Virus record (IMG/VR): IMGVR_UViG_3300044527_000341
Location: 1 to 52,435 of that record
Source: a virus
Length of the DNA: 52,435 bases
Direction: 5' to 3' (one strand)
Under the pieces are notes generated by a model. That model searched no databases and was not told the origin of the DNA. It saw only the letters and a list, made by a program, of their open reading frames with translations. Of this stretch, positions 1 through 52,435 are shown piece after piece. How positions within the stretch are numbered: position 1 is the stretch's first letter; every line of letters starts with the position of its first letter. The position numbers and the translations under genes are program-made.

Positions 1-2
1 AA

Positions 3-734
3 ACAACGAAGCAGAAGAAAACCGATTGCTGGCAGGATGTCGAGCAGACATTGTCCGCTGGCGTTAACCGACTGGTTCTTTACGGGCCTCCTGGAACTGG
101 CAAGACCTACGCTGGTCTGACGATGGCGACCAAGGATCGTCCGACCTTCCGTCTGATCTGTACCCCCGATATGACCAACGCCGATGTCACGGGGGCTTGG
201 ATGCCCAACGAGAAGGGAACCTTCTCTTGGCACGAGGGTCAAGCGGTCAAGGCTTGGCGGACTGGCGGTCGTCTCATCGTTGACGAGATCGACAAGGCGG
301 GGGGCGATGTGTTCGCCACCTTGCTGGCGATGACCGACAGCCCCGAGTCTTGCAAGTGGGAGAACCCGCAGACTGGCAAGGTCGAGACTCCCCAAGAGGG
401 CTTCAGCGTGGTGATGACCACCAATCTGGAGAACCTTGAGGATCTGCCCGAGGCCATCCGTTCCCGCTTCCCGATCCGTATCCGCATCAACAAGCCCCAC
501 CACACGGCACTCGAACGCTTGTCCCCCGATCTTCGGGACTACGCCGAGCGTTCCGCTGACTTGGGTGAACGGCGTATCGATCTGCGAACCTTCTTCGCCT
601 ACGACAGCCTACGCAAGTCTGTCGGTGCGGAGCGTGCGGCTCACTTGATCTTTGGCGACAAGGCCAAGGACTTCTTGACCGCCATCAAGATCGATCAGAT
701 CAACGGATCCAAGCTCGCCGAGAAGTCCGAATAA
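3..734 (+). CDS. MoxR-type AAA+ ATPase, 5' end outside window
   Basis: The protein is an AAA+ ATPase of the MoxR/AAA_5 group. The Walker A motif GPPGTGKT lies shortly after the first possible in-window start (TTG at 51), and the Walker B stretch GGRLIVDEIDKAGGD follows. TTNLENLEDLPEAIRSRF supplies a sensor-1 asparagine and arginine-finger-like residues. The frame stays open to the left edge from base 3, and the residues before the TTG look coding, so the true start is probably outside the window. MoxR ATPases usually remodel or activate a client together with a VWA-domain protein, and exactly such a gene follows 39 bases downstream. The client in this phage is unknown. The family call is firm; the role is inferred. 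Confidence 0.88.
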   Translation, partial: TTKQKKTDCWQDVEQTLSAGVNRLVLYGPPGTGKTYAGLTMATKDRPTFRLICTPDMTNADVTGAWMPNEKGTFSWHEGQAVKAWRTGGRLIVDEIDKAGGDVFATLLAMTDSPESCKWENPQTGKVETPQEGFSVVMTTNLENLEDLPEAIRSRFPIRIRINKPHHTALERLSPDLRDYAERSADLGERRIDLRTFFAYDSLRKSVGAERAAHLIFGDKAKDFLTAIKIDQINGSKLAEKSE

Positions 735-773
735 GTTAAGCAACCCTCAACCTTCAATGAAAGGAGGTAGCTG

Positions 774-2141
774 ATGCAGACCGCAATACTACCAGAGTTC
801 ATACGACAAGCTGGCAACCGCCGTGGTGTCAATGAGGCTTGGGACATCATCCGATCCTCAATGGATCGTGGCAGTCCCAAGACTTGCATTGAAGCACGAC
901 GGCTGATGGTTCCCTTCAACGAGGAGGCACGAGCCGAAGTCATCCGAGCCCACGAGATGATGCACATTCGATTGAGTCCGCCAAGTCTTGAGCCTTGGCT
1001 CAAGCGTGGCGTTGCCACCGAGCAAGCCTTGATGCTGGCCGAGGAATGTCGGATCAATCGGGTGCTTCAGAATGAAGGCTTCAACCCGAGTGAACATCTC
1101 TACGACGAGACCGACGAGATCAACGCTTACCGCTATGCCAAGGCCAAGGACTTGGCTGGTGTCATCCGTGTGGTGGCGGCAACCCACGGAACCAAGACAC
1201 AGGAGGCGGTGCTTAAGCAGATCGAGAAGGCTGGTCTTGAGAATGGAGATTTGGAAACCATCCAAGGGGCTACGGATTTGTCCAATACGATCAACGAGTT
1301 GCTCGACAATTATAAGTATAATCTGACGAGCGACCGCCCGATTGGTCGCAAGACCAAGGTGCCACTTACCCATGGCTTCCTTGTGACCGAGAAAATCGCC
1401 ACCGTGCTGGACAAGTATATGGAGATTGCCGAGATGACCAAACGCATCCCGCAACTCAAGCCATCCAGAAAGGTGCAGGATTCCAGAGCCGAATGCACGG
1501 CCAAGTTCGGTGACTTGGTTGACGGCAAAGCATCCCTCAATCGAATGCACAACGGCAACCTTGGCAAGGTTCGCATCGCCTCGGATGTCGGTCGCACTCC
1601 CCGCCGTATCGGTCGGTTGCTTACCGATCCGTATCGTCGGGTGTTCGATCGTGTCAAACGCAAGTCGGGCGGCGTCGTCTTGATTGATTGGTCTGGCTCG
1701 ATGAGTCTTGAACCCAAGGATATCTTGACGATACTTCAGCACGCTCCAGGAGCCACAATTGCGGCTTACGCCCACAAGGATGGGAGCCAAGGCGTTCCCA
1801 ACTTCTGGGTGCTGGCCAAGGACGGCAAGATGGTCAGCCAGTTGCCGACCAAGCACGGCTGTGGCAACGGCGTTGACGGACCAGCCCTACGCTGGGCGTT
1901 GAAGGCCAGACGATTCCAGAACGAGATGGTGCTTTGGGTTTGCGACGGATCCGTCACCGATGGGGCTGACGATTGCTTCTATACCCATCTGGCGGCCGAG
2001 GCCAAAGCATTGGTCACGACTGGCAGAGTTGTGATGCAGAAATGTATGGAAGATGCGGTCGACTTCCTTAAGAAGTTGGCCAACGGACAGGTGTCCCCGA
2101 CAGGCCCGACCTATGTCGGCGAGCTACGCCGAAGCTACTAA
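774..2141 (+). CDS. VWA-domain protein with HExxH motif, partner of the AAA+ ATPase
   Basis: A 455-residue protein with two recognisable parts. Near residue 60 is HEMMH, an HExxH zinc-metallopeptidase signature, followed about 25 residues on by AEECRIN, which could supply a third ligand. Near residue 305 is DWSGSMS, a complete MIDAS motif of a von Willebrand A domain, and a later VCDGSVTDG fits the second part of the metal site. This layout resembles the VWA-like metallopeptidase (DUF2201-type) proteins that pair with MoxR ATPases. The gene has a strong AAAGGAGG site and follows the ATPase directly, so the two probably act as a chaperone/adaptor pair. Whether the peptidase is active cannot be told from sequence. 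Confidence 0.8.
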   Translation: MQTAILPEFIRQAGNRRGVNEAWDIIRSSMDRGSPKTCIEARRLMVPFNEEARAEVIRAHEMMHIRLSPPSLEPWLKRGVATEQALMLAEECRINRVLQNEGFNPSEHLYDETDEINAYRYAKAKDLAGVIRVVAATHGTKTQEAVLKQIEKAGLENGDLETIQGATDLSNTINELLDNYKYNLTSDRPIGRKTKVPLTHGFLVTEKIATVLDKYMEIAEMTKRIPQLKPSRKVQDSRAECTAKFGDLVDGKASLNRMHNGNLGKVRIASDVGRTPRRIGRLLTDPYRRVFDRVKRKSGGVVLIDWSGSMSLEPKDILTILQHAPGATIAAYAHKDGSQGVPNFWVLAKDGKMVSQLPTKHGCGNGVDGPALRWALKARRFQNEMVLWVCDGSVTDGADDCFYTHLAAEAKALVTTGRVVMQKCMEDAVDFLKKLANGQVSPTGPTYVGELRRSY

Positions 2142-2155
2142 ACCTAGGATCACTT

Positions 2156-2299
2156 ATCAAAACCTTTGAAGTTAGCGATCCAGACAGCGGTGTTCGGTGG
2201 ATTGTGGAAGCAGACGCCATCGAAGATGTGAAGAAGTGGATGGTGTCTCAACTCCCACATTCCGAACGATACCAAATCAAGGAGGTTCATAATGGATAA
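2156..2299 (+). CDS. small coding region lacking a canonical start codon
   Basis: The reading frame encodes a protein-like, acidic sequence of about 47 residues (KTFEVSDPDSGVRW, WIVEADAIEDV) ending at TAA 2297-2299. The frame opens at 2072 but has no ATG, GTG or TTG before the conserved-looking part. The likeliest start position carries ATC (2156), preceded by a weak AGGA. Its end overlaps the next start region. It may be a gene using a rare ATC start, a gene that lost its start, or an artefact of a base error. No function is recognised. Confidence 0.4.
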   Translation: MKTFEVSDPDSGVRWIVEADAIEDVKKWMVSQLPHSERYQIKEVHNG

Positions 2300-2336
2300 C
2301 CCATATCAAACGGAGGAAACACTATGCGAAGCATAA
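2292..2336 (+). CDS. 14-residue micro-ORF with strong ribosome binding site
   Basis: A textbook AAGGAGG lies six bases before ATG 2292. The frame runs 14 codons to TAA 2334-2336 and overlaps the start of the next gene at 2324. It could be a leader peptide coupling translation to the downstream gene, or the binding site may simply be residual. Nothing in the peptide is recognisable. Confidence 0.3.
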   Translation: MDNPYQTEETLCEA

Positions 2337-2488
2337 CCAAGATACGAAACAAACTGAAAGGCTTGGAGCTTGAGGTGGCCAGAGCCATCGCAGTCTCCCC
2401 GAAAGACGAGGATCTTTACGGACAAATGCTTGACCATATCAAAACATGCGAACAGCTTTTGCTGGTCGCCAAGGAGTCATCCATATGA
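2324..2488 (+). CDS. small helical hypothetical protein
   Basis: A 54-residue protein, predicted mainly helical with charged residues and no cysteine pair. ATG 2324 follows CGGAGGAAAC at good spacing, and the stop overlaps the next start as ATGA at 2485, which supports real, coupled translation. I do not recognise the family. It belongs to the block of short accessory genes that fills 2-9 kb. Confidence 0.65.
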   Translation: MRSITKIRNKLKGLELEVARAIAVSPKDEDLYGQMLDHIKTCEQLLLVAKESSI

Positions 2489-2943
2489 TTACTGGAATCT
2501 TAATTGATCCCAAAGCCAAGTCGTTCACCGAGGTCAAATCGGAAGGACGCTTTGGCATTGAGGAAATCTACGAACTGACGGGATGTCGGTGCGTCTCAAC
2601 CTTCAACCTTCCAAACTACGATGTCGCCTTTATCGACGACGAGGGATTGCTGAAGGGTGAGGAACACCTTGAGAATGTCGGTTGCTATCGGCTCAAGTGG
2701 GCTGGCCAAACCCATCTGGTTGGCAAGACCTTGATCGTGGGAACCGATGACGAAGGCGAGACGACCTCGTGCAAGTCCACCATCGAAGAACTGGAGAAGC
2801 AGATCGAGTGGGTCAAGCCACCGACTGACGAGGAGATGGACGAACTTCTCCAGATCAAAGTCTTCCCGCTTGATCGTGACGAGATGCGAGGCCACACCTA
2901 CGCCGAAGACATCCAAGACAGCAACCCGATGCGGGACGCTTAA
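2485..2943 (+). CDS. DUF3846-like phage protein
   Basis: A 152-residue acidic protein. The start is placed at ATG 2485 because it overlaps the preceding stop (ATGA) and begins MITGILIDPKAK; the frame extends further left, but that part overlaps the previous gene. The N-terminal pattern (ILIDPKAKS...TEV, then CRCVSTFNLPNYDVAFIDDEGLL and later LIVGTDDEGE) matches what I know of DUF3846 proteins, common in phages and plasmids of diverse bacteria and of unknown function. The C-terminal 50 residues are charged and probably helical. The family assignment is from memory of the pattern, not a search. Confidence 0.65.
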   Translation: MITGILIDPKAKSFTEVKSEGRFGIEEIYELTGCRCVSTFNLPNYDVAFIDDEGLLKGEEHLENVGCYRLKWAGQTHLVGKTLIVGTDDEGETTSCKSTIEELEKQIEWVKPPTDEEMDELLQIKVFPLDRDEMRGHTYAEDIQDSNPMRDA

Positions 2944-2946
2944 CCA

Positions 2947-3054
2947 ATGGACGAAAGACAATTCACCATCCTAACGGAGACAATCCGTGAAGGCCTGGAA
3001 AACCTAGCCAAAGAAGTCGAGAAGATACGACTCGTTATGGAGGATCAAGTATGA
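2947..3054 (+). CDS. 35-residue hypothetical peptide
   Basis: A short frame starting ATG 2947, three bases after the previous stop, and ending in a TGA that overlaps the next ATG (3051). The peptide is a single amphipathic helix by inspection (TETIREGLENLAKEVEKI). There is no clear ribosome binding site, so translation would depend on coupling. It is supported only by its exact fit between neighbours. Confidence 0.5.
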   Translation: MDERQFTILTETIREGLENLAKEVEKIRLVMEDQV

Positions 3055-3260
3055 TCCAAGACATCAAACAAGAATCGGATATCCAAAGTTTCTTTCATTG
3101 CCGAGAGTGCCTTAAGGAATTACCCGACGGGGAAAGTCCACGATCCTACGCCAGCCTTGAGGTTGGGTGGACACCCAAGGGCATCCAAGTCTGGTGCAAA
3201 CGGCACGAGTTAAATGTCATCAACCTAGATTTCCGAGGCCAGAAAGTGAGCCCGTTATGA
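3051..3260 (+). CDS. small zinc-finger-like protein
   Basis: A 69-residue protein with two metal-ligand pairs, CREC near residue 17 and CKRH near residue 49, spaced like a small zinc ribbon or treble clef. Such proteins are common in phage accessory blocks, and I do not know a function. ATG 3051 overlaps the previous stop and its own stop overlaps the next start at 3257, so it lies in a translationally coupled string. Confidence 0.65.
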   Translation: MIQDIKQESDIQSFFHCRECLKELPDGESPRSYASLEVGWTPKGIQVWCKRHELNVINLDFRGQKVSPL

Positions 3261-3457
3261 GATACAAGATCCAAAGCGAATCAACCTTCGGATGGGGCGA
3301 CATCAAGGAAAGTGTGGACGGCCTTGGCAAATACAAGGACTGCCACTACGAGACGAAAGAACTTGCCGATGAGGAATGTTCGGAGTTGAATGAAAAACTC
3401 GGGGGAGGATTTCGGGTGGTTCCAATAACCACACGATCCGACTTCGACTTCTATTGA
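3257..3457 (+). CDS. small hypothetical protein
   Basis: A 66-residue protein. The start is taken as ATG 3257, overlapping the previous stop; the frame is open further left but would overlap the zinc-finger-like gene. It begins MRYKIQSESTFGWGDIKES and contains one central helix. No family is recognised. It is followed by AAAGGAG for the next gene. Confidence 0.6.
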   Translation: MRYKIQSESTFGWGDIKESVDGLGKYKDCHYETKELADEECSELNEKLGGGFRVVPITTRSDFDFY

Positions 3458-3469
3458 AAGGAGACACCT

Positions 3470-3670
3470 ATGCCACGATACATTGTTGAATTGCACAAGA
3501 CCACACGATCCACCGCAGAGGTTGAGATCGAAGCAGAGTCGGAAGACCTTGCCAAGTCGGAGGCCTATGCCCTCTGGTTGCAGGACTTCGACGACAACCG
3601 AGTCGAGTGGGATGTGATGGAAGAAGATTGCGTAGTCGGAGACTGCGAAGAAGCGAAACTGGAAGACTAA
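3470..3670 (+). CDS. small acidic hypothetical protein
   Basis: A 66-residue, strongly acidic protein with a beta-alpha-beta look (YIVELHKTTRSTAEVEIEAES). It has a good AAAGGAG site before ATG 3470. The N-terminal pattern of a short strand, an acidic strand and an A-rich helix recurs in small phage proteins, but I cannot assign a function. Confidence 0.65.
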   Translation: MPRYIVELHKTTRSTAEVEIEAESEDLAKSEAYALWLQDFDDNRVEWDVMEEDCVVGDCEEAKLED

Positions 3671-3688
3671 AACAGAAAGGATACTACT

Positions 3689-3967
3689 ATGAAGAAACCA
3701 AAAATATTGAAACTAAAACCGCTTAACAAATACAAAAACCTAAAGGAAAGCGAACGCAAACTTGTAGCCGAGGAGTTACTTAAATCCATTCGTGGAAAGC
3801 TCGTCCTTGGTCAAGCCTGTGCCATCGCTTACGGCAAGTTGCGGGAGACGGAACCCAGCAACGCCGAGGACATTGCACTACTTGGTGAGCAATACTTCGG
3901 GATGTTTTACGCCATTGCATTGTCCACCCTCCGCATCACTGATGGCCGAAACGGAGTGGCCAAATAA
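3689..3967 (+). CDS. small hypothetical protein
   Basis: A 92-residue protein with a lysine-rich N-terminus (MKKPKILKLKPLNKYKNLK) followed by helical segments containing ALSTLRITDG. AGAAAGGA precedes the ATG. Its stop shares a base with the next start (TAATG at 3967). Function unknown. Confidence 0.62.
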   Translation: MKKPKILKLKPLNKYKNLKESERKLVAEELLKSIRGKLVLGQACAIAYGKLRETEPSNAEDIALLGEQYFGMFYAIALSTLRITDGRNGVAK

Positions 3968-4200
3968 TGTCTGCCGTAAAGGACGATCCATACCTAAAAG
4001 AATACCTCAAACTCCGTGGCAAAGTCCTTGTGGATGTAGTCAAGGATGAGGAAGGCGTTGATGGAGAACCACTCTACGGCCTAGTCTTCAAGTCTGGGAT
4101 CAAGGATCGCAAGCCGTCGGTGGCTTGGGTCTACCGAGATGAAGAGGGCAATGGTGCTGGGTTTCTCAACATCATCGATGTCGACCTAGACGCCAAGTGA
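3967..4200 (+). CDS. small hypothetical protein
   Basis: A 77-residue protein starting at an ATG that overlaps the preceding stop by one base. Alternating hydrophobic residues (VLVDVVKDEEG, PSVAWVYRDEEGNG) suggest a small beta-sheet protein. No family is recognised. It ends directly at the foldable element 4201-4265. Confidence 0.6.
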   Translation: MSAVKDDPYLKEYLKLRGKVLVDVVKDEEGVDGEPLYGLVFKSGIKDRKPSVAWVYRDEEGNGAGFLNIIDVDLDAK

Positions 4201-4265
4201 TTGATGGGGCATAGAGTCGGAAGATGATTCCGAACTGGAATTCCTCCAGGTTTAACACCCATCAA
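4201..4265 (+). ncRNA. predicted three-way-junction RNA element
   Basis: The 76-base gap between two genes can form three perfect stems. The closing stem pairs TTGATGGG (4201-4208) with CCCATCAA (4258-4265). One hairpin is TCGGAA, loop GATGA, TTCCGA (4217-4233). The second is CTGGA, loop ATTCC, TCCAG (4235-4249). The single-stranded joints are 8, 1 and 8 bases. There is no U-run, so it is not a standard terminator. The following gene (ATG 4277) lacks a ribosome binding site, so the element could control its translation. I do not match it to a named riboswitch or ribozyme; hammerhead core bases are absent. Pairing was found by eye. Confidence 0.5.
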
Positions 4266-4276
4266 GTTTTACGACA

Positions 4277-4459
4277 ATGAAACTAGAACCACATCAAGAA
4301 GATAGGTTGGTCTACGCTATGGCCACATTCGTCAAGGCGGTCAGAAACCTCGTCACTAAAAACACCAATGGTCAACTCGACGAGATAACCGCCAGCGATC
4401 TCAAGCTGTGGGCAGACCAACTCTTGCGTGAACTTAACCATTATAGGATGAGCAAATGA
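4277..4459 (+). CDS. small helical hypothetical protein
   Basis: A 60-residue, mainly helical protein (AMATFVKAVRNLV, DLKLWADQLLRELN). No Shine-Dalgarno-like sequence is visible before ATG 4277, which follows the predicted three-way junction by 11 bases. The stop overlaps the next start (ATGA at 4456). Function unknown. Confidence 0.55.
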   Translation: MKLEPHQEDRLVYAMATFVKAVRNLVTKNTNGQLDEITASDLKLWADQLLRELNHYRMSK

Positions 4460-4785
4460 CAATCGAACTAGATAGTTACGAAGCCAGCTTCGAACACGAG
4501 GGCAAGAACTACGAGGTCACTGGGTCAGTGACCCACGAGACCCATACCGAAGATGTCGGTATCGGGAGCTACGAATACTGGGGACACACGGAAACTGACA
4601 AACAACTTGTCGAGATCAGCGAGTATGTGGATGCAGAATTCCACAACCTGCAGGTCTTTGAGAAGGGGTCGGAACATCCAGTGCTTGAGCCGTCAGCCGA
4701 ACTGACGGAAGCCGCCGAGCTTGCCCTCTTTGGTGCAACCTATGAATATGCGGAACAAGTAGCCGCAGAAGGGAAACTACTATGA
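4456..4785 (+). CDS. hypothetical protein, beta-rich
   Basis: A 109-residue acidic protein. Its N-terminal half is a run of short beta strands (YEASFEHEGKNYEVTGSVTHE) and its C-terminal half is helical and A/E-rich. It is coupled to both neighbours by start/stop overlaps (4456 and 4782). The pattern resembles small phage proteins of unknown role. Confidence 0.6.
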   Translation: MTIELDSYEASFEHEGKNYEVTGSVTHETHTEDVGIGSYEYWGHTETDKQLVEISEYVDAEFHNLQVFEKGSEHPVLEPSAELTEAAELALFGATYEYAEQVAAEGKLL

Positions 4786-5195
4786 TGTCACCAGAAACCA
4801 AACGGCTCGTCGAACAATCGGCTGTGCCGTTGATCTCCAGCCAAATCGAAACCTTACGAGAGTCACTCCGCCATCTTGAGCAGACTGTCTTTAAGATGGA
4901 GCGTGATCTCCAAGGCTACGCCAAGGCCACCACGGCCTTGACCGAGGAACTTAACCAAGCCCTCAAGATCCGAACGCATCGGACTTCCTATGTCAACGAG
5001 CGTGGCCAGCAAGCTTACTTTAGGGATCCGATCAGCGTAGCTGGTCGGTGGGGGGAGTGGAAGAAACTCCTTGAGGAAGGCACACCGACGGCGGTTGTCG
5101 CCAGACAATGGGGTGTCGACAGACGCTCCGTTCAATACGCAAGAAAGCAGAACTTCAAACCAGCACTAATTAAAAACCAACGGAGGAAAAAATGA
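4782..5195 (+). CDS. coiled-coil protein with C-terminal HTH-like segment
   Basis: A 137-residue basic protein. The first 65 residues form a probable coiled coil (IETLRESLRHLEQTVFKM). Near the C-terminus, TAVVARQWGVDRRSVQYAR has the spacing of a helix-turn-helix (A-x3-G turn, S at helix 2 start), followed by a lysine/arginine tail. It may be a dimeric DNA-binding regulator; this is inference from the pattern. The start overlaps the previous stop, with a second ATG three bases later. Confidence 0.6.
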   Translation: MMSPETKRLVEQSAVPLISSQIETLRESLRHLEQTVFKMERDLQGYAKATTALTEELNQALKIRTHRTSYVNERGQQAYFRDPISVAGRWGEWKKLLEEGTPTAVVARQWGVDRRSVQYARKQNFKPALIKNQRRKK

Positions 5196-5368
5196 GCATA
5201 CTCAACAAAGCCAGATTCAAGAGAACCGCACTGGACATCGCCAGCAAACGGCATCACAAGTTCACGAGAGTTGGCAAGGAGTTTATCAGCCTTGCCGAAC
5301 ACGCCTTGGTCGGATGGATGATGAACTACATCAACCAGCTTCCGAGCAAAGGCAAGACCATCAAATGA
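5192..5368 (+). CDS. small basic hypothetical protein
   Basis: A 58-residue basic protein (MSILNKARFKRTALDIASKR). ATG 5192 follows CGGAGGAAAAA, a good ribosome binding site, and the TGA overlaps the next ATG at 5365. Predicted helical; no family is recognised. Confidence 0.65.
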   Translation: MSILNKARFKRTALDIASKRHHKFTRVGKEFISLAEHALVGWMMNYINQLPSKGKTIK

Positions 5369-6120
5369 CGGAACTCCTCAAGCTCAACCGAGGCAATGCC
5401 AAGCTGGGCAAGGGAATCTACACATTCAATTTGCCAGCTGGCTACTCCTGCCCTGGAGCTAGGGAATGTCTATCCCGTGCTGGCCGAGCCAGCGGAACAA
5501 TTCAGGACGGGCTTGAAACCAAGTTCCGTTGTTTCTCCGCATCGGATGAGGCAAGGCTCCCAAATGTTCGGGCTCAACGCTGGCACAACTTTGACTTGCT
5601 GAAGCACAAATCCACCTCGCAAATGGTGGAGTTGATCCAAGCAAGTCTGCCTAAGAAAGCCAAGATCATACGCATTCATGTGTCTGGCGATTTCTTCAAC
5701 CCTCAATACTTCGACGCTTGGCTGGAGGTTGCCAAGAACAACCCAACCATAATCTTCTACGCTTACACCAAGAGCCTTCATCTCTGGGTCGGGCGTAAGG
5801 ATGACATCCCAAGCAACCTTAAACTCAACGCCAGCCGTGGCGGTATTCACGACTGGATGATCGACACCTATGGACTTAAGTCTGCGGAAGTTGTTTTCTC
5901 TGAGGAAGATGCAGATACCAAGGGTCTTCCTATAGACCACGATGACACGCACGCTTATCAGTCCGACGAGTCTTTTGCCTTGCTGATTCACGGAACCCAG
6001 CCAGCTGGGAGTGAGGCTTCGAAAGCCTTGCAAGCCTTGAAGAAGAAAGGCTGGACGGGCTACAGCAAAAAATCTAATAGTAGAAAGGAAACCAATGAGA
6101 CGATTCTTCATTCACTATAA
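5365..6120 (+). CDS. GP88-family protein
   Basis: A 251-residue protein strongly resembling the phage Gene Product 88 family first named from mycobacteriophages. Diagnostic stretches are NAKLGKGIYTFNLPAGYSCPGA, FRCFSASDEAR, RAQRWHNFDLL, IRIHVSGDFFNPQYFDAW and FYAYTKSL. Two conserved cysteines (in SCPGA and ECLS) and the HVSGDFF motif could form a metal or catalytic site. The biochemical function is not known. The start at 5365 overlaps the preceding stop (ATGA); the frame is open further left, but that would overlap the previous gene. The last 26 bases overlap the next gene. Confidence 0.85.
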   Translation: MTELLKLNRGNAKLGKGIYTFNLPAGYSCPGARECLSRAGRASGTIQDGLETKFRCFSASDEARLPNVRAQRWHNFDLLKHKSTSQMVELIQASLPKKAKIIRIHVSGDFFNPQYFDAWLEVAKNNPTIIFYAYTKSLHLWVGRKDDIPSNLKLNASRGGIHDWMIDTYGLKSAEVVFSEEDADTKGLPIDHDDTHAYQSDESFALLIHGTQPAGSEASKALQALKKKGWTGYSKKSNSRKETNETILHSL

Positions 6121-6331
6121 CAAGCAAGCCAGCCGAAAGGCGGGACGCAATGTCCTAACCCTCCACTGGAAAAACGCTTGTCATATGATCAACCACTTCG
6201 CCAGTGAAGGGATCAACCTGGAATCCCACGAGAACAAACGGCAACCACGCTGTGTGTTTCGTGGGTTTGCCAAGCATGTGTTCTTTCACAATGATTCGGT
6301 GCGTGGCCGTATCGCCACGATATCGGCGTGA
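6095..6331 (+). CDS. small basic hypothetical protein
   Basis: A 78-residue basic, histidine-rich protein starting at ATG 6095 behind GAAAGGAAACC. It lies between the GP88-like gene (26-base overlap) and the methyltransferase, whose GTG start at 6328 overlaps its stop. I do not recognise it. Histidines and one or two cysteines might bind metal. Confidence 0.55.
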   Translation: MRRFFIHYNKQASRKAGRNVLTLHWKNACHMINHFASEGINLESHENKRQPRCVFRGFAKHVFFHNDSVRGRIATISA

Positions 6332-7809
6332 AGTATCTATCCGTTTGCTCTGGCATCGAAGCCGCCTCAGTGGCGTGGGAGTCACTGGGTTGGACGCCGA
6401 TCGCCTTTTCAGAAATCGAACCATTCCCAGCCTCGGTGCTGAAACATCGGTGGCCGATGGTTCCCAACCTAGGAGATATGACCAAGTATGAAAGCTGGAA
6501 ACTCAGCGACACAATTGACCTTATTTGCGGAGGAACACCGTGCCAAGCCTTCAGCGTGGCAGGTGTCCGAAAGGGACTCGACGACCCAAGAGGCGGACTC
6601 ACCCTCACCTTCGTCAGAATGTGCGACCACTTCAACCCCAAGTGGATCGTCTGGGAAAATGTCCCAGGCGTCCTCAGTTCCAAAGACAACGCCTTCGGTT
6701 GCTTTCTGGGAGCGTTGTCGGGAGAAGGCTGTGAACTCAAACCGACAGGGGACAAGTGGACAGACGCTGGTTGTGTGTATGGCCCCAAAAGGACAATCGC
6801 TTGGCGGTGCCTCGATGCCCAATATTTCGGCTTGGCCCAACGACGCAAGCGTGTGTTCGTTGTCGCATGTCCTCGAGACCAAGGAGATCCCACAGAGATT
6901 CTACTTGAGTTCGAAGGCCTGCGCAGGGATCTTGCGCCGAGCCGAGGTTCGGGGCAAGACACTTCCGCCGATGTTGCGGGATGCCTTAGAAGCGGTGGTG
7001 AAAGCGGAGTCCCCAGCAGTCGGGGAGAACACATAGTCCCAAGCTATTGGAACGACCCAGCAAGTCCTTGTGACACTTTGCTGGCAAGGGATTACAAAGG
7101 CATCGGCAACCAAGATCTGACCACTGGCCGAACCTTGGTCAAGGCTGTTGTCCCCATCCACGATCAAGCCACCCGCCACGCTGGTAAGCGTGGGGATAAG
7201 CAAGACGGCAAGGGCAACGGACTTGGGGTTGGCAAGGAAGGAGACCCTTGTCCGACACTCACCAAGGGCGACAAGCACGCCGTCCTTTATGAGAACCATC
7301 CCAATGACAGCCGAGTGACTGGCCCGCTGGATGTGGCTCCCAGTTGCGTGTCCCGCTATGGGACTGGCGGTGGGAATGTCCCACTGGTGCAGGAGAAACT
7401 CGTCGGGCAAGTGGATTGGCGAACAGCCCATAGCGACAACGGGGAGGTATCGCAAACCTTGAAGACAGATCTTGCCCATCAAAGCGGACCTTGTCTTGCG
7501 GTCGATGCCTATAACCAGTCGACCAGTGATATCAGTCAGTCAATCTCTTCATCCGCATCAGACATCAACCACACTGGAGGTGTGCTTGATTCGAGAGTTC
7601 GTTCGGCGGTTCGTCGGTTATTGCCTATGGAATGTGAAAGACTCCAGGGCTTTCCCGATGACCACACGCTGATCCCCTGGAGGGGGAAGCCAGCAAGCGA
7701 GTGTCCCGATGGTCCACGCTACAAGGCACTTGGCAATTCAATGGCCGTGCCGTGTATGCGGTGGATCGGAACTCGGATACATAACTATACAAAGAAGGAG
7801 GTTAGTTGA
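6328..7809 (+). CDS. C5 cytosine-specific DNA methyltransferase
   Basis: A 493-residue Dcm-type enzyme that methylates carbon 5 of cytosine using S-adenosylmethionine. Motif I is SVCSGIEAASVAWESLG at the N-terminus, motif IV is GGTPCQAFSVAG with catalytic Cys near residue 72, motif VI is ENV near residue 110, motif VIII is QRRKR near residue 171, and ECERLQGFPDD and GNSMAVP near the C-terminus are motifs IX and X. Between VIII and IX lies about 270 residues of target-recognition region. The start is GTG 6328. It probably protects phage DNA from host restriction. No restriction partner is nearby. Part of the gene is also open in a second frame (6488-7036). Confidence 0.93.
   Translation: MKYLSVCSGIEAASVAWESLGWTPIAFSEIEPFPASVLKHRWPMVPNLGDMTKYESWKLSDTIDLICGGTPCQAFSVAGVRKGLDDPRGGLTLTFVRMCDHFNPKWIVWENVPGVLSSKDNAFGCFLGALSGEGCELKPTGDKWTDAGCVYGPKRTIAWRCLDAQYFGLAQRRKRVFVVACPRDQGDPTEILLEFEGLRRDLAPSRGSGQDTSADVAGCLRSGGESGVPSSRGEHIVPSYWNDPASPCDTLLARDYKGIGNQDLTTGRTLVKAVVPIHDQATRHAGKRGDKQDGKGNGLGVGKEGDPCPTLTKGDKHAVLYENHPNDSRVTGPLDVAPSCVSRYGTGGGNVPLVQEKLVGQVDWRTAHSDNGEVSQTLKTDLAHQSGPCLAVDAYNQSTSDISQSISSSASDINHTGGVLDSRVRSAVRRLLPMECERLQGFPDDHTLIPWRGKPASECPDGPRYKALGNSMAVPCMRWIGTRIHNYTKKEVS
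6488..7036 (+). CDS. possible overprinted gene inside the methyltransferase
   Basis: A 182-residue frame fully inside the methyltransferase gene, starting ATG 6488 with GGAG upstream. Its C-terminal third (IPQRFYLSSKACAGILRRAE, then RGKTLPPMLRDALEAVV) resembles a motif I recall from stand-alone phage proteins adjacent to or overlapping DNA methyltransferases. The first half is Ser/Thr-rich and looks disordered. The same DNA must encode the essential PCQ and QRRKR motifs in the other frame. Either the second protein is real and overprinted, or the resemblance reflects conserved methyltransferase DNA read out of frame in annotated genomes. No function is known. Confidence 0.4.
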   Translation: MKAGNSATQLTLFAEEHRAKPSAWQVSERDSTTQEADSPSPSSECATTSTPSGSSGKMSQASSVPKTTPSVAFWERCREKAVNSNRQGTSGQTLVVCMAPKGQSLGGASMPNISAWPNDASVCSLSHVLETKEIPQRFYLSSKACAGILRRAEVRGKTLPPMLRDALEAVVKAESPAVGENT

Positions 7810-8013
7810 ATGAGTACCCTAGTTATTGGCAGGGTTCCAGACAAAGAGAACGAGTATCGTGTTTACCAAAATACAACACCAGAAAAAGCCAAGGAAAAAT
7901 TCATAGTCGAGATGATGTATGAATGGGGCGAGGGTTGTGACAAAGACAATGTTATCTTTGAAGTTGTCGCAACTTCCAAGTCCCCGATAGATATCGATAC
8001 TTGGCAGGATTGA
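7810..8013 (+). CDS. small hypothetical protein
   Basis: A 67-residue acidic protein. ATG 7810 follows directly after the methyltransferase stop, behind AAGGAGGTTAGTTGA, an excellent binding site. Begins MSTLVIGRVPDKENEYRVYQ, a beta-rich look. No family is recognised. Confidence 0.62.
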   Translation: MSTLVIGRVPDKENEYRVYQNTTPEKAKEKFIVEMMYEWGEGCDKDNVIFEVVATSKSPIDIDTWQD

Positions 8014-8027
8014 AAGGAGAAATTATT

Positions 8028-8420
8028 ATGTGGATCGCAACCACGATTGGATTCTATTCGATTGTTCAGAAGGAACACCACGATGATCCCGAAGGCCAGA
8101 AGCTATTCGTGATCCGTGCCAGAACCCGAGGCGACATCGACAGACTAGCCAAGGAAATCAAAAACAAACTCAACAAGGAAATCGTCATACATGAATATGA
8201 GAAGTCGGACTATCAGTTCCGCATCTACCTTGAGACCAAGGAAGATCTTGCGGCAACGCTTGCAACGCTTGCAGAGAAGGTCACCTACCCAAATTTCAAG
8301 GATGAAATTGCAGAGATACCTCACCAGCAAGACAAAGCCCCAGCCTATGCCAACCTTTGGTTAAAGCTGTTTATGCTTACACACAAAGACCTATTCGATG
8401 AACAACCCTCAGAAGCCTAA
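8028..8420 (+). CDS. hypothetical protein of a phage-type family
   Basis: A 130-residue protein. The start is ATG 8028, preceded by GAAAGGAGAAATT; the frame is open to a TTG at 8001, but that has no binding site and overlaps the previous gene. The opening MWIATTIGFYSIVQK and the later IRARTRGDIDRL recall small phage proteins that start with a similar beta hairpin. Function unknown. Its last 23 bases overlap the next gene. Confidence 0.62.
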   Translation: MWIATTIGFYSIVQKEHHDDPEGQKLFVIRARTRGDIDRLAKEIKNKLNKEIVIHEYEKSDYQFRIYLETKEDLAATLATLAEKVTYPNFKDEIAEIPHQQDKAPAYANLWLKLFMLTHKDLFDEQPSEA

Positions 8421-8625
8421 CCTATCCAGCAAACTCCTTCGGTATGGCTACTGGAGTTGGGCGGCTGATGAACCAGCCACCCATACTTGTGAACACAACC
8501 ACGAGGAGTGTGCCGTGGAGAAGGATGGCGTCTGTATGGAATGGCTAGGCAACGAGGTGGACAAGGACTACCCAGTCAAGGAGTGCTATCCGCCTCTCAA
8601 TATGGAGGACTTATGGGACTTATAG
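8398..8625 (+). CDS. small cysteine-containing hypothetical protein
   Basis: A 75-residue protein with four cysteines and several histidines (THTCEHNHEECAVEKDGVC), which could bind zinc. It overlaps the previous gene's end and the next gene's start. There is no clear binding site before ATG 8398, so it relies on coupling. Function unknown. Confidence 0.5.
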   Translation: MNNPQKPNLSSKLLRYGYWSWAADEPATHTCEHNHEECAVEKDGVCMEWLGNEVDKDYPVKECYPPLNMEDLWDL

Positions 8626-8918
8626 TTGCGATCTTGTTGATGCTGACCACAACCCTTGGGCAAGCCCAGCTTATGATGACCAGATCCTTGTGGATCCCAC
8701 GTGGTTATGAGGCTTGGATTCCCAGAGGCTATGGAGCCCCACAGCTGACGGCCAATCCCCTATGGGTCAACTCAATCTCAAACGAATTGGGACCCTATGG
8801 ATCGACCGTTAATATGATCGGGGTCAACAACCCGATGGGGGTGGGACTAGGGTTGAGCCTTGTCGAGCCAGTCTTCGAACCTGTCGAGATGTCGCTCGAG
8901 ATCCTTGAGACTTATTAA
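8613..8918 (+). CDS. small secreted protein with signal peptide
   Basis: A 101-residue protein beginning MGLIVAILLMLTTTLGQAQ, a typical Sec signal peptide with a likely signal peptidase I site after the alanine. ATG 8613 follows ATGGAGGACTT. The mature part contains a repeated WIPRGY motif and many Gly, Pro and Asn residues. A periplasmic or outer-surface location is likely. Its last 72 bases overlap a gene on the other strand. Function unknown. Confidence 0.6.
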   Translation: MGLIVAILLMLTTTLGQAQLMMTRSLWIPRGYEAWIPRGYGAPQLTANPLWVNSISNELGPYGSTVNMIGVNNPMGVGLGLSLVEPVFEPVEMSLEILETY

Positions 8919-9071
8919 GTCCATCGTGGCGGCACGAGCCAATAGTAAGATATCGCAGATCATATCGGGAAGCCGACGCAAATCTGAATGATCCGACAAG
9001 CCGTCCCACAAGGGACTGTCTGGCGGGATTAGGAATTCAGCATTGCCCTTCTTTTCGCGCATGATCCGCAT
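8847..9071 (-). CDS. small hypothetical protein
   Basis: A 74-residue leftward frame with a plausible protein composition (SPLWDGLSDHSDLRRLPDM) and a helical C-terminus (LKDLERHLDRFEDWL). ATG 9071 follows CAGAGG. It overlaps the end of a rightward gene by 72 bases and the end of the preceding leftward gene by 43. One of the overlapping frames may be wrong; the leftward one looks well composed. Confidence 0.5.
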   Translation of the reverse strand: MRIMREKKGNAEFLIPPDSPLWDGLSDHSDLRRLPDMICDILLLARAATMDLISLKDLERHLDRFEDWLDKAQP

Positions 9072-9367
9072 CCTCTGATATTGGTTCCAGCTACCAGATC
9101 AATGGCTCTGGCAATGGGCTGGGCGAGAGTGTGAACCGCATCGCCCAGTCCATATCCAGTACAATGATCTGGCCCAAGCTTGTCGCACATCTGGTCGTGG
9201 ATCATCTGCTCCTGGTTCTCGTTAATTGCCAGGTTGTTGGCCGCCCTATGACGCGTCACGTTACGGAGTAAGTCTGTAAAGTCACCTCCCGTAATGACCG
9301 CCTTGGTGTCGTGGTCTTGGTAGGTGAAGCCAATAGGGGGAACAACCGATGTGTCTTTGAGTCGCAT
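9029..9367 (-). CDS. conserved-looking hypothetical protein with C-terminal CxxC
   Basis: A 112-residue protein starting at ATG 9367; a TTG at 9385 is an alternative. The order of elements is an N-terminal beta region (GFTYQDHDTKAVITGG), a helical segment FTDLLRNVTRHRAANNL, then IHDQMCDKLG and a C-terminal CGSCAKR. I have the impression of similar short proteins in other phages (HRAAN motif followed by a helical Cys segment), but no function is known. Its orientation opposes the flanking rightward genes. Confidence 0.58.
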   Translation of the reverse strand: MRLKDTSVVPPIGFTYQDHDTKAVITGGDFTDLLRNVTRHRAANNLAINENQEQMIHDQMCDKLGPDHCTGYGLGDAVHTLAQPIARAIDLVAGTNIRGCGSCAKRRAMLNS

Positions 9368-9410
9368 ACACCTATCTTGACACAACCCTCCAACCTTTCA
9401 AGCTGGGGTT

Positions 9411-9635
9411 ATGCCCGATGACAGCTACTGGATAGACGGCAATAGTTCGACTTCGCAAAAACTTTTGCGGATCTTTCTTGCGGCTGCCGTCATCGACAAC
9501 GATGGTTTACTCCCAGTCTCCCGTAAAGCTTTGGCTGAATTGTCCGATGAGTGTATGAAGCACAAGGGATTCCAGATCATAGCCACGCCAGGAGAAGACC
9601 ACGGGATGGATCTATCCTTGGAATGGACAGATTAA
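9411..9635 (+). CDS. small hypothetical protein
   Basis: A 74-residue acidic protein starting ATG 9411 behind a weak GGGG. It contains SQKLLRIFLAAAVIDNDG and a C-terminal strand. The stop overlaps the start region of a small membrane protein gene. No family is recognised. Confidence 0.5.
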   Translation: MPDDSYWIDGNSSTSQKLLRIFLAAAVIDNDGLLPVSRKALAELSDECMKHKGFQIIATPGEDHGMDLSLEWTD

Positions 9636-9769
9636 AGCTGGCTTTTAAGTTGTTGCTGTTGTCGCCGTGGATTATTTTTCGGCTGACAGTCTTGATTATT
9701 TATTACTGGCTAGCCCAGCGTCACCCTCAGAAATTTCGTTGGCTGCAAGCAAATTGTAAAATTTGTTGA
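9623..9769 (+). CDS. small membrane protein
   Basis: A 48-residue peptide with one strong hydrophobic segment (LLLLSPWIIFRLTVLIIYYW) and a basic C-terminus ending CKIC. ATG 9623 lies inside the end of the previous gene with only a weak GGA. Its 3' half overlaps the end of the leftward glucosaminidase-like gene by 74 bases. A holin-like or accessory membrane role is possible but unproven. Confidence 0.4.
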   Translation: MDRLKLAFKLLLLSPWIIFRLTVLIIYYWLAQRHPQKFRWLQANCKIC

Positions 9770-10166
9770 CCCCTGATTGCCAGTTGGCGTTGAGATTTCT
9801 TGGATCGTTCTCTGCCCCAATGGGTGCATAGATTGAGGCGAGCTTCCCGATATCCCCACCAGTCTGGTCAAGCCTGCGCTTCAGATTCTTGGCGGAGTAA
9901 TCCAGACCTTCGGACAATGACCCGAACCGCTTGAGCTTTGTCCACTTGGTTTTGGGATCCATAATCCCAGCCGGGTTATTGTAATTGATGATAGCGTTGC
10001 TCGTCCCAGAGCCAGTCTCGTGGGCAATGATCGCCGCAAAAAGCTTGGGATCAATGCCATTGTCGATGGCTTTCTCCACAACCATTCCCGCCTTGCCCTT
10101 CAAGGCTCCACGGCTAAAGAGACTCTCCAACTTGGAGAGTCCGGGATTCTCGGAGCCCAAGCCCAT
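9696..10166 (-). CDS. glucosaminidase/lysozyme-like peptidoglycan hydrolase
   Basis: A 156-residue protein. The core FAAIIAHETGSGTSNAI followed by NNPAGIMDP and FGSLSEGLDYSAKNLKRR matches the mannosyl-glycoprotein endo-beta-N-acetylglucosaminidase-type fold, with the glutamate of HETG as likely catalytic acid. No signal peptide. It lies just downstream of the giant ejection-type protein, so it may be a virion-associated hydrolase that opens the cell wall during entry rather than the lysis enzyme, since a secreted endolysin is present at 37458. ATG 10166 overlaps the upstream stop by one base (TAATG). Confidence 0.75.
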   Translation of the reverse strand: MGLGSENPGLSKLESLFSRGALKGKAGMVVEKAIDNGIDPKLFAAIIAHETGSGTSNAIINYNNPAGIMDPKTKWTKLKRFGSLSEGLDYSAKNLKRRLDQTGGDIGKLASIYAPIGAENDPRNLNANWQSGVNKFYNLLAANEISEGDAGLASNK

Positions 10167-10468
10167 TAGTATTTACCCTTTCGGCTCTTGGGGCTTGAGA
10201 GAGTTGAGCCACCCGGCCCAGCCCAAAGCTTCTTGCAAGCCCAGTATCTGGCTCCCAGCTTGCTCCCAGGATTGGAGCAGTTGTGGCGAGCCTTGAATGA
10301 TTTTCTGGCGGCGGCCGAGTAGTTATGTCCGTAACCCTTGGCTCCGAAATGAACGATTTTTTCTTTGCCATTCTCGCAAGCCTTGACCATCATCTTTTTG
10401 CCGGGGCGAGTGCTTCGGCGTGGTGAGTTGCAAGGCATCTTGTCTTTGTTGACTCGGCTGAGTGGCAT
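10166..10468 (-). CDS. small basic Cys-containing phage protein
   Basis: A 100-residue, very basic protein. Characteristic stretches are MPCNSPRRS, KKMMVKACENGKEKIVHFGA, GYGHNYSAAARKSFKARHNC, ARYWACKKLWAGPGG and a C-terminal SPKSRKGKY. I recall closely similar small proteins in many aquatic phages. Conserved Cys/His residues suggest a zinc-bound fold and the charge suggests nucleic-acid binding, possibly packaged with DNA. Role unproven. The true start may be the second methionine (MPCN). It is coupled to the glucosaminidase-like gene. Confidence 0.65.
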   Translation of the reverse strand: MPLSRVNKDKMPCNSPRRSTRPGKKMMVKACENGKEKIVHFGAKGYGHNYSAAARKSFKARHNCSNPGSKLGARYWACKKLWAGPGGSTLSSPKSRKGKY

Positions 10469-10485
10469 ACTTATAAGGAGGTTAA

Positions 10486-10686
10486 ATGAAAAAGAATGAA
10501 GTGCAACCCAAGATAGATATGACCCCGATATGGGAAAAGAAAGGCGAGTTTGTGTATTTGCTTCTCACACCTTTTCTCTTTCTCGGATTCTGCGTGATCC
10601 TCACAACCTTGATGGCTTGGATGATCGGAGCCTTCCGATGGTTATCGGAGACCTTTGGTCTTCTCTTGCCTAACCTCTTGCAATAG
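10486..10686 (+). CDS. small membrane protein, opposite to surrounding genes
   Basis: A 66-residue protein with a strong AAGGAGG site seven bases before ATG 10486. A soluble N-terminal 20 residues precedes one or two hydrophobic segments (YLLLTPFLFLGFCVILTTLM). It is the only rightward gene between two leftward ones, and its last 45 bases overlap the 3' end of the giant gene. A holin- or exclusion-type role is possible; nothing in the sequence decides this. Confidence 0.6.
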   Translation: MKKNEVQPKIDMTPIWEKKGEFVYLLLTPFLFLGFCVILTTLMAWMIGAFRWLSETFGLLLPNLLQ

Positions 10687-13600
10687 TTCCTGGTTGTCTC
10701 GGATGATCTTGGCCTTCCCGACGGCATTCGCTTTCTGGGCAAGCTTGCCAACATAAAGTTGAGCCATCTCTGGGGTCATAACTTCAAGCCTCTCGATAGT
10801 TCCCTCACGTCCTAGGTCTTCACCCAGTTGTTCCGCCCTAGCTTTGCGGAAGTCGGCGTATTGTTCGTCGGTCATCTTGACCACCCCTAACAAACGATCC
10901 TTCTTGGGAGCCGTTGGTAATGCGTTCTTCTGGACTAGAACCTGAAGCAAGGCGTCCTTCTTTGCGAAACTGATGGGTCGAAACTGCATCTGCACTGGCT
11001 GTCCAAGCATATCCAATTCCGTCTGGCCGTAGATCTGCCTAACAATCGGAGTGTTGGCAACAAAAGCACCTTGGATCGGACCTTCCCTGGCAGTACGGCC
11101 ATAGCCCAGCGTCGGGGAAATCAGAAGCTGATCGAGATCCCGAACAAAGTTTGGCACAACCATCGCCGACCCAAGTCTCGATAGGAATGACTTGGCTTTG
11201 GATAAAGCCCGTTCTGGTTCGCTGGGGTTCAACATCTCAAACAAGTCACTGGCTCCAGAGAGAAAGTTCATATCAAACATAATCGTGGCAACTCGGTGAG
11301 CCATTGCCAAGGCCACATCCGCAGGTTCCTTTTCATTGAAGTAGTCGTAAGTCTCGTTGTCGTTGAACAATCCGACAGCCGACAAGCCCATAGCCAGAGG
11401 CGAAAACATGTAGCTGGCGTAAACCCCGTCCTTCAATACCGGCACATGAGCCGCACGGAGATAGATTGAGTTGGGTTTCCAACCCAAACGGTTCTTGAGT
11501 AGTTCTTTCTGGGCGGCTTCTTTCGGACCCTGCCCGTTGACACAAAGCTCGATCCCGTACTTTTCGTAGTTCCCGCAAAGGATTTGGTCGAGCAAGCCGA
11601 GCATAAACACCGTGCTCAGACCCGTGATTCCTCGGACATACGCCAGATCCCTCTGGATCTTCTGCTCTTCCGCAGTTCCCTGGTACTCCATTGCAAACTT
11701 CCCGGCCAAGTTCTTCCCAAGAACCTTCGGGAGACCACGGGCACGCATCACTCCCCAACCCGTGAAGTCGATGCTCTGGTTCCAGACATTGGCAACGATC
11801 CTGGTGAACGGCACAAAGATGGCCGATTTGAGGGGATGCTCCTTGGCAAACGACCCGATCATCCGATGGAAGGCTCCGAGAACTCCACGAGGCTCCTCGT
11901 TGTAGGTGAGCTCGGTTCCGTAAATCTGCCCAGTGGCAGCAACCTCCGGGTTTTCCGCTTGTGCCTTTTCGTCGATGATCTCCTGCACACGGATGGCCTG
12001 CTCGGCTTGTTGGAGGAATCTTGTGGCCGAGTTGTCAGAGTCGACAACATATCCTTGCGCTTCGGCTTGGGACTGAGCCGCAACCAAGTGTTCGGAATTT
12101 CTGAAAGTGTACTCCAAGGCTTTGGCTGTGGCCGCCTCTTCCTTGAGGCCAGCTTGCTCCGCCTTCTGGTAGGCCGCCTCGAACAAATAGACTTCCTTAT
12201 TAAAGTTGTAGAAAACCATATCGACTGCGGTCATTGTCCTCCGCAGAAGGGAGGCAACTGTGGCAGATATCTTCCCAACCTTTTGCTTCACATTGTCCTG
12301 TGTTGCGTTCCTAGCCACAACCTCGAAGAAGTCTGTCGCCGCCTTGCCAAAGAACTTAGGCTCGGTTTTCCTAGTTCCGACACGGCCAGTCATTAGGACA
12401 TTGCCAGCGTCCATAAAGGAAAGTGAAAGTGCCCGAAGCATAGACCCAACGATGGCCTTGCTTCTTGTGCGATCCGTGGCGTAACCCTTGATGAGGTGCT
12501 TCGAAATCGTCGGGATGGCCAAGAGTGCCGTGTTGGTGGCGTTGCCCAAGAAGTTTGCAAACTGGGTTCCGATACCCGAAAGGATTGAGAAGTACCACCA
12601 GGATTTCGCAAAGTTGTAGGCGTCGATCTGGGTTTCAAAGGCAATCAGCGAAAGGGCATCGCCAATCTTTTCGTCCTTGCGGTAACCCACGAGGTTCTGG
12701 GCTTCGCCCATAATGTTGGCAATCTTCTCGACAACCTCTGGCTTTAGCTTGTCTAGCCCTTCTTGTTTCTGGAACTCGTTCCAGGCGTAGGCATTGTTGA
12801 AAAGGCCAAGGGCTTGGTACTGGACAATTCGGTTCGCAAACCTACGCAACGAAGGCTCAAGCTTTTTGTCGGCGTAGGACTGGATAAGACGATTGAGTTT
12901 CTTCTCGCTCTCCTTGGCCACGATCTCCTGGATCTGGAGAGCAATGGCGTTGGTCAGCCTTTCGGAAAGCGAAGGTATCTTTTCACGGGCGGAAGGTTCT
13001 TCCTTGGCCATACCCTCTTCACGCTTGTACTTTGCAAGGCCAAGTTCGTCCGCCACATCTGCCCCAGTCTCTTCCTCCCAAGCCCCGAGACCAGCTTCCT
13101 GCACGATCTCCCGAGCAAGGGAGTAGGCGTTGTTGGCCAGCTTGCCTTCCTCGTAGTGCTGACGGATCAAGTCCTCGAGCTTTACGCCACGGAGCGAGAT
13201 AAACCTTTTGAGTTGGGGCATTGTGAAGGGGGACTCGAGAACCAGCCCCAGGAACCCATTGAACATTTCGGCTAGCTCCGGGTTGGTTGCGGTACGGGCA
13301 CGGATGGCATCGCTCGCCTTTTCCCAAGCCTGCAAAGCCTTCGGCCAGCGGGAAAGCATCGCCGTGAAGTTCTTGCGCTGTTTGGCCTCCCGTTCTTCCT
13401 TGAGCAGTTTCTCCTGCTCGTCGACGGTCATATTGGCAAACTCTTCGTTCGTGTTGATTCGTGGGTCACGGATGCGACGACCCTGTTCCTCGGCCAGAGC
13501 CATAAACATCCGCTTGATCTCACGGCTCATTTCCTGGGCGGCCTGGTTAATGCTCTTGGCATTCTCCAGTTTCTTGACGGCCTTGCGTTGTTCCGCAGTC

Positions 13601-16600
13601 ATCTCTTCCAACGGAACCCCGGCGGCTTGGGCGGCTTCCGCCTCGGCTTCGGTCAGCTGTTGCGATGCCTTGTCGGCAATGCTCTCGCCCATCTGGTTGG
13701 AGAAGGCTTCCCAGAACCCCATCGCATTGCTCTCGGCAATACGCTTTCTGGATTCCTCGGCGGCGGTTTCGGCCTTCGCCAGAACACCAGACATCTTCTT
13801 CAAGACTTCGTCGATCGTGCCTTCGGGCAGAACCGAAAGCTCGCTCTTGACCTTGTTGAAGAAGACATTGAACTTGTCACGGACTTCACGATTCGTTTCG
13901 TCTGACTTCTTCTTGTAGAGCATCAGCATACCTTCTGGCGTAAGATTACTCCAGAAGGAGAGGGCTCGGAGCGCACGGCCAATGCCCGAGGATTGCTCCA
14001 GGAAGCGGTCGATAAACATCAGAAGGTCGTCGAGGATTCTTGGGTCTTTGTCCTTGGCATAGAGCTCGTTCATCCCGAGGATGATCTTCTGAGCCAGAAG
14101 CTCACGAGAACCGTGCTGGAGAGGGCTGGCGTCGGAAAGGGCGGCATCCATCGAGCCACGGAGTCCGTTCTTGGCCAGATAGTTGTCGGCCTCGGCCTCA
14201 GTCATAGCGTCTGGGATCGGCTCGTAGTTGAGGTTCTTGAGCTTGGCGTAGGCCTCTTCACTGACCTTGTCCTTCAGACGAACCCCGAATCTGCGAGGCA
14301 TTGCGGCTCCGAGAAGGTCGGCGGGTTCACGACGGCTGTAGCTCTTCGGCCCAGGAACGATTCTTTCACCGACATAGATAACCCCATCGGAAACGACATC
14401 CTTGGCGATGTTCTTCTTGGAAAGCTCGTTGGTGGTCATATGGGCATACGAGACCAGCTTCTCGGGATCGTCGTAGCTGACATAGGTCACGCCGTCTTTT
14501 ACATATTCGTTCCAGAGCGTCTTGCCGTTACGCTTGACCATACCAGCCCTAGCCGCGGCGTTGCTGGTCGGCTTGAAATTGTTGATCTGCTGTTGCGTCT
14601 TAAACCTTCCACTATTGACCGCAGACTTTGCACCATCGGGTCTCCACAGAAGGAGGTTCCAGGACGAGCCTTTGTCGTATTCGTCCAGATCCTGCTTGAG
14701 ACGCTCAGTTTCCAGTTGCTCTGCCGCGGCATCATTGAGTTGCCTTGCGGCGATGATCGACTCGATCCGATCCTTCGGCCTTCTTTCGAGCATACCCGAA
14801 GAGCCTAGCTCCTTCTCCTTGACCCAGACCCCGTCAAATCCGAGGTTGATGATGGCTTCCAGAGTGGTGTAGGGGAACAGCGAGTAGAACCTTCTCTTCC
14901 GTTCCGTCTCGGAAAGCCCGTCAAATTCCGCACCAGTTGCGGGAGTTGCGCTCCCAGCCGGTACTCCCTCGAACACCGTCCAGTCAAAGAACCCGCTTTC
15001 CAAGGCAAGCTGGCGATACGGATTTAGCGTGAACTCGCCCTTCTTCTCACGGGCGTATCCGATAAGCTTGGCGATATGCTCGGGGTTCCTCGGATCAAAT
15101 GGGTTGGTTGCCTTGATGTAAAGCGGGACGACAACCTGCTCGTTGTATTCCTCGAAGGTCGATTCGTTCGCCCAGTCTTCGGCAAACTGACGGCTCGAGG
15201 CGACCCACAAACCACGGAAAGCGTTGCCCGTGGAGAAAGACCGCATCGGGTAGAAACGATTGTTGATGTCCTCCCGAAGCCTGTCTTGTACAAAGGTATA
15301 AGAAAGCTGGCGTTTGTCCCAAGAGGTTCCGTGGTACATAACGAGAGGCTCGCCCGAAGCATCCAGAATCTTGCTCGTCCCCTTGCCTTCGGGGAAGTTT
15401 TCCCAATCCCCGAACCACATCTTGAAGGAAGGAGTCCGCTCGAGGCGGTATCTGAACTCCGACTTGGGTTCAGTTCGAATGACCTCGCCACGCTGGTTGA
15501 GGAGTTGGATCGTGGACGGAAGGCCTGTCCTCTTATTGATCAGCTGGCCTTCGGCGTTTCGGGTGACCTCGACCGCCGCCATTTCCTGGGAAAGCTTGGT
15601 GAAGTGGTTGACGATCTCCTCGTCCGTGTACCCGATGGACGGAGGCATCGTGTCGGTTGCGCTCAACTGGTCGGCCATCCACTGCAACCTTTGAGCCATC
15701 ATCGGTCGCAACCTTTCGGGAATGGAGTTTAGGATCTGGTCGCTGTTGAGCACAAGGTCGGAGATCTGAGCCAGAACATCCGAGGCCTTGAGGTTGAACA
15801 TCGGGTACTTCTCCTGCAACTTCGTGAAAGAGTCGTAGAAGAAGGGCTCTTCCCGACGAAGCCCGGTGGCTCGGGTGTCGAGAGTGCCCCCGTTGTCGAT
15901 CCGATACGCCGTATACTTGACCACGGAAGGTGAACCAGAGATGAACACATCCTGGTCGAAAAGCTCGTCGTGCCCGACTATGATGTTGTCGAGGCCTTCG
16001 CCGAGGACATCGTAGTTGAACAGGAATGCGTCGATCAACAGACCGTCACCGATCTCCTCGTAAAGCTTTTGCACAACCTCGGGGTTGGTTCCACTTTGCT
16101 GGCGGACAAACTCGGCCAAGGTCGGACCATAGATGAACTCCGAAAGTTTGGCAGTCTCTCCGTTCGGGAGGGTGATCAGCTTGGATTTCGGAACGGGGTA
16201 GTTGAGGATTCGGTAAACATTCTCCGCCGCAATCTCGTTCTCGAACTGCTCCTGGGTCTGGCCACGCTTTACGACATACTTGAGGCCAGTTTCGTCCATA
16301 TACACACGGACATCGAAAGTCCCAGGCAGAACATCGATTTGTTCCAGACCTTCGAGGCTGTCGGGAAGGCTGACCCAATCCAGACTGACTTTCGGCTCGG
16401 TCGTGGAGAACCCGTGCCTCGGCATAGCCGCACCAATTTCGTCTTCAAGCGGGGGCTCATAAAGCGTCTTGGAACGGGCACGGCCAGACAGGCTGCTCAG
16501 ATCCTGGATGAGCTTGACCTCGTCATTGATGGCCGACTCAAACAGCTTGTCCAGCTGTGTCTGGTTGGGGCTACCCTCGAAATAAAGGTTGAACCCGTCA

Positions 16601-19600
16601 CCGACAACTCGGAGCCATCCACGCTTGAACATTTCCATCACGGGCATCTGCTGGCGTTCCTTGCGATCCAGAGGATCAAGCAGGCTCCACTCGGTCAAGA
16701 AGGTGGCTTTCGGCTCGTTCTCCCGCAACCATTCGACGGCTGCCTCGGCATGGCTTCCGATAGACATAAGATCGACGAGGGCGGTTTCCTCGACATCGAT
16801 CACTTTACCTTCCTTGGTCATCCAGTAAGGCCTGTCCGTGGGCACTGCCGCACCTATAAGATCCTCGTCGCTTGGCCTTTTCGGCTCTTTCTTGAGGGAT
16901 TCCAGCTTGGCCTTGATGGCCTGCACATAATCGGCTTTCTTCCAAAACGGAACCTTAAACTCTTTCTCCTCGTGTTTACGGGTTTTCTCGTTGAATACGA
17001 CAACCTTTCGCTTGGTGGTCGGGACTTTAATCCCAAGTTCTTTGGCGTAATCCTGGAGAAACTTTAGGTTGGCTCGATTAAGCCCAGTGTCCTTGCGTAG
17101 CTCCTCACGGGCTTTTTGCAGGTCTCCCTTTATTGGCTGTGTTTCGGTAAGGGAATCAGTCTTCGTGGGGAAATAATTCATAGAGACTTGAAGCGTCTCG
17201 TTTGGCTTCGCCAGATCTCTGGTAACCCTTTGAGCCATTTGGGCGATCGAGTCTGCGGTGGTTCGGAGGAACTTAGTCTCGGCCGCCGTCCTACCACTCA
17301 AGCCGTAAAGGAACTGGCGGATGGCGTCTAGGAAGCGGAATACAAATCTCCTATCTTGTGGCTCCATCGAGCGAAGGATGGACGCAACGTCAAGGTAGGT
17401 TGACTCTGTGATGGCACCCGTCATCTTCTCCTGGGTGAGCATCCGCATAAACTCCAAGACCATTTTGGTTTCGCCATCTTTGCCAGTGAAAGGCTTGCCG
17501 TCGTTGTACAACTTTTCGAGCTTTTGCTTCAGACCACGGCGGCCTTTGATGATCTTGGCGACACGCTTTGTCTCGTTCTTGAGATGCTGGCGGTAGCTGA
17601 TCCCCAATTCGTTGGCCTCCCTCTTGAGCATCTTCAGATATTTGAAATGTGCGATCTCCTCCGCAATGGCTAGGAAGGCATATTGGGAATAGGCTTTTTT
17701 ACCAAGGGTTCTTTCGATTTGTTGGAGCAACCTTGGATTGACACGGATAACCGGGTTTTCCGCATCACTGTCGGCATCCTCGATCGAGACCGAAACTGCG
17801 CTTCTGGTGTTTAGGTCTACGATATAGCTGGCTGGGAATCCCGACGAGGTTGCCGTGTTGACCAATGTCTTTACGGCACTCGGGGCATTCTTCGACCTTA
17901 AACCTGGGTCAACGGAAACAGGGCTCGGAGCTTCTGGCTGCTTTTCGCCCACTTCTCGTCCAGCTTCGCCAGTTCGTGCACCGACTGGAGCAACTCCTCC
18001 AGCGGTAGGCTCGGGTTGTCCTTCAACAACTCCGCCAGCACGGGCACCCCTCCGTTCTCCTTCGACGCCTTCTCCAGTTCGGCCACGAACCGGACCTTCT
18101 TCAACTTGTTGAGCGGCTCCACGGCCACGCCGGGGAACAGCTTGTCTAACTCTGGGCTTTGCATTTTCAATTCCTTTCTGAATGTTGTCGAGTCTCTGGG
18201 CAACCTCGTTCTCTCCGATCAAGCCTTCCTCCAAAGGAACGATGATCTCGGAGGTGATCCTTGCCCTTGTTAATGTGTTGGCTACGCCGATGGCGTCGAC
18301 CAAAGCCTGCCGTGCGCCGTAACCAACCTTTAGGTTTCGGGCACGATCGGCAAGATTTGCAATGGCTTGGCGGACTTCACGATCCTGGCGGCGTTGCGCT
18401 TCCTCGGCTGCTTTGCGCTCACGGGCGGCACGACCCTCGGGAGTGAGCAACATCTCCAGTGCCCGCACATCGACCTGGATGTTTTCATCACGGAGGTTTT
18501 GGGCGATCTGTTCGACCACCTTGTTAACGAATTCCCCGACACGCTTGTCGCTGACTTTGCGGTTTGCAACCTTGGACAGATAGTCGGCCAAATCCTTGTA
18601 GGTCGTGAGTCTGCCAAGTTCGGTGTCGGCACCGATCATCGTGTCCACAATCCAGTCGATGACCAGTTTGACCTCCGGACCGCTCTGGTCACGGATCAAC
18701 TTGGCGGCCTCACGGAGAGCCGTAACCGCTTTGGATTCCACCACGGGTGCGGCCGGAGCTTCGGCGATTTGCATCCCGGCTGGCTTGGCTTCTTCTCTGG
18801 CGGCCTCTGGTTGTGTGACTGCGCCCTCGGCTGGTGCCGTGCCAAACTGGGCGGCAACTTCCCGTCTGGCGGCTTGCACATTGATTGCGTCTTGCCCAGC
18901 CCTCTTAGCCGAGAAGGTTAGGAACTTTGAAATGGCTTCTTCCGTAAGATCGGTAGGCTGGCCTTTTTCGTTGAACAAGATGGGTCTGCCAAGATTGACC
19001 GACGAGAGCAAACGACCGGCAATACGCTCGACCAACCTTGTGTAGATTTCGGTGTCGGCAGAAGCGAGGTTGGGGAAGCTACCAGCAACTTGCTTTGAGA
19101 TTCTGCGAGCCATCTCAAGAGCCGTGTCACGAAAGTAAGTCTGATCCCCGTTTAGGTTCGGGTTGGAGAAAACCTTCATCAAGCTGGCCAGCCGACGTTG
19201 CCTTTGTTGGGCTGTCTTGTCGACGGCTTGAGGCGCAACCGTTCCAGGTGCGGGAGCCTTTAGTTCGGGCTTGGCAAATTCAAGTTGGGTAAGCTGTCCG
19301 TAAATGGTTTCGAGAGCCTTGAAAAAGTCTTGTTTCTTCCAGCCATTCTTCGGGGCAATCTGTTGATCTTTCGGTAGCCTTGCGTTTGCGTCTTTAAAGG
19401 CTTTCTTCAAGAACTTGATTTGGTTCTGGTTCTTTAGAACATCTTCCCATTTCGGAAGTGCTGGCTGGACTGGCATCTCGGCTGGAGCTTCCGCCTCGAC
19501 CTTCGGTGCTTCGGCTTCAATCGTCGGTGCTTCCGCACGCTTGATCAATTCGGAGTCAAAAATCTTGGAGGCCTGCCGTTCATCCTCCGAAAGCGAGTCG

Positions 19601-21405
19601 ATCTTCCCACGGAAGATGGAGATCAGATCCTGCTGTTCCCGCTTGTTCTTGGCTCGGTCAACCTCGGCAAGCCAGTTCCGAGCCAGAATGTTGGGTCTGG
19701 CTTCGGGCTTTTCTAATGGAGGTACGACTGGCGCAACACCTTCTTTAGGAGCTTGGGGTTGCACACCGGCCGAAACAACAGCGGTAGCTTTGGCGGCTGG
19801 GGCTTCTGCGGCTTTTTCTTTTTCTGGCTCAACTTGTCCCTCAACCTTCGGTGTCGGAGGAACCATTGCGGCCTCGCCACCGGAGATAATATCTAGTGCA
19901 TCCTGCGGAGCGAGTTTGTCAATAGCGTCTTCGGAATAACCCATGTCCTTGAGGGTTGTCCGCATCGGCTTGGTAATCGACCTAGGTGCTTTTACTGCGG
20001 AGACAGGCTGTGGTTCCTCCACCTTGACTGGCTCAACCGCCGGTGTCGGGACTGGGGTGGCCGTGGCGATCGGAACCCCGGCGGCTTCGAGATCTTCCTC
20101 CAGCCCGACAGTGTCTTCGGCCTTCAGCGTAGGAGCCGTTAGGTCGATGCCAGCGAGGGCATCAGCGGTCTTGGGGGCCCCCGCCGCACGAATACGATCA
20201 CGACGTTGGGTAAGTTCATCAAGCTCGCCAGTGGCGATTTTCTTCACTCCCCAGGAAGCAAGTTTTCTGGACTGGCCTACGGTTGCACTGGTTAAGCCCA
20301 ATGCTCCCAAAGGCCCAAGGCTCGAAACAAAGTCGCTGCTGGCTTGGGACAAGATCCGCTTGCTAGCCTCGTCCAATTCGATGTTCCCGAGGGTTTCCGC
20401 CATCCCGTCGGCGGCTCCACGCTTGATAAGATCTTCTTCGGCTTCGGCCACAACTTGAGCCGTCTCCATCGTGGCTCCTTGGGCGGCCTCCTCCAAGCTT
20501 TCGACAACCGTGGTTCCGATGACTTTTCCGACGGGAGCCACTGTCTTCTTTAAAACTTCGGGTGCTTTCTTGGTTGTGTATTCAATCGCTTTGCCGAGAA
20601 TCCCGTTCTTCAAGGCGGTTCCAGCCCCAAGTTTAGCCAGACCCAATACCTGCATATATTCGACCGCGGCGTAAAGCGGTGCAACAACGGATGAAATCTT
20701 TGCGGCAGTCTTCTGGTTAACCCCAGCTTCCAGCGCATCGGCGAAAGCTTGTCCCTTACCTTGTCTCGTCCAGTAATCAAAACCGCCCTTCATAAAACCA
20801 GCGGAAGCCGCGGTAGTCCCAAACAAGGCCGATGTCGGGGCTGCGCCTACACCAGCACCAGCCGCACCAAGACCAGCACCTACGGCAAACCCAGCAGTCC
20901 CGTAGGCACCAGCTGTTTTGGCACCTTCGATGGAACCTTCCACCATCGGACCAGCCATCTGCGAACCCTGGAGGAAAGCGTTGGAGAAAACATTCCCGCC
21001 TTGGTTATAGTATTCCTTCTTGCCGAGTTCCCGCTTTACCGCAAAAAGATTATCGATTGAGTCTGGATTAGCGTCAGCATCATTCGCCAAAACTTGGTCA
21101 GCAATGTCAGCAAACTGGCGGTCGAGAGCCACACCCTGTCTCCCGATATCATAGGCCTCGGCAAGGGACGGGAAGAAACCTTTCTGGTTGGCCATCGGGA
21201 GGTCGAGGAACGGGTTTTTCATACCCTGTTCCTTATCGCTCATCTCGAACGACATGCCCTCAAGACCCTTAAAGATGTCCTCTGAAGTCGTCTTGATCGG
21301 CTCCTGCGCCAATCCAAAGGCAGAACCCAATCCTGGGAAAGCTTCTGCGGGAGGGGTCGAAATCTGTCTGGCGTCACCCCCAGGCGTTAAAATCGTCTGA
21401 GCCAT
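10642..21405 (-). CDS. giant polyvalent-type ejection protein
   Basis: A 3587-residue protein, the largest gene in the window. The N-terminal 400 residues are Gly/Ala-rich with glycine-zipper segments (AGLGAAGAGVGAA). Residues about 400-1200 are Pro/Ala/Glu-rich linkers and helices. Near 1250 is EEIAH, a possible degenerate zincin motif. About 1680-1910 looks like a protein-kinase fold (KYVVKRG, FNYDVLGEGLDNI, YRIDNGG). About 1990-2220 is an ADP-ribosyltransferase-like module of the polyvalent-protein type (FKMWFGDW, YHGT, FSTG). The rest is helical with several hydrophobic segments near 2940, 3265 and 3340. Such proteins are known or inferred to be packaged and ejected into the cell with DNA (DarB-like, large polyvalent proteins). 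Three GAAxP linkers separate modules. It probably combines DNA entry with host-directed effector activity. Confidence 0.85.
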   Translation of the reverse strand: MAQTILTPGGDARQISTPPAEAFPGLGSAFGLAQEPIKTTSEDIFKGLEGMSFEMSDKEQGMKNPFLDLPMANQKGFFPSLAEAYDIGRQGVALDRQFADIADQVLANDADANPDSIDNLFAVKRELGKKEYYNQGGNVFSNAFLQGSQMAGPMVEGSIEGAKTAGAYGTAGFAVGAGLGAAGAGVGAAPTSALFGTTAASAGFMKGGFDYWTRQGKGQAFADALEAGVNQKTAAKISSVVAPLYAAVEYMQVLGLAKLGAGTALKNGILGKAIEYTTKKAPEVLKKTVAPVGKVIGTTVVESLEEAAQGATMETAQVVAEAEEDLIKRGAADGMAETLGNIELDEASKRILSQASSDFVSSLGPLGALGLTSATVGQSRKLASWGVKKIATGELDELTQRRDRIRAAGAPKTADALAGIDLTAPTLKAEDTVGLEEDLEAAGVPIATATPVPTPAVEPVKVEEPQPVSAVKAPRSITKPMRTTLKDMGYSEDAIDKLAPQDALDIISGGEAAMVPPTPKVEGQVEPEKEKAAEAPAAKATAVVSAGVQPQAPKEGVAPVVPPLEKPEARPNILARNWLAEVDRAKNKREQQDLISIFRGKIDSLSEDERQASKIFDSELIKRAEAPTIEAEAPKVEAEAPAEMPVQPALPKWEDVLKNQNQIKFLKKAFKDANARLPKDQQIAPKNGWKKQDFFKALETIYGQLTQLEFAKPELKAPAPGTVAPQAVDKTAQQRQRRLASLMKVFSNPNLNGDQTYFRDTALEMARRISKQVAGSFPNLASADTEIYTRLVERIAGRLLSSVNLGRPILFNEKGQPTDLTEEAISKFLTFSAKRAGQDAINVQAARREVAAQFGTAPAEGAVTQPEAAREEAKPAGMQIAEAPAAPVVESKAVTALREAAKLIRDQSGPEVKLVIDWIVDTMIGADTELGRLTTYKDLADYLSKVANRKVSDKRVGEFVNKVVEQIAQNLRDENIQVDVRALEMLLTPEGRAARERKAAEEAQRRQDREVRQAIANLADRARNLKVGYGARQALVDAIGVANTLTRARITSEIIVPLEEGLIGENEVAQRLDNIQKGIENAKPRVRQAVPRRGRGAAQQVEEGPVRGRTGEGVEGERRGARAGGVVEGQPEPTAGGVAPVGARTGEAGREVGEKQPEAPSPVSVDPGLRSKNAPSAVKTLVNTATSSGFPASYIVDLNTRSAVSVSIEDADSDAENPVIRVNPRLLQQIERTLGKKAYSQYAFLAIAEEIAHFKYLKMLKREANELGISYRQHLKNETKRVAKIIKGRRGLKQKLEKLYNDGKPFTGKDGETKMVLEFMRMLTQEKMTGAITESTYLDVASILRSMEPQDRRFVFRFLDAIRQFLYGLSGRTAAETKFLRTTADSIAQMAQRVTRDLAKPNETLQVSMNYFPTKTDSLTETQPIKGDLQKAREELRKDTGLNRANLKFLQDYAKELGIKVPTTKRKVVVFNEKTRKHEEKEFKVPFWKKADYVQAIKAKLESLKKEPKRPSDEDLIGAAVPTDRPYWMTKEGKVIDVEETALVDLMSIGSHAEAAVEWLRENEPKATFLTEWSLLDPLDRKERQQMPVMEMFKRGWLRVVGDGFNLYFEGSPNQTQLDKLFESAINDEVKLIQDLSSLSGRARSKTLYEPPLEDEIGAAMPRHGFSTTEPKVSLDWVSLPDSLEGLEQIDVLPGTFDVRVYMDETGLKYVVKRGQTQEQFENEIAAENVYRILNYPVPKSKLITLPNGETAKLSEFIYGPTLAEFVRQQSGTNPEVVQKLYEEIGDGLLIDAFLFNYDVLGEGLDNIIVGHDELFDQDVFISGSPSVVKYTAYRIDNGGTLDTRATGLRREEPFFYDSFTKLQEKYPMFNLKASDVLAQISDLVLNSDQILNSIPERLRPMMAQRLQWMADQLSATDTMPPSIGYTDEEIVNHFTKLSQEMAAVEVTRNAEGQLINKRTGLPSTIQLLNQRGEVIRTEPKSEFRYRLERTPSFKMWFGDWENFPEGKGTSKILDASGEPLVMYHGTSWDKRQLSYTFVQDRLREDINNRFYPMRSFSTGNAFRGLWVASSRQFAEDWANESTFEEYNEQVVVPLYIKATNPFDPRNPEHIAKLIGYAREKKGEFTLNPYRQLALESGFFDWTVFEGVPAGSATPATGAEFDGLSETERKRRFYSLFPYTTLEAIINLGFDGVWVKEKELGSSGMLERRPKDRIESIIAARQLNDAAAEQLETERLKQDLDEYDKGSSWNLLLWRPDGAKSAVNSGRFKTQQQINNFKPTSNAAARAGMVKRNGKTLWNEYVKDGVTYVSYDDPEKLVSYAHMTTNELSKKNIAKDVVSDGVIYVGERIVPGPKSYSRREPADLLGAAMPRRFGVRLKDKVSEEAYAKLKNLNYEPIPDAMTEAEADNYLAKNGLRGSMDAALSDASPLQHGSRELLAQKIILGMNELYAKDKDPRILDDLLMFIDRFLEQSSGIGRALRALSFWSNLTPEGMLMLYKKKSDETNREVRDKFNVFFNKVKSELSVLPEGTIDEVLKKMSGVLAKAETAAEESRKRIAESNAMGFWEAFSNQMGESIADKASQQLTEAEAEAAQAAGVPLEEMTAEQRKAVKKLENAKSINQAAQEMSREIKRMFMALAEEQGRRIRDPRINTNEEFANMTVDEQEKLLKEEREAKQRKNFTAMLSRWPKALQAWEKASDAIRARTATNPELAEMFNGFLGLVLESPFTMPQLKRFISLRGVKLEDLIRQHYEEGKLANNAYSLAREIVQEAGLGAWEEETGADVADELGLAKYKREEGMAKEEPSAREKIPSLSERLTNAIALQIQEIVAKESEKKLNRLIQSYADKKLEPSLRRFANRIVQYQALGLFNNAYAWNEFQKQEGLDKLKPEVVEKIANIMGEAQNLVGYRKDEKIGDALSLIAFETQIDAYNFAKSWWYFSILSGIGTQFANFLGNATNTALLAIPTISKHLIKGYATDRTRSKAIVGSMLRALSLSFMDAGNVLMTGRVGTRKTEPKFFGKAATDFFEVVARNATQDNVKQKVGKISATVASLLRRTMTAVDMVFYNFNKEVYLFEAAYQKAEQAGLKEEAATAKALEYTFRNSEHLVAAQSQAEAQGYVVDSDNSATRFLQQAEQAIRVQEIIDEKAQAENPEVAATGQIYGTELTYNEEPRGVLGAFHRMIGSFAKEHPLKSAIFVPFTRIVANVWNQSIDFTGWGVMRARGLPKVLGKNLAGKFAMEYQGTAEEQKIQRDLAYVRGITGLSTVFMLGLLDQILCGNYEKYGIELCVNGQGPKEAAQKELLKNRLGWKPNSIYLRAAHVPVLKDGVYASYMFSPLAMGLSAVGLFNDNETYDYFNEKEPADVALAMAHRVATIMFDMNFLSGASDLFEMLNPSEPERALSKAKSFLSRLGSAMVVPNFVRDLDQLLISPTLGYGRTAREGPIQGAFVANTPIVRQIYGQTELDMLGQPVQMQFRPISFAKKDALLQVLVQKNALPTAPKKDRLLGVVKMTDEQYADFRKARAEQLGEDLGREGTIERLEVMTPEMAQLYVGKLAQKANAVGKAKIIRDNQELLQEVRQEKTKGLR
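17898..18164 (-). CDS. nested out-of-frame gene within the giant gene
   Basis: An 88-residue frame inside the giant gene, same strand, different frame. ATG 18164 is preceded at eight bases by AAAGGA, a complete Shine-Dalgarno site. The product reads as a normal, Leu/Lys/Glu-rich helical protein (MQSPELDKLFPGVAVEPLNK, LAELLKDNPSLPLEELLQSV) with codons favouring C or G in third position. Over the same bases the giant protein reads as an Arg/Gly/Glu/Val low-complexity linker, the kind of region that tolerates overprinting. Alternatively two compensating frameshifts altered the giant gene here. Function unknown. Confidence 0.6.
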   Translation of the reverse strand: MQSPELDKLFPGVAVEPLNKLKKVRFVAELEKASKENGGVPVLAELLKDNPSLPLEELLQSVHELAKLDEKWAKSSQKLRALFPLTQV

Positions 21406-21423
21406 GAGACGCCTATTGTAACG

Positions 21424-22509
21424 CTATTCTTCGGTTTGACCAGCCTCAAAATCCTCGGGAGAGAACGGCAGGTTGATGTTGGCTCCACGGAGAATCCGTA
21501 AAACCTGTGTCTGTGCGGCAGAGCGGTTCGATGCGTTATCCTGCAAGCCATATGTCTTGAGGAGGTCGCCTGCCAGTTTGTTGATCACGGGCATAGCATC
21601 ACGCCCACCCTTGATGGCTTGAGCTCCTTGCCGAACTTTGAGCTTAAAGGGCTCTAGGTCTACTTCTTGGGCTGCGGTCTCCTCAACGGATCGGCTCGTC
21701 CCGATCGGCCTAGGTTGTCCTCCAACCTTAAGCATTTCGCCAAGACCTTTTTGAGCGGCCTCTTGGATTTCTGGCGGTGCGAAGATACCTTCACCAGCAA
21801 TCTTACCGAGAGCCGCCATCCGCTTGGTCTGCTCGGCTTCCTGTTTGAGACCGAACTCACGCTCACCCTTGAGGAGTTCCCGATAATCCTTGCTCCTTGC
21901 ATACACTTCACGCTCGGCAAGCGGGATTAGTTTCTGAATCTCAAACTCGGAAAGAGCTTCGTATCCGCCAGTACGCAACTTAGTTGCCGCGGCCTTGAGT
22001 TGCGCCTTGATGGGTGTCTCAATCCCAGGGATCCTCGAAGCCTGCCGAAGCGTATCGGCGGTGGTCTTGCGATCCTGGAAATCCTCGGTCGCCTCAAGCA
22101 ACGAAGTCTTTTTCTCCAGAAGCTTCTGTCTGGCGAGGTCGCTGGCGTACTTTGCGAAAGTCGGATCTGGGTGGTCGACCTTGATGTCTGGAATCTGGTA
22201 GGATGACAAAGCATTCGGGTTGGCCTCGGCCAAGAAAGCCATCTCAGTGTCGATCGGAGCCATCGCCGACATCATCCCCATCTGAGCCCTTTGCAAGTTG
22301 AGGTTGTATTGTTGCATTTCGGACTGCAACTTGACGGCTTGCGTCTGGTTCTCGATCTGGGCAACCTTCAGCGGAAAGAGCCTCTCGTTTTGCTCGAGTT
22401 CGGCTTGGAACGCCTTCTCGCGAATGCTTTGTTGCCGAGCCGCCATAATGTTGCTGAAGCCCTGCTGTAGCCCAGCACCAACTGCAAAGCCATACTCTGC
22501 CGGTGTCAT
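21424..22509 (-). CDS. probable internal virion protein
   Basis: A 361-residue, Gln/Glu/Ala-rich helical protein. It starts MTPAEYGFAVGAGLQQGFSN and continues as a long coiled-coil-like stretch (RQQSIREKAFQAELEQNERL). It overlaps the upstream gene by four bases (ATGA) and is followed by the giant gene after 18 bases. In podoviruses, helical proteins next to the giant ejection protein form the internal core, and I infer that role from position and composition only. Confidence 0.6.
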   Translation of the reverse strand: MTPAEYGFAVGAGLQQGFSNIMAARQQSIREKAFQAELEQNERLFPLKVAQIENQTQAVKLQSEMQQYNLNLQRAQMGMMSAMAPIDTEMAFLAEANPNALSSYQIPDIKVDHPDPTFAKYASDLARQKLLEKKTSLLEATEDFQDRKTTADTLRQASRIPGIETPIKAQLKAAATKLRTGGYEALSEFEIQKLIPLAEREVYARSKDYRELLKGEREFGLKQEAEQTKRMAALGKIAGEGIFAPPEIQEAAQKGLGEMLKVGGQPRPIGTSRSVEETAAQEVDLEPFKLKVRQGAQAIKGGRDAMPVINKLAGDLLKTYGLQDNASNRSAAQTQVLRILRGANINLPFSPEDFEAGQTEE

Positions 22510-23408
22510 GGTGTTGCAGGTGCCGCCCTAGGCACAAATCCGCCCATATAGGGCGTGTAAGATCCCGCAAAAGGTGCTGCGGCTTGAGCCGCTCCGATGG
22601 AACTGAACCCACCACCCATACCACCGAATCCACCAAATTGACCCAAGGCACCAAGACCCGCAACTGACCCCCCAAGTCCGCTAAAGATTCCACCGAACTG
22701 CTGGCTTTGAGCACCACCAAAGGCTCCACCAACACCACCACCCAATTGTGCGCCCATACCAGCCCCAATCAAACCACCAAACCCTGGGGCAATCATATTG
22801 CCTATGGCAAACCCAGCTCCGGCTCCACCGAGACCACCAAGGATTCCACCAAGAGGGCTTCCCCCGTAACGCTGGCTATATTCGTAATTGATCATCTGTT
22901 GCTGGTTTGCAATCTGATTATTGTACTGACCAACGCTTATGTCTTCGGCTCGGAGGGCTTGGGGAGTGAACGCAAGGTTCATTGCCTGCAACGGCATTGT
23001 CGAAACCGCTTCGGCTCGCAAGGCTTGGCCAAGTTGCACGCCCGAGTCTTGAAGCTGTTGCGCCGTTAGGCCGTAGCTTTGTGCGGCTTGGAGTAAGCTT
23101 TGTTCGGAACCAGGGAGGGTTCCCGTGGAAAATCCGCCTTGAGCCGCCAACTGCGAAACACGTTTTGAAATCTCCGGGCTAACCAACCCAGCACCCCGTT
23201 CTTGGGCAATTTGCCAAGCCTGCCCTAGAGTCCCGGCGTAACCTGGGAAAAGCTCTTCCCTAGCCTTAAGTGCCTCACTAGCCGACTTGGTGATCGTTTC
23301 CTGTATGCCTGGAAACTTGCCACCTTGGGCAATAAACTTGTCCACCGACGACTCAATAGTCGGAGGAGTGTACTGCTGAAGCTCTGGTTTTTTGGGTTTG
23401 CTTGCCAT
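22506..23408 (-). CDS. glycine-rich probable internal/pilot protein
   Basis: A 300-residue protein. The first 180 residues are helical and Gln-rich. The C-terminal 120 are extremely Gly/Ala/Phe-rich with glycine-zipper repeats (GGILGGLGGAGAGFAIGN, LIGAGMGAQLGGGVGGAFGG), typical of proteins that insert into membranes. With the next two genes it probably forms an ejection set that builds a channel across the cell envelope. No catalytic motif is seen. Confidence 0.62.
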   Translation of the reverse strand: MASKPKKPELQQYTPPTIESSVDKFIAQGGKFPGIQETITKSASEALKAREELFPGYAGTLGQAWQIAQERGAGLVSPEISKRVSQLAAQGGFSTGTLPGSEQSLLQAAQSYGLTAQQLQDSGVQLGQALRAEAVSTMPLQAMNLAFTPQALRAEDISVGQYNNQIANQQQMINYEYSQRYGGSPLGGILGGLGGAGAGFAIGNMIAPGFGGLIGAGMGAQLGGGVGGAFGGAQSQQFGGIFSGLGGSVAGLGALGQFGGFGGMGGGFSSIGAAQAAAPFAGSYTPYMGGFVPRAAPATP

Positions 23409-23411
23409 AAC

Positions 23412-23753
23412 TTATGCGAGCCTCCGCCAAAACGCAGGACCAAAAGTCTTTTCGGTATCGTTGTTTTTCGGCCTATTGAAAGTGATTGAGATATCCCCGA
23501 GTGCCTTGGCCGCCATCTGAATAAGATTTTTTCTAGCCTCACGATCGTCAGCCGCAAAGAAAAGAACCTCCCAATAGCTTTCCGAGAGCTTGGAAAGGCC
23601 GAGTACCCCGTTCTCGTTAGTGAATAGGCCGTTGTTCATAAGAGCTTCAATGACAAGGGGCTTCGGGTCCACTTCTCGGTACAGCGGGATCTTTTCCGAC
23701 AAATACTTTGAGATGGCCGATAACATGAGATCACCTATGTTGTTTCGGTTCAT
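23412..23753 (-). CDS. small hypothetical protein
   Basis: A 113-residue protein. The start is placed at ATG 23753 because it follows the upstream stop by eight bases; the longer open frame (to 23852) would overlap that gene by about 90 bases. It begins MNRNNIGDLMLSAISKYLSE and is mainly helical. Function unknown; its position suggests a structural or assembly role. Confidence 0.55.
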   Translation of the reverse strand: MNRNNIGDLMLSAISKYLSEKIPLYREVDPKPLVIEALMNNGLFTNENGVLGLSKLSESYWEVLFFAADDREARKNLIQMAAKALGDISITFNRPKNNDTEKTFGPAFWRRLA

Positions 23754-23760
23754 CAATTTG

Positions 23761-24036
23761 TCAAGGAGCTGCAGGCTCCTCAATGGGGGCTGGGAGTGGT
23801 TCGGGTGCGGGTAGGGGCTCGACATCAATCCTCTCGTACATCTCTCCGTCAACTTCTTCCAGTCGGCTGGCCGTGACCCTAAAGCCTTCTGGCGGGTTGG
23901 CCGGGTGGTAGGGCTTGATCCCTAACTTGACCAACTCCTCCTTTTTCCACAGCCAGAAGATGCTGGCTGGGTGCTGGATTTCGTCCACGGTTATGCCTTC
24001 CGGCATTCTGATTACTCTGTTGTCTTTGATCCACAT
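23761..24036 (-). CDS. small hypothetical protein with Pro-rich tail
   Basis: A 91-residue protein with a tryptophan-containing N-terminal domain (MWIKDNRVIRMPEGI, IFWLWKKEEL) and a C-terminal PLPAPEPLPAPIEEPAAP tail. It sits immediately downstream of the large fibre gene. It may be a fibre-assembly or structural accessory; no family is recognised. Confidence 0.58.
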   Translation of the reverse strand: MWIKDNRVIRMPEGITVDEIQHPASIFWLWKKEELVKLGIKPYHPANPPEGFRVTASRLEEVDGEMYERIDVEPLPAPEPLPAPIEEPAAP

Positions 24037-24047
24037 AGGGTTACTCC

Positions 24048-27000
24048 TTATCTTGCTCTGGCGTATTTGAAAGGCGACTCGGCGAAGGCTGCGAATAGGA
24101 ATGTGCCAGACTCTCCAATAAACTTAGAGCTATCGCTTCTTATCTTAAACCCATTTGAAAGCATATCTATCTGCCCAGGTAGCGATCCTCCGTTTTCGGC
24201 CTCGTTTGTATTCGGCCTTAACTCCGCTGAATTTACATTTGTGGTTGACCTTGATGAGTCGTATATAAACCAAGGCTTGGCGGCAGCATCTCTTTTGGCA
24301 ATTATAAATTTTGGCAAAAACCCGCACCACACAAACGATCCGTCGGCTGCTCCGTTGCCGGTAAATGTTCCAAACTTTGAGTACCCGTCTACTTCAGAGA
24401 AGCAGTAGGCAATATGGTTGTCCCCGCTCTTATTGACATTTCTGCCATCTGTTGAGCCATTGGTTAAGGTTATGGTAGTACTAGAGACTGCGCTTACTCC
24501 ACCAAAGTTAAAGGAAGTCAAGGCTCCGGAAGCTCCCGTCAAGTGTAGGAAAATGATGTTGTTCGCCGCAAGACTGACGTGATATACTGGCCAATCAGTT
24601 GATGCCGTTGTTCTGTTTTTTACGATAACAAATCTTGGCGATACGCCTAACCCATGTCCGACTGTGGCGTTGTTTGTGCCGTTTCCAGTATAGCTGACAA
24701 TTGAGAATCCTTTTGTTGGGTCTGTCCTTACTGTGCTTGAGATAGTCCCGGAAGTGTTAGAGGAGTTCGAAGACCCGGCGTCCCAGGCCCATCCGACATA
24801 AGTGGCGGCATTTGTATTGGCTTGTGCAAGTGTCCCAAGGGTAAAACCATTAGAGTCAAACGAGGTCAATCCGCTGTCAGCCGTAACTTCCGCATCTGTC
24901 GTGTTCGATTCGAGCCTAGCCTGTGAGCCACGAATAACATCGTAAAGCGCATGGTCGGTTGCTCCGCTTCTACCTTTGACCCAAACAAGGTCTGGAGAAA
25001 AATCTAACCCAGAAACACTTTGATTTGCGCCTGTCCCGGTGTAGGTAACGACATCCATCGCCGTGCTCGATTTCTGGATAGTCGGCTGTGGGATGCTTGT
25101 TACGCAGACAGGCTTGAACCCGGCTGGTGGCCCATATACCCAAGGCCGTTGGCCAAAGTTTAGATAAACATTATTAGCCGATGTTGAAGATCTTCCTGAA
25201 GACGCAAAGAAATAAGGTCCACTCGTCAATCCACTAAAAGCAACGCCGTAAGGTATCCCGTTTTTATAAAAACTGAGTAGACCAAGGTCTGCGTCAAAGG
25301 CGCAACCAATGGTATCGCCGGTTGTAAAAGAAGTTCCGTAATTCCCAACAGAGGCTCCATTGGTATACTTCGTCCCAGTCGAATAATACCCCCACGATTC
25401 AGCGTTACCGCCGACATAAGACACCATTGTTAAATTACCTTTTGAGACACCGAGCGAACTCTCAGATCCGATGGCAACGATATCCATCTCGCAAAACCAT
25501 TTTCCAGAGGTCATACCGAAAGTGTTAACGCCACCACGATCACCACCAGTTATTTGCAAAGCCCCGTTCACATACGTGGCTTTTACTGGATTGATATCAT
25601 TCATCGTGGCGTAGTTGCCGCGGATTACTCCACCCGTAGGCACAAGTTGTCTGTTGTAATCCCTCAATGCCTTGAAGCCAGAGGGGGCGGCATAAGCAAA
25701 TGGACGCTGGCCAAAATTGAATGACGCCGAGCTTGCCACGGCATCCCCAATCGCAGGTGAAAAAGTTCCGCTTAAACCGGTAAAAGCCACGCCTTGGCTC
25801 ACATTGTTTTTGAAAAACTCCAATGTGCCTGCGTCTAGGTTAAAAGCCACTCCAATAAGATCACCACTAGTGTAAGTTGCACCATAAGAGGAAGCTGTAC
25901 TGTTGTTGTACTTGTTCCCATTAAAACCAGAATAGCCATATGCTCTTGCCGTTGACCCAACATATGTAGAGGATACTGGGGTGGTTACTTCGGCGATGCC
26001 CACTAAATTTCGTGTACCGCCAGAATGCATCTCCCAATACCACTTGCCAGAGCTAACGGCCATCGTACCGAAAACAATTCCTGCGGAAGCTGTCTGGGAG
26101 TAATCCAGTCCTCCGTTGGATATGGTGATTGCTGCTGTTTTTTGGTTTGAGTCGAGAATGCAATACTCACCCCTAGCCTCTCCCCCGGCTCCGGCATCCG
26201 TCCCGTAGTATGTCGGCGAATCAACCAAGCTGTCGTTACCCACACCAGAAGAAACCGAGAAACTATTTGGAGTCCAGTTATTGTTGTTTCCGCTTGAGTC
26301 TTTCCCAAGTGTTGTGGATGTCGTTCCGCTATTGTCGGCAAACTTTAGGTAGAATCCGTTCGTCCCGTATGTCCCACTATAAGCCTTTGGTTTCCACACA
26401 TAAGTGTTTGCGTCTCTCACGCCAAAGTTATCTGGCGTCAAGGCTTGCCCGTCGATAAAGTTGATTTCGGTCAAATAGAAATCAGAGTAAGAGGCAACTG
26501 CCGGAGTCCAGGACCCTATATTATGCTGAACGGCAGAGTTCATATATGGCGAAGAGTTTTGCGCCGCATAGTTTGCTGAAGAAAAAGATGTGATTTGTGA
26601 TCCGTTTACATAAAGTTTAACTCGATTTGAGGCAGTCGCCTGCGTTGTGTCAACAGACATCACAATGTGATACCAAAAAGATGGATCTCTAAAAACTTGG
26701 GAGGTTACGAGTGCTGGCCCACCAGCCGAGTAGTTACTATCCCAAACCTGCAATGCTTGTGTTGTTACCGCAAGTTCAAGACCAAAAAGAGAGGTTGCCC
26801 CAGAATTTGTCGCAATAAATATCGGTTGCCTAGCTGTCGATGCCGTTAGCTTCAACCAACCGCTGTAGGTGAAAACCCTATTATTCGTAGGAGTTGTAAA
26901 TGTCCTGTTTAAATAAGCCAAATCCGTTGAGTTAAATCTCAGACTTCTTTCAACCTGATAGGTGTCATCTGAGAATGTGTGAGTAAGGTTTCCGTAATTT

Positions 27001-28514
27001 GTTGGTGTGTCGATTAAGCTGTCGTTTCCAACACCAGCCGTTACCGATAAGTTGCTCGGGGTAAAATCATTGTAGTGGTTTCCGGTCCCAGCGTAAGTTG
27101 TGCCGGTGCTTAGTGTGCCGTAGGCTACGAAATTCCCACCAGTACCCCTATTGGTCAAGATTGTTGTTGCGTTGCCGTCTAGGTATACAATTGGCGATGT
27201 CCCGCTTGGGACGGATCCGTCTGATCCAATACCTTTGGGGGTTGCTACACCGCCATAGAACTTTGTCACATTTGAGGTTGGGTCTAGATAGGCCGAGTAA
27301 TTTACATATACCTGGCCAACCATCGCTGCGGTAACCGGTGCAAATGGGCCAAATAGGTTACCCAAAAGCCCGTGATTTGGTACTGAGTACTGGATCGTAT
27401 CGTTGGTAAATGTTGAAATGGTTCCGGTTTTATCCGTACCATTCACATATATGTAAACCCTGTTATTTACAGCCAAATCCCAGGTTGCGTAGATATGGTA
27501 TAAGCCAGAAGAAGAACACGGAGTTCCTGTCGTGGTTGTGTTTAAAATGATTGTCCCAGCAGAATTTCTGGCGGAAATCGTAAGCTCACCAGTCGATGAC
27601 CTTGCGAGAGTTAATGTATCACCGATCGTTGTGTTATTTCTAGAAACCCAAATTGGGTTGTAGGCACTTGCTGAGTTCGTGAAGTTAACCCATATACTTA
27701 TCGTCCCAGCTTTCCCATTAGCTATCCCAGTTAGGTCGGCTCCCCTTTGAATCCCATTCGTAGCTCCGTCTGTTTGAGCTGTAAATAACCGATAATCGGA
27801 AGTGTCCTTGCCTAAAGTTGTTGCAGTAGCCCCGGTATTGTCTGCAAATTTTACATAAAAACCGTTTGTTCCGTATGTACCGCTAAATGCCTTGGCTTTC
27901 CACCTTCCAGTGTTGGAATCGGTTTCACCGAAACTGAAAGGAGTCAGAGCCGACCCATCGATCAAGTAGAACTCGGCCATATAACCGTTAAGATAAAGAG
28001 CACTCGCCCCCCAAGATCCTATGTCATGGGCGTAACTCGCTGTGTTCACCGCAAGATCTGCGTTTAGCGCAGGATAAGTTGCCGTTGTGAAAGATGTGAT
28101 CTGCTCACCGTTGTGGTAGAGTTTGACTCGATCTGAAGCCGTCGCTTGGGTGGTGTCTACAGAAACTACAAAATGAGACCAAGAAGCTGTGTCTCTAAAG
28201 ACCTGTGTAGTCGCCAAGCCAATGGCGGAGCCTATATAAATATTCAGAACATTGGTTGTCTCGAACTCAACCCCAAAATATGGGCCTGCCGGGTTTACGA
28301 CAAAAAGGCCTTGCCGAACTCCGTTAATCAAAGACCTCTTTACCCAAAAGGAGATTGTGAATGTTTTCCTGTTTCCGCTTATGCTTGGTGTGCGGGTAAG
28401 CCTAGGGGCATCTGCGGAGTTAAACCGCAGACTACGCTCGATCTGGTAGGTATCCTCGTCAGTTAAGACTCCCTGCGTCCCAAGGAACCCGTGGGGTAAA
28501 ACTGGCCAAGCCAT
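24048..28514 (-). CDS. LamG/SPRY tail fibre or receptor-binding protein
   Basis: A 1488-residue modular surface protein. It has a LamG-like concanavalin domain at about 1-230, a second divergent LamG at about 240-430, and a third at about 520-740 that is a close relative of the first. Two SPRY-like domains follow at about 790-970 and 1000-1165; both contain GKW(Y/F)xEM and a GVAF(T/S)GL stretch and end FNFGQRP or LNFGQRP. The C-terminal 320 residues resemble a phage tail domain annotated as DUF7483 (YTGTGANQSVSGLDFSPDLV, WAWDAG, YCFSEVDGYSKFG, FLFAAFAESPFKY). It probably binds host surface carbohydrate. The domain series indicates repeated internal duplication. Confidence 0.8.
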   Translation of the reverse strand: MAWPVLPHGFLGTQGVLTDEDTYQIERSLRFNSADAPRLTRTPSISGNRKTFTISFWVKRSLINGVRQGLFVVNPAGPYFGVEFETTNVLNIYIGSAIGLATTQVFRDTASWSHFVVSVDTTQATASDRVKLYHNGEQITSFTTATYPALNADLAVNTASYAHDIGSWGASALYLNGYMAEFYLIDGSALTPFSFGETDSNTGRWKAKAFSGTYGTNGFYVKFADNTGATATTLGKDTSDYRLFTAQTDGATNGIQRGADLTGIANGKAGTISIWVNFTNSASAYNPIWVSRNNTTIGDTLTLARSSTGELTISARNSAGTIILNTTTTGTPCSSSGLYHIYATWDLAVNNRVYIYVNGTDKTGTISTFTNDTIQYSVPNHGLLGNLFGPFAPVTAAMVGQVYVNYSAYLDPTSNVTKFYGGVATPKGIGSDGSVPSGTSPIVYLDGNATTILTNRGTGGNFVAYGTLSTGTTYAGTGNHYNDFTPSNLSVTAGVGNDSLIDTPTNYGNLTHTFSDDTYQVERSLRFNSTDLAYLNRTFTTPTNNRVFTYSGWLKLTASTARQPIFIATNSGATSLFGLELAVTTQALQVWDSNYSAGGPALVTSQVFRDPSFWYHIVMSVDTTQATASNRVKLYVNGSQITSFSSANYAAQNSSPYMNSAVQHNIGSWTPAVASYSDFYLTEINFIDGQALTPDNFGVRDANTYVWKPKAYSGTYGTNGFYLKFADNSGTTSTTLGKDSSGNNNNWTPNSFSVSSGVGNDSLVDSPTYYGTDAGAGGEARGEYCILDSNQKTAAITISNGGLDYSQTASAGIVFGTMAVSSGKWYWEMHSGGTRNLVGIAEVTTPVSSTYVGSTARAYGYSGFNGNKYNNSTASSYGATYTSGDLIGVAFNLDAGTLEFFKNNVSQGVAFTGLSGTFSPAIGDAVASSASFNFGQRPFAYAAPSGFKALRDYNRQLVPTGGVIRGNYATMNDINPVKATYVNGALQITGGDRGGVNTFGMTSGKWFCEMDIVAIGSESSLGVSKGNLTMVSYVGGNAESWGYYSTGTKYTNGASVGNYGTSFTTGDTIGCAFDADLGLLSFYKNGIPYGVAFSGLTSGPYFFASSGRSSTSANNVYLNFGQRPWVYGPPAGFKPVCVTSIPQPTIQKSSTAMDVVTYTGTGANQSVSGLDFSPDLVWVKGRSGATDHALYDVIRGSQARLESNTTDAEVTADSGLTSFDSNGFTLGTLAQANTNAATYVGWAWDAGSSNSSNTSGTISSTVRTDPTKGFSIVSYTGNGTNNATVGHGLGVSPRFVIVKNRTTASTDWPVYHVSLAANNIIFLHLTGASGALTSFNFGGVSAVSSTTITLTNGSTDGRNVNKSGDNHIAYCFSEVDGYSKFGTFTGNGAADGSFVWCGFLPKFIIAKRDAAAKPWFIYDSSRSTTNVNSAELRPNTNEAENGGSLPGQIDMLSNGFKIRSDSSKFIGESGTFLFAAFAESPFKYARAR

Positions 28515-28517
28515 ACC

Positions 28518-30533
28518 TTAAAGATAGTTCAGAGATGATACGCCGTAAAGGTTTGTTCCATCCGACACAAAAGTAAGTACACTGACCTTATTGGCTCCAG
28601 AAGTGACTGTTGGAGTACTCCCACCTGGGAACTTGTAGGTTGACCCATAGGAAAGTGTATGGCCACCAGTCCCATTCTGCTTAACAATAAGGATGTAAAC
28701 GGCTCCGTCTTTTGGGGTATCTGTAGGATTGGCCAGCGTCCTACTTCCAGCCAAGGTTACCGAGCAGACTTGGTTTTCCGCCAGAGTCCACGAAATGCTG
28801 GCGGCATCCGTAAGGGCGGTGGCATTGAAGTTGTGGGTGCGGGTATATTCCTGGGCAGTTCCGAGCACAGCCACTTGGGTCGTGTCCACCTTGGAAGAAC
28901 CCACAACAGAACTGCCGATTGTCGTGACTCCAGTGTTGGAGATCGTGACATCGCCAGTGACAGCCACGGCTGTGGCAACATTCCCAGAGCTTCCAACAAT
29001 GATCCGCGCAGAGTTAAGGGCTTCCAGTTTGCTGAACTCGATCGCCGCATTGGAAGCCACCTTGGCATTCGTGATTGCGCTGTTGGCAATGGTTAGCGAG
29101 CCAGTGTTGGATATGGTGGCGTCGCCAGACATAGAAACCGCCGTGGCCACATTGCTGGAGTTACCGACAAGAATGTGGGCGGAGGTGAGAGCTTCGAGTT
29201 TGGAGAAATCAATGCCAGCCGATGCCGAGATTTTGTTGTCGTCGATGGCTCCGTTGGCGATTGTGAGAACGCCCGAGTTGGTGACTGTTGCGTCCCCAGA
29301 AATCGACTGGGCGGTTGCGACATTGCTAGCATTCCCGATAAGGAAGTGAGCCGATGTCAAAGGAGCCAGCTTGGAAAAATCAATGGCGGCGGATGCGCTG
29401 ACATTGCTGTTGGACACAACACCCGAAGCAAGAGTTGTGGCGAGGGAGACGTTGGCTGTTCCGTTAAAACCGACTGCGGAAGCCGTAACATCACCCGTGA
29501 TCGAGAAGTTTCGGCTGTTGGCTAATTGGTTGGCTGTGGATACCGTTCCGTTGATGGTGCCGGAAACAGTTAAATCTCCAGTCACGGAAAGGCCAGTAGA
29601 GCTTACTTGAAACTTGGTGGCTCCGTCGATGGAACCAGTAATCGTCCCAGTGCCAGCGTCAACGACGGCTAGGGAGGAGTCACCAGCACTAATCGTTGAA
29701 GTTGCTCCGCCACCATAAGGATTCTGCCAAGAAAGATTGCCAGACCCGTCGGTAACCATCACAAAACCAGCGGAACCAGTGGCCGTCGGAAGGGTTAAAG
29801 TATAGCTGGAGGAAACCGTGCCAGGAGCCCTAAACCCGACATATTCACCACCAGTCGTGTCCTCAAAACGGAGTGGCCCCTGTGCAGTAAGATTGACCTG
29901 GGTGAATTTGCCGGTCGACTGCGAAGATGCCCCAACGGATGTTCCGTCGATGGTTCCTCCGTTAATGTCGGCGGTTGTAACCGAGCCCAAGTCGGAGACA
30001 GTCTTACCAGCAAACGAAAGGGTATTGGGGAGGGAAAGGGTAACTGCGGCCGTTTCAGACCCAGAACCCGAAACGGAAATCTCGTTGCTCGTCCCAGCAA
30101 TCGTCGCCACATAGTTTCCAGTCGTATCCGTCCCGAGTGCAACGGAATTAGGCTCGATGGTCGCCGTGAGAGTACCACTAGCGAGATTGGTTAGTGTGAC
30201 ATTGCCCGACAAGTCTCCAGCCAAAGTAATGACCGGGGACTTATTGATGACAACTGCGTTATCAATGTCGCCAGAATTAATGTCTACGTTGGCGAGAGTG
30301 GACAACCCAATGAAGTTGGAGGTGTTCGAAACTGTGAGACTATTTAGCGTGCTGTCGCCAGAAACTTGTAAAGTCCCGGAAGAGGCAATGCCAGTGGAGG
30401 AGATCTGGAGGGCTGAAGCGGTTGCGTCCCCGTCCTCAACGACGGTTAGGCTGGAAGTGATTCCGCCAGAGGCCGCTGTTTTCAGAAGCTCCGTGTAGGA
30501 ATCGGCAATAGTGCGTCCTGTTAATGAACTCAT
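28518..30533 (-). CDS. repeat-rich tail fibre protein
   Basis: A 671-residue Ser/Thr/Gly/Ala-rich protein. The start is ATG 30533, preceded by GGGAGAG and overlapping the previous stop (ATGA). The N-terminus SLTGRTIADSYTELLKTAAS looks like a virion-anchor segment. The body is a beta-solenoid-like series of TxSGxxT strands. About residues 370-540 contain three tandem copies of a 49-residue repeat (FSKLxxLxSAxxLxGxxxNVATA). The C-terminal 90 residues form a compact beta domain. It is a long trimeric fibre by family resemblance; the receptor is unknown. Confidence 0.75.
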   Translation of the reverse strand: MSSLTGRTIADSYTELLKTAASGGITSSLTVVEDGDATASALQISSTGIASSGTLQVSGDSTLNSLTVSNTSNFIGLSTLANVDINSGDIDNAVVINKSPVITLAGDLSGNVTLTNLASGTLTATIEPNSVALGTDTTGNYVATIAGTSNEISVSGSGSETAAVTLSLPNTLSFAGKTVSDLGSVTTADINGGTIDGTSVGASSQSTGKFTQVNLTAQGPLRFEDTTGGEYVGFRAPGTVSSSYTLTLPTATGSAGFVMVTDGSGNLSWQNPYGGGATSTISAGDSSLAVVDAGTGTITGSIDGATKFQVSSTGLSVTGDLTVSGTINGTVSTANQLANSRNFSITGDVTASAVGFNGTANVSLATTLASGVVSNSNVSASAAIDFSKLAPLTSAHFLIGNASNVATAQSISGDATVTNSGVLTIANGAIDDNKISASAGIDFSKLEALTSAHILVGNSSNVATAVSMSGDATISNTGSLTIANSAITNAKVASNAAIEFSKLEALNSARIIVGSSGNVATAVAVTGDVTISNTGVTTIGSSVVGSSKVDTTQVAVLGTAQEYTRTHNFNATALTDAASISWTLAENQVCSVTLAGSRTLANPTDTPKDGAVYILIVKQNGTGGHTLSYGSTYKFPGGSTPTVTSGANKVSVLTFVSDGTNLYGVSSLNYL
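28915..29415 (-). repeat. three tandem ~150-base coding repeats
   Basis: Within the fibre gene, three consecutive units of about 49 codons encode variants of an IDFSKL / LTSAHxLxGNxSNVATA / SGDATxxNxGxLTIA pattern. Units are diverged, so they are protein repeats rather than recent DNA copies. Confidence 0.7.
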
Positions 30534-30679
30534 GCTAAACTCTCCCAAAGTTGTGCGAATTGCTCCCAGTTCTCACCGATGAGGTCGTAGTCCTGCCAGT
30601 AGTACACACCCGACTGGCAGGCCGAAGCGAAGACCTGGGATGATTCGGCATCGCAGGTGGTTGTGACGGAAGCTGGCAT
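30530..30679 (-). CDS. small hypothetical protein
   Basis: A 49-residue acidic protein reading MPASVTTTCDAESSQVFASA at its start and ending DYDLIGENWEQFAQLWESLA. ATG 30679 is four bases after the upstream stop, and the TGA overlaps the fibre start at 30533. It exactly fills the gap between two genes. No binding site is obvious, so it is probably coupled. Possibly a small fibre-associated or assembly protein. Confidence 0.5.
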   Translation of the reverse strand: MPASVTTTCDAESSQVFASACQSGVYYWQDYDLIGENWEQFAQLWESLA

Positions 30680-30682
30680 AGG

Positions 30683-31978
30683 TTAGATTAAAGCAGTAAT
30701 TTCTCCCGCGGCAAACCCCTCGGCTTGCACCCGAACCGTCGCCCTAGCCCCGCCACGCATTTCTGAAAGCTCCTTCTTGAGAATGTTGATCGCCTTCTGT
30801 TCGTGGTAGGCGGCAACCTCCGGCTTGTCTTTGGCGGCTTGGAGGGAGAAGGCCATCTCCTTGATGGCTTGGTAATTGCGGATGTCCATCAAGTCGGAGT
30901 CCTGGTTTTTGGACTTCCAGCGTTTCTTGGCCAAAACCTCAATGCATTCTGGGGCGGTGGCGTCACGGATGAAATACTTTCGGTGCCAAGCGTTGTTGGC
31001 GTAAACCTCACCACGATCGATCAACACATTCCACCCGTCGGAATCACGGGTGTTATAACCAGGACCATTCTCGTGGAAGTCAAAGTTTCGGTCAAAAATG
31101 TTGACTGGGTTGGTGTCCATCGAAGCAAAGAGGATCGTGCCGATGTCGCTTGGGATAAGGATTTCGTTGGTCTGGGTGACATTGAAGCGGTAACGCTCGA
31201 TTGTCCCGTACCATTTCCCAAGGGCAAAGAGAGACTCCTCGGCATCGTTGATAAGATTGACCATCTCGGCATCTGAAATTTTGATGCCGTCGGTAAGATC
31301 AAGAGCCATCCTAGCACGAAACTCCCCGAGAGAGTAAGGTATGCTGGAATACACTTGGGTCTGAAAGTTGACCCTTCTGGCGGCCTCAACTGAACGATCC
31401 GTTTTGACCGTAAGTCTCTCGATGGCTTGTTCAAGGAAAGCTCTGGCAACATCAAGCTGACCGCCCTGTTCGCGCCAAAGGGCGAGAACCATAAGCTTGA
31501 GGGCGTCCAGATCCTGAATAATAAGTAGATCGTTATCGTTAACAGCTGGCTGATAATTGAGCTTACCCGTAATCTCAACACGGGGTACATTGATGCTGTC
31601 CCCGATCAGCTGGAAGGTGCGAAGATCCGAGGATGTGGGGGCAAACTGAAGCTGGACAAGTGAGGTGCTATCGGCCACAAAGGCTTGCACGCTATTGGTC
31701 ATAAAACCAACATTGGCGGAAGTCTCGGCAATCCTTGTGGCAGACTCTAGGCCGAAACCGGCAAAAGTTGTGATGTTACCCGTATAGTCAGGTAGAGTGA
31801 ACTGGCTGCCCGTCACGTTGACCGCATACTTAGCCATCACACCAAGCCAAGCACGATAGCTGTGAAGACGGCGTTGGGCTTCGTTGATTCTGGCGATTAC
31901 CCGATCATCGCCGGGGTAAATGCCGTTATCGACATAGGGAGCTAGAAAAGCTTTGGCCTCTGAAAGTGTTACGGCCAT
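30683..31978 (-). CDS. head-tail adaptor-like protein with internal duplication
   Basis: A 431-residue protein built from two related halves. The first starts near residue 5 (LSEAKAFLAPYVDNGI ... ARINEAQRRLHSYRAW) and the second near residue 217 (LGEFRARMALDLTDGI ... LINDAEESLFALGKW). Both continue into a YxxNVT strand and a P-D/S-xTG or DIGTI turn. The helical-bundle-plus-beta layout and position near the nozzle-like protein suggest a tail tubular protein A/adaptor role, linking portal and tail. The duplication is seen directly; the role is inferred from composition and neighbourhood. Confidence 0.6.
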   Translation of the reverse strand: MAVTLSEAKAFLAPYVDNGIYPGDDRVIARINEAQRRLHSYRAWLGVMAKYAVNVTGSQFTLPDYTGNITTFAGFGLESATRIAETSANVGFMTNSVQAFVADSTSLVQLQFAPTSSDLRTFQLIGDSINVPRVEITGKLNYQPAVNDNDLLIIQDLDALKLMVLALWREQGGQLDVARAFLEQAIERLTVKTDRSVEAARRVNFQTQVYSSIPYSLGEFRARMALDLTDGIKISDAEMVNLINDAEESLFALGKWYGTIERYRFNVTQTNEILIPSDIGTILFASMDTNPVNIFDRNFDFHENGPGYNTRDSDGWNVLIDRGEVYANNAWHRKYFIRDATAPECIEVLAKKRWKSKNQDSDLMDIRNYQAIKEMAFSLQAAKDKPEVAAYHEQKAINILKKELSEMRGGARATVRVQAEGFAAGEITALI

Positions 31979-31981
31979 TGC

Positions 31982-32440
31982 TTACTCCCCGAACACGACA
32001 AACGAAAGAAGTCCGTTGGTTAGGTCTGCAGCGGAGCCAGAACCGCTGGTGACTAATGTCACGGAAAAGCCGGAAGATGTCTTGGCGTGGTAGGAGGCGA
32101 TAGGCTGTGTCGTGCCGGACGGAGAACCAGTGGAGACACCGACGGTCGTATTGATCGTGTAGTTGGCGGAAGAAAGAGAGTTGGTAAAAATAACGGCATA
32201 GACGCCAGTACCAGTGCGATTGACGCTTGAGACATTGTATTGACGTTTGATCCCACCATTGGCAATGGTTCTGGGGTTGGTGGCTCCGGATGTCACATCA
32301 AATTCTGCCCAAGCAACAGCCTGCACAGCCGTGTTGGTGGCCGAAGGAACAGCGTCGAGATACTGGGCAAAAAGCTCCAGCAAAGCCTGTGGGGTTCCGT
32401 AACAGGCGTCTGGGGGAAGGGTTCCTGGGACTAAAGCCAT
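31982..32440 (-). CDS. small tail-fibre-like beta protein
   Basis: A 152-residue Ser/Thr-rich protein. A short N-terminal helix region (PQALLELFAQYLDAV) is followed by a beta domain (VAWAEFDVTSGATNP, YNVSSVNRTGTGVYAVIFTN, YTINTTVGVS) resembling distal fibre domains found in many phages. It lies between the RCC1 fibre and the adaptor-like gene, so it may form a fibre tip or decoration. Confidence 0.6.
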   Translation of the reverse strand: MALVPGTLPPDACYGTPQALLELFAQYLDAVPSATNTAVQAVAWAEFDVTSGATNPRTIANGGIKRQYNVSSVNRTGTGVYAVIFTNSLSSANYTINTTVGVSTGSPSGTTQPIASYHAKTSSGFSVTLVTSGSGSAADLTNGLLSFVVFGE

Positions 32441-32443
32441 AAC

Positions 32444-34498
32444 TTATAACCTCGCTTGCACATGGGTTGCTATTACGGCGGAAGCGTCGTAACCGCGACA
32501 AGCCATTCCTGCGTAGTTAGATCCGGTGGTGTATAAGCTCCCGTCAGTTGTATGAACGGCTAGGGAGTAGGTGGTGCTGTATTTCCCGATAAATGTAATG
32601 TCTTTTACGATTGTTTTGTCAATTCGAACTGGCAGAAAGCTAAGGGGTTGAGCCGAGTTACCGATCCCTAGATTACTATTTCCGTTGTAACCAGTTGCAT
32701 AAATAGTTCCGTCTGTCCTCAAAATAGCCGAAGAGGCAACTGAACTGGCTTGCCAAGAGCCAACTGTTAGTAACCTTGCCACATTACTGGAAGTATGCCC
32801 ACCTGGGACAGCTGTTGGGGCAGAAACCGCATTAGTGGTCGTGCCAAGCCCAAGTTGCCGATAACCGTTGTACCCCCAAGCAACGAGAGATCCGTCTGCC
32901 TTGAAGGCAAAAGCGTGACCGGCGGCATAGCCACCGTTGCCAAAAATATACCTTCCAGAACCAGTCGGGAAAATGGCACCACCTTGAACTTGAGCCATAT
33001 AGGTTGTTGAGGAATTGGAAAGACCACCGCCTTGACCAAGCTCTCCGTTGTTCTCGTAGCCAACCGAGTAAATTAAACCACCACTGGTTCTATAAAAAAT
33101 GGCTGGGTAATTGCAATCGATTCCTGCAATTTCAACAATGTTGGTTAAGGGTGTACCAGACGAAACATTAACAAAATCAAAGGTAGTTTTGGCTAACGTA
33201 TCGCCTCGACTTAATTGGGCGTGTCCGTTGTATCCGGCGGCCTTGGCACGACCGGACGAAAACAAAACTACGCAAACTGAGTATTGATTAACCCCAATAA
33301 CGGCGATATCAGTTATGGTGGCGGCTCCGTCAGAACAACTTACAATTTGTGGCGTGTTAGCGTCTGATGTGCCCCCGTTACCAAGTTGGCTGTGACCATT
33401 GTAGCCCCATCCGTATAAAGTCTGTGAGCCACCAGAGGTTTCGACGAGAGCTAGACAGGTTGTACGATCAGAACCGCTCGAGAAACTTGTGGCAAACTTT
33501 TTAACAACCCCACCACCGCTAAAGGTTATCTTCTCAAAGACAGTTGAATTTTGCGCATAATTTGTTATTACACCTGTAAAACCACGACCAAGCTGTCCGT
33601 ATCCGTTATACCCCGCACTCCACAAAGACCCATCGGCGCACAAGACATAAACAGATTCGGATGAAGTGTAAATAGAAATCGGCTTTAGTTTGTTACCGGA
33701 ATAGTCAACGATTGGGATGTTAATCGGGTTTAAAGCATCGTTATTGTCTGAACCAGTAGCTAAACAATAGTTATAATTATTTCCAGCAACAAGTATGTCG
33801 TCGTTAGACGAAATTGAATAGAATTGGTACCCACCACCTCTAGTACGCATCCCATCGTCAACCAGCAATGGCTGAACCATTGCGTAAGCCACAGCGGAAG
33901 CTCCAGATCCTGCGCCAACTGCGGTAATCGTAACAGTTGGATTTTGATCGGTGTAACCAGACCCACCATCAGTTATCGTAATGGCTGTTACACTATTCCC
34001 GACAACAGTAGCCGTTGCCGTGGCTGTAACGCCAGAAGGAGGGGCGGCAATCGAAACTGTTACACCAGATGTGTAACCAGATCCGCCAGCCAGCACGACA
34101 ACGCCTTTGACGGAGCCGGTTGTCGGGATAGTGGTGCCAGAACGGGCTTGAGATCCACGAGCAATGTCGGCTCGGACCGTGGATGCCAACTTTGCGGAAG
34201 TAACATTATCGTTTGCAATTTTGGCGGTCGTTACTGCTGAATCGTTGATCTTGGCCGTCTCGACTGCGCTAGTGCCAATAGCCGCCGCATCCACAGCACC
34301 AGCCGCAAGTTTCGGAGTGGTAACCGATCCGTTGGCGAGTTGGGTAGTCCCGACTGAACCAGCTGGAGGAACGCCAATAGCGGCTTTAACTACGGCTCCA
34401 GTTACTTTCTTCGTAACTCCCCCAGATACAAGGGGTAACACATCCGTGTCGGAGAAGGTCGCCGAGGTGGTTAGAGCAGAGATTTTTACGCCAGCCAT
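32444..34498 (-). CDS. tail fibre with RCC1-type beta-propeller
   Basis: A 684-residue protein. The first 115 residues start MAGVKISALTTSATFSDTDV, then carry short repeats (SAVETAKINDSAVTTAKIAN) typical of phage fibre shafts. Residues 120-200 form Gly-rich beta repeats (GGSGYTSGVTVSI, DGGSGYTDQNPTVTI). From about 230 to the end are at least seven spaced copies of GYNGxxQLGxG, the signature of RCC1 repeats, predicting a seven-bladed propeller. Propellers usually present a binding surface, so this is a candidate receptor-binding head. The propeller itself ends the protein, which fits a distal position. Confidence 0.82.
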   Translation of the reverse strand: MAGVKISALTTSATFSDTDVLPLVSGGVTKKVTGAVVKAAIGVPPAGSVGTTQLANGSVTTPKLAAGAVDAAAIGTSAVETAKINDSAVTTAKIANDNVTSAKLASTVRADIARGSQARSGTTIPTTGSVKGVVVLAGGSGYTSGVTVSIAAPPSGVTATATATVVGNSVTAITITDGGSGYTDQNPTVTITAVGAGSGASAVAYAMVQPLLVDDGMRTRGGGYQFYSISSNDDILVAGNNYNYCLATGSDNNDALNPINIPIVDYSGNKLKPISIYTSSESVYVLCADGSLWSAGYNGYGQLGRGFTGVITNYAQNSTVFEKITFSGGGVVKKFATSFSSGSDRTTCLALVETSGGSQTLYGWGYNGHSQLGNGGTSDANTPQIVSCSDGAATITDIAVIGVNQYSVCVVLFSSGRAKAAGYNGHAQLSRGDTLAKTTFDFVNVSSGTPLTNIVEIAGIDCNYPAIFYRTSGGLIYSVGYENNGELGQGGGLSNSSTTYMAQVQGGAIFPTGSGRYIFGNGGYAAGHAFAFKADGSLVAWGYNGYRQLGLGTTTNAVSAPTAVPGGHTSSNVARLLTVGSWQASSVASSAILRTDGTIYATGYNGNSNLGIGNSAQPLSFLPVRIDKTIVKDITFIGKYSTTYSLAVHTTDGSLYTTGSNYAGMACRGYDASAVIATHVQARL

Positions 34499-34508
34499 AA
34501 ACGAGGTA

Positions 34509-34676
34509 CTATGTTTTTATCTCCAAAGAATCTTCTGTCAACAGGGTGTCGCCATCCGCAATGTTCGGATCTGTGGCGGAAGGGTCTTCGCCAAGCAAAA
34601 CAAAGGAAGTCTCAACCCTAAAGTTTAGGATTGGTTCTGGGCAACAATCAAGTTCCTGGCAAGTTTCGTCGGCCAT
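34509..34676 (-). CDS. small acidic hypothetical protein
   Basis: A 55-residue acidic protein starting ATG 34676, one base after the upstream stop (TAATATG), and ending TAG 34509-34511. It contains a CQELDCCPEP motif near the N-terminus. It is too short for most gene finders but fills the gap well. Possibly an assembly accessory; no family is recognised. Confidence 0.5.
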   Translation of the reverse strand: MADETCQELDCCPEPILNFRVETSFVLLGEDPSATDPNIADGDTLLTEDSLEIKT

Positions 34677-34677
34677 A

Positions 34678-37047
34678 TTACCCTAGCTCCACATAATCGA
34701 TTCCTTGGTACTGCTCAAGGATTCGCTGGCAAAGGATAAGGAAACGGCTGACCGTGGCCTTGCCAGACCATTCAATACGAACCTGGAAGTCGTTCCCGTA
34801 GGTGTACGGCTTGTTAACGATTGGGTCAACATCCTCGGAAGGCGTCGGCATGCGGATCTGGGGGCGGTACTGAGCCCTAAAGTTTTTGGCTGAAAATTCG
34901 GCATCACATTGCTGGGTGGCTGGGTCTTGGACTGGCGTGACGATAAGGTTTGTGACAACAGTTCCGCCGATCGTCACTGGGCCAGTGATCGTGTACACAT
35001 AGGACGGGAAGGTTCCGCTTCTGGAGACAGAAGCGTGAGTGATGCCTGCGGCGGTCAGAGCCGCAGAGACAGTCGAGCTATCGTTAGCCTGTTCAGCAAA
35101 TGACAAGAGACTGGTGTAGACCTTGTCTGCCACGATTCGGTAGTTCCGCAGAGCCGAAGAGGAGTATGTCAAAGTCCAATTACCACCAGATTCGGAAACG
35201 CTCGGGGTACCCGTAACGCAATTCTCAACCGTGGCACAACGGGAGAAACTGTGCCAGGGTCTCCAGCAAGGGTACTCATCTGGACGCCAGTAAATATTGA
35301 AGTTGGCTTCCCCGTTGAGTTCGGCCAGCCAGAAGTCTGCGCGAATAAGCCGTTTTTGTTCCAAAGGGTTTCCGAGGGACATTGCACGAGTTTCAAGAAT
35401 AGAACTGATTGGCGACTGAGAACCACCAGAAACAATGTCGTATTCCCGATCCTTGGTGATCTCCCAGAGACCGAGAAGACCGGAATTGACATAATCCAGA
35501 TTAACGGCGTAAGCCTTGGGGATACCCGCAACGGAGCCAGAGTAAAGCTGGACGACATCCAGACCAGTCCAGATCCCGTCGTAGGCTGGGCTTCTCTTGC
35601 CACCAGTGCCAGTAATGGATGTAAAATCAAGGGCAACAAGACCGCTAAAAGTCACTGGACGGCGTTTGCCGGTGCTGAGAATCGGGCTGTTGGAGTAATC
35701 GACTTTGGGGCTGCAGGTAAACAAAAGCCGATTATCAAACACAGTGCTGCTCACATAATTAAGATAGTTACGGCTGTCCCGATCCAGGACATAGTTCATC
35801 TCGGTGGAGATCGGGACTTGCCCGTAATCCGATCGTTCGGCTCTGGAGTTGCGATAGCTCCGAAGCCCGTCAAAAGCTCTAAAGAAGATATCACCGTTGG
35901 TCGAAGAGATGCTGTCGTGGCTGGTGCATCCGATCTCTGTTAGGGAAATCCGCTGGAAACCAGATGTGGTTTTCCAGGCAGTTCTGGGAACCGAGACAGA
36001 AAGCGAGACAACGCCACGCTCGCAGAAAACAATAAGATCTCCTTGGCCAGTGCCGGTATCTTGAATGGGTACGAAGGTAAGACCAGTGATCTTTCCGAGG
36101 AAAGTGGCTGGCTGGAGGGCACCACCTTCGTTTAGATAGGTAAGTTCAGTAAACTTGAGGAGATCCGACTCTTGACCCGCATTGGCCTTGGAAACATACC
36201 CGCCAGTTCCGGTTGCACTTGTATCTGAATAATCAATATCAAAAGTGGTGGAAGCTGGGATCGCTGAAATTTCCCAAGTACCGTTAATAAAATGTTCGCT
36301 ACTATGGCCAGAAATTGAAATAACATCGCCGGCGGCAAATCCGTGATTTGATGTGGTCGTTAAGCGATATTTTCCTCCGGAAGCCACACCACTGGTAATC
36401 TCGATTTGAGTTGTGCTTCCGCCGTAAACAAGGTCTCCAGCAAAAATCTTGGTGCGGGAGGCGTTGGTCACAAACAAGCGACCTTGGCCGTAGGCCATAA
36501 TCGTTCCAGGCCCGACATTGTGGATCTGCGAGACGGCTCCCGTGGAAAGCGTAGGGCCAACACCAGATTGGTAGAGATAGTCTCCGTCCCAAATCAGTGG
36601 CGTGTTTACCCCGTCTTGGATGACAAGATAACGCTCGGCTCTTGCGAAGTAGCAACGAGAAACTGCATCTAAGCGATGAGCGGTGTCATCGGCACCAGCC
36701 GCAGTTCTGGGGTAAAGACGATCCACGACATAGGTGGAAAGGTTGATCTTAACGACATAGCCGTCGACCACGCAGATAAGCGATGAATCCTTGTTCCCAC
36801 GGGTTTCGGAGTAGAGGAAACCACCTTGGTAATACCCACTGGAAAAGAGATCCAAACCAGAGCCAACACCGTCAGATAGGGCAAGCTGTGAGAAGCCTGG
36901 GCGGTTGGTGGGCTTGCCACCCCTAAAAGTTACATTGACGGCTCTGGCAACGCTATTGGGTGCGATAAGCTGTGGGCTTAAGTTGGAGTCCATACCACCA
37001 GACCAGTCAACTTGGCCGTCCACGAGTAATGTTGCGTCGCTGATCAC
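34678..37047 (-). CDS. tail nozzle (tail tubular protein B-like)
   Basis: A 789-residue beta-rich protein. The opening MDSNLSPQLIAPNSVARAVN followed by FRGGKPTNRPGF is typical of podovirus nozzle proteins. Short repeated strands through residue 560 would fit a beta-propeller-like nozzle. Near residues 215-290 is an inserted small domain (YRLTTTSNHGFAAGDVISIS, INGTWEISAIPASTTFDIDY) seen in other phage tail proteins. The C-terminal 150 residues bear several cysteines. It probably closes the tail tube together with the adaptor-like protein. Assignment rests on the N-terminal pattern and position. Confidence 0.65.
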   Translation of the reverse strand: MISDATLLVDGQVDWSGGMDSNLSPQLIAPNSVARAVNVTFRGGKPTNRPGFSQLALSDGVGSGLDLFSSGYYQGGFLYSETRGNKDSSLICVVDGYVVKINLSTYVVDRLYPRTAAGADDTAHRLDAVSRCYFARAERYLVIQDGVNTPLIWDGDYLYQSGVGPTLSTGAVSQIHNVGPGTIMAYGQGRLFVTNASRTKIFAGDLVYGGSTTQIEITSGVASGGKYRLTTTSNHGFAAGDVISISGHSSEHFINGTWEISAIPASTTFDIDYSDTSATGTGGYVSKANAGQESDLLKFTELTYLNEGGALQPATFLGKITGLTFVPIQDTGTGQGDLIVFCERGVVSLSVSVPRTAWKTTSGFQRISLTEIGCTSHDSISSTNGDIFFRAFDGLRSYRNSRAERSDYGQVPISTEMNYVLDRDSRNYLNYVSSTVFDNRLLFTCSPKVDYSNSPILSTGKRRPVTFSGLVALDFTSITGTGGKRSPAYDGIWTGLDVVQLYSGSVAGIPKAYAVNLDYVNSGLLGLWEITKDREYDIVSGGSQSPISSILETRAMSLGNPLEQKRLIRADFWLAELNGEANFNIYWRPDEYPCWRPWHSFSRCATVENCVTGTPSVSESGGNWTLTYSSSALRNYRIVADKVYTSLLSFAEQANDSSTVSAALTAAGITHASVSRSGTFPSYVYTITGPVTIGGTVVTNLIVTPVQDPATQQCDAEFSAKNFRAQYRPQIRMPTPSEDVDPIVNKPYTYGNDFQVRIEWSGKATVSRFLILCQRILEQYQGIDYVELG

Positions 37048-37056
37048 GGCTTAAGT

Positions 37057-37461
37057 CTATCCTCTTTTCGGGGTACGCAAGACATCCCAGTTGTCCCGCC
37101 ACTCGCAGTTGGGGGCGAAATAGACCGATTGAGTGCGTGGGAGCTTTTCAAAAGGCACCACGAAAACCGCATTGAGCTTGGTATGGTAGAAAACAAACGC
37201 ATCCACCACCCCCTTGCTGTAGGGCTTTTTTGTGTTGAGTTGTTGGAACCCAGACCCACGTAGGGCAAAAAACTTTAGCTTCGAGCGTCTGGAATCTTCG
37301 TATCCAGAGGTGGTCTTGACTTGGATGCGTTTTAAAGTCCCCTTGTAATCCGTGATCAAATCGTAGCCTTGGTCATAGATAGGTTGGCTAACAAGGAAGC
37401 CTTGCTCCAAGAGCACGGAGGTCACTTTGCAAACCCCAATGGCTCCAATAGCCTGACTCAT
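37057..37461 (-). CDS. PD-(D/E)XK nuclease-like protein
   Basis: A 134-residue protein resembling small PD-(D/E)XK endonucleases of the intron-endonuclease/Holliday-resolvase-like type. The helical start IGAIGVCKVTSVLLEQGFLV leads to YDLI (Asp34) and RIQVKTT (Gln47, Lys49). The glutamate usually seen in helix A (GxxGE) appears replaced by cysteine or valine, so activity may be altered. ATG 37461 overlaps the endolysin stop (ATGA). It may process DNA during packaging or recombination; its place between lysis and tail genes is odd. Confidence 0.6.
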   Translation of the reverse strand: MSQAIGAIGVCKVTSVLLEQGFLVSQPIYDQGYDLITDYKGTLKRIQVKTTSGYEDSRRSKLKFFALRGSGFQQLNTKKPYSKGVVDAFVFYHTKLNAVFVVPFEKLPRTQSVYFAPNCEWRDNWDVLRTPKRG

Positions 37462-37988
37462 AGCCAGTCCTTCCCGAGAACATTGACAGCCAATCGGCGA
37501 CGGCGGTAAACGCCATCTCCGTCACGGCTCCCGCCACCATTGGTGTTCCCCTCGATGGTCACAAGCCAGTCACCCTCGTTTTTCTCAACCAAACCGACAT
37601 GAGCAACACGACCCATAGAGTTAAACCAAATCCCAAAAACATCGGCTGGTTTGAGGGGTGTGCCTCTCCGCTGGCGATCCCAAGTCGGCTTTGCCAGGAA
37701 AACTGGAGACCAGCCAGATCTCGGGTAAGGGTTAAAGATGGTCGATCCGAAGGCTTTGTCACCGACCCAGACAATGAAGGCTGCACACCAGGGGGCTTTC
37801 GTTCCGGCAAGGTTTACGGATGCGAGGATCTCGTCCACCACGGGCCCGTCGTTGCGTCCACTTGCCTCTCGAATCCCGATAGATTTACGGGCCTGTTCGA
37901 CGATGAGAAGCCTCTCCTTTTCAACTCCTGGGCCAGCCAGACAGTCGGAAAGAAACGCAAGAAAAAGCGCAACATAAACTATTTGCAT
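37458..37988 (-). CDS. secreted CHAP-like endolysin
   Basis: A 176-residue protein. The start is ATG 37988, which gives an N-terminal hydrophobic signal (MQIVYVALFLAFLSDCLAG); the open frame extends to 38057 but overlaps the membrane-protein gene. Catalytic residues of a CHAP/NlpC-P60 fold are visible: Cys68 in PWCAAFIVW, His130 in VAHVGLV and Glu146/Asn148 in TIEGNTN. It probably cuts peptide bonds of peptidoglycan. With a signal or signal-anchor it would reach the periplasm by Sec, so lysis timing would be set by the neighbouring membrane proteins. Confidence 0.75.
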   Translation of the reverse strand: MQIVYVALFLAFLSDCLAGPGVEKERLLIVEQARKSIGIREASGRNDGPVVDEILASVNLAGTKAPWCAAFIVWVGDKAFGSTIFNPYPRSGWSPVFLAKPTWDRQRRGTPLKPADVFGIWFNSMGRVAHVGLVEKNEGDWLVTIEGNTNGGGSRDGDGVYRRRRLAVNVLGKDWL

Positions 37989-38320
37989 GAAAGGATTGCG
38001 GAGATCAAGAGGATCCCAAAAACCAAAACAAAGATCTTCAACCTTGTTCCAGCGCAAGCTTCCTTCCAGTCATCCTTGAGAACGCCCTTGTCAACATACC
38101 GATCAAGAATCTTCCAATCCAACTGGAGCACGCTCCAAGCTAGGAACGTGCAGAAAAGAAACCGAACAGCCCCAAATGCAAGAACATGGAGGCTCCCTAA
38201 ATCAACCGTGCCAGCCGTGGTGTCGAAACCCTGCAAGATTGGGCCGAGAAGAAAGAAAATGATGATAGCGACAAGCAAAGCCGCAAGACCCTGCAAGTTG
38301 GATCTAAGCCAGCGGATCAC
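37979..38320 (-). CDS. multi-span membrane protein, holin candidate
   Basis: A 113-residue protein with three hydrophobic segments (LAALLVAIIIFFLLGPIL, LHVLAFGAVRFLFCTFLAW, KIFVLVFGILLISAILSC) and a soluble loop. ATG 38320 overlaps the preceding stop, and its own end overlaps the endolysin start. Position inside the lysis cassette makes it the best holin candidate, though size and topology would also fit an antiholin or another inner-membrane protein. Confidence 0.65.
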   Translation of the reverse strand: MIRWLRSNLQGLAALLVAIIIFFLLGPILQGFDTTAGTVDLGSLHVLAFGAVRFLFCTFLAWSVLQLDWKILDRYVDKGVLKDDWKEACAGTRLKIFVLVFGILLISAILSCK

Positions 38321-38703
38321 CAGGGGATCCCCACAAACTTACGCACCAGCCAAAGAATTGGACCACGGGCGGCAAAAAGCACCGCCACAATCAAAGCACC
38401 ACGCCAAAACCAAAGTTCCTTCAAGGCTTTGCGTTGCTTTTCTTTCCAGTACTCGGCCTTGGCGAGAGCTTCGTTGCGTTCACGAACTGCTTCTTCCAGC
38501 TGTTGAGAATTAGTGAGACATAGGTCTTTTGCAGACTTAAGTTGTTTCTGGGCTTCTTCAATGTGCTTGCGAACCTCTGGGCTTGCGGATTGTTTGGCTA
38601 GGTCGAGCCTTGTCTCAGCAACAGAAAAGTCGGGAGACCCCTTGTAAGAGGTTGTGGAACAGGAAACTAGAAAAAGGCATAGCGGCAATAGTAAAATGCC
38701 CAT
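38317..38703 (-). CDS. unimolecular-spanin-like lipoprotein
   Basis: A 128-residue protein. The start is ATG 38703; an open frame to 38790 precedes it but overlaps another gene. MGILLLPLCLFLVSC is a lipoprotein signal with lipobox LVSC (Cys15). Residues 30-95 form a coiled coil (HIEEAQKQLKSAKDL, QQLEEAVRERNEALAKAEYW). Residues about 100-123 form a C-terminal membrane segment (GALIVAVLFAARGPILWLV). An outer-membrane lipoyl anchor plus a C-terminal inner-membrane anchor is the layout of unimolecular spanins, which fuse the two membranes in the last step of lysis. This suggests a Gram-negative host. Confidence 0.68.
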   Translation of the reverse strand: MGILLLPLCLFLVSCSTTSYKGSPDFSVAETRLDLAKQSASPEVRKHIEEAQKQLKSAKDLCLTNSQQLEEAVRERNEALAKAEYWKEKQRKALKELWFWRGALIVAVLFAARGPILWLVRKFVGIPW

Positions 38704-38737
38704 GCCAGATGATTTCACGGATTTTCGAAAAGACAAG

Positions 38738-38968
38738 CTAATTCCCGTGAAGTTTACCCCAAATCCAACTCCAAGCCACAGAGACAACAAAGCCTACTGC
38801 CCCGGCCCAGCCGAAGGCAACATTCATTTGTTTTTCGAGATGACGAAGCCTCTCGTCGTGACCGACAAGATGTCCGTCGTGGCGTTTCAGCAGATCCGTC
38901 AAAGCATCAAGCTTTGCGTCCAGACCCGCTAGCCTTGCCACTATCTCTGATACTTCCTTCCTTGGCAT
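38738..38968 (-). CDS. coiled-coil membrane protein, second holin-type candidate
   Basis: A 76-residue protein. A heptad-like helix (IVARLAGLDAKLDALTDLL) leads to one C-terminal hydrophobic segment (VAFGWAGAVGFVVSVAWSWI). This resembles XhlA/hemolysin-type phage membrane proteins that associate with holins or anchor to the membrane. It opens the lysis cassette. ATG 38968 lies within the end of the preceding gene (62-base overlap). Confidence 0.62.
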   Translation of the reverse strand: MPRKEVSEIVARLAGLDAKLDALTDLLKRHDGHLVGHDERLRHLEKQMNVAFGWAGAVGFVVSVAWSWIWGKLHGN

Positions 38969-39203
38969 ACAATTCGTCCAGTTGTTTAAGCTTACGATTA
39001 AGTCTATCGCGCACGGCTTCTGGATTCAAACGGAAACCACAGACCCTAAACAGGTCTTCGGCTGTATCGAAAAACTCCCGAAAATGCTCGGGAGTAAAAG
39101 CCCAATCGGGCTTGCGTTTGGCCCGACAAGGAGAGATGGCTAGATCTAGATCGGCAACCGCCTGTTCGACGATTGCTGCGGTCAGATCAAGCCATCCCCT
39201 CAT
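38907..39203 (-). CDS. small hypothetical protein
   Basis: A 98-residue protein starting ATG 39203 inside the preceding gene's end; the longer frame to 39509 is Arg/Pro-rich and a shadow. It begins MRGWLDLTAAIVEQAVADLD and contains WAFTPEHFREFFDTAEDLF. Mostly helical and basic at the C-terminus. Function unknown; possibly head completion or lysis related by position. Confidence 0.55.
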   Translation of the reverse strand: MRGWLDLTAAIVEQAVADLDLAISPCRAKRKPDWAFTPEHFREFFDTAEDLFRVCGFRLNPEAVRDRLNRKLKQLDELYAKEGSIRDSGKASGSGRKA

Positions 39204-39534
39204 CAGCCCCCTCTTCGACAGCTTCAACAAAGGATGTCTCTTCGTCTTCTTCCTCCTCCATCTCTTCTGTCTTGGGGGATACCTTGGCTCGGACTTCCGT
39301 CCCTTCGATTGACTCCAGCACCATCTTACCCTTGGCGTAGCGGAATTTCGCAACGGCCTCAAAGGGTTCGTTGGGTTGGACATCGGCGGGGGGAACAAAG
39401 CCTGCGGGGATCGGAAACACAACTTCGCCGTCTTGGGTCGGAGCAGTCTCCGGCTCAATCTGGGCGACTTTGTCCGTCTTTGCCACTGCGGGAGGTTCCC
39501 GCATCGCAATTAATACAGCTTCTGGTGTGTTCAT
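39187..39534 (-). CDS. small acidic protein downstream of the capsid gene
   Basis: A 115-residue acidic protein starting at ATG 39534 (MNTPEAVLIAMREPPAVA). The middle is Pro-rich (VVFPIPAGFVPPADVQPNEP), followed by a strand region AVAKFRYAKGKMVLESI and a Glu-rich tail. Its ribosome binding site is unusual: the nearest GGGAGG lies inside the hairpin at 39551-39579. Position after the capsid gene suggests a head-associated protein, but nothing proves it. Confidence 0.55.
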   Translation of the reverse strand: MNTPEAVLIAMREPPAVAKTDKVAQIEPETAPTQDGEVVFPIPAGFVPPADVQPNEPFEAVAKFRYAKGKMVLESIEGTEVRAKVSPKTEEMEEEEDEETSFVEAVEEGADEGMA

Positions 39535-39550
39535 TGTTTGAATGGAAGCA

Positions 39551-39579
39551 CCTCCCAGGGGGATAGAACCCCTGGGAGG
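39551..39579 (-). terminator. perfect 11-bp hairpin after the capsid gene
   Basis: CCTCCCAGGGG (39551-39561) and CCCCTGGGAGG (39569-39579) are exact inverse complements around a seven-base loop, lying between the capsid stop (39598) and the next start (39534). On the transcribed strand it is followed by TGCTTCCATTC, not a U-run, so it may be a weak terminator, an mRNA-stabilising hairpin, or a translational lock on the next gene. Confidence 0.6.
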
Positions 39580-39597
39580 CACGACTTACTCAATCAA

Positions 39598-40812
39598 TTA
39601 CGAGTAGCAACCGACAAGGTTCAAGTCGTTGTTGCAACGCGAGTGACGGATCACATATCCGTACTGCGGGAACACCGGCTTGGAACCGCTGCCGAACACA
39701 GCGCGGAAGAACCCAATGGCACCGTCCGGATTGTTATCACGATCCGGAATATTGCGCCAAGTGAAGTCCCCACGGAAACTGTGAGGGTCAAAGTTCATCG
39801 CACCCGTGCCACTGATCGGCTTCGGGATCAAGGAGGTGAACACATCCTGATGGAAGATGATCGTGTCCTCGAACTCAGCCGTTTCGTAGGCGGGGTTGAT
39901 GTCATATTTGTATCCCTGCGTGCCAGCCGCACTGCGGATGAACGGATACCGGCGCACATAGGAGCCAGCAACCTTATCCCAGCGAGGGGCATAGGGGTCG
40001 ACGAGGTGGTGGAACCCACGATAGGTCCGATTGACGCCCAGAGGGGCGAGCAATTCGTTAACCCGATCGCTCCAGCGGAAGTCCTGACGGATATCCGCAT
40101 TGGAACGGATCAAGTCGTCGGAAGCTTCCGAAGACATGATCGCAAGGAACACCGGAGCTCCGTTGGAACGATCGTACACGTTGTTGCCTGCGCCGTCGCG
40201 GATCAACTTCATGTAGATACGATCCAGGATACCCTGGGTCAGCTTGCTGGTGGGGGAGTTGCCAGCCGCGCCGGTGCCAAGGAACGCACCCGTGCTGACC
40301 TCTTCGAGGTTAGGGCGGGCGATGACCTTGTGATCCGACAGGCGGACGTACTCATCACGATAACGCTCTTTCCAGACTTCGCTCGTGGCGTCGGTGAGGA
40401 TCGCCATGATGTTGGCGAGCTGCTCTTTCCGTTTCAGCGGGAAGCGCAGATCGTTCAAGCAGATGTCCGGGCTATTGAGCGCGGTTTGCTGGAGGTTGTA
40501 GGTCCGAAGGGTCTGACCGAACTCGATCGTTTCGGCGGAAGGGGCGCAAGAGCCCGAGCCGACGCTACCCGTGGGGTAGGCAGGATTCGAGGATAGGTTA
40601 GCCCAAGAGACCTTGGGGGTTCCGTCGCTCTTATAGGGGAGCGAACGTTCGTAGACCAGGACGGAAACGGAATCACCCATCTCATCCGGCCACGCATCTT
40701 GTTTTACGAGCTTGAGCCAAGGAGAGGTGTCGACAGTCCGACGATAGATGTCGGGACCAATACGACCGCTCTCTTTGATCAACAGCTGCTCGACGTCAAA
40801 CGTAGTAGCCAT
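39598..40812 (-). CDS. major capsid protein
   Basis: A 404-residue protein, beginning MATTFDVEQLLIKESGRIGP and ending RHSRCNNDLNLVGCYS. Placement after portal and scaffold genes, the long well-spaced leader, a good AAAGG site and visibly more uniform codon choice than its neighbours all fit the most abundant virion protein. Central stretches (APVFLAIMSSEASDDLIRSN, FHHLVDPYAPRWDKV, FRAVFGSGSKPVFPQYGYVI) are typical of HK97-fold capsid proteins of aquatic phages. No catalytic residues are expected. The assignment rests on order, size and composition; the sequence family is recalled rather than searched. Confidence 0.8.
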   Translation of the reverse strand: MATTFDVEQLLIKESGRIGPDIYRRTVDTSPWLKLVKQDAWPDEMGDSVSVLVYERSLPYKSDGTPKVSWANLSSNPAYPTGSVGSGSCAPSAETIEFGQTLRTYNLQQTALNSPDICLNDLRFPLKRKEQLANIMAILTDATSEVWKERYRDEYVRLSDHKVIARPNLEEVSTGAFLGTGAAGNSPTSKLTQGILDRIYMKLIRDGAGNNVYDRSNGAPVFLAIMSSEASDDLIRSNADIRQDFRWSDRVNELLAPLGVNRTYRGFHHLVDPYAPRWDKVAGSYVRRYPFIRSAAGTQGYKYDINPAYETAEFEDTIIFHQDVFTSLIPKPISGTGAMNFDPHSFRGDFTWRNIPDRDNNPDGAIGFFRAVFGSGSKPVFPQYGYVIRHSRCNNDLNLVGCYS

Positions 40813-40990
40813 TGTAGTAGTTACCTTTCACTAAGGGTTAATGGAATGTAAGCCCAGCAACACTATGTTGTTGGCATCCCATCAGTTTTCCCCGGCGGCA
40901 TCCCGAGAGTTTTTGTTGCCCGACGCATCAGTTGTTTTCAGCTATGCAGCGGCGGCCTGCACTTACGCCCGTGCCTATTCAACCTAGCAA
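40813..40990 (-). promoter_or_regulatory. structured 5' leader of the capsid gene
   Basis: About 180 bases separate the capsid start from the promoter-like motif, unusually long for this genome. On the transcribed strand four hairpins can be drawn: GCAG/CTGC (40946-40960), GCAT with bulge/ATGC (40925-40947), CGGCA/TGCC-G (40896-40922) and CCA-CAACA/TGTTG-TGG (40854-40874). The last is closest to the AAAGG site. No named riboswitch is matched. It may stabilise the mRNA or tune capsid expression. Confidence 0.5.
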
Positions 40991-40993
40991 CTC

Positions 40994-41022
40994 TAAAAAT
41001 AACACCCTATAGAATCTGTCAA
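40994..41022 (-). promoter_or_regulatory. promoter-like motif upstream of the capsid gene
   Basis: Reading leftward: CTTGACA, six bases after TTGAC a TAT, two bases later GGTGTTA, then TTTTTAG. TTGACA is a perfect sigma70 -35; the best -10 is TATTTT at a short 15-base spacing. The same spaced pattern lies before the portal gene. The TGA stop of the upstream glycosyltransferase gene lies inside TTGACA. Confidence 0.55.
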
Positions 41023-41723
41023 GTGGGTGTATTTAATATTTTTTCGATTTCTGGCAGACATTCCTTAATACCGCCCCACGACCAAAATTGCCGAACATAG
41101 ACCTCTTCTTGGTGCGGGTCTTTCCACTCAAACTTAGACCGAAACTTTTCCCAGGCAAAAGCACCCAAAACATTAAACTCCGAAAAGCTTTTGTGCGGAC
41201 GGGAGGTTACATAATCGGCTAGAGGCTTTCTATGCCTAGCTTCAAGATAGGTTCTAAGCTCGTTGTATATCCACCTAGGGTACACAAAAGGGTGCCTACG
41301 CATAAACTCAAACTGGGGAACCCATCCAAGTGTTTCTGCAACAATAGGTTGCCAATGGCAACCTTCGAGTTTTGAATATGGTTCATAAAAAGCTATGGGT
41401 CTTCCTTCTGTAATTAAGAGCTCTGGGGAGATCGGTTTTGTCCAAATTGTATCGGAATCAAAATGACAGACATAGTCGGAGTCTGTGTAGGTGTCGGCCA
41501 AAAGTTTTGTGACCTGTTGTCCAAGGTAATCGTCGGGGTATTTGGGGCATTCGTGCACCTTTTCCTTGGTTAAGTGTTTAAGGAGGTGTCCATCACCCTC
41601 TGGGACAACAATGTGGATATCTCTAAAACCTCTGGCAAATAGTTCGCATGACTTTAGGCAGTGAGCCAGCCATTCAAAATCCCCACGATAGCTTCTAATA
41701 AAAAGGTCTACCGAGGCCGACAT
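41019..41723 (-). CDS. DUF6492-like glycosyltransferase
   Basis: A 234-residue protein. The start ASVDLFIRSYRGDFEWLAHC, the central DxD-bearing YVCHFDSDTIW, and W-rich C-terminus resemble DUF6492, a GT-A-fold glycosyltransferase-like family. The DSD motif would hold the metal and sugar nucleotide. It is the last of four cassette genes and probably takes part in making or attaching a glycan. ATG 41723 overlaps the preceding gene by 16 bases. Acceptor unknown: virion proteins or host surface polysaccharide are possibilities. Confidence 0.72.
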   Translation of the reverse strand: MSASVDLFIRSYRGDFEWLAHCLKSCELFARGFRDIHIVVPEGDGHLLKHLTKEKVHECPKYPDDYLGQQVTKLLADTYTDSDYVCHFDSDTIWTKPISPELLITEGRPIAFYEPYSKLEGCHWQPIVAETLGWVPQFEFMRRHPFVYPRWIYNELRTYLEARHRKPLADYVTSRPHKSFSEFNVLGAFAWEKFRSKFEWKDPHQEEVYVRQFWSWGGIKECLPEIEKILNTPT

Positions 41724-42415
41724 AAGATATCGTACTGGAACCGATTTGGTTCTGGGTGTGGCTCCATATCATATTTTAACTCATCAGATATATACTCCAA
41801 AAGGCCTTCTAGGCTTTCACCCTGGCGGTAAAGAGCGTTGCTGTTGCACTCAACCCAAAGCATAGGCCGATAAGCCTCAATTGTTTGTCTGGCTCCACGC
41901 AAAGCAGAAATTTCGTGACCCTCGACATCAAGCTTGAAAAAGTTCAGCTTTTTCAAGTTAATCGAGTCCAGATCCAGAACAACGACTTTCTCGATCCCGG
42001 CACCTCCAAGATGGCCAGCACCGGCATTGGGGGAATTCGAGTACACATATTCCCCACGCTTGTCGCTTAAGCCATAAGGCATACTCACGGCCTTCGGGCA
42101 ATTGTGGACTAGACATTCAAAAGCTTTTGGGTTTGGTTCAAAAGCGTATACGGCTCCAGACGCACCAACTTTCTCGAGATAGGCGATTGTGTGATCACCA
42201 ATAAAAGCACCGGCGTCGACAACAAAATCACCTTCGTTGATATTCGGAAGAATAAAGCTCAAGGAATAATCGTCGTGGGCAAGCTTACCGGACTCCTGCA
42301 CCCACTTTGATATGTGGGTGTCACCTTCAATCACCGCAAGGTTATTTGGGAGAAGTTTCACAAGTTGCGAGTGTAGTCGATAGGTTTGTTTAGGCCAACA
42401 CCTTCTTTTTGACAA
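41708..42415 (-). CDS. FkbM-family methyltransferase
   Basis: A 235-residue SAM-dependent methyltransferase. Motif I is VVDAGAFIGDHT near residue 66, FEPNP near 92 gives the ribose-binding acidic residue, and FFKLDVEGHE near 160 is the FkbM signature. FkbM enzymes commonly O-methylate sugars or small molecules, so it probably caps a glycan made by the neighbouring transferases. The annotated start is TTG 42415, overlapping the previous gene by 26 bases without a clear binding site; the first part could be shorter. Confidence 0.82.
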   Translation of the reverse strand: MSKRRCWPKQTYRLHSQLVKLLPNNLAVIEGDTHISKWVQESGKLAHDDYSLSFILPNINEGDFVVDAGAFIGDHTIAYLEKVGASGAVYAFEPNPKAFECLVHNCPKAVSMPYGLSDKRGEYVYSNSPNAGAGHLGGAGIEKVVVLDLDSINLKKLNFFKLDVEGHEISALRGARQTIEAYRPMLWVECNSNALYRQGESLEGLLEYISDELKYDMEPHPEPNRFQYDILCRPR

Positions 42416-43052
42416 AATTTAAAAGTTTAACTTTATTCCCGATACCCCTAACCCAATTGGCGTGATGCATAAGTATGCTTTTGGGTATTTCAAGATCCTC
42501 TTGCCCTTCCCAGATTTGGTTGTTGGTCGCTGACGAAATTGTATAATACTTTTCGTTTGGGAGGAAATCGAAGGAAATCGTATCGGCTATGGTGTTTGCC
42601 GCAAGTTGTTCATCCTGGTACTTCGGTAGAAGATCCAGAATTTTTTCGTAAAAGCCTTCCGATGTCGAATTGCACTTAACCAAGACAAATCCTGTGCACA
42701 TGCGGTTTTTATGTTCTGGTTTTGGGGCATCGTCCTGGAACAAAATATCAACGCCATCTCGCCTCTGGCTCAAAATGTCCTCTGCAAAACCTTCAAAAAA
42801 CTGGACATCGGCGTCAGAAAGAACCACAAAATTACCAAAATTGCTTCTTATGATCTTTAGGATCAGCCTAACTTTATCGAGCATAGCGTAAGACCACCCT
42901 TCAGAAAAATATTCGCCAGCTTCTGTCCTTTGAGGCAACTCGGCAAAATTTAATGACAATAAATTTTTTGGGTCTGCTCTGAAAAAAGAAGGCTTGAAAA
43001 ACTCTAGGAATATTGGTTTGTGGGATTGGGAGAAAAACGAAAAGACTTTCAC
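42390..43052 (-). CDS. nucleotide-diphospho-sugar transferase-like protein
   Basis: A 220-residue protein of the GT-A glycosyltransferase kind. VVLSDADVQFF carries the DxD metal motif, MCTGFVLVKCN follows as in nucleotide-diphospho-sugar transferases, then YQDEQLAANTI and the C-terminal ILMHHANWVRGIGNK contains the family's late histidines. The stop overlaps the FkbM start region and the start overlaps the previous stop (ATGA at 43049). It is a cassette member with the same likely pathway. Confidence 0.75.
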   Translation of the reverse strand: MKVFSFFSQSHKPIFLEFFKPSFFRADPKNLLSLNFAELPQRTEAGEYFSEGWSYAMLDKVRLILKIIRSNFGNFVVLSDADVQFFEGFAEDILSQRRDGVDILFQDDAPKPEHKNRMCTGFVLVKCNSTSEGFYEKILDLLPKYQDEQLAANTIADTISFDFLPNEKYYTISSATNNQIWEGQEDLEIPKSILMHHANWVRGIGNKVKLLNFVKKKVLA

Positions 43053-43717
43053 ACCTTAAGTTCCCTCAATCGGTCAATGAATGAGCTATTTTTACATTGA
43101 TGGAACAAAACAGTTTTAGGCTTGAGGATGTCGGTTAAGCTTTTTTTGTCTGGGAAATCAAAATCACGTTTCTGACTCCAAATGTGCTGGATGAGTTCCG
43201 TCCAGTGTGCGTTGTTGACGATATCGTCAGCGCAAGCAACGTCCCAAGCGATGCGATCCAACTTGCAAACATATTGGGCTTGGTGGAGAACATCTGCCGG
43301 GTAAACAGCATTGCCGCTCATATGTAGCGGGACATTCTCGGCTACTACTCTCGCTCCCATAAAGGGCTTACCACACGAATTGTACTCAGCCTCAATCTGA
43401 TCGATCCAGGAGGGGACGATAGGGACACAATCTGCCTCAAACCAGAGGAATGGGCGTTTGATGTCCCAAGTAATATGCTGGCAAAGTCTTTTAAAAAGGT
43501 GGTTCGGGCTCTGAGGCCAGCCACGTTCATCCTCGTCGTGGGGGACAAAGAAACTTGTTTTGGCAAACGGGCTTTTGAAGGCCGATGTGTCGACCCTTTT
43601 GGATGCGGAAATGATGAGCTCATGTTTCTCCGTGGGTGTCTTGATCTCCTCAATCCAGTCCAGCAAGCGTTGCGCGGCTGGTGCGTCCAGATGGCTGGTT
43701 GGCAAAACCAAAAGCAT
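43049..43717 (-). CDS. glycosyltransferase-like protein
   Basis: A 222-residue protein starting MLLVLPTSHLDAPAAQRLLD. FLWFEADCVPIVPSWIDQIE carries an ExD in place of DxD, and MGARVV and MSGNAVYPADV follow; this set recurs in phage-encoded proteins annotated as glycosyltransferases. It is the first gene of the cassette, four bases after the beta-helix gene. Substrate unknown. Confidence 0.68.
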   Translation of the reverse strand: MLLVLPTSHLDAPAAQRLLDWIEEIKTPTEKHELIISASKRVDTSAFKSPFAKTSFFVPHDEDERGWPQSPNHLFKRLCQHITWDIKRPFLWFEADCVPIVPSWIDQIEAEYNSCGKPFMGARVVAENVPLHMSGNAVYPADVLHQAQYVCKLDRIAWDVACADDIVNNAHWTELIQHIWSQKRDFDFPDKKSLTDILKPKTVLFHQCKNSSFIDRLRELKV

Positions 43718-43721
43718 CGGA

Positions 43722-45530
43722 CTACCCTAGGGCAATAATGTCGGCTGGTATAGCGGTTTTTTTAAGTTTCTCGCCAACTGAACCAGGTGTGCTGGAAGCC
43801 GACGAAAGAGCGTAGTCCCAGACGTTGGCCTGGGTTAAGACGGCGGTACCGACGGTGTTGTCCACCGCTACGCCTGCGGCCACGGAGCTTGCGGCTGGGA
43901 CGGCACAGGTGCCGGTAAGGTTGCCTGCGTTGTAGGTGACACCGGAACGGACGTTGGTGACGGCTGGCATTAGGCCAGCGGCGTTTCCATCAACGAGGGT
44001 TTTGGTCCCAGCGGCTGAAGTGTAAAATTTTGCGGTGTTTGTTGAATCGTCGATCAGCTGGAACACTCCTGGTCCGCTTATGGGGGTATTTCCACGAGCC
44101 CCGAACTCAAGTTTCTTAAATCGAATAATCGGGTTTACGTTCTGAGCATTAGCCGCATAGGTAAAACCGTTTATACCAACAGAACCTGGACCAAAATCGT
44201 TTCCAACAAGTTTATCTGCTATTAAAGTGGCCGTAGAAGAAGCACTATAACCATGGGCAGCAGATCCAATACCTGCGGTAATCGTACCGTTAACCGTAAT
44301 CACTGAATTAACTTCGTTAGAGATCCCAACACCAGCTGCCCCAGAGCCGCCAACAACATTACCATTTATAGTTGCTGGTGAGTTATTGTTCGAACGATAA
44401 GCTATAGAAGTACTTCCTCCTCCTCCCCCGGTTAAATTGCCATTTATAAGAATTACTTGTCCGGAATTACCAGACCAAAAAGTATAATTTTGGGTTGTTG
44501 AATTCCCGGCAATCACGTCACCTGTCTGAGTATATTGAGAGCCACTCCCAACAAGATAAACGGCTCCGCTTTGCGTACCAACACCAGAAGTAGAGCCGTA
44601 AATACTTCCATTCACAACCAGTAACCCACCAGCCCTGTGCACAATAGCCGCCTCGCTTTGAGATCCTCCTGCTCCGGTGGAAGCTGCGTAGACATTTCCG
44701 TTAACAGTTATGGTTGCCCCACCATTTATGTCGATTGCTCGGTTTACCAGTGTTCCCGTCACATTACCTGTGATGGTACAAGGGATGGAATTTGTATTGT
44801 GGTAATATGCTGGGTTACCGAAACCACCTACCCCAGAAGCCCCTCCTGTAAGATTACAATTTATAATTGTGGAAGAAGGTGCGATAGATGCTCCAGTAGG
44901 ACTCCAACCAACAGATAATGCTGCAGTACTACCACTTGTGGAGGTCCCGCCAATCAAAGCTGAACCACTATTAATTTGAGTAAATGTTGGGATATTATTA
45001 GAATTAAATAAACTTATTCCGTTACAACTGTTTCCACCAGTTCCTCCACGAACTGTCCCAGTCACATATAAGGAGCCACCAGCATGTCGTACCCCTTCGG
45101 AATTAGTTACGCTTCCACCAGTTATATTCCCGTTAATTGTGACCGTGGGGTAATCGGAAAGACTGGACGATACGAAAGAATAAGCCCCCATCGTAAATGT
45201 GGAGTTGGCATTTGTGCCTGCCGTTACCGCTCCGTTTAAGGTAAAGTTAACTGTTCCAGCAACAATGGTCACAACTGACCCGTTGGCCGCTGAGATAACA
45301 TTTGCGTTAACGACTCGTGTTCCGGAAGTCTGGCTTTGGAAAGTCCCTCCTGCCGTGATTGCGGGACTGCCGACCGCGGCGTTACGTAAACTGATCACCG
45401 TAACATTTTGATCAATGGTTACGGTTCTGTTATTGGCGTAAACATCGTCAGCGGATGTGGGCAGTGTTCCACCGTCCCATGTGGCGGTGCTAGACCAATT
45501 TCCGTTGGCAACGGCGTAACGAATGGCCAT
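43722..45530 (-). CDS. beta-helix surface protein with G8-like N-terminus
   Basis: A 602-residue Gly/Asn/Thr/Ser-rich protein. The first 45 residues (NGNWSSTATWDGGTLPTSAD, then VTIDQNVTV) look like a G8-type beta domain. Residues about 60-450 contain many short TINGNVTGG-like repeats, a parallel beta-helix signature. The C-terminus (NVWDYALSSASSTPGSVGEK) resembles fibre or decoration-protein ends. Position within the head gene block suggests a capsid spike or decoration, and the glycosyltransferase cassette next door makes it a candidate glycosylation substrate. Not enzyme-like; no catalytic residues are seen. Confidence 0.65.
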   Translation of the reverse strand: MAIRYAVANGNWSSTATWDGGTLPTSADDVYANNRTVTIDQNVTVISLRNAAVGSPAITAGGTFQSQTSGTRVVNANVISAANGSVVTIVAGTVNFTLNGAVTAGTNANSTFTMGAYSFVSSSLSDYPTVTINGNITGGSVTNSEGVRHAGGSLYVTGTVRGGTGGNSCNGISLFNSNNIPTFTQINSGSALIGGTSTSGSTAALSVGWSPTGASIAPSSTIINCNLTGGASGVGGFGNPAYYHNTNSIPCTITGNVTGTLVNRAIDINGGATITVNGNVYAASTGAGGSQSEAAIVHRAGGLLVVNGSIYGSTSGVGTQSGAVYLVGSGSQYTQTGDVIAGNSTTQNYTFWSGNSGQVILINGNLTGGGGGSTSIAYRSNNNSPATINGNVVGGSGAAGVGISNEVNSVITVNGTITAGIGSAAHGYSASSTATLIADKLVGNDFGPGSVGINGFTYAANAQNVNPIIRFKKLEFGARGNTPISGPGVFQLIDDSTNTAKFYTSAAGTKTLVDGNAAGLMPAVTNVRSGVTYNAGNLTGTCAVPAASSVAAGVAVDNTVGTAVLTQANVWDYALSSASSTPGSVGEKLKKTAIPADIIALG

Positions 45531-45531
45531 A

Positions 45532-45894
45532 TCAGGTCTTCGTCAGGCTGGTGAGGTTTCCACTTCCGTCGTACCCGAGCGTGAGCGTGGCGACCGTGGT
45601 TCCACCTGCCCCTCCAGTCTTGTAGGTCACGGACGTCAGATTCCCACTGGTGTAGCCGAGGGCTCGGTAATCGTGTGTTGGGATGTTCCACCCAGCAATG
45701 TTCCCGACGCTAACCGAGCCAGACACGCTGGCTGGAACTGGCGTAGCCCGAAGTTCCGCATCCGTCAATCCTCCGCCAGACGCTCCTCCAGTCTTTGCAT
45801 CGATGGATTGCAGAAGACTATTAATCTTCTGTAAAGACCTCGGCTCCCTGTCTTGAGGGAGAGGTGCGTCACCTTCTGGGAAGAAGGATGGCAT
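45532..45894 (-). CDS. small structural-type protein
   Basis: A 120-residue protein. The N-terminus is Pro-rich and charged (PLPQDREPRSLQKINSLL); a Gly stretch leads to TDAELRATPVPASVSG, a motif I recall from phage structural proteins, and a beta C-terminus (YTSGNLTSVTYKTGGAGGTT). Located between scaffold and beta-helix genes, it may attach the latter to the capsid. Function unproven. Confidence 0.55.
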   Translation of the reverse strand: MPSFFPEGDAPLPQDREPRSLQKINSLLQSIDAKTGGASGGGLTDAELRATPVPASVSGSVSVGNIAGWNIPTHDYRALGYTSGNLTSVTYKTGGAGGTTVATLTLGYDGSGNLTSLTKT

Positions 45895-45903
45895 CTTTTC
45901 CTA

Positions 45904-47166
45904 TCAGACTCTGGAGATTGCGTCCAAGAAGCTTAAGCCAGGATCGGCGTCGTTCTTGTCCACAACTTGACCAGCACCAGTTCCAGGGGTTGCCTTGCGG
46001 TATTCGGCCAAGCTACTCTTTAGGCTAACCATCTCTTGGTTCGTCTTGGAGACATAGTCCTTGAACACTTGGACAACCAAGGGGAGGGTGACGGCTTGGT
46101 AAGTCAAAGCCGCACGCTGACGATGGTCGAGCGGCTCGGCATCAAGTCTCTCAGCCTGCGAGCGAAGCTGATCGATAGTCTGGTTCCACTGATCGTTGCC
46201 GTCAATCTTCTTGAGCAACGGAAGTTCGGATTGGAAACTTTCCCAGACTTCGCCGAAAGCCTTCTTGGCATCGGCATCGTATTTGGCTCGCTCCACACGC
46301 TCTTCTTCCTCTTCGGCCTTGGTCAAGGCTTCGAGGGTCGCCTTGCTTTCCTTGACCATTTCGTCTCGCTTGGAGTTGATCTGAATCAACTCGTCGACCT
46401 TCATCCGAACAGCCAAAGCATCGGCGGCGTCCATTTCACCAGTCAACTCCTTGAGGAGAACTCGGCGTTTGGCTCCGTCTGTCTCGTTGACTGCTTCCAG
46501 AATCGTGGACGGGCGGACATCGTAGACCTTGGCGATGTCGGAGATGGTCTGGACTGCGGCCTTGGTAGGCTCGGCAATATTGACCTTGTATTCGCTGGTG
46601 GCTTCAATGCGGCCAACGCGAAGTTCGCCTTCCAGTTCTTCCCGCTCTTTCTGGAACTGCTCGAGCTTGGTCTGGAGTTCCTTGAGTTGGGCGTCGGTCT
46701 GTACATCGCCACCTTTTTCCGAAACAGCCTCGGTTCGGGTAGCGACCTTAGTCTCAAACTCTTTCAGTTTGGCTTTGGCGTCGCGCAACTCCTTGGTGAG
46801 CTTGGCAAAGGCGGTCTGAGCGGCGGGTGCTGTGCCTTCTGGGAGAGCCTCAATAGGCTCTTCCGTTTTGGCTTCGGCAGGCTTTTCCGCAAAAGCCTTG
46901 TCATCTACACCGATTTTCCCGAGCTCGTTAAGAATGAAAGAAGGGGTTGCGGTCGTCTCTTTGGCGGGAGCTTCTGTAGCTTTGGGTGTCGTGGACGTAG
47001 GCTCTGGTGCTTTCGGAGTGGCAACCTCCTGCGGTGCGGTTTTCGGCGGAGCAACATCGACGGGAGCCGATGTGCCGAGTGCGGCATCAAGAGCCTCAGA
47101 AAGGCTGACGCCAGCGGAGGGTTTCGTTGCGGGGGTTGGGGTCGTCTCGGTTGTTGCTGTTGACAT
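45904..47166 (-). CDS. probable scaffolding protein
   Basis: A 420-residue acidic protein. The first 110 residues are Pro/Ala/Thr/Glu-rich and disordered; the rest is long charged coiled coil (AKLTKELRDAKAKLKEFETK, KLEQFQKEREELEGELRVGR, TLEALTKAEEEEERVERAKY). This composition, and location between portal and capsid genes, is standard for phage scaffolding proteins that guide capsid assembly and then leave. GAGGA precedes the ATG. Confidence 0.72.
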   Translation of the reverse strand: MSTATTETTPTPATKPSAGVSLSEALDAALGTSAPVDVAPPKTAPQEVATPKAPEPTSTTPKATEAPAKETTATPSFILNELGKIGVDDKAFAEKPAEAKTEEPIEALPEGTAPAAQTAFAKLTKELRDAKAKLKEFETKVATRTEAVSEKGGDVQTDAQLKELQTKLEQFQKEREELEGELRVGRIEATSEYKVNIAEPTKAAVQTISDIAKVYDVRPSTILEAVNETDGAKRRVLLKELTGEMDAADALAVRMKVDELIQINSKRDEMVKESKATLEALTKAEEEEERVERAKYDADAKKAFGEVWESFQSELPLLKKIDGNDQWNQTIDQLRSQAERLDAEPLDHRQRAALTYQAVTLPLVVQVFKDYVSKTNQEMVSLKSSLAEYRKATPGTGAGQVVDKNDADPGLSFLDAISRV

Positions 47167-47169
47167 AAA

Positions 47170-47457
47170 TTAGTCCTCTTTCTTTGCGTCCGACCAAGGT
47201 TCGGGAAGCGGTTGATTTTGACGTTTGATTTCCTTTAGAGCCTCAATGTTTCGCAGAGCGTCAAAGTACCCTTCACGACGTGCGTTCATCAAGGCGTTAA
47301 ACTGCACGGCATCTGTGCCAGTCGGGACTTGCATTTGAGTCGGCCACGCAATGTCGCGCAACACGGCAAACCCGGCTTTTAAGGCTTGGTTGGTTTCCCA
47401 AAGTTGTTTCCATTCTAGTTGAAGATCTTCCCGCCTTGCCCAATCAGTTATTTTCAT
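47170..47457 (-). CDS. small hypothetical protein
   Basis: A 95-residue protein beginning MKITDWARREDLQLEWKQLW and ending LPEPWSDAKKED. Helical with two W-rich ends. It lies between portal and scaffold, where small head-assembly proteins are common. No family is recognised. Confidence 0.58.
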   Translation of the reverse strand: MKITDWARREDLQLEWKQLWETNQALKAGFAVLRDIAWPTQMQVPTGTDAVQFNALMNARREGYFDALRNIEALKEIKRQNQPLPEPWSDAKKED

Positions 47458-47488
47458 ATGACCGCAGACTTTATTGAGTCAGCGTCAA

Positions 47489-49681
47489 CTAAGCAAGTCT
47501 TTTTTGCGTTATTTTTTGGGCGGCTTCGGCGTCCCGAATAGCCATCTTTTGTTCAGCTTCGGCGGCTCGAAGCTGTTGGTCGAGTTGAGCTTGCTGGAGT
47601 CTGATCTGGGAATTGACTTGGGCTTCCCGCAATTTGGAGGCGGTCTTAGGGTCGAGATCCATACCTGCGGTCTGGGGGTTGCGCTGGGCTTCGGCGGCCA
47701 TCTGTTTTCCAATATTCTCCACGGCTTCCCGCACAAGATTGAGAACTTGCATAGCGGCGGCCACTTCCTGTTTCCGAGTCGGGTCGGAAGCAAGGGCTTC
47801 GACATGCGCCATCGAATGGGGGTACTGCAACTGGAGGTAGGCGAGGGCAACCCGAGGCTCGACTTGGTTCTGTTGCAGAGCCTGCAGGAACCGACCAGCG
47901 TCTTCGAGGTGGATGCGAGCGTGAACAGCATGGTTCTCGCCGGGATTGACGCTAACTCCACGGCCACTCTGCATCGCATTGTTCTCGAGCTCGGCGATCT
48001 TGGCGTCGACTGGGACACGCTCAATCTCGGCCTTCGGGAGGTAGCGGTCGACCTGGTCGTAACCGACACGAGCGGCCACACGATCACGGATAAGGTTACG
48101 CTGTCCGACCTCGTCGAAGCGTGGGAGGATCTGGAGAAACTCATTGAAGGCGAGCATTCGGGCACCGGCACTTCCAGCACCAATGGCTCGAACTGCGTTG
48201 ACCCGATACACTTTCTGGACGGCGTCCCACGGAACGCCACGAGCCATCACACGCTTTTTGAAGTCGACGGCGGCTTTGCCACCAGGTTCGTCGGCTCGGT
48301 AGTTGACGTTAGCCAAACGGCGAAACTGCTCGGCCAATAGTTTCTGCCAAGGAGTATAGTAAAGATTCATCGCCTGCGTCCCAAGAATGGACTGCTGGGC
48401 AAGTTGGGCTTGGACTTCGGTGGCGGTTCTGGCGTCACCTTCGGGCATCAACTGACGCTGGTTATAAGTGCCGGTGTTGTTCTGGCGAACCATCTCCAAG
48501 TCACGAACAATCGGGAGAACATTGCCAGCGAGATTGGGAACGGCACGATCGACCACATTGATGCCAGGAGGCAGAATGGAAAGCGGACCGTTGTACATCA
48601 AGGTCAGATTGCTGACATCCTCTCCAGTTCCTGGCTGGATCATCAAGGCGGAGGAAAGCATCGCCCCGTCGACAACGGCGTTACGGAGGCGGTTGGAAAG
48701 CTGGATAAACGGAAAGAGTTTGTAACCAAGACCACGAATGGAGTGGAGCGTGCCGTTGGTTCCGATCCCATAGCTGAACAAGGTGAAGGCCTCGTTGGCG
48801 TGTTTGAAGCGGCTGGGCTTTTTAAATAGGAAGTCTGTCTCGTCACCAGCCCGAGTCCCGATGTAATGGGAAATGGAGCCGTCAAACTCCTGGACAAAGT
48901 AGTGAACACAACGGACAACTTTGCTACGGGCGTGGGAGTAAATAAGGTCGTTGTTCTTCAACTCTTCCTGCAGACGCTCCCAGTCCCGATCGGTGGCTCT
49001 GGCAATCTCGGTGGAGAGCATAATGGCCTTGCGGGTGACTTCAACGTTCCAGCCCAGTTCGGCGGCGACTTTGGGGTTCTCGATATACTTGAAAAGCTCG
49101 CCTACTAGGAAATTCCGCTCAATCGTCATTACCTCAAACTTCGTGTCGGAAGCGGGTGTGCCACGGGGAACTTTGAAATCCCGCATACCGCAGACATTCC
49201 ACTGCCAGTTGCGGTTGTCTTCGAAGAAGGACAGCCCCACGCCGTAGGCCACGAACTGATGGGCGAGCATCTGCTGTTTGTAGAAGAACTCGTCCCAATC
49301 GGTGATCGTGCGGTGGAACTCCTCGGCAATGATGTTTTCCCACTCCACCCTTTGCGAGGCGTCGCCAAAAGAGGTTTTGACTGTGGCTAGTTTGTCAACG
49401 GAATTGACCAGATCGGAGTAGGCGGAAAGCGAGGTCTCAAGAGCCGCGGCCGCCTCTCCGAAGTTAAGGTTAGCCCGATATCCTTGACCGAGGGCTTTGA
49501 GTTGCTGGGAGGAGTAGGGTGGCTCGCCGTCGAGCATTGACTGGACTTTCTGGCGATCAATGGAAGAAGCGTCGTCAGACTGACGCATAGCCATGTAAAT
49601 GGCATGAGCCGACTTTACATCTTTGATTCTTGTCCGTGGCGGTTTGCCGGACTCTGAAAGTGATTCGAGTTCGATTGACAC
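47489..49681 (-). CDS. portal protein
   Basis: A 730-residue protein, in the size range of podovirus-type portals. It follows the large terminase and precedes the scaffold, the standard order. Typical stretches are EPPYSSQQLKALGQGYRANL, a mixed alpha/beta wing, FPFIQLSNRLRNAVVDGAML, GINVVDRAVPNLAGNVLPIV and TATEVQAQLAQQS. The C-terminal 120 residues form a long Gln/Ala/Glu-rich coiled coil, as in portals with a barrel. It forms the dodecameric ring for DNA entry and exit. The start is GTG 49681. Confidence 0.82.
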   Translation of the reverse strand: MSIELESLSESGKPPRTRIKDVKSAHAIYMAMRQSDDASSIDRQKVQSMLDGEPPYSSQQLKALGQGYRANLNFGEAAAALETSLSAYSDLVNSVDKLATVKTSFGDASQRVEWENIIAEEFHRTITDWDEFFYKQQMLAHQFVAYGVGLSFFEDNRNWQWNVCGMRDFKVPRGTPASDTKFEVMTIERNFLVGELFKYIENPKVAAELGWNVEVTRKAIMLSTEIARATDRDWERLQEELKNNDLIYSHARSKVVRCVHYFVQEFDGSISHYIGTRAGDETDFLFKKPSRFKHANEAFTLFSYGIGTNGTLHSIRGLGYKLFPFIQLSNRLRNAVVDGAMLSSALMIQPGTGEDVSNLTLMYNGPLSILPPGINVVDRAVPNLAGNVLPIVRDLEMVRQNNTGTYNQRQLMPEGDARTATEVQAQLAQQSILGTQAMNLYYTPWQKLLAEQFRRLANVNYRADEPGGKAAVDFKKRVMARGVPWDAVQKVYRVNAVRAIGAGSAGARMLAFNEFLQILPRFDEVGQRNLIRDRVAARVGYDQVDRYLPKAEIERVPVDAKIAELENNAMQSGRGVSVNPGENHAVHARIHLEDAGRFLQALQQNQVEPRVALAYLQLQYPHSMAHVEALASDPTRKQEVAAAMQVLNLVREAVENIGKQMAAEAQRNPQTAGMDLDPKTASKLREAQVNSQIRLQQAQLDQQLRAAEAEQKMAIRDAEAAQKITQKRLA

Positions 49682-49688
49682 GTGTCCC

Positions 49689-49717
49689 TTACTCTAACAC
49701 CGAATATTGTTAGTCAA
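49689..49717 (-). promoter_or_regulatory. promoter-like motif upstream of the portal gene
   Basis: Reading leftward: CTTGACT, six bases after TTGAC a TAT, two bases later GGTGTTA, then GAGTAAGGG. It matches the site before the capsid gene at the same spacings, and again the TGA stop of the upstream gene lies within TTGAC. It sits only about 10-30 bases before the GTG start, so a sigma70 start site would leave almost no leader; a phage-polymerase promoter or operator would fit better. Confidence 0.5.
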
Positions 49718-51432
49718 GAGACACCTAGGACTTGTCGGTCGTCCAAGGAACTGACATCCAGCTTCCTAGCCATCTTGAGCCAATCCTTGCCACGCTCGCC
49801 AGCCCTTCTTCCACCAGCCACGGCTCCCAGCCTCTGACGGCAGAGATCGAGCAGGAGGAGGGCGGCATCTGCCAAGTCGGGTGATTTGCCCATTCTGGAC
49901 TTCATATCCCGCTTGGGCTCCACCACCAGACGACCTCCAGATAGAGTGCTGTACTTCCTAGCGCACAACTCACGAGCCAGTTCTGGGGTAATGCCACGGA
50001 TCTGGTTCCCACGCAGATACTCCACCCCGACATACCAAAGCTCCGTGACCCTATTGGCAAACTTCTCGTTGGCCTTGACGGGTGACATCACGCTGATGGG
50101 GAGTTCGGTCGGCTTTTCCCCGAACTTGACCCGAAGCACCTTAGAACTCCAGGTCTCGCTCAAGATGTCGCAGAACGGATCGCCTGCGCCCGTGGCGTCA
50201 ACTGCCAGATGTTCTGGACGGACCCCCTCCTTCTCGCAGATCTCCCGAACCTGTCTGGCAATTTGGAAGTTCCGAGGCTCGTTGGCTTTGGTGGCATCCT
50301 CACGGATCACATAAGCCTTGGTGAAGGAGACAGTCGGAAGATCAAGACTGCTCCTACCGAACGCACCTACATAAAGAACTGATCGGTCTCCTCCGTTGGT
50401 GAAGGCTGGGTCGAAGCCAGCCACCTTGATCGGTTGGGTTTGCCAAAGAGGTAGGGCTTCGCCATCAAACTTTCTGATATCGGCTTCCGAGTAGATGTTT
50501 TGTTCGGCACCAACGGGAGCGGGAAAAGATCGGATAAACCGCCAGTAAGAGAGCGAATTTTCTCCTTGATACTCCTTGGCCTCACGAAGCTGGCGGGATG
50601 TCAAAAGGAACGGCCATTGATCGTCGGCGTCCAGATTGGGTGTCTTCTCGCCGTCGAGATGGATGCAATACCCACGGGAAGTTTCCCACCCGTCCAACTC
50701 GGCATTGACACTATTCCAAGTGTTCTTGGGCGTGATGAACTGGCCGAACGGATCGTAGGACGATGCAAAGTTCCCAAGGGCGATGCACTGAAAGAATGGG
50801 TTGGAGTCCAAGTTGTGGATCGCCTCAAAAATTGCGGGAGAGACATCCGTAGCCTCGTCGACCAAAAGAAACACACGTTTGTTCTTGAGACCGATCAGCT
50901 TTTCGGTGGCTTCCTTCTCCTTGTCCTTGGCGGACGGGATAAGGGTGATGGATGAGCGGTCACTGCCAGCCTCGTCCAAAATCAGTTTCCCCATCGAGTC
51001 GACGATGCGACCTGGGAGTCCCGGAATCTGTAAATGACGCTCACGGATGACTCCCCACATACGTTTTCTGGCTTCACGAACGGATGTCGTGGTGACCAGC
51101 ACAAGAGTGTTAAACGGATCGCACAACCAATTCACCAATCCCCATAACCCGATGCAGTGGGTTTTGCTGGAGGACTTTGGGCCAGAAATGCCTAGGTAAT
51201 TCCACTTGCAGGCTTCCTCAAAAATCTTCTCTGCCCAAGGATTCCATTGGAATCCGTTTTTGTTCTTCTTGTCGTATGGCCAAAGCAATTCAATCACCCT
51301 ACGAAAATGGCCGTACTTGCCAAAGCCACCACGCTCTGGGCCATAGTTGTCACGAAAGGCCACAAGTTCAATTGTGACATCGGTTGTCCCGGCTGGCCAT
51401 ACTCGGCCATATCTCTCAAATCCTTGGCTCAC
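49714..51432 (-). CDS. terL: terminase large subunit
   Basis: A 572-residue packaging motor. The N-terminal ATPase has a Walker A-like GPKSSSKT at residues 84-91 and Walker B LLVDEA near 189-194, followed by a coupling region (CIALGNFASSYDP). The C-terminal RNase H-like nuclease has VAGFDPAFTNGGDRS (Asp341), LAVDATGAGDP (Asp412) and SPDLADAALL as metal ligands. It cuts and pumps DNA into proheads through the portal. No small-subunit gene is recognised in the window; it may lie to the right or be unrecognisable. Confidence 0.9.
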   Translation of the reverse strand: MSQGFERYGRVWPAGTTDVTIELVAFRDNYGPERGGFGKYGHFRRVIELLWPYDKKNKNGFQWNPWAEKIFEEACKWNYLGISGPKSSSKTHCIGLWGLVNWLCDPFNTLVLVTTTSVREARKRMWGVIRERHLQIPGLPGRIVDSMGKLILDEAGSDRSSITLIPSAKDKEKEATEKLIGLKNKRVFLLVDEATDVSPAIFEAIHNLDSNPFFQCIALGNFASSYDPFGQFITPKNTWNSVNAELDGWETSRGYCIHLDGEKTPNLDADDQWPFLLTSRQLREAKEYQGENSLSYWRFIRSFPAPVGAEQNIYSEADIRKFDGEALPLWQTQPIKVAGFDPAFTNGGDRSVLYVGAFGRSSLDLPTVSFTKAYVIREDATKANEPRNFQIARQVREICEKEGVRPEHLAVDATGAGDPFCDILSETWSSKVLRVKFGEKPTELPISVMSPVKANEKFANRVTELWYVGVEYLRGNQIRGITPELARELCARKYSTLSGGRLVVEPKRDMKSRMGKSPDLADAALLLLDLCRQRLGAVAGGRRAGERGKDWLKMARKLDVSSLDDRQVLGVS

Positions 51433-51480
51433 GATGGAGCAAAGACTGTAACAAAACGATTAGCTTGGGGCAAGATTTAG

Positions 51481-52435
51481 TTAACGGCTGATTTCTTCCC
51501 AATCCATCGACCCAAATATGTTTGAGCCACCACCGCCAACGGTTTGAGCCGCAACCGTGATTGTCAACTCATAGGGAGTCGAGGTAAAGCTATTACGTTC
51601 CAGCTGAAACCTAAACAAAGCTTCTTTTAGGATATCCACCGACGGATTCGATTGGTTGGATTGGCTGACAAACCCGCTGGCCAAAATCCTACCACCAGAA
51701 AAGCTGGAGCCAGTAATATTATATTCCATAGAACTATCCGAGCCCGGATCTGCCCAAGTTCCTCCAGAAGTTGTGCCACCAGCCATAACGCGCCAATTAT
51801 AATTACCAGTAGTTGCGGGGAGGACAGACAAAGCGGTCAAGATTGCGATGGAGTCGAGTCTTGTGGACTTTAAGCGGATAGAAACAATTGGGTAATAAGT
51901 ACCGGCCACAGTCATATTATAAGGAGTCGTCACAACTGTGTTGGCCGCTTTCTGTGCGCCAAAGAGTTGGTAGCCACCTTCTGAAATGACTGTGGAACAG
52001 ACTTGTTTTAATGTGCTTGAGCCACTGGTCGTGCCAGTATTTGTAATTTCGTAGCGTAGGGGGAGGCTGGCTGTGGTGATGTAGGTGGAGGAAATCAAAT
52101 TTGCGTGGTGGAACGAATGACAGGTTATGAATTGACCATTGATCACGAAGCCACACCGAACAGTGCCGAGACCGAGCCACTCAATATCCATCCACATAAT
52201 CTGGGCTTTTGTGATGTCGAGGGTGAAACCAGAAGCACCAAGACCGTCGAGTTTGTCGCCATTCCAGTCGGATTTATTGACGGTGGTTGTCGTGCCTGTG
52301 GCCAAACTACGTTCGACAAAACTTAAGGTTGTCCCATCCAGTTCCAAAAAGATTCCGTTGTCTGTGCCAAAGTAACCTACACGTTGTCGCAAATTGGTTT
52401 TTGCTGGGGCAAGGACAAAAGTGTTGAGAACTAAA
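51481..52435 (-). CDS. tail fibre/surface protein, 5' end outside window
   Basis: A beta-rich protein whose frame stays open to the right edge; the TTG at 52392 is internal, because coding-like residues (NTFVLAPAKTNLRQRVGYFG) precede it. Motifs RQRVGYFGTDNGIFLEL, DITKAQIMWMDIEWLGLGT, VRCGFVINGQFITCHSFHHA and SLPLRYEI recur in phage and prophage tail or baseplate proteins. Located upstream of the terminase. The visible part is probably the C-terminal half of a larger fibre. Receptor unknown. Confidence 0.7.
   Translation of the reverse strand, partial: LVLNTFVLAPAKTNLRQRVGYFGTDNGIFLELDGTTLSFVERSLATGTTTTVNKSDWNGDKLDGLGASGFTLDITKAQIMWMDIEWLGLGTVRCGFVINGQFITCHSFHHANLISSTYITTASLPLRYEITNTGTTSGSSTLKQVCSTVISEGGYQLFGAQKAANTVVTTPYNMTVAGTYYPIVSIRLKSTRLDSIAILTALSVLPATTGNYNWRVMAGGTTSGGTWADPGSDSSMEYNITGSSFSGGRILASGFVSQSNQSNPSVDILKEALFRFQLERNSFTSTPYELTITVAAQTVGGGGSNIFGSMDWEEISR

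Follow-up and report, generated by a model that had tools for sequence, protein, structure and literature searches.

In tailed phages, claims of embedded genes seldom gain acceptance, and annotation guides urge extreme caution in recording them. In Caudoviricetes they have been described as rare, Rz1 being the best example (PMC8785237). Across viruses, wholly nested genes made up 30% of the annotated overlaps in a large survey, a figure that rests on existing annotation (PMC7017920). For the polyvalent proteins of phages, packaging and injection together with the DNA have been predicted (Iyer et al. 2017, PMC5512222); a search of the text of that paper gave no mention of overlapping or alternative-frame genes.

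We analysed a stretch of viral DNA of 52,435 nucleotides (IMG/VR record IMGVR_UViG_3300044527_000341, positions 1 to 52,435; hereafter the window), in which an earlier note, made from the letters alone, had described a small frame nested in a giant gene. From the sequence comparisons given below, this locus is very probably a genuine overlapping gene pair, in which a small protein would be made by internal initiation and is overprinted on a linker of the giant protein. No published report of the nested gene was found in the literature searched, itself only a partial sample.

The giant gene and the frame within it

The host gene lies on the minus strand (10642..21405) and encodes a giant polyvalent, putatively ejected protein of 3,587 residues. 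An ADP-ribosyltransferase-like ART-PolyVal region, near residues 2015-2109, scored 29.8 bits in the window, just under the cut-off of 31.2, and 33.0 bits, above the cut-off, in the homologue from the relative G004; on the latter score the giant can be placed among the polyvalent proteins, as a giant multidomain phage protein carrying ART-PolyVal. In its C-terminal part, the giant resembles a 1,122-residue protein of the podovirus MW202801, which is found towards the end of the structural module there. Given the domain, this likeness and the predicted injection of the family, the name "ejection protein" is plausible, packaging and injection being predicted here from the polyvalent family. Queries with the giant protein gave no match in cellular genome contigs. 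The G004 giant (L066), of 4,344 residues, has an FtsK gamma-like match near residue 740 that falls under the cut-off (19.6 bits). The N-terminal part of the window's giant (residues 1-634; 21405-19504, minus strand) is 42% identical at the amino acid level to that of the close relative G001, the two giants being otherwise 99% identical, which points to a recombination boundary.

Codons 1093-1159 of the giant (17929..18129, minus strand) form a linker that is predicted to be disordered from both composition and modelling. Over the overlap, the giant frame is rich in Arg, Gly, Val and Glu, with 85-93% disorder-promoting residues. In an AlphaFold model of codons 881-1400, residues 1093-1159 had a pLDDT below 50, mostly 25-38, and the flanking domains mostly 75-90. 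The earlier note had described an Arg/Gly/Val/Glu low-complexity linker at this place, and the composition and the low pLDDT between well-predicted domains agree with that description. In the domain after the linker, an E-x-x-H motif (EEIAH, EEVAH, QEIIH, EEVVH or HETVH) is conserved near residue 1250 of the giant (~17640-17665, minus strand); this domain is possibly a degenerate, metallopeptidase-like one.

The nested frame (17898..18164, minus strand) comprises 88 codons and a TAA stop, spans giant codons 1081-1169 in the +1 frame and is thus wholly contained within another gene, in a different frame and with its own start and stop. The translation of 17898-18203 (minus strand), read from the ATG at 18164, gives MQSPELDKLFPGVAVEPLNKLKKVRFVAELEKASKENGGVPVLAELLKDNPSLPLEELLQSVHELAKLDEKWAKSSQKLRALFPLTQV followed by the stop, so the 88-codon ATG frame of the earlier note is confirmed; that both genes share a strand also holds, the strand, left unstated there, being the minus strand. 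An AAAGGA ribosome-binding site had been placed eight bases from the ATG: the site is present (18172..18177, minus strand), and by count the spacing in the window is 7 nt. The product, of about 10 kDa, is predicted to be soluble, neutral to acidic and devoid of a transmembrane stretch. A model built from six sequences is all-helix, with a mean pLDDT of 71, in keeping with the earlier description of a normal helical protein. According to these models, the overlap pairs a tolerant linker in the giant frame with a folded nested product. When the window's giant protein is re-coded synonymously, 84 codons stay open at this position in 43% of cases, and therefore the window sequence taken singly proves nothing.

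Conservation and coding in both frames

A first scan identified G001, a 98% identical genome, and the divergent G002, the latter through the C-terminus of the giant; a portal motif and a giant motif then gave five further records (G004, G012, G013, G016 and G017). The comparison set, window included, thus consists of eight records in five lineages, G012, G013 and G016 being taken as one lineage, and all relatives of the window are metagenomic contigs. Between lineages, the giants are about 35 to 60% identical in the pairs compared, the lower end being also put at about 37%. Two more distant giants, those of G010 and MW202801, are similar in the C-terminal part alone and were uninformative on the nested region. 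The identity of G012 and G016 at the DNA level (0 of 288 differences) was discarded as evidence, the flanking stretches being near-identical too.

All eight records, whose giants cover the stretch, have the nested frame in the same place, always in the +1 frame and always with an ATG. Its length is 86, 88 or 95 codons depending on the lineage, and the AAAGGA site is always present, as AGAAAGGA, identical in all five lineages. Stops bound the nested frame upstream and at its end in every lineage, with 8-35 codons open before the ATG, and the giant frame is open throughout. The product evolves fast, with an identity of 34% across the deepest split; 21 residues are invariant in six aligned nested products. 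The earlier note had named two patterns in homologues that would speak against a nested gene, namely a broken nested frame or the 88-residue sequence read in the main frame. Neither appeared: none of the eight records has a giant homologue with the linker and without the nested frame, and in no homologue does the giant frame encode the 88-residue sequence.

The same note had proposed computing synonymous constraint in both frames across homologous giant genes, and this comparison revealed dual coding. In all 10 lineage pairs, the giant-frame synonymous divergence (pS) in the overlap was 0.17-0.34 as compared to 0.75-0.81 gene-wide, and the non-synonymous divergence there (0.29-0.56) was above the synonymous one. 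For the nested reading of this DNA, pS was 0.52-0.71 and pN 0.18-0.44, pS being 1.4-2.9 times pN, and changes at codon positions 3, 1 and 2 numbered 39, 30 and 19. As judged from these substitutions, the nested frame behaves as a normal protein gene under purifying selection. Codon identity was also scanned along the whole giant gene, wherever the amino acid was unchanged; the four most conserved 30-codon windows all fell in codons 1074-1180 (0.74-0.93 versus a mean of 0.40); within the gene, the sharp drop of giant-frame synonymous divergence is confined to the overlap.

Two null models were used, both of which assume saturated synonymous sites, approximately true for these pairs. With the giant proteins kept and their synonymous codons re-drawn (20,000 draws; six pairs among four lineages), the best nested identity under this saturation assumption was 0.33-0.39 versus 0.53-0.66 observed, and none of the 20,000 draws reached the observed value; the conservation of the nested frame exceeds what the giant frame forces. 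With the nested proteins kept and codons re-drawn (10,000 draws per lineage, same assumption), the giant frame was open in 11 of 10,000 draws (0.11%) for the window and in none of the 10,000 in any of the four other lineages, and the giant-frame identity was also above this null, as expected of selection on the host frame. Since the nested similarity is not explained by the giant frame alone, nor the openness by the nested frame alone, these comparisons indicate that both readings are kept by selection. The nested gene is almost certainly real in the evolutionary sense.

These results also bear on accounts in which no second gene is needed. The main alternative of the earlier note was a pair of compensating frameshifts, the nested sequence being the ancestral giant frame displaced in the window genome. 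Although the normal coding composition of the nested frame (GC3 0.88) would fit, five lineages share the same out-of-frame arrangement between bounding stops, no homologue reads the nested sequence in the giant frame, and the giant frame is open far beyond chance; we give this account practically no weight. The strong conservation of giant-frame synonymous sites could also be produced by a conserved nucleotide element, such as an RNA structure or a packaging signal, that lowers synonymous change without any second protein. However, the substitutions track the nested codon structure in both the pS/pN ratio and the order of codon positions, the nested frame is free of internal stops and retains its ATG, Shine-Dalgarno-like site and stop, and the third frame over the stretch contains stops, all of which makes such an element highly improbable as the explanation. 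Programmed +1 frameshifting, yielding a truncated giant that ends in the nested sequence, would be consistent with the +1 frame, with the conserved AACAT(T/C)nAGAAAGGA just upstream and with the codons open before the ATG. Yet a ribosome-binding site at the correct spacing and a conserved ATG already account for the conserved element, and because a frameshift needs no ATG, the conserved one would be left unexplained; we consider frameshifting very unlikely.

Other spots in the window were noted. A C5-cytosine DNA methyltransferase gene (6328-7809, plus strand; PF00145, 1.5e-44) contains a 182-residue ORF (6488-7036, plus strand) in its +1 frame. This ORF is open in G002, with 68% identity over 171 residues, and the methyltransferase-frame pS over it is 0.35 versus 0.61 gene-wide. 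Matches to it occur in 140 phage records, mostly to its C-terminal half, and most of those listed lie under annotated methyltransferases; it could be an overprinted gene of wide distribution. Synonymous divergence to G002 was also low (0.20-0.37) in codons 1-80 of 37458-38057 (minus strand), partly due to the overlap with 37979-38320, and in codons 100-160 of 39598-40812 (minus strand). An ORF at 10482-10754 (minus strand) overlaps the 3' end of the giant gene by 113 nt; it is found only in the near-identical G001, is absent in the other lineages and is probably an example of chance overlap in this DNA.

Probable expression, possible origin and role of the nested gene

In the overlapping-gene reading, ribosomes on the giant's mRNA would start internally at the ATG behind the AGAAAGGA site, and a soluble helical protein of 86-95 residues would be made separately, in the +1 frame over the giant's disordered linker. 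The conserved site and ATG make expression by internal initiation highly likely. The nested start region tends to be less paired than random gene sites, ranking in the top 3-5% in three lineages but, at 13% and 29%, being unremarkable in the two others. The search for a local promoter gave one weak match only, the -10 box of which overlaps the ATG, and which is therefore incapable of producing a leadered message.

The nested frame would have been born by overprinting of the tolerant linker. A search for stand-alone homologues of the 88-residue sequence, suggested in the earlier note, came back empty in phages, plasmids, IMG/VR scans, Pfam and PHROGs. No relative was found among PDB sequences, where the two best matches were to engineered or de novo proteins and no single stretch passed by itself, and a fold search gave no significant match. 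In G004 and G017, codon usage is typical for the giant frame and atypical for the nested one, which favours the giant frame as the older. Elsewhere the signal is ambiguous: in the window each frame lies roughly within the usual range, and in G012 each is marginal. Orphan status and codon usage fit birth by overprinting; insertion of a gene of other origin is possible instead.

With regard to function, the reading we favour, though only tentatively, is that the nested protein assists the giant: produced from one message with it, the small protein may bind the giant in folding, packaging or ejection. That it could be an obligate partner, a chaperone or co-injected subunit of the giant polyvalent protein, is rather doubtful; if true, a single DNA stretch would encode a tether within an injected multi-tool protein as well as the helper dedicated to that protein. 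The nested product may also be real and act alone, as a small host-directed or virion protein for which the shared locus gives only co-expression, a reading we rate as slightly less likely than the helper. Many phage accessory proteins are small, fast-evolving orphans, and the nested product, small, soluble, neutral to acidic, lacking a transmembrane stretch and without relatives in Pfam, PHROGs, PDB or fold searches, resembles them. On the other hand, the nested sequence was never found elsewhere in these phages, and every lineage has strictly kept it at the same site of the same gene, which a tie to the giant fits somewhat better.

Comparison with known overlapping genes

With five lineages and strong tests in both frames behind it, the nested gene adds a member to the embedded overprinted genes already known. 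It indicates that a complete second gene can be housed in a disordered linker of a giant phage protein, and its products make up an orphan protein family. The methyltransferase-embedded ORF of the same phage is likewise a same-strand ORF in the +1 frame, with an unrelated protein. Like the polyvalent proteins (PMC5512222), the giant is a huge multidomain protein with an ART-PolyVal domain, to which the nested gene is an addition.

As in the Rz/Rz1 pair of phage lambda, a small gene lies wholly in another one, on the same strand, in a different frame and with its own start. Unlike Rz1, an embedded o-spanin, the nested product is no lysis protein: it has no transmembrane stretch and, in any of the five lineages, no cysteine for a lipobox. 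Its host is a giant polyvalent gene. The pair also shares with the overprinted genes of viruses (reviewed in PMC8227390) an orphan in the second frame, selection on both frames and one disordered product, but differs from them in that the host gene is unusually long and the phage genome is not compact.
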